Virus record (IMG/VR): IMGVR_UViG_3300037493_001163
Location: 1-20,423 of that record
Source: a virus
DNA length: 20,423 nt
Direction: 5' to 3' (one strand)
In this document: positions 1 to 20,423 of the stretch, piece after piece
Numbering within the stretch: position 1 is the first letter of the stretch
Layout of the letters: every line of letters begins with the position of its first letter
The notes under the pieces: model-generated
What the model was told of the DNA's origin: nothing
Database searches by the model: none
What the model saw: the letters and a program-made list of their open reading frames with translations, nothing else
Made by a program: the position numbers and the translations under genes

Positions 1-1
1 A

Positions 2-154
2 ATTTTACTTACAGTAAATCATCCAGGAGCTGGAATTCCTGTATTAATTACAGAAGCTGTTGCAAATGGAAGTTTTGCTATTCGTATTTATAATGTTTCA
101 GCAGCAACAGCATTTAATAATACATTAGAGATTTCTTATCTTATACTTGATTAA
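2..154 (+). CDS. C-terminal end of a phage structural (tail/fibre-type) protein, 5' truncated
   Basis: The window opens inside a gene. The frame starting at base 2 runs 50 codons to a TAA at 152-154. It encodes a beta-rich, uncharged tail containing NHPGAGIPVL, GSFAIRIYNVS and a terminal LEISYLILD. This alternation of small polar and aliphatic residues, with an 'F-I-R-I-x-N-V-S' core, is typical of the end of phage tail or capsid-decoration proteins that finish in a jelly-roll or Ig-like domain. The family call rests on that style and on the fibre gene downstream, not on a diagnostic motif. The start and size are unknown because the gene extends beyond the window. The last codon and stop overlap a 15-base motif that recurs before the scaffold-like gene. 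Confidence 0.6.
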   Translation: MLLTVNHPGAGIPVLITEAVANGSFAIRIYNVSAATAFNNTLEISYLILD

Positions 155-164
155 AGTATAAACA
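150..164 (+). repeat. 15-base intergenic repeat, copy 1 (ATTAAAGTATAAACA)
   Basis: The 15 bases ATTAAAGTATAAACA recur exactly at 17451-17465, upstream of the scaffold-like gene. This copy overlaps the stop of the preceding gene and lies 29 bases before the next ATG at 194. A TATACTTG at 142-149, one mismatch from TAnnTTTG, directly precedes it, so it could be a transcript start or leader element. AT-rich composition makes chance a real alternative. Confidence 0.35.
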
Positions 165-193
165 GTTATTTATAACCTTAAACTTTAACAATT

Positions 194-451
194 ATGTCAG
201 TAGGAAATCTAATAGACTATGGTAATAAAGGAACTAACTTTCCTTATCAACTAGGTGCATTAAAGTTAGCTGCAATGAGCCAGTTAATGTATTGTGCTGA
301 AGTTACAGTTAGTAACACAAGTGTGGCTGCATTAGCAACTGATATTAATAATTATTTTGTAGCTAATCCTACCTTTTACTTAATATCTAAACAAATTGTG
401 TATGTAGGTACTACATATACAGCATTTTTGACAGTATCAAAAGTGAAATAA
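194..451 (+). CDS. Small hypothetical protein in the tail-fibre module
   Basis: This is an 85-aa protein of unknown function. It begins MSVGNLIDYGNKGTNFPYQL, continues with a helical segment around residues 20-35, and then a beta-rich half ending YTAFLTVSKVK. There is no signal peptide or membrane segment and it has one Cys. The ATG at 194 follows an A/T-rich leader with no Shine-Dalgarno sequence, as expected in Bacteroidota. It sits 39 bases after a structural gene and 6 bases before the giant fibre gene, so it is very likely co-expressed with them. Its size and position would fit a small virion component, adaptor or fibre chaperone, but nothing in the sequence decides between these. Confidence 0.65.
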   Translation: MSVGNLIDYGNKGTNFPYQLGALKLAAMSQLMYCAEVTVSNTSVAALATDINNYFVANPTFYLISKQIVYVGTTYTAFLTVSKVK

Positions 452-457
452 AATTTC

Positions 458-3400
458 ATGATACCAAACAAACCATCACTATTTGACAGCAATGCAGTAG
501 ATAACTGTACTCCTGGGTTAACCACACCTCCACCATGTGGACCAGGTGTACCTTGTGATGACCCAGAAGTATGTGCAGAACAATTTGATGCCCAGTGTAT
601 AATATATACAGGAAATGATCTTATCTGTCAAGGTACTACAGTAATAGCACAAGACACTACAGTAGCACAAGGACTAGCTAATATTATTGATTGGGTATGT
701 GGCGGTGGTGCTGTTGGATCCCAAGGGGTTCAAGGTATCCAAGGTCTTACAGGTGCACAAGGTACAGATGGAATACAAGGACTTACAGGAGCTCAAGGGC
801 AGATAGGAGTAACTGGGTCTCAGGGAGCAATTGGCTCAACAGGAGCGCAAGGTATTGCAGGTCCTCAAGGTACTGTAGGTGCTGTTGGTTCTCAAGGAGC
901 AATAGGTTCTCAAGGTGTGCAAGGCACAACTGGACCACAAGGAACTACAGGAAATGATGGTTCTCAAGGTATAACAGGTATTCAGGGAATACAAGGTATT
1001 CAGGGAATTATAGGAATAACAGGTGCTCAAGGTATACAGGGTATAACTGGAATTCAGGGAACTACAGGTATACAAGGTTCAATAGGCACACAAGGAAGTA
1101 CTGGTGCCCAAGGAACAGTTGGTGCTCAAGGTTCTCAAGGAACACAAGGTTTATTAGGAACTCAAGGAGCTACAGGAAATACAGGTAGCCAAGGCTCAAC
1201 TGGTTCTACCGGAAGTCAGGGTGCTATAGGTACACAAGGTAGTACAGGAATTACTGGCTCACAAGGCATACAAGGAATTCAAGGAATTATTGGAAATACT
1301 GGTTCTCAAGGAAGTACTGGAACAACAGGCTCTCAAGGTGCTGTAGGAATACAAGGACTTAAAGGAGATACAGGTAGTCAAGGTACTACAGGAAGTACTG
1401 GAACACAAGGGGCTACAGGAATTCAAGGAAGTACTGGAGCTACTGGAAGTCAAGGTATTCAAGGTACTCAAGGTTTAATTGGATCACAAGGTTTAACAGG
1501 TTTACAAGGAACTCAGGGAATCCAAGGGTTACTTGGTCTACAAGGAGTACAGGGTATTCAAGGTGTAGCTGGAGCTGGTGGTGTAGTAGCACTTTATGGT
1601 TCTTGGTATTCTACAGTAGATCAATCAGCATCTGTTATTAATACAGAAACATTAATGACTGCTAATACAATTTCTTATGCTAATGGTGTAAGTCTTGTAG
1701 CAGGAACCCAAGTAACTTATTCAACTGCAGGTACTTATGCTTTTAACTTTTCTGTTCAGTTACATTATACTGGTGGCGGGGGTTCAGGTAATGTAGTAGA
1801 TGTTTGGTTAAAAAAGAATGGAACTTCTGTTCCTGATTCAAACACTAAATATTTAGTACCTACTAATCTTGCTTATAATGTATCATCATTAGATTTTCTA
1901 TTTACAGTAGTAGCAGGAGATTACTATGAAATTGCATGGGCTACTAATAACTTAAATATCATATTAGAATATGATGCCGCAGCAGCACCTCATCCTACAA
2001 CTCCATCAGTAATTATTAATACATTCCAAGTAACATATACTCAGTTAGGACCACAAGGGCCTACTGGATTACAAGGTGCTACTGGAACTCAGGGATTAAC
2101 TGGAATTCAAGGTATCCAAGGAATCCAGGGATTACAAGGTATTATTGGCTTACAAGGTATACAGGGACTTCAAGGTACTCTTGGAACTACAGGTGCTCAG
2201 GGTACAACAGGTTCCACTGGCTCTCAGGGGGCAGTAGGTATTCAAGGTATAACAGGATTAACAGGTAGTCAAGGTTCTATAGGATCCACAGGTGCACAGG
2301 GAAGTACAGGCGCGCAGGGAACTACTGGAACAACCGGAAGTACAGGATCTCAGGGTACACAGGGTATCCAAGGTATTCTTGGTAATACTGGATCACAAGG
2401 TACTACAGGGACAACAGGAAGTCAGGGATCAACTGGAGCTCAAGGTACAACCGGAAGTCAAGGTAGTACTGGTTTAACTGGTTCTCAAGGAGTCCAAGGA
2501 ATTACTGGTAATACAGGAGCTACAGGTTCCCAGGGAGCAACTGGTACAACTGGATCTACAGGTGCGCAAGGAGCAGAGGGTAGTCAAGGATTAACTGGGT
2601 TTCAAGGAACAACTGGAACTACTGGTTCAACAGGTTCCCAAGGGACTCAAGGAATAATAGGCCTACAAGGTACAACCGGAGCAACTGGTTCACAAGGAGC
2701 TGTTGGAACTACTGGATCACAAGGTTCTGTTGGAACACAAGGAACTACGGGTACTACTGGAAGCCAGGGTTCTACAGGTAGCACTGGTGCTCAGGGATCG
2801 GTTGGATCTCAAGGAGCTATTGGTGCTACAGGTAGTCAGGGTAGTACTGGTTTGCAAGGAACACAAGGTATCCTTGGTACACAGGGATCTACTGGTGCAA
2901 CTGGTGGAACTGGTGCACAAGGGGTGCAAGGTATCACTGGTATTCAAGGGGAAACAGGAACTACCGGAGGAACTGGTAGTCAAGGAGCTACTGGATCACA
3001 GGGTCTTACTGGTATTCAAGGTACACAAGGATTTACTGGTATTGGTATTCAAGGTTTCCAAGGAATGCAAGGACCTCAAGGTATACAAGGTATAACTGGA
3101 GGAGTTGGAAGCCAAGGATCACAAGGTATTCAAGGTTTCTTTGGTTTACAGGGTACTCAAGGTATTGAAGGTTTAGGAACTCAGGGTGTACAAGGTGTGC
3201 AAGGAGCTTCTGGCGGAGGTGGTGCTATAGCTATCTTAGAAGAAGGTACTACAGTTGTGGCAACTGCTACAGCAATTAACTTCATAGGAACTTGCATAAC
3301 TGCAACAGATGCCGGAGGAGGACAAGCTAATATTACTTTAGATTGTACTGGTGGTGGATGCCTTATAGATAATAGTCATATTGGTGCAGCTGGATTAGCT

Positions 3401-5743
3401 CCAGATGATATACCACCTAGTACATATGATATGTATATTGGTAATAGTTCATATGGTTGGTCTAATGGTTATTGGAGTGCTATTGCAAATACTCCAGTTC
3501 CTGGAGCTATTACATCAGTAAGAGGAAGTAATTTAAATTGCGGTATACATCTACCACATGACTTATTTCCTGGAGATATAATTAGATTTTGTGGTTCTAG
3601 TTATTTAAATCCTCAAGAAGTAGTGCCGCCAATACCACCTTTATCGGTTACACTTGTACAAACTAATTGTGAAAATTTATGTACTATTAGTTTTAGAAAC
3701 CTAGCTGTTTCACCAGTTATTCCAACTGAGACTTTTTATTATTCATGTCAAGATAGAGGTGAATATTATCTTTGTTTTTCTATTGAACATATTGTAACTC
3801 AAACATATAAAGCTTGTGATACAATATTTTTTGCTGGATTTGGTTGGGATAGTTCTGCTGTTCCTGATGGATATTTAGCTCCTAAAGTAACATTTACACT
3901 AAACACAGAAAGAAACTGTGCAGAAGTAGATACAACACCAAACATGGAGTTACAACTTTGTTGTGATCCAGCAGTAGTTGAAGTAGTATTTAATACTGCA
4001 TTAACTGTTGGAGATTTCTTTGTAGATAATGAAGGCAACTGTTGGGAAGCTCAAGCTAAAACAGCAGCTGCAGTTACAAGTACAAGAACAGTAACTACAT
4101 CATATATTTCTTGTTCAGCTTGTGTAACAGCAAATCCTTGTCCTGCAAACTTACTAGTGCAATCTTGTTGTGAAGGTGGTCCTGAAACATTTACTGGTTC
4201 ACTTCCTACAATTGCAGTTGGAGATACATTTGTTGATACATATGGCTTCTGTTGGACAGCTACTCAAGAAACAACAAGTCCAACTACAGGTACAGTTTAT
4301 GTAGATACTAATTTAGGTAATGTAGGTTGTGAAATATGTACAAGTGATAATCCATGTCCACAAATAATTGAACTTGTACCATGTTGTAAGAATGCATCTT
4401 ATCATCCAATACTTACAACACCAGCCCTATTAGGTTATACACCAAGTAATGGAGAAATAATTGTTGATACATTTGGTATTTGCTATAGAGTTATATTTAC
4501 TCCAACTGGAAATGTTACAGCACCATTTATTACATACTTTGATACTTATGGAGTAGGTGATTTTTGTGCAACATGCACAACTGATAACCCATGTCCTGAT
4601 ATATACCATACAGTAATTAATTGTTGTACTGGTGATACAGAAGTTATTCTTCTTAATGGAATTTCTTCACCAGATACAATATTAAGTATTACTATAACAA
4701 CTTCTCCTTTTGTGCCACAATGTTGGAAAGTTGTAAGTTATAGTAATACTGGTACAGCTACTATTACTATAGATACTTTTAATGGAATATATGAGATTTG
4801 TCAAAAATGTATAGAGGATCTTAAAGACAAATGTCCTACTTATTATAAAGTAGCAGATTGTTGTGGTGTACTTACAGATGAAACAATGTTACTTCCATTT
4901 AATGATATATACTACTCAAGTCTAATATATACTGATACTGCTAATAATTGTTGGTACATTTTAGGTGCTCAACCTTTAGGTCCAGATACTATTGCTTGGA
5001 ATGGTAGTACATCTATGACATGTGTAGACTGCAATAACACTAATTTAAATTGTACTTTAGTAGTAATAAAGGCATGTTGTTTTGACATAGAAGGTTCTAC
5101 ATCATTAGAATCTTTAGGTGGTGGAGTTGCTATAGGGGATACATTTGTTGATCAATTTGGTTTATGTTGGTATGTTGTTTTTGGAACACCACCTGGTTAT
5201 GATTACGGATCATTAGGATTTATTAATGTAGTATCAATTGTTGCAGTAGGAGAAGATGTATGTGCGGGTTGTATAGGAGAAAATCCTTGTCCAGCAGGTT
5301 TATATTATCAAGTTCAAAACTGCTGTACTGAAGAAATTAGAACTGTATATAACACGGTTGGACTTATTGTGGGTATAACTTATTCATGGTTTACATCATT
5401 AGATTCATTTAAACCTGATTGTTGGAAAGTAATTAGTTTTACTCTTACAGGAACAGCTACAATGAATATACTTAGTACCGTAGCACAACATAAGATTTGC
5501 CTTGATTGTATTAAGTATATTGATGGAATGTGTCATGATTATTACATTGCTGTTTCATGTTGTGGTTTACCAAATGAGGTAGTATACATACCAACTTTTA
5601 TTCATAATAATGGTTCTGCATTTACAGATACTTCTGGTAACTGTTATAGTACTTTAGCACCTACAGTTGGACCTGCTACAATAACTTGGAGTGGTGATGA
5701 GTATCCAAATTGTGGACCATGTATAATTGATCATCCTTGTTAA
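458..5743 (+). CDS. Giant collagen-like tail fibre with C1q-like domain and Cys-rich C-terminal repeats
   Basis: This 1761-aa protein is almost certainly a trimeric fibre on the virion, probably used for host or surface binding. Domains in order: residues 1-86, a Pro/Cys-containing N-terminal domain ending in a Gly hinge, likely the attachment part; 87-374, uninterrupted Gly-X-Y repeats; about 376-530, a beta-rich domain resembling C1q/TNF jelly rolls (GTYAFNFSVQL, WLKKNGTSV, VVAGDYYEIAW); 531-919, a second Gly-X-Y rod with two short interruptions (near GFTGIGIQG and GIEGLGTQG); about 920-1167, a linker and beta-rich domain; 1168-1761, eight Cys-rich repeats. The rods are unusual: Gln and Thr dominate, with only about five Pro and hardly any charge. 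The ATG at 458 lies 6 bases after the previous stop. Collagen fold and trimerisation are inferred from the strict Gly periodicity. Confidence 0.92.
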   Translation: MIPNKPSLFDSNAVDNCTPGLTTPPPCGPGVPCDDPEVCAEQFDAQCIIYTGNDLICQGTTVIAQDTTVAQGLANIIDWVCGGGAVGSQGVQGIQGLTGAQGTDGIQGLTGAQGQIGVTGSQGAIGSTGAQGIAGPQGTVGAVGSQGAIGSQGVQGTTGPQGTTGNDGSQGITGIQGIQGIQGIIGITGAQGIQGITGIQGTTGIQGSIGTQGSTGAQGTVGAQGSQGTQGLLGTQGATGNTGSQGSTGSTGSQGAIGTQGSTGITGSQGIQGIQGIIGNTGSQGSTGTTGSQGAVGIQGLKGDTGSQGTTGSTGTQGATGIQGSTGATGSQGIQGTQGLIGSQGLTGLQGTQGIQGLLGLQGVQGIQGVAGAGGVVALYGSWYSTVDQSASVINTETLMTANTISYANGVSLVAGTQVTYSTAGTYAFNFSVQLHYTGGGGSGNVVDVWLKKNGTSVPDSNTKYLVPTNLAYNVSSLDFLFTVVAGDYYEIAWATNNLNIILEYDAAAAPHPTTPSVIINTFQVTYTQLGPQGPTGLQGATGTQGLTGIQGIQGIQGLQGIIGLQGIQGLQGTLGTTGAQGTTGSTGSQGAVGIQGITGLTGSQGSIGSTGAQGSTGAQGTTGTTGSTGSQGTQGIQGILGNTGSQGTTGTTGSQGSTGAQGTTGSQGSTGLTGSQGVQGITGNTGATGSQGATGTTGSTGAQGAEGSQGLTGFQGTTGTTGSTGSQGTQGIIGLQGTTGATGSQGAVGTTGSQGSVGTQGTTGTTGSQGSTGSTGAQGSVGSQGAIGATGSQGSTGLQGTQGILGTQGSTGATGGTGAQGVQGITGIQGETGTTGGTGSQGATGSQGLTGIQGTQGFTGIGIQGFQGMQGPQGIQGITGGVGSQGSQGIQGFFGLQGTQGIEGLGTQGVQGVQGASGGGGAIAILEEGTTVVATATAINFIGTCITATDAGGGQANITLDCTGGGCLIDNSHIGAAGLAPDDIPPSTYDMYIGNSSYGWSNGYWSAIANTPVPGAITSVRGSNLNCGIHLPHDLFPGDIIRFCGSSYLNPQEVVPPIPPLSVTLVQTNCENLCTISFRNLAVSPVIPTETFYYSCQDRGEYYLCFSIEHIVTQTYKACDTIFFAGFGWDSSAVPDGYLAPKVTFTLNTERNCAEVDTTPNMELQLCCDPAVVEVVFNTALTVGDFFVDNEGNCWEAQAKTAAAVTSTRTVTTSYISCSACVTANPCPANLLVQSCCEGGPETFTGSLPTIAVGDTFVDTYGFCWTATQETTSPTTGTVYVDTNLGNVGCEICTSDNPCPQIIELVPCCKNASYHPILTTPALLGYTPSNGEIIVDTFGICYRVIFTPTGNVTAPFITYFDTYGVGDFCATCTTDNPCPDIYHTVINCCTGDTEVILLNGISSPDTILSITITTSPFVPQCWKVVSYSNTGTATITIDTFNGIYEICQKCIEDLKDKCPTYYKVADCCGVLTDETMLLPFNDIYYSSLIYTDTANNCWYILGAQPLGPDTIAWNGSTSMTCVDCNNTNLNCTLVVIKACCFDIEGSTSLESLGGGVAIGDTFVDQFGLCWYVVFGTPPGYDYGSLGFINVVSIVAVGEDVCAGCIGENPCPAGLYYQVQNCCTEEIRTVYNTVGLIVGITYSWFTSLDSFKPDCWKVISFTLTGTATMNILSTVAQHKICLDCIKYIDGMCHDYYIAVSCCGLPNEVVYIPTFIHNNGSAFTDTSGNCYSTLAPTVGPATITWSGDEYPNCGPCIIDHPC
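716..1579 (+). repeat. Collagen-like Gly-X-Y coding repeat, first rod
   Basis: Every third codon is Gly from residue 87 to about 374 of the fibre, roughly 96 triplets with no break. Most triplets are Gly-x-Gln or Gly-x-Thr. At the DNA level this appears as degenerate 9-base units such as CAAGGTATT and ACAGGAAGT, noticeably more GC-rich than flanking DNA. Codons vary freely between copies, so the repeat is kept at the protein level and is not a recent DNA expansion. Confidence 0.95.
2048..3217 (+). repeat. Collagen-like Gly-X-Y coding repeat, second rod
   Basis: Gly-X-Y periodicity resumes at residue 531 directly after the C1q-like domain and runs to about 919, roughly 129 triplets. There are two frame-preserving breaks in the triplet register (an extra Gly-Ile and an extra Gly-Leu) near its C-terminal end. 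Such interruptions often act as kinks in collagen. Composition matches the first rod: Gln, Thr, Ser and Ile rich, with very few Pro. Confidence 0.95.
3959..5743 (+). repeat. Eight tandem Cys-rich protein repeats at the fibre C-terminus
   Basis: A unit of about 70-80 aa repeats eight times. It follows the pattern Cys-Cys, then about 15-25 residues, an optional GDTFVDxxG, then Cys-Trp/Tyr, then Cys-x-x-Cys, then a terminal NPCP-like Cys. The Cys-Cys pairs begin at residues 1168, 1237, 1309, 1389, 1468, 1540, 1622 and 1701, and the protein ends exactly at the last Cys of unit 8. Units 4 and 7 share P-x-C-W-K-V, and units 5 and 8 share Cys-Cys-Gly and T-D-T-x-x-N-C. The offsets 3 to 6, 4 to 7 and 5 to 8 are 231, 233 and 233 residues. 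Confidence 0.85.
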
Positions 5744-5766
5744 GCACTAAAAAAATAGTATATTTG
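5737..5766 (+). promoter_or_regulatory. Bacteroidota-type promoter candidate (TTG-N19-TATATTTG)
   Basis: TATATTTG at 5759-5766 matches the Bacteroidota -7 consensus TAnnTTTG exactly. A TTG at 5737-5739 lies 19 bases upstream, the usual spacing for the -33 element. It lies in the 40-base gap after the fibre gene. Transcription would start about 5770-5773, giving a very short leader to the ATG at 5784. The -33 match overlaps the end of the fibre coding sequence. Confidence 0.55.
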
Positions 5767-5781
5767 TTGGAAAAACCAACA
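5765..5781 (+). promoter_or_regulatory. Small hairpin immediately before the start codon
   Basis: TGTTGG and CCAACA form a perfect 6-bp stem around an AAAAA loop, two bases before the ATG at 5784. It has no T-tract, so it is not a terminator. Only read-through RNA from the fibre gene would contain both arms. RNA from the overlapping promoter candidate would start inside it. Confidence 0.45.
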
Positions 5782-5783
5782 GT

Positions 5784-8000
5784 ATGAATAATTTGTGTCA
5801 ACTGGCATTAGCCAACGGAGGATCTGTTAACTATCTTATACTTCCTGCAAATATCACAGAAGGATTAGGATTAACTAACCCTTCTGTCTTCTATCAAGAT
5901 GGAGTATACTTACTTAATCTAAGACATGTTCAATATGCTTTATACCACAGTGAGGGAGAACAAAGATTCCAAACTCCATGGGGACCATTAGCATATCTTA
6001 ACCCAGAAGATGATGTAACTCTAAGAACAACTAACTACTTGTGTCAGTTAGATCCTAATACACTTGCTATTGAGCAATATAAGAAAGTAGATACATCTAA
6101 GTTAGATGTAACCCCTGTGTGGGAGTTTATTGGGCTAGAAGATGCTAGAGTAGTAGACTGGAAAAATAAGTTATATCTTACAGGTGTGCGCAGGGATACT
6201 AAAGCAGATGGTGAAGGTAGAATGGAATTATCTACTATTGATACTGGAAGTAAAGAAACAGAAAGATATAGAATAGAACCTCCTACCCATTCCTATTGTG
6301 AAAAGAACTGGATGCCTATTCTTGATATGCCCTTTCACTATGTTAAGTGGACTAATCCTACAGAGGTTGTAAAAGTTGATCCCAAAACGGGAACATCTAA
6401 AACTTTATATATCATAGAACAAGATGTTACTTTCCCAAGAGATATTAGAGGAGGATCACAAGTTATTACTGTAGGTAATCATAGAATTGCACTTACACAT
6501 GAAGTAGACTTATGGAAGAATGAGCAAGGAAAGAAAGATGCTCAATACTATCATAGGTTTATTATCTGGGATATGGAGTGGAACATAGTTGCACACTCTG
6601 ATGCATTTAAGTTTATGACTGCAAATATTGAGTTCTCCTGCGGTTTAGCATATGATGGTAAAGACTTTATCATTCCGTTTGGTTTTCAGGACTCTACGGC
6701 CTTTATTTTAAGGCTTCCAGAAACTGTATTTAATCATATGTGCAGTCTACCACAAAATGATGTTAAACAAAATACTAAAGGAGTTACCCCAGCTAAATTA
6801 GAAAAGTTCATTATAAATCCATTCTGTGGGTCATGTAATTTAGATTTAGCAGTGTATTACTTTGAGAATGGACATTATGCATCATCTATGTCATTTGCAT
6901 TAAGAGCTGCAGAGTTTTCTAAGAATGATGATTATGTATATGAGTCATTATTATTAGTAGCCAGATCTTTATCAAAACTTGGTAGAAGAAGAGTTACTGA
7001 AAAAGGTCTATGGTTAAATGCTGTGACCTTTGCTCCAGAAAGACCAGAAGCATACTTGTTCTTGAGTGAATATGCAGAAGCAACTCAACAATATCATGAA
7101 GGATATTCTTATGCAATAATGGGTCTTAAGAATGCAGCAAATGCAAAAGAAATAACTTCTAATATAGGATATGAAGGTGCTTATCAATTACAATTCCAAC
7201 AAGCAGTAACAGCTTGGTGGATTGGTAGATCTAAAGAAGCTAGAGATGAGTTTATTAAATTAGTAAACCAAGGTCCTACATTAAGTGAAAGATACCAAAA
7301 AATGGTACAATCTAATATTACATCTTTAGGTTCTGGACCAGATCCATTCTTAAGATATCACAAAGGATTCTATGATCAACTAAGATATAAGTTTCCAGGA
7401 GCAGAAACTATTGAGAAAAACTTCTCTCAAACATACCAAGACATGTTTACTTTATCCATGTTAGATGGTAAAAGAAATGGAACATACTTTGAAATTGGTG
7501 CAGCAGATCCATTCCATGGAAGTAATACAGCTCTCTTAGAGCAATTTGGATGGACAGGTACCTCATTAGAGATCTTACCACATGAAGTTGAAAAGTTTAA
7601 ACAACACAGAAAGAATGAAGTTATTCTATGTGATGCTACAAAATTTGATTACTCTGTACTTAGAGGTCACATTGACTACTTACAGGTTGACTGTGAACCA
7701 CCCTCAACTACCTATGAGATCCTTACAATGTTACCTTGGGATCAATGCTCTTTTGGGGTAATTACATATGAGCATGATTATTATACAGATGTATCAAGAT
7801 CCTTTAGGGAAAAGTCTAGAAACTTCTTATTAAGTAAAGGGTACTTGTTAGTAGCAAGTAATATTGCACCAAATGAGACAAGCTGTTATGAAGACTGGTA
7901 TGTACATCCAAAACATGTAGACAAAAAGATAATTAAACAGATGTTAGCTGCAGATAATACAATTAAAAATGCAGAGAAATATATGTTTGGAAAGTTGTAA
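5784..8000 (+). CDS. Three-part protein: GH130-like beta-propeller, TPR-like region, FkbM-family methyltransferase
   Basis: The protein is 738 aa. Residues 1 to about 310 resemble the five-bladed propeller of GH130-like sugar-active enzymes: NPSVFYQDGVYLLNLRHVQY from residue 32, GLEDARV at 117-123, EKNWMP at 173-178, and EFSCGLAYDGKDFIIPFG near 282. Residues about 345-500 are helical with TPR-like spacing. Residues about 555-738 look like an FkbM-type SAM-dependent methyltransferase: FEIGAADP with Glu570 and Asp575 as motif I, and Glu596 in GTSLEILP as the likely ribose-binding acid. FkbM enzymes methylate sugars and other small hydroxylated groups. The neighbouring fibre and the sugar-type propeller suggest that it builds or modifies a glycan on the virion. 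No signal peptide is seen, so it is cytoplasmic or packaged. Catalysis by the propeller is not established. Confidence 0.8.
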   Translation: MNNLCQLALANGGSVNYLILPANITEGLGLTNPSVFYQDGVYLLNLRHVQYALYHSEGEQRFQTPWGPLAYLNPEDDVTLRTTNYLCQLDPNTLAIEQYKKVDTSKLDVTPVWEFIGLEDARVVDWKNKLYLTGVRRDTKADGEGRMELSTIDTGSKETERYRIEPPTHSYCEKNWMPILDMPFHYVKWTNPTEVVKVDPKTGTSKTLYIIEQDVTFPRDIRGGSQVITVGNHRIALTHEVDLWKNEQGKKDAQYYHRFIIWDMEWNIVAHSDAFKFMTANIEFSCGLAYDGKDFIIPFGFQDSTAFILRLPETVFNHMCSLPQNDVKQNTKGVTPAKLEKFIINPFCGSCNLDLAVYYFENGHYASSMSFALRAAEFSKNDDYVYESLLLVARSLSKLGRRRVTEKGLWLNAVTFAPERPEAYLFLSEYAEATQQYHEGYSYAIMGLKNAANAKEITSNIGYEGAYQLQFQQAVTAWWIGRSKEARDEFIKLVNQGPTLSERYQKMVQSNITSLGSGPDPFLRYHKGFYDQLRYKFPGAETIEKNFSQTYQDMFTLSMLDGKRNGTYFEIGAADPFHGSNTALLEQFGWTGTSLEILPHEVEKFKQHRKNEVILCDATKFDYSVLRGHIDYLQVDCEPPSTTYEILTMLPWDQCSFGVITYEHDYYTDVSRSFREKSRNFLLSKGYLLVASNIAPNETSCYEDWYVHPKHVDKKIIKQMLAADNTIKNAEKYMFGKL

Positions 8001-8021
8001 TTTTTTTTGTATATTATAGAT

Positions 8022-8516
8022 ATGAAGTATTTTATATATCTATTACTTTTAGTTTTTGTTAGTTCTTGTTCTTTAGAAAAAAGACTAGCTAAATATTGTC
8101 CATTATGTGTACAGAAAGATAGTACTACTACTGTGATACAATACAAAGACACAACAATCAAAATCCCAGGAGAAACAGTTTACTTAGAAGACACATTATA
8201 TTGTGACTCTTTAGGTAATGTTCTTTCCACACTTAACGGAGTACTTAGAGATAAAGAAGGTAGAATTATAAGTTTACAAACTAAACTTCAAAATAATATC
8301 TACACCTCTAAAGCAAGTGTTAGGACTATCTACAAAACAATTAAAGGTAATGATATATATCATACCAAAGTAGTAACTAAAACATTAAAGCCGGAAAAAA
8401 TTAAGTATATTCCTTGGTGGGTAAATTTCTTAGCTGTGGTGGGTGGTATTGTGATGATTATAATTTTAACATATATAATTATAAAAATTGTTAGATCCCA
8501 GATTCCTTTACCATGA
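8022..8516 (+). CDS. Probable unimolecular spanin (u-spanin) lipoprotein
   Basis: The protein is 164 aa. The start at ATG 8022 gives MKYFIYLLLLVFVSSC, a short positively charged, hydrophobic signal ending in a lipobox with lipidated Cys16. An in-frame TTG at 8007 would only add MYIID. A periplasmic stretch (residues about 17-128) with beta- and helix-forming segments follows. A strong membrane helix at about 131-157 (PWWVNFLAVVGGIVMIIILT) precedes a short basic tail. An outer-membrane lipoprotein signal plus a C-terminal inner-membrane helix in one chain is the u-spanin plan, as in phage T1 gp11. U-spanins fuse the two membranes in the last step of lysis. The stop overlaps the holin ATG (ATGA at 8513-8516), so the two are probably translationally coupled. 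The call rests on architecture and context, not on a sequence family. Confidence 0.75.
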   Translation: MKYFIYLLLLVFVSSCSLEKRLAKYCPLCVQKDSTTTVIQYKDTTIKIPGETVYLEDTLYCDSLGNVLSTLNGVLRDKEGRIISLQTKLQNNIYTSKASVRTIYKTIKGNDIYHTKVVTKTLKPEKIKYIPWWVNFLAVVGGIVMIIILTYIIIKIVRSQIPLP

Positions 8517-9010
8517 AAACAAAAATAACACTAGCTATCTTGTCTATATTCTCTTTCTTTGCTCCAATAGAACTATGTGCAATTCTATTAATGACAATCA
8601 TCTTTATAGATACAATAGTAAAACTTATATCACTTAAAAAGATTGCTTGTGTTGAAGGTAGAAAATATAGGGATGTATTCAAGTCAAAAATACTTAGAAG
8701 AGGTTATGTATTTAAAGCTGCAGGTTATTATATTTTTGCAGGAGCTTTGTTTCCTTTAGACTACTATGCACTTACCCCATTTAGTAATGGAGCAATAAAA
8801 GCATTAGGTTACGGCTTTACACTTCCTACAACAGCTATCTATACTAACTTCTTATTATGTATATTTGCTATCATAGAGTTATCATCTATAAATGAGAACT
8901 GGTTTGATATTACAGGTAATAATATGCTTAAGTCTGTATTTGATACAGTTAAGAAAATTAGAGGAACAATAGAAAAAGCATCAGATACTTATAAGAATAT
9001 CAAAAATTGA
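8513..9010 (+). CDS. Phage holin, PF05105-like
   Basis: The protein is 165 aa. Hydrophobic segments lie at about residues 5-40 (with a break at the Pro/Glu of APIEL), 68-85 and 100-122, separated by a basic loop. The motif IIELSSINENW, just after the last segment, is typical of the PF05105 (phage_holin_4_1) family. A charged tail follows. Holins collect in the inner membrane and open holes that release or activate the endolysin at a set time. The gene sits between the spanin and endolysin genes, overlapping the first by ATGA and lying 3 bases from the second, which is a classic lysis-cassette order. Confidence 0.85.
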   Translation: MKTKITLAILSIFSFFAPIELCAILLMTIIFIDTIVKLISLKKIACVEGRKYRDVFKSKILRRGYVFKAAGYYIFAGALFPLDYYALTPFSNGAIKALGYGFTLPTTAIYTNFLLCIFAIIELSSINENWFDITGNNMLKSVFDTVKKIRGTIEKASDTYKNIKN

Positions 9011-9013
9011 TAT

Positions 9014-9532
9014 ATGAGTTATAGTTATTTACAAGAAGAGAAATCTCCAAAGATATTAGTAGAAGCAGTAAAGATGCTTGGTACTAAAGAAGTAGTTGGT
9101 AAGGTACACAATCCTGTAATCTTAGGGTGGGCTAAAGAACTTGGTTTATCTAAAGTATATACTAATGATGAAATTCCTTGGTGTGGATTAGCTGTAGCTT
9201 ATGCTGCACATAAAGCCGGAGTAACAGTAGTAGACAAACCCCTATGGGCTCTATCCTGGGCTACATATGGTACTAAAGTAACTGAACCTATGTTAGGTGA
9301 CATACTTACTTTTAAAAGAGATGGTGGCGGACATGTAGGAATATATGTTGGTGAAGATAAAGATTGTTACCATGTACTTGGTGGAAATCAAGGAAATGCC
9401 ATGAGTGTAACAAGAATAGTAAAAACAAGATTGTATCAAGCAAGAAGAACAGCATGGAAAGTAGCACAACCTGCAAATGTCCGTAAGGTCATGTTGGATG
9501 CAAAAGGTACAATCAGTAAAAATGAAGCATAA
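9014..9532 (+). CDS. Endolysin, TIGR02594-type (NlpC/P60-CHAP-like) cell-wall hydrolase
   Basis: This 172-aa protein should cleave peptidoglycan at the end of infection. The TIGR02594-like pattern is complete: an N-terminal helix with MLGTKEVVGKVHNPVIL, then DEIPWCGLAVAY carrying the likely nucleophile Cys57, then MLGDILTFKR, then GGGHVGIYVGED carrying His107, and LGGNQGN carrying Asn125. This Cys-His-Asn set is what NlpC/P60 and CHAP-like enzymes use. No signal peptide or membrane segment is present, so it depends on the upstream holin to reach the wall. About 30 C-terminal residues beyond the core are basic and could contact the wall or be a linker. Its stop overlaps the next small ORF by one base (TAATG). 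Confidence 0.88.
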   Translation: MSYSYLQEEKSPKILVEAVKMLGTKEVVGKVHNPVILGWAKELGLSKVYTNDEIPWCGLAVAYAAHKAGVTVVDKPLWALSWATYGTKVTEPMLGDILTFKRDGGGHVGIYVGEDKDCYHVLGGNQGNAMSVTRIVKTRLYQARRTAWKVAQPANVRKVMLDAKGTISKNEA

Positions 9533-9690
9533 TGAAATTTAGAAACAACTGGAATTCCCCTGCCAAACAATGGGACAAATTAGCAATTAGATTAAGAATA
9601 TCTACATTAGATATCTTAACAATTGAAGTAGATATCTCAAGAGAGTTCTATATGATAACAATTTTAAACTTTACAATTAAAAACAGATAA
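9532..9690 (+). CDS. Small 52-aa ORF at the end of the lysis operon
   Basis: An uninterrupted ORF begins at the ATG formed with the last base of the endolysin stop (TAATG) and ends at TAA 9688-9690. It encodes MKFRNNWNSPAKQWDKLAIR and then a sequence with alternating hydrophobic and charged residues, ending NFTIKNR. It is basic at both ends and has no strong membrane helix. The tight overlap, the otherwise empty 175 bases and the terminator just downstream favour a real, translationally coupled gene. I do not recognise the family. A role in lysis timing is possible from position only. Confidence 0.55.
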   Translation: MKFRNNWNSPAKQWDKLAIRLRISTLDILTIEVDISREFYMITILNFTIKNR

Positions 9691-9716
9691 GTACTTAAAC
9701 TTATTAAATGCACAGT

Positions 9717-9752
9717 AATCCAGGTATGTTCTATATCTGGATTTATTTTTTT
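9717..9752 (+). terminator. Intrinsic terminator after the lysis cassette
   Basis: Bases 9717-9727 (AATCCAGGTAT) pair with 9733-9743 (ATATCTGGATT) through 11 pairs including one G-U, closing a GTTCT loop. TATTTTTTT follows at 9744-9752. This is a convincing rho-independent terminator and separates the lysis genes from the packaging operon. It also argues against an ATG at 9708 as the start of the next gene. Confidence 0.82.
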
Positions 9753-9758
9753 AAATGT

Positions 9759-9776
9759 TTTTTGTTTAAACAAAAA
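9759..9776. promoter_or_regulatory. 18-bp perfect palindrome, operator candidate
   Basis: TTTTTGTTTAAACAAAAA is a perfect inverted repeat with no spacer, centred on GTTTAAAC. It lies between the terminator T-tract and the -7 element at 9780, covering the usual -33 to -10 interval. That placement fits an operator for a dimeric repressor or activator. Its low complexity makes chance a weaker but real possibility. Confidence 0.5.
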
Positions 9777-9787
9777 TTGTATATTTG
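9761..9787 (+). promoter_or_regulatory. Promoter candidate for the packaging/head operon
   Basis: TATATTTG at 9780-9787 matches the Bacteroidota -7 consensus exactly. A TTTG at 9761-9764 is the only -33-like element, 15 bases upstream, shorter than the usual 19-21, so activation by a protein bound at the palindrome is conceivable. Transcription would begin near 9792, giving a short A-rich leader before the ATG at 9810. Confidence 0.6.
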
Positions 9788-9809
9788 TCTAAACTTTAAA
9801 TATATAAAA

Positions 9810-10076
9810 ATGGAAAATCAACAACCAGAACAAGAGATGTCACATGAAGAGTTGACAGCAAGAAAAGAGGAAATGAAAGCATTCTATGAAGAATCAGTTC
9901 CTTACTTAGAAGCTCAAGCAAAGTATGAAAAGCTTTTGACAGACATTGAAGAAGCAAGATTTAAAAGAGCTAATTACCAATATCAGTTTGCTATGATGAT
10001 GGCTCAAAGTGAAGAGGCAGAGAAAGAAGCAAAGAATTCATCTGAGGCCCCAGAAAGAAAGCTTAAAAAAGATTAA
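9810..10076 (+). CDS. Small helical hypothetical protein, first gene of the packaging operon
   Basis: The protein is 88 aa. The ATG at 9810 was chosen because the in-frame ATG at 9708 lies upstream of the terminator and promoter candidate and would add a low-quality N-terminus rich in Phe, Lys and Ile. The protein starts MENQQPEQEMSHEELTARKE and is highly charged. Nearly all of it is predicted helix, probably a coiled coil around residues 10-75, and it ends in a Lys-rich tail (ERKLKKD). No family is recognised. Being first behind the promoter and two bases before the winged-helix-like gene, it may be a small virion or assembly factor, but nothing shows this directly. Confidence 0.7.
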   Translation: MENQQPEQEMSHEELTARKEEMKAFYEESVPYLEAQAKYEKLLTDIEEARFKRANYQYQFAMMMAQSEEAEKEAKNSSEAPERKLKKD

Positions 10077-10078
10077 TT

Positions 10079-10459
10079 ATGGCACTTGTTAATCAAGTAC
10101 AGAAACGTGTTAAAATGCCCAAATGGGATGTTGTAAAGTTTCAGATTCTTACTCATTGTTATATTAACCGTATTGCAATGAGTGAATCTGATCTAAACTG
10201 TTTAACCTTACTCAGCTTTAATGAACCCATTGAGTTAACAAGCTTTTGCTATGATGCATCTTCTGATGAAGAAGGTATATTTAAGTCTCCACAGACTGTA
10301 CGTAACTGTATTAATAAAGCTGAAAAAAACGGATTAATAGTAAAGGATACAAAAAATAAAAAGATTATTATGATCAATCCTGATCTAAAAATCCAAACAG
10401 AAGGAAACATATTGTTAGACTATAAATTCTTAGGTAATGATACCAAAGAAAGCGTCTAA
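10079..10459 (+). CDS. Winged-helix-like small DNA-binding protein candidate
   Basis: The protein is 126 aa. Residues about 12-33 and 36-46 are helices. Residues 70-87 (SPQTVRNCINKAEKNGLI) look like the recognition helix of a winged helix-turn-helix, and 88-105 (VKDTKNKKIIMINPDLKI) would form the wing hairpin. The distribution of Lys and Arg supports nucleic-acid binding. The gene starts 2 bases after its neighbour and overlaps the IHF-like gene by 23 bases, so these are coupled. Possible roles are an operon regulator (for instance acting on the palindrome upstream of 9780) or a DNA-recognition factor for packaging. Neither is shown, and the fold is inferred from pattern. Confidence 0.6.
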   Translation: MALVNQVQKRVKMPKWDVVKFQILTHCYINRIAMSESDLNCLTLLSFNEPIELTSFCYDASSDEEGIFKSPQTVRNCINKAEKNGLIVKDTKNKKIIMINPDLKIQTEGNILLDYKFLGNDTKESV

Positions 10460-10847
10460 ACTTTACAGAGAAACAGCAGAAGAACTAAATGTTGATGAAG
10501 CATTAGTTGAAAATTTTGTAGAGTTTCTTTACAAAAATGTAAGAGGCTGTTTATCTAACCTAACATATCCAAGAATAAATGTGGAAGGATTAGGTCACTT
10601 TAACACAAAGTCTAGTTGGATAAGAAGATCAATTCAAAGATCTACTAAATTATTAGAAAATCATGATACCTCAACTTTTGGTGCCTATTCAAAGAAGTTG
10701 CGGATACAAGATAAACTTGATCTTCTTATTGAGCTGGAGAAAAAGATCACCCTAGAAGAGCAGAGAAAATCAACATTTAAAAATGAAAAATATGAATCTA
10801 TTAAAACAAATCTGGAAGGAGAAGCACAAGATAATGGAGGGGATTAA
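10437..10847 (+). CDS. IHF/HU-like DNA-bending protein
   Basis: The protein is 136 aa, longer than the usual 90-100 of HU/IHF because of a C-terminal extension. Residues 1-40 form the two helices of the dimer body. Residues 46-56 (RINVEGLGHFN) match the conserved 'v-x-G-x-G-x-F' turn. A basic segment (WIRRSIQRSTK) replaces the usual DNA-binding arm region. The tail (about 85-136) is charged and helical. Phage-encoded IHF-like proteins near terminase genes are known in crAss-like phages, where a role in packaging or DNA compaction is suspected. The gene overlaps its upstream neighbour by 23 bases and the downstream one by 14, indicating one transcript. Confidence 0.75.
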   Translation: MIPKKASKLYRETAEELNVDEALVENFVEFLYKNVRGCLSNLTYPRINVEGLGHFNTKSSWIRRSIQRSTKLLENHDTSTFGAYSKKLRIQDKLDLLIELEKKITLEEQRKSTFKNEKYESIKTNLEGEAQDNGGD

Positions 10848-11082
10848 AAACTCTATTATCCGTGATGAGTTTGTAGAAGATATAGCAGAACTAAGACTTG
10901 CTGTTTGTAATCAGTGTCCAAGTAAAGGAAAGAAGTGTGCTGTTAAAGGTACAGCTCCATGTTGTAATGAATGTGGTTGTTCCCTTGGCTTTAAGACAAG
11001 ATCATTATCATCTGAGTGTCCTTTAGGTAAATGGGAAGCATTATTATCAGAAGAAGAAGAAGATAAACTAGATGCCTTATGA
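10834..11082 (+). CDS. Eight-Cys zinc-binding-like small protein
   Basis: From the ATG at 10834 this is an 82-aa protein. An in-frame ATG at 10783 would add 17 residues but would lie much deeper inside the IHF-like gene, so the inner start is preferred. After an N-terminal helix it has Cys at 25, 28, 35, 43, 44, 47, 49 and 62 in the arrangement CNQCP, CCNECGCSL, CPLGKW. The CGC-S-L and C-P-L-G-K-W motifs recur in small phage proteins thought to bind one or two zinc ions. The C-terminus is acidic (SEEEEDK). The stop overlaps the next ATG by ATGA. The function is unknown. It may bind nucleic acid or be a partner of the adjacent nuclease. Confidence 0.75.
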   Translation: MEGIKNSIIRDEFVEDIAELRLAVCNQCPSKGKKCAVKGTAPCCNECGCSLGFKTRSLSSECPLGKWEALLSEEEEDKLDAL

Positions 11083-11912
11083 GTATAATATTTAATGCAG
11101 CAGATCATAGTTACAAAAGTCAAGATGATAGCGGTATTGATTGGATAAGTGTAACTACATTAGTCTCACATTTTAAGAAAGCTTTTGATGCAAAGAAAGT
11201 TGCTGAAAAAGTTTCTAAGAATAAAAGATCTAAATGGTATGGTATTGAACCAGATGAGATTCAAAATATATGGAACTCTGAGTCAACAAGAGCAATTACT
11301 TTAGGAACATATTATCATAACCAAAGAGAGTCTGACTTGTGTTCATTAGCTTCAATGGAAAGAGAAGGTGTTACTGTTCCTGTATTTGCTCCTTTACCAG
11401 AAAAAGATGGTGCAAAGTATGCTCCCTTACAGAAGTTAGAACCAGGCGTATATCCTGAACATATGGTGTATCTTAAGTCTGCAAGTATTTGTGGGCAATC
11501 AGATTTAGTTGAGGTAGTTAATGGTAAAGTAAATATCATTGATTATAAAACTAATAAAGAGATAAAGACTGAATCTTATGTGGATTGGGAAGGCAAATCA
11601 GAAAAATTACTTGCACCAGTAGATAGTTTAGATGACTGTAATTTTAATCACTATGCATTACAGCTTAGTATTTATATGTATATTATTCTTAAGCATAACC
11701 CTAAGTTAAAACCTGGTAGGATATTTATACATCATATTACATTTGAACAAGAGGATGTTGATAAGTGGGGATACCCGGTTGCTAAACTTGATGGCAATGG
11801 TGAGCCTATAGTAAAAGAAGTAGTTCCTATGGCCATTCCTTATTTAGTAGATGAAGTAATAAGTATTATGCATTATTTGCATGAGAACAAACATAAAGTA
11901 AAAAAGAAATGA
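11079..11912 (+). CDS. PD-(D/E)XK nuclease, RecB/Cas4-like
   Basis: The protein is 277 aa. The nuclease core is readable: GTYYH with His80, Glu127 in YPEHMVYL, GQSDLVEV with Asp142, then VNIIDYKTN with Asp155 and Lys157, and the Q-x-x-x-Y helix HYALQLSIYMY (Gln194, Tyr199). This set of His, Glu, Asp, Asp-x-Lys and Gln-Tyr is the signature of RecB/Cas4-type enzymes, which use metal ions to cut DNA ends. No four-Cys iron-sulphur cluster like that of Cas4 is seen. The gene sits between small DNA-binding proteins and the terminase, overlapping both neighbours by ATGA. It may trim or resolve branched DNA before packaging or serve in recombination. The nuclease call is firm, the role inferred. Confidence 0.82.
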   Translation: MSIIFNAADHSYKSQDDSGIDWISVTTLVSHFKKAFDAKKVAEKVSKNKRSKWYGIEPDEIQNIWNSESTRAITLGTYYHNQRESDLCSLASMEREGVTVPVFAPLPEKDGAKYAPLQKLEPGVYPEHMVYLKSASICGQSDLVEVVNGKVNIIDYKTNKEIKTESYVDWEGKSEKLLAPVDSLDDCNFNHYALQLSIYMYIILKHNPKLKPGRIFIHHITFEQEDVDKWGYPVAKLDGNGEPIVKEVVPMAIPYLVDEVISIMHYLHENKHKVKKK

Positions 11913-12424
11913 TTATAAGACTATTTGATGTACAAAATGGAATTGTTATTCCTACTGAACATTGCTATACATTAAAAGCTTTAAAAGATGTTATGGATAA
12001 TTATCCAGAAGATTACTTAAAGATATATCTGTATCTTTTTTACATGACCTGTCCTAATCCAGATATGAATCCATTTTTTCATACTCCAGAAATTGATAAA
12101 GAAAGCATCATATTAAAAGAAATAGCAGCTGAGTTTTCTACAGAAGATGATGATATTCATATTGCTTTGCAATTTTGTCAAAGAATGTATGAAACACCAA
12201 CATCTAGAGCATATAAAGGTATGGCCTCTATGTTAGATAGATTGGCTAGATATATGGAAACAACTCAGATCACTGCCGGTAGGGATGGTAATATTAATTC
12301 ACTAGTTGCTGCAGCTAAAAACTTTGACCAGATTAGAGCTTCATTTAAAGGGGTATACAAAGATCTCCAAGATGAACAATCAAGTAAAGTTAGAGGTGGG
12401 CAGGGATTAGCTTATGACAGTTAA
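11909..12424 (+). CDS. Hypothetical protein directly before TerL; small-terminase candidate
   Basis: The protein is 171 aa. Residues 1-60 are mixed (MIIRLFDVQNGIVIPTEHCY) and mostly helical afterwards. There is a helical hairpin around LQFCQRMYETPTSRAYKGMA and a further helix at about residues 110-155. No helix-turn-helix motif stands out. The stop lies two bases before the terminase ATG and the start overlaps the nuclease stop. The size, helical content and place just before TerL fit a small terminase subunit, which forms a ring that recognises phage DNA. That is positional evidence only. The winged-helix-like protein at 10079 is the competing candidate. Confidence 0.6.
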   Translation: MIIRLFDVQNGIVIPTEHCYTLKALKDVMDNYPEDYLKIYLYLFYMTCPNPDMNPFFHTPEIDKESIILKEIAAEFSTEDDDIHIALQFCQRMYETPTSRAYKGMASMLDRLARYMETTQITAGRDGNINSLVAAAKNFDQIRASFKGVYKDLQDEQSSKVRGGQGLAYDS

Positions 12425-12426
12425 TT

Positions 12427-14628
12427 ATGAGTGAAATTTATCAAGATATACCCTGTTGGGATAATGGTACATGGACAACAGTATCCTTTGATTCTAGAGA
12501 AGCATTCTCAAGATCTATTGCAGAAATGTTTTCTGAACCTGGAAAGTACAATTTTGATGAGACTAGTTTTCTTTTTAATCAAGAAGCAGTAAAGTTTAGA
12601 GAGCAGAATGTTTATTGTATAGCACCATTTAGATCCAGAGACTTTATATCTTATTGGGATGATCAGAAACATAAATGTAGAAAAGGAGTATTTTATATAA
12701 ATGGTAATAAGAAGTGGTTTATAACTAGAGACTACTATATGTGGTTAAACTTCTTACCTATCTTTGATAAGGAACAACAAAAGTTTGATTTTGCAAAAGT
12801 GAGAGATGCTCAGTATCATATGGCATTATATGAACTGCTTGCTGAACTTAATTATAAACATGTTGCTATTCTGAAGAAACGTCAGATAGCATCCTCATAC
12901 TTCCATATCTCTAAGTTACTTAATCAGCTTTGGTTTGAAGCTGGGGTAACTTTAAAGATGGGAGCTAGTCTCAAAGATTATATCAATGAGAAAGGTTCTT
13001 GGAAGTTTATGTCAGAATATGCTGCGTTCTTAAATGAACATACTGCATGGTACCGTCCAATGTCTCCAGACAAAGTCTTAATGTGGCAGCAAAAGATTGA
13101 AGTAAGAAAAGGGGACAGAAAAACAGAAGTGGGTCTAAAGGGTACTATGCAAGGCATGTCATTTGAGAAAGATCCTACAAATGGTGTCGGTGGTCCAGTA
13201 AAATACTTCTTTCATGAGGAAGCAGGAATTGCACCAAAGATGGACTTAACATATGAGTACATGCGTCCTGCTATGGCATCAGGTTTAATTACTACAGGAA
13301 TGTTTATTGCTGCAGGATCTGTAGGAGATTTATCTCAGTGTGAACCATTAAGAAAAATGATACTTTCACCAACTGATACAGATGTATATGCTGTTGAGAC
13401 TGATCTTATAGATTCAAAAGGAACTTATGGTATGTCAGGTTTGTTTATTCCTGAACAATGGTCAATGCCGCCATACATAGATGATTATGGTAATTCACTT
13501 GTCAAAGAAGCATTAAAAGCTTTAGATGAACAATTTGCAACTTGGAAAAAAGAACTTGATCCAGAAACTTATCAATTAAGAATATCTCAGAGACCAAGAA
13601 ATATAGAAGAAGCATTTGCTCATAGAAGTGTATCTGTTTTTCCTCCGCATCTTGTAACTGCACAACAAAGAAGAATAGAGGACAAAGAATATGCATATGA
13701 ATTCTTAGATATTAGTACAGATGAGAATGGTAAACCTTCTGTTAAAGCATCTAATAGACAACCTATTAAAGAATTCCCAGTAACTAAAAAGACTGAAGAT
13801 AAAACAGGAGTACTAGTAGTTTGGGAAAGACCAATTAAAGACCCAACTTTTGGACAGTACTATGCTTCTATTGACCCCGTGTCAGAAGGTAAAACTACAA
13901 CATCAGATTCATTATGTTCTATCTATGTTATGAAAGCTCCTGTAGAAGTTACAAAAGTAACTGGTATAGAAACTGAAACTTACATAGAACCAGATAAGAT
14001 TGTAGCTGCTTGGTGTGGTAGATTTGATGACCTTAATAAAACTCACCAGAGACTAGAGTTAATTATAGAATGGTACAATGCCTGGACAGTAATTGAGAAT
14101 AACATCTCATTGTTTATCCAATATATGATATCTAGAAAGAAACAAAGATTCTTAGTGCCTAAGAGTCAGATTATGTTCTTGAAAGATTTGGGTGCAAATG
14201 CTAACGTCTTCCAGGAGTATGGTTGGAAGAATACAGGAACTCTTTTTAAACAACATCTTCTTAACTATGCAATAGAATATACTAAAGAAGAATTAGATGT
14301 AGAAACTAAAACTGATGGTACAATTGTACGTACAAAATACGGCATAGAAAGAATACCTGATCCAATGTTGCTTACTGAAATGCGTGAATATGCACCAGGA
14401 GTCAATGTGGATAGACTAGTTTCATTCTGTGCATTGGTTGCTTTTATGAGAATTCAACAATCAAATAGAGGTTATGCTAAAAGAGTAATAATGGATGATG
14501 CTGCTAAAAACTTGCAAAAGTCAGAAAATTTGTTTAAATTAAACAATAGTCCATTTAGACATATTGGTAAATCAGTTTATAGGAATAGTGATGGCGGCAA
14601 GCGCTCTCCTTTTAAACATTTTAAATAA
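12427..14628 (+). CDS. terL: Terminase large subunit (TerL)
   Basis: The protein is 733 aa. It is the packaging motor: an N-terminal ATPase that pumps DNA into the prohead and a C-terminal RNase H-like nuclease that cuts the concatemer. The Walker A position is at 150-157 (KKRQIASS), in the context of TerL 'k-x-R-x-x-x-(S/T)'. Walker B and the catalytic Glu are at 260-265 (YFFHEE). The coupling motif region follows (MFIAAGSVGD). In the nuclease domain the acids are Asp483 (SIDPVSEGK), Glu557 (VIENN) and Asp662 (NVDRLVSF). It is longer than the common 450-600 aa, as in crAss-like and other large phages. The Walker A lacks the usual Gly-Lys-Thr. The gene is 2 bases after its predecessor and 5 before the portal gene. 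Confidence 0.9.
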   Translation: MSEIYQDIPCWDNGTWTTVSFDSREAFSRSIAEMFSEPGKYNFDETSFLFNQEAVKFREQNVYCIAPFRSRDFISYWDDQKHKCRKGVFYINGNKKWFITRDYYMWLNFLPIFDKEQQKFDFAKVRDAQYHMALYELLAELNYKHVAILKKRQIASSYFHISKLLNQLWFEAGVTLKMGASLKDYINEKGSWKFMSEYAAFLNEHTAWYRPMSPDKVLMWQQKIEVRKGDRKTEVGLKGTMQGMSFEKDPTNGVGGPVKYFFHEEAGIAPKMDLTYEYMRPAMASGLITTGMFIAAGSVGDLSQCEPLRKMILSPTDTDVYAVETDLIDSKGTYGMSGLFIPEQWSMPPYIDDYGNSLVKEALKALDEQFATWKKELDPETYQLRISQRPRNIEEAFAHRSVSVFPPHLVTAQQRRIEDKEYAYEFLDISTDENGKPSVKASNRQPIKEFPVTKKTEDKTGVLVVWERPIKDPTFGQYYASIDPVSEGKTTTSDSLCSIYVMKAPVEVTKVTGIETETYIEPDKIVAAWCGRFDDLNKTHQRLELIIEWYNAWTVIENNISLFIQYMISRKKQRFLVPKSQIMFLKDLGANANVFQEYGWKNTGTLFKQHLLNYAIEYTKEELDVETKTDGTIVRTKYGIERIPDPMLLTEMREYAPGVNVDRLVSFCALVAFMRIQQSNRGYAKRVIMDDAAKNLQKSENLFKLNNSPFRHIGKSVYRNSDGGKRSPFKHFK

Positions 14629-14633
14629 TAAGT

Positions 14634-17387
14634 ATGCAAATATATAACGCATTACAGTTAAAGAAAGGTGCTAAGACTCAGCATAATAGGATGGGTAGTA
14701 TTACTCAACCTTTACAATTTTTATCAAATAAAGATAAAGATGAAGAATGGGCAGCATGGAACCTTGACTGGTTAGAATGGAATGGCCTTAAACAAGTCCG
14801 TAGAAATGCCCGTAGGTTAATGAAGAACTATAAACTTGCAAAGGGTATTATTGATAAGACAGATTATCTTATGGTAGAAGATAATGAAATGAGAGATATA
14901 GTAGAAGTCTTAACTAAAGAAGATGCGTCTGCTATGGAACTTAAGTTCTATCCTATCATTCCAAATGTTATTAATGTTTTAGTAGCTGAATTTGCTAAGA
15001 GATCAACTAAACTTACATACCGTGCAGTAGATGATTTCTCATATAATGAAATGATGGAGCAAAAGCGCAAGATGGTAGAAGATACCTTAATGGCTGATGC
15101 TCAAACTAAAATCATGGCTGCTCTAGTTGAACAAGGACTAGATCAAAATTCTGAAGAAGCAAATAAACAATTACAACCAGATACTTTAAAGTCATTACCA
15201 GAGATTGAACAATTCTTTAAGAAGGATTATAGAGGAATGGTAGAGCAATGGGCATCTCATCAACATGCAGTTGATACTGAAAGATTCAGAATGGATGAAC
15301 TTGAGGAAAGAGGATTCAGAGATATGCTTATTACAGATAGAGAGTTCTGGCATTTTAGAATGATGGAAGATGACTATGAAGTAGAACTTTGGAATCCACC
15401 ATTAACATTCTATCACAAATCTCCAGATGCTAGATATATTTCACAAGGTAACTGGGTAGGTAAAATTGATATGTTTACTGTATCTGATGTTATTGATAAA
15501 TTTGGATACTTAATGACCCAAGAGCAGATGGAAGCTTGTGAAGCAGTCTACCCTATTAGGTCAGGAGGTTACATGACTGGAGGATATCAAAATGATGGTA
15601 CATACTATGATGCTACTAAAAACCATGATTGGAATGTAAACATGCCTTCTCTTGCATACAGACAGTATACATCAATGATGGCAGGATCTGTTTATGATGG
15701 AGGTGATATTATAAATCAAATACTTTCAGAGGGAGAAGATTACTTTGACCAAGGTACTGCATACTTATTACGTTGTACTACTTCTTACTGGAAGTCTCAG
15801 CGTAAAGTAGGACACTTAACTAAGATTAATGAAACTGGTGAAGTTATTACAGAAATAATTACTGAAGATTATAAAGTAACAGATAAGCCAATTTATGATA
15901 CAAGATTGTTTAAAAACAAAACAAGAGATAATCTTGTATTTGGAGAACATATTGATTGGATTTGGATTAATGAAGTATGGGGTGGTGTAAAGATTGGACC
16001 AAACATTCCTTCATTCTGGGGTATGAATAATCCTGGAGGTTTCTCACCTATTTATATTGGTATTGAAAAAAATCATATTGGACCATTAAAATTCCAATTC
16101 AAGGGAGACAACAGCCTATATGGATGTAAACTACCCGTAGAAGGCGCAGTCTTTTCAGATAGAAATACTAAGTCAACAGCATTGTTAGATTTAATGAAAC
16201 CATATCAAATTGGATTCAATATAGTAAACAATCAAATTGCAGATATCTTAGTAGATGAACTTGGTACTGTAATCATGTTAGATCAAAACTCTTTACCAAG
16301 ACATTCATTAGGAGAAGACTGGGGGAAAGGTAACTTAGCTAAAGCATATGTAGCAATGAAGAACTTCCAGATGCTTCCTCTTGATACATCTATTACTAAT
16401 ACAGAGAATGCTCTTAACTTTAACCATTTCCAAAAACTAGATCTATCTCAGACAGAAAGATTAATGTCTAGAATACAATTGGCTACACACTTTAAACAAC
16501 AAGCATATGAAGTGATTGGTGTTAATCCACAAAGGATGGGACAACAGATATCACAGATGACTGCTACAGGGGTAGAACAAGCCACTGCAGCTTCTTATGC
16601 ACAGACAGAGGTATTCTTTATCCAACACTGTGATTACTTGATGCCTAGGGTACACCAAATGCGTACAGACTTAGCACAGTACTATCACTCAACTAAACCA
16701 TCTGGTAGATTAACTTATATGACATCAGCAGATGAGAAAGTAAACTTTGAGATAAATGGTACTGACTTATTAGCAAGAGATCTAAATATTTTTGCAAGTA
16801 CAACTGCAAATCATAGAGCTATTCTTGAGCAATTAAAACAAATGGCTCTTACTAATAATACTACCGGAGCATCTATCTATGACTTAGGTAAATTAGTTCA
16901 GTCAGATTCAATTGCACAAATGAACACTGTTCTTAAAGAAGCTGAGAGTAAACAAACTCAACAAAAACAACAAGAGCAACAGTCAGCACAACAAATGCAA
17001 GAACAACAACTTGCATCTCAGAAAGAACAGAAACAGATGGAGATTGATGCTGAGGCTACTAGGGAAGAGAAGAATAGACAGAGAGATATTCTGGTTGCAG
17101 AAATACGTGCAGCAGGTTATGGATCTATGTCAGATGTCAACAAGAATATGGAATCAGATTATGTTGATGCAATGAAAGAAATCAAATCAACAGAGCAGTA
17201 TCAAGAGCAAACTAATCTTCAAAGAGAAAAAGAAGTTAACCGTATGAATATTGATTCTCAAAAAAACCAGATAGAACGGGAAAAAATAGCTGCTCAGAAA
17301 GAAATTGCTAACAAACAATTACAGATTGCACAGGAAAACAAAAACAAATTTGATGTGGGTAGTAAAAATAAGGGAGAGAAAAAATAG
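14634..17387 (+). CDS. Portal protein, large form with Gln-rich coiled-coil tail
   Basis: The protein is 917 aa. It forms the dodecameric ring at the capsid vertex through which DNA enters and leaves. Support comes from its position directly after TerL, its size, and portal-like stretches. These include the N-terminal region around NARRLMKNYKLAKGIID, FYPIIPNVINVLVAEFAKRS (about 102-121), and a long helical stretch (about 590-720) with QMTATGVEQATAASYAQTE, as in large P22-like and crAss-like portals. From about residue 760 to the end it becomes a highly charged, Gln-rich coiled coil with a Lys-rich terminus, comparable in idea to the barrel or tail extensions of P22-type portals. The gene starts 5 bases after TerL. 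No convincing terminator follows. Confidence 0.85.
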   Translation: MQIYNALQLKKGAKTQHNRMGSITQPLQFLSNKDKDEEWAAWNLDWLEWNGLKQVRRNARRLMKNYKLAKGIIDKTDYLMVEDNEMRDIVEVLTKEDASAMELKFYPIIPNVINVLVAEFAKRSTKLTYRAVDDFSYNEMMEQKRKMVEDTLMADAQTKIMAALVEQGLDQNSEEANKQLQPDTLKSLPEIEQFFKKDYRGMVEQWASHQHAVDTERFRMDELEERGFRDMLITDREFWHFRMMEDDYEVELWNPPLTFYHKSPDARYISQGNWVGKIDMFTVSDVIDKFGYLMTQEQMEACEAVYPIRSGGYMTGGYQNDGTYYDATKNHDWNVNMPSLAYRQYTSMMAGSVYDGGDIINQILSEGEDYFDQGTAYLLRCTTSYWKSQRKVGHLTKINETGEVITEIITEDYKVTDKPIYDTRLFKNKTRDNLVFGEHIDWIWINEVWGGVKIGPNIPSFWGMNNPGGFSPIYIGIEKNHIGPLKFQFKGDNSLYGCKLPVEGAVFSDRNTKSTALLDLMKPYQIGFNIVNNQIADILVDELGTVIMLDQNSLPRHSLGEDWGKGNLAKAYVAMKNFQMLPLDTSITNTENALNFNHFQKLDLSQTERLMSRIQLATHFKQQAYEVIGVNPQRMGQQISQMTATGVEQATAASYAQTEVFFIQHCDYLMPRVHQMRTDLAQYYHSTKPSGRLTYMTSADEKVNFEINGTDLLARDLNIFASTTANHRAILEQLKQMALTNNTTGASIYDLGKLVQSDSIAQMNTVLKEAESKQTQQKQQEQQSAQQMQEQQLASQKEQKQMEIDAEATREEKNRQRDILVAEIRAAGYGSMSDVNKNMESDYVDAMKEIKSTEQYQEQTNLQREKEVNRMNIDSQKNQIEREKIAAQKEIANKQLQIAQENKNKFDVGSKNKGEKK

Positions 17388-17439
17388 CCTTAGCTATATA
17401 ATGTGAAAATCTTTTTTTATTAATATAAATTTCTCAAGT

Positions 17440-17447
17440 TTAATTTG
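17440..17447 (+). promoter_or_regulatory. Weak promoter candidate before the scaffold/capsid genes
   Basis: TTAATTTG at 17440-17447 differs from TAnnTTTG by one base and lies in the 91-base gap after the portal gene, the largest gap within this operon. A clear -33 element is missing. The overlapping TTTGTATATTAAAG could be an alternative. A promoter here would allow extra expression of scaffold and capsid. Confidence 0.35.
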
Positions 17448-17450
17448 TAT

Positions 17451-17465
17451 ATTAAAGTATAAACA
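17451..17465 (+). repeat. 15-base intergenic repeat, copy 2 (ATTAAAGTATAAACA)
   Basis: This is an exact copy of the sequence at 150-164. It lies 13 bases before the ATG at 17479 and just downstream of the weak promoter candidate, so it would fall in the 5' leader of the scaffold/capsid message. Both copies are in short non-coding gaps in front of structural genes. Confidence 0.4.
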
Positions 17466-17478
17466 AAAACCAACAATA

Positions 17479-18762
17479 ATGAGTGATAACACAAAAAACC
17501 CAACTGGGGAAACCCAGATGTTAGATTCTACAACGGTAGATCAAGTAGATGTAAATTTAGATGAGATCTTTGGTAGTCCAGGTGCGGATAGCATAATGCT
17601 TCCTTCAGATGGAGAACAAACAGAGAAACCTAAAAATTTATTTTCTAAAGATGATAGAGTAGATACTTCGTTCATTGACATGCCTAATGTTACTGCTAAA
17701 GATAAGCAGGAAGCAGCGGAAAAGAAAGCAGATGTTGAAGAGGCAATTGCTGAATTAGATGGTTTAATCTCTCAAGAAGAGGATGCTGGAAATAAAGGAA
17801 GACCAAAGGTTGATAAATCTGGTCTTGCTGAGTTAGCATCTAAAATGATTGAGGAAGGGGCTCTAATGGCTTTTGATGATGATAAACCTTTAGAGGAATA
17901 TACAACAAAAGATTTTAGAGAACTTTTTGAAGCTAATTTTGAAGATAAAGAAAATAAAGTTAGAGAGAATGTTCCAAAAGAATTCTTTAAGTCATTGCCG
18001 GAAGAACTTCAAATAGCAGCTAAGTATGTAGCTGATGGTGGACAAGATCTTAAAGGTTTGTTTAGAACACTGGCTCAAGTTGAAGAAGTATTTGAACTTG
18101 ATCCAAACATTGAACAACACCAAGAAGAGATTACACGTCAGTACTTATATGCTACTAATTTTGGAACTGCAGAAGAAATTGAAGATGAGATCAATGATTG
18201 GAAAGACATTGATAAGCTTGGTCAAAAAGCAAAACAATTCAAACCAAAATTAGATAGAATGCATGAAGAGGTTGTTGCTAGAAAACTTGCAGAGCAAGAG
18301 CATAAGAAAGAACAACAAGCTCATCAAGCTAAAGCTTACCAAGATAATGTGTATAATACACTTGTTGGAGGTGAGTTAGGAGGATTAAAAATTGATAAGA
18401 AAGTACAAGGTATGCTTTACTCAGGATTAGTTCAACCTAATTACTCTTCAATTTCTGGTAAACAAACTAACTTACTTGGACACTTACTAGAGAAGTATCA
18501 GTTTGTAGAACCAAGACATGATCTAATTGCTGAAGCACTTTGGTTGCTATCTGATCCAGAAGGATACAGAAATAAAGTAAAAGATGTAGGTGGTAAAGCT
18601 GTTGTAGAAAAGACAGTTAGGCAATTAAAAACTGAGGAATCTAGAAAACTTTCTAGTTCTTCAACAAACACAGGAGATGATGAAATCAGTAAACCAATTG
18701 GTAACAGATCTTCACAAAGGACAATCCCTCGCCAGAACAATATGTTCAAAAGAGGCTTTTAA
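17479..18762 (+). CDS. Capsid scaffolding protein candidate
   Basis: The protein is 427 aa. It is acidic and mostly helical, with a low-complexity N-terminus, Glu/Lys-rich coiled-coil stretches at about residues 70-95 and 255-290, and a Ser-rich, basic C-terminus (SSQRTIPRQNNMFKRGF). Internal scaffolds typically have this composition and lie, as here, between the portal and major capsid genes. They bind the capsid protein through a basic C-terminal segment and leave before or during packaging. No protease catalytic motif is visible, so self-cleavage is not expected. The gene has its own leader after a 91-base gap and is followed 27 bases later by the capsid gene. An alternative is an internal or ejected virion protein. 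Confidence 0.7.
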   Translation: MSDNTKNPTGETQMLDSTTVDQVDVNLDEIFGSPGADSIMLPSDGEQTEKPKNLFSKDDRVDTSFIDMPNVTAKDKQEAAEKKADVEEAIAELDGLISQEEDAGNKGRPKVDKSGLAELASKMIEEGALMAFDDDKPLEEYTTKDFRELFEANFEDKENKVRENVPKEFFKSLPEELQIAAKYVADGGQDLKGLFRTLAQVEEVFELDPNIEQHQEEITRQYLYATNFGTAEEIEDEINDWKDIDKLGQKAKQFKPKLDRMHEEVVARKLAEQEHKKEQQAHQAKAYQDNVYNTLVGGELGGLKIDKKVQGMLYSGLVQPNYSSISGKQTNLLGHLLEKYQFVEPRHDLIAEALWLLSDPEGYRNKVKDVGGKAVVEKTVRQLKTEESRKLSSSSTNTGDDEISKPIGNRSSQRTIPRQNNMFKRGF

Positions 18763-18789
18763 ATAGTAACAAATAAAAACAAATAAACA

Positions 18790-20406
18790 ATGGCAACTCC
18801 AGTTTTAAACAATGGTATATTCCTCAGGGATACCGCTTACAACGCAAGTTCCCACGTGGATTCTTACCACCTGGTAAACATGCTAAAAGATGCAGAGCCA
18901 ATGGACTTAGGTCCAGTGGATCTATGGGCTATGTCCCAAAAGGTTGAAATGCCTCTTTATCAAATGTCTTCATTTGGTGGGAAAAATGTTATCATGGTAG
19001 ATAATGCTCGTGGAGAGTACAAATGGCAGACACCAGTGTCTACTGACCTACCTTATATCATTGAGGATATTGAACCAAATAATGATTTCAAAGGTATTGA
19101 AGGATCTACCTTCCGTATCAAACTTAACAGAAGAGAGTTTGGACATGGTGATATCATCACTTATGACAAATACAACGGTGTTGAGATGTACATTACAGCA
19201 GAAGACATTCTTCCAATTGGAGATGGTTTTATCTATACTGTACAGTTAGTAAACAATGACAACTTCAAATACTTAGATAATAAGTACTTGGCTAACGGTA
19301 CTAAAGTATTCCGTAAAGGTTCTGCAAGAGGTGAGTATGGTGAGAGATTCTCTGACATTACAACAAGAACAGGATTCCGTGAATTCTATAACTTTGTTGG
19401 TGGTGCTGAAGCTCACGTACATTATTCTGTATCTTCAAGAGCAGACTTAATGATCAAAGGTGGAATGAATGCAGATGGTACAGTTCCTGTAACTGAAATC
19501 TGGAGAAACTTTGGAGCAACAAATGATCCATCTATCACATCCCTAGAGGACATGGTAAAAGTAATGGGTAAAGACAAAGTGAAAAAAGCATTTGACAATG
19601 GTGACTTATCAAGAACATTCTTGACATCAATGGAAGCTGCTCACTTATCTAAAATTGCAACTGACATTGAGACTTACTTAATGTGGGGACAAGGTGGTAG
19701 AGTTCGTCAAGATGGACCAGATGATCTTAGATTATCAGTGGGTCTTTGGAAGCAGTTAGATAACTCTTTCAAAAGAATCTATAACAAAAACAACTTTACA
19801 CTTGATTTATTCCGTTCTGAGATCTACAACTTCTTCAATGGAAAAGTTGAGTTCCAAGGACCAGATCCAAAAAGAGCTCTAGTAGTTCAAACTGGTATGG
19901 GTGGAATGAGAATGGTAAATGAGGCAATTAAAAAAGAAGCTGTATCTTCAGGTCTTTTAATTCAAGCTGCTGATATCGGTGCAATCACTGGTAAAGGAAT
20001 GGACTTGAACTTTGGATTTGCTTACACTTCTTATGTTATCCCATTCTTGGCTAACGTGAAGTTTGTATTGAATCCTGCATTTGACAATGTTCATACAAAT
20101 GATATTGAGAACCCAATCATTGATGGTTTCCCATTATCTTCTTATTCATTCATTATCTTTGATATCACAGATAATACAAATGATAACATCTTCTTATTGA
20201 AATTATCTTGGGATAATCAATTGAAATGGTGGTATCAAAATGGTACTATGGACTACATGGGACGTACACAAGGATTCCAGTCTTCTGGACAATTCAACGG
20301 GTACCGTGTTATGATGTCTCAGACAATGCCAGCTATCTGGGTTAAAGACCCAACTAAAGTGTTAAAGATTGTAATGAGAAACCCAATCACTGGTGGATCT
20401 TTCTAA
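18790..20406 (+). CDS. Major capsid protein (probably HK97 fold)
   Basis: This 538-aa protein should form the icosahedral shell. The order TerL, portal, scaffold-like, this gene is the standard head module, and the length suits an HK97-fold capsid protein with an insertion domain. Seen in the sequence: an N-terminal arm of about 50 residues, a mixed alpha/beta body, regions with repeated GGMNADG and MWGQGGRVRQDG loops, and a beta-rich C-terminus ending MRNPITGGSF. There is no short catalytic motif to prove the fold, so the call depends on context and size. Codon use is shifted to C-ending AAC, TTC, ATC and GAC and to CGT compared with its neighbours, as expected for the most abundant virion protein. 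The A-rich leader (AACAAATAAACA) has no Shine-Dalgarno sequence. Confidence 0.82.
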   Translation: MATPVLNNGIFLRDTAYNASSHVDSYHLVNMLKDAEPMDLGPVDLWAMSQKVEMPLYQMSSFGGKNVIMVDNARGEYKWQTPVSTDLPYIIEDIEPNNDFKGIEGSTFRIKLNRREFGHGDIITYDKYNGVEMYITAEDILPIGDGFIYTVQLVNNDNFKYLDNKYLANGTKVFRKGSARGEYGERFSDITTRTGFREFYNFVGGAEAHVHYSVSSRADLMIKGGMNADGTVPVTEIWRNFGATNDPSITSLEDMVKVMGKDKVKKAFDNGDLSRTFLTSMEAAHLSKIATDIETYLMWGQGGRVRQDGPDDLRLSVGLWKQLDNSFKRIYNKNNFTLDLFRSEIYNFFNGKVEFQGPDPKRALVVQTGMGGMRMVNEAIKKEAVSSGLLIQAADIGAITGKGMDLNFGFAYTSYVIPFLANVKFVLNPAFDNVHTNDIENPIIDGFPLSSYSFIIFDITDNTNDNIFLLKLSWDNQLKWWYQNGTMDYMGRTQGFQSSGQFNGYRVMMSQTMPAIWVKDPTKVLKIVMRNPITGGSF

Positions 20407-20423
20407 CCAGACACTATAAAAAA

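Follow-up and report, generated by a model that had tools for sequence, protein, structure and literature searches.

A predicted propeller, TPR and FkbM-like methyltransferase fusion in a crAss-like phage, encoded next to the gene of a collagen-like fibre

The fusion gene and its neighbourhood

The window, that is, the whole 20,423-nt stretch of viral DNA analysed here, belongs to a crAss-like phage (Crassvirales). Genes for a major capsid protein, a terminase and a portal are all present; the capsid protein matched the Crassvirus major capsid protein in a Pfam search (PF23898, E = 8.7e-31), and the terminase and portal matched packaging families of PHROGs. As shown in Table 1, the window encodes P0001, a fusion protein whose gene starts 40 bp past the stop of a collagen-like gene, and no terminator-like site was found between the two on the plus strand. 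A preliminary description of this DNA had read a GH130-like propeller, TPR-like helices and an FkbM methyltransferase on one chain, placed right after a Thr-rich fibre. Both the arrangement and the location were borne out, since the fibre gene lies immediately upstream and a single ORF holds every motif quoted then (NPSVFYQDG at residues 32-40, GLEDARV at 117-123, EKNWMP at 173-178, FEIGAADP at 569-576, and GTSLEIL at 592-598). Downstream of the fusion gene are a small ORF, lipoprotein-like on reading, and then weak matches to a holin and a CHAP domain (ORF list and Pfam). Among the genes of the window, none was recognised as an initiating glycosyltransferase.

Table 1. Features of the window and the evidence for each
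Feature	Position	Strand	Evidence
Small tail-region ORF, 85 aa	194..451	+	Upstream of fibre; context only
Collagen-like fibre gene, 1761 aa	458..5743	+	ORF; Pfam Collagen E 4e-94 (inflated, as the sequence is repetitive); triplet counts
Fusion protein P0001, 738 aa (propeller, TPR and FkbM-like methyltransferase)	5784..8000	+	ORF, alignment, AlphaFold2 model
GH130/GT108-type propeller, residues 1-320	5784..6743	+	Structure Z, hhalign E 1e-6, residue mapping, invariance
TPR helices, residues about 338-515	6795..7328	+	Designed TPR E 4e-13; TPR families in homologues; structure
FkbM-like SAM methyltransferase, residues about 545-738	7416..8000	+	PF05050 matches in homologues, SAM methyltransferase folds

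Chance cannot account for the ORF of P0001, since relatives are encoded by at least 596 stretches in IMG/VR. An alignment of 26 full-length fusions was made (alignment A1), in which the 25 relatives are 42-84% identical to P0001. In one contig (L001:1852-4068) the ORF is interrupted and appears as two pieces, of 598 and 90 aa. The N-terminal motif MS(V/I)GNL.DYGNKG of the small ORF upstream of the fibre recurs in tail-slot proteins of differing lengths in the crAss-like relatives L124, L187, L132, and L174.

Domains of P0001

Sequence searches with P0001 itself were unproductive, yielding no match in Pfam or NCBIfam and no usable match in the PDB; structure and profile-profile comparison were therefore needed, and the domain calls rest on these and on homologues. 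AlphaFold2 models were obtained for the whole protein (pLDDT 85) and for residues 339-738 (pLDDT 88.7), and these predicted structures support the three-domain architecture. Thus, the domain searches and structure prediction that had been proposed earlier recovered propeller, TPR and methyltransferase folds from models and homologues.

Residues 1-325 of the model matched GH130 mannoside phosphorylases with VIA Z scores of 18.5-22.3 over 260-280 residues and adopt the five-bladed propeller fold of GH130 (PF04041). The preliminary description had staked its reading on a beta-propeller in the N-terminal third, and this match supplies one. The GT108 enzymes of Leishmania (MPT-1/2), compared by structure only, scored below the GH130 entries (Z of about 16-17). 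Profile-profile comparison with a GH130 alignment gave an hhalign E value of 1e-6. P0001 itself did not match at the PF04041 cut-off in Pfam, but 7 of 25 aligned homologues matched the family at E values up to 0.1 (best, 1.3e-4); the propeller profile retrieved zero relatives by sequence from the PDB.

In the computed alignment, N32, R47, E119, D120, and D303 align with GH130 site residues whose roles were taken from PMC4599007 and PMC4264767, and the mannose-site triad N32/D120/D303 corresponds to N28/D92/D281 of Teth514_1788 (PMC4264767). H239 aligns with a conserved His of the phosphorylases, at a position where the hydrolase BT3780 has Asn. All six residues are invariant in the 26 fusions of A1 and in 25 propellers (alignment A2). 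Phosphorylases have three basic residues that contact phosphate; of the candidates in P0001, H239 aligns with the conserved His, whereas K188 and R222 are invariant but automatic alignment failed for both. It also failed for the EKNW and RGGS motifs, which have no clear GH130 counterpart, so equating K174 with the beta-1,2 specificity Lys described in PMC4599007 would be a guess from motifs, and we do not claim it. For the paired catalytic Glu residues of BT3780 (PMC4599007), a clear counterpart was not found in P0001, the alignment being ambiguous in that part.

Because the site residues, including the phosphorylase-type H239, align and are invariant, a phosphorylase or transferase is favoured for the propeller, and a hydrolase appears less likely. 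The earlier label of a GH130-like propeller therefore holds for the fold and for the aligned site residues, but it is to be read as membership of the GH130/GT108 clan, with a predicted activity that is probably that of a glycosyltransferase or phosphorylase. Two other roles were weighed for this domain. In one, the propeller would be a mannoside phosphorylase or mannosidase that degrades glycans for metabolism while the methyltransferase acts elsewhere. That the phosphorylases are the closest folds and share H239 agrees with such a role, but synthesis agrees better with the fusion to TPR and methyltransferase domains and with the proximity to structural genes. The Asn of BT3780 at the position of H239 speaks against a hydrolase, as do its paired Glu residues to the extent that the ambiguous alignment allows, and we regard glycan breakdown as improbable. 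In the other, the propeller would be non-catalytic, serving in carbohydrate binding or as a structural part, and the methyltransferase would modify protein side chains or other substrates. Large sequence divergence, the lack of a Pfam match in P0001, and the unmatched EKNW and RGGS motifs are what a loss of catalysis might leave behind; relatives of 42-84% identity nevertheless all keep the catalytic Asp and the residues in contact with mannose, which makes this role improbable too.

The middle of P0001 is made of TPR-like helices, as had been described: in addition to the designed-TPR match and the TPR families detected in homologues, the model of residues 339-738 gave structural matches with Z of about 15-17 for this region, and the best of these include the TPRs of SPINDLY and of O-GlcNAc transferase (OGT). 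OGT and SPINDLY are TPR enzymes that glycosylate proteins.

The C-terminal domain contains the motifs FEIGAADP, GTSLEIL, LQVDCEPP, EHD, and YEDW, and Foldseek matched it to METTL6 and other SAM methyltransferases (E of about 3e-5). No match to PF05050 was found in P0001 itself by Pfam; among aligned split homologues, 8 of 21 matched the family at E values up to 0.1 (best, 4.7e-5), and the homologue in Synechococcus phage DSL-LC02 matched above the cut-off (2.8e-10). The FkbM methyltransferase with a SAM site proposed in the preliminary description is thus supported by the fold and by homologues, though not by a Pfam match of P0001.

Linkage to collagen-like genes and occurrence as split genes

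In the fibre, 224 G-X-Y triplets were counted in long runs. Position Y is occupied by Gln (108) or Thr (77), and at position X there is Ser (57), Ile (43), or Thr (39); Pro is rare and Lys about zero. Since the triplets are almost free of Pro and Lys, hydroxylation of the animal type is unlikely to provide the anchor for a glycan, and Lys chemistry of the kind used by Mimivirus L230 is likewise unlikely in these repeats. Judged from composition, O-glycosylation of Thr would be the natural candidate. The C-terminal part of the fibre (window positions 4002-5470) contains Cys-rich repeats that have diverged, with a spacing of 210-231 bases (70-77 residues) between some of them.

Co-occurrence of the fusion with collagen-like fibres, a check suggested at the outset, was found in the crAss-like group: a long G-X-Y gene lies upstream at all 19 loci whose left flank reaches 2.9 kb or more, at a distance of 32-47 bp in 11 of them. 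Collagen-like runs within 5 kb were present at 17/19 crAss-like loci and 7/31 loci with other backbones versus 0/38 NrdB control loci; for the other backbones versus the control, P was 0.0024, a value uncorrected for relatedness and obtained with a control not matched for tail genes. Fusion-free relatives were collected by their terminase (18 records), and the search was extended to whole records, as the start of a fusion may be as far as 10 kb ahead of TerL. Only two passed the collagen cut-off, with one short match each, and in those inspected no G-X-Y gene was seen in the fetched upstream flank; as most of these records are fragments, the comparison of the slot is imperfect. One fusion-free relative (L113:1429-3082) has sulfotransferase, APS-kinase-type, and nucleotidyltransferase-type genes upstream of its terminase region and a short collagen match further upstream, and this gene set is possibly an alternative fibre-modification cassette.

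In a tree of propellers, full fusions fall almost entirely into one group (44 rows, support 98/92), L041 lying outside on a long branch. In other phages, including the cyanophages S-SCSM2R and DSL-LC02, the propeller and TPR-FkbM parts are encoded separately, by genes that adjoin or overlap, and this arrangement suggests that the two work together; the DSL-LC02 pair is placed between collagen-like and tail fibre genes. The TPR-FkbM protein of this cyanophage (L083:15968-18121) additionally has radical-SAM and SPASM domains. Other joinings were also found, in which the propeller is combined with GT25 or FkbM and the TPR domain with WavE, so that the swap partners are glycan enzymes or methyltransferases, and at one locus the next gene encodes FkbM plus GT2. 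At marine loci, a cluster of 15 neighbour ORFs represents a next gene coding for a CTP-transferase-like and mannose-6-phosphate-isomerase-type protein, and a mannose-type sugar fits this isomerase-type domain. This gene abuts or overlaps the split unit in L043, L045, L046, and the L051-L063 group (e.g., L060:7815-8606). A 2OG-Fe(II) oxygenase (PF13640, E = 1.5e-14) belongs to another cluster, in which six of the seven ORFs are immediate neighbours of the split unit (L072, L073, and L075-L079; e.g., L077:2299-2883). Giant viruses also gave structural matches, and some of the matched proteins bear the names of fucosyl-, pyruvyl-, or GT2-type transferases. A scan of 84,980 species genomes returned 9 bacterial matches, each in a record whose title gives it as a MAG or bin, so this one scan does not support a bacterial origin. 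A phmmer search with an Actinomycetia phage homologue as the query found nothing.

The main rival to a role on the fibre is that P0001 acts during infection on glycans of the host surface, either lipopolysaccharide or capsule, e.g., to block adsorption of competing phages, its place in the fibre region reflecting a clustering of host-interaction genes. Glycosyltransferases in the host-recognition region of pelagiphages have been proposed as host-surface modifiers (PMC7029224), partners such as WavE, which belongs to lipopolysaccharide synthesis, and GT25 do occur, and many split forms have no collagen-like gene within 5-10 kb. Because of the latter, a collagen-like protein encoded nearby cannot be the substrate in every case. 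Nevertheless, the tight spacing and co-occurrence with a collagen-like fibre inside one crAss-like group, a TPR architecture resembling that of enzymes acting on proteins, and the fact that neither a signal peptide nor a membrane segment is apparent in P0001 (sequence read by eye) argue against it, and we consider a host-surface role unlikely.

Proposed function and comparison with known systems

Taken together, these results incline us, by a little, to the view that P0001 is a phage enzyme that decorates its own collagen-like fibre with a methyl-capped sugar. The argument draws on the fold (Z of about 22 against mannoside phosphorylases, compared with about 17 against the GDP-Man-dependent MPT-1/2), the OGT and SPINDLY matches of the TPRs, the conserved triad and H239, and the adjacency of the split parts. 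It further draws on the linkage to the fibre gene, the nature of the swap partners, the mannose-6-phosphate-isomerase-type neighbour at marine loci, the Thr-rich, Pro- and Lys-poor repeats, and the giant-virus matches joined to domains named as sugar transferases. We infer the following order of steps: the TPR domain would grip the fibre polypeptide or position both catalytic domains beside it, the propeller would transfer a mannose-type sugar from a nucleotide sugar, e.g., GDP-mannose, or from mannose-1-phosphate to the Thr/Ser-rich repeats or to a sugar already attached, and the FkbM-like domain would afterwards O-methylate the glycan as a cap. Counted against fibre decoration are the collagen-less split forms, the failure to recognise an initiating glycosyltransferase in the window, the unaligned EKNW and RGGS motifs, and shared inheritance, which may account for part of the linkage because tail-region genes travel together. 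By linkage, co-occurrence and fibre composition, the virion-glycosylation or sugar-capping unit suggested in the preliminary description is the better supported of the two predicted functions named there, the other being surface modification in the host.

More broadly and more tentatively, aquatic phages, the crAss-like ones among them, may have collagen-like fibres that are glycoproteins, whose Thr-rich repeats would receive methyl-capped mannose-type glycans from a propeller-TPR-methyltransferase unit by a route that needs no hydroxylation of Lys or Pro. Sugar enzymes encoded by phages are often taken as host-surface modifiers. The unit described here goes with one particular type of fibre. 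Its presence in hundreds of aquatic viral contigs, and that of relatives in the sequenced cyanophage DSL-LC02, makes glycosylation and methylation of phage collagen-like fibres directly testable. If true, the proposal would extend the GH130/GT108 propeller to the modification of protein fibres and might account for the stabilisation or shielding of viral collagens that are poor in Pro and rich in Thr. The three-domain fusion was not described in the literature searched, coverage of which was incomplete; virus-encoded glycan modification as such is known, and the domain parts of DSL-LC02 are already annotated separately.

The GH130 mannoside phosphorylases (BfMGP, UhgbMP, and Teth514_1788/1789) share with P0001 the propeller fold, the Asn/Asp/Asp mannose triad and the conserved His, but identity is only 10-18%, P0001 falls below the family cut-off, and its propeller is fused to TPR and methyltransferase domains in a phage fibre region. 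The Leishmania MPTs of GT108, mannosyltransferase-phosphorylases that the propeller resembles in structure though less closely than GH130 entries, are a precedent for transferase activity on a fold of this kind (PMC8950772), but the listed solved chains lack TPR and methyltransferase domains. FkbM methyltransferases (PF05050) resemble the C-terminal domain in motifs and fold and through the significant Pfam matches of aligned homologues, if not of P0001 itself. OGT and SPINDLY likewise join TPRs to a transferase; their catalytic domain is GT-B, whereas in P0001 a methyltransferase-like domain follows the TPRs and a propeller is also present. The split genes of DSL-LC02, annotated as 'beta-mannosyltransferase' and 'FkbM family methyltransferase', are homologous to the parts of P0001 and also lie in a fibre region, but they are two genes, the second with further domains. 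Finally, Mimivirus L230, a collagen lysyl hydroxylase/glucosyltransferase, offers a precedent for a virus-encoded fused enzyme acting on a viral collagen-like protein (PMC9614988); it differs from P0001 in its domains and acts via Lys, which the fibre repeats of the window almost lack.
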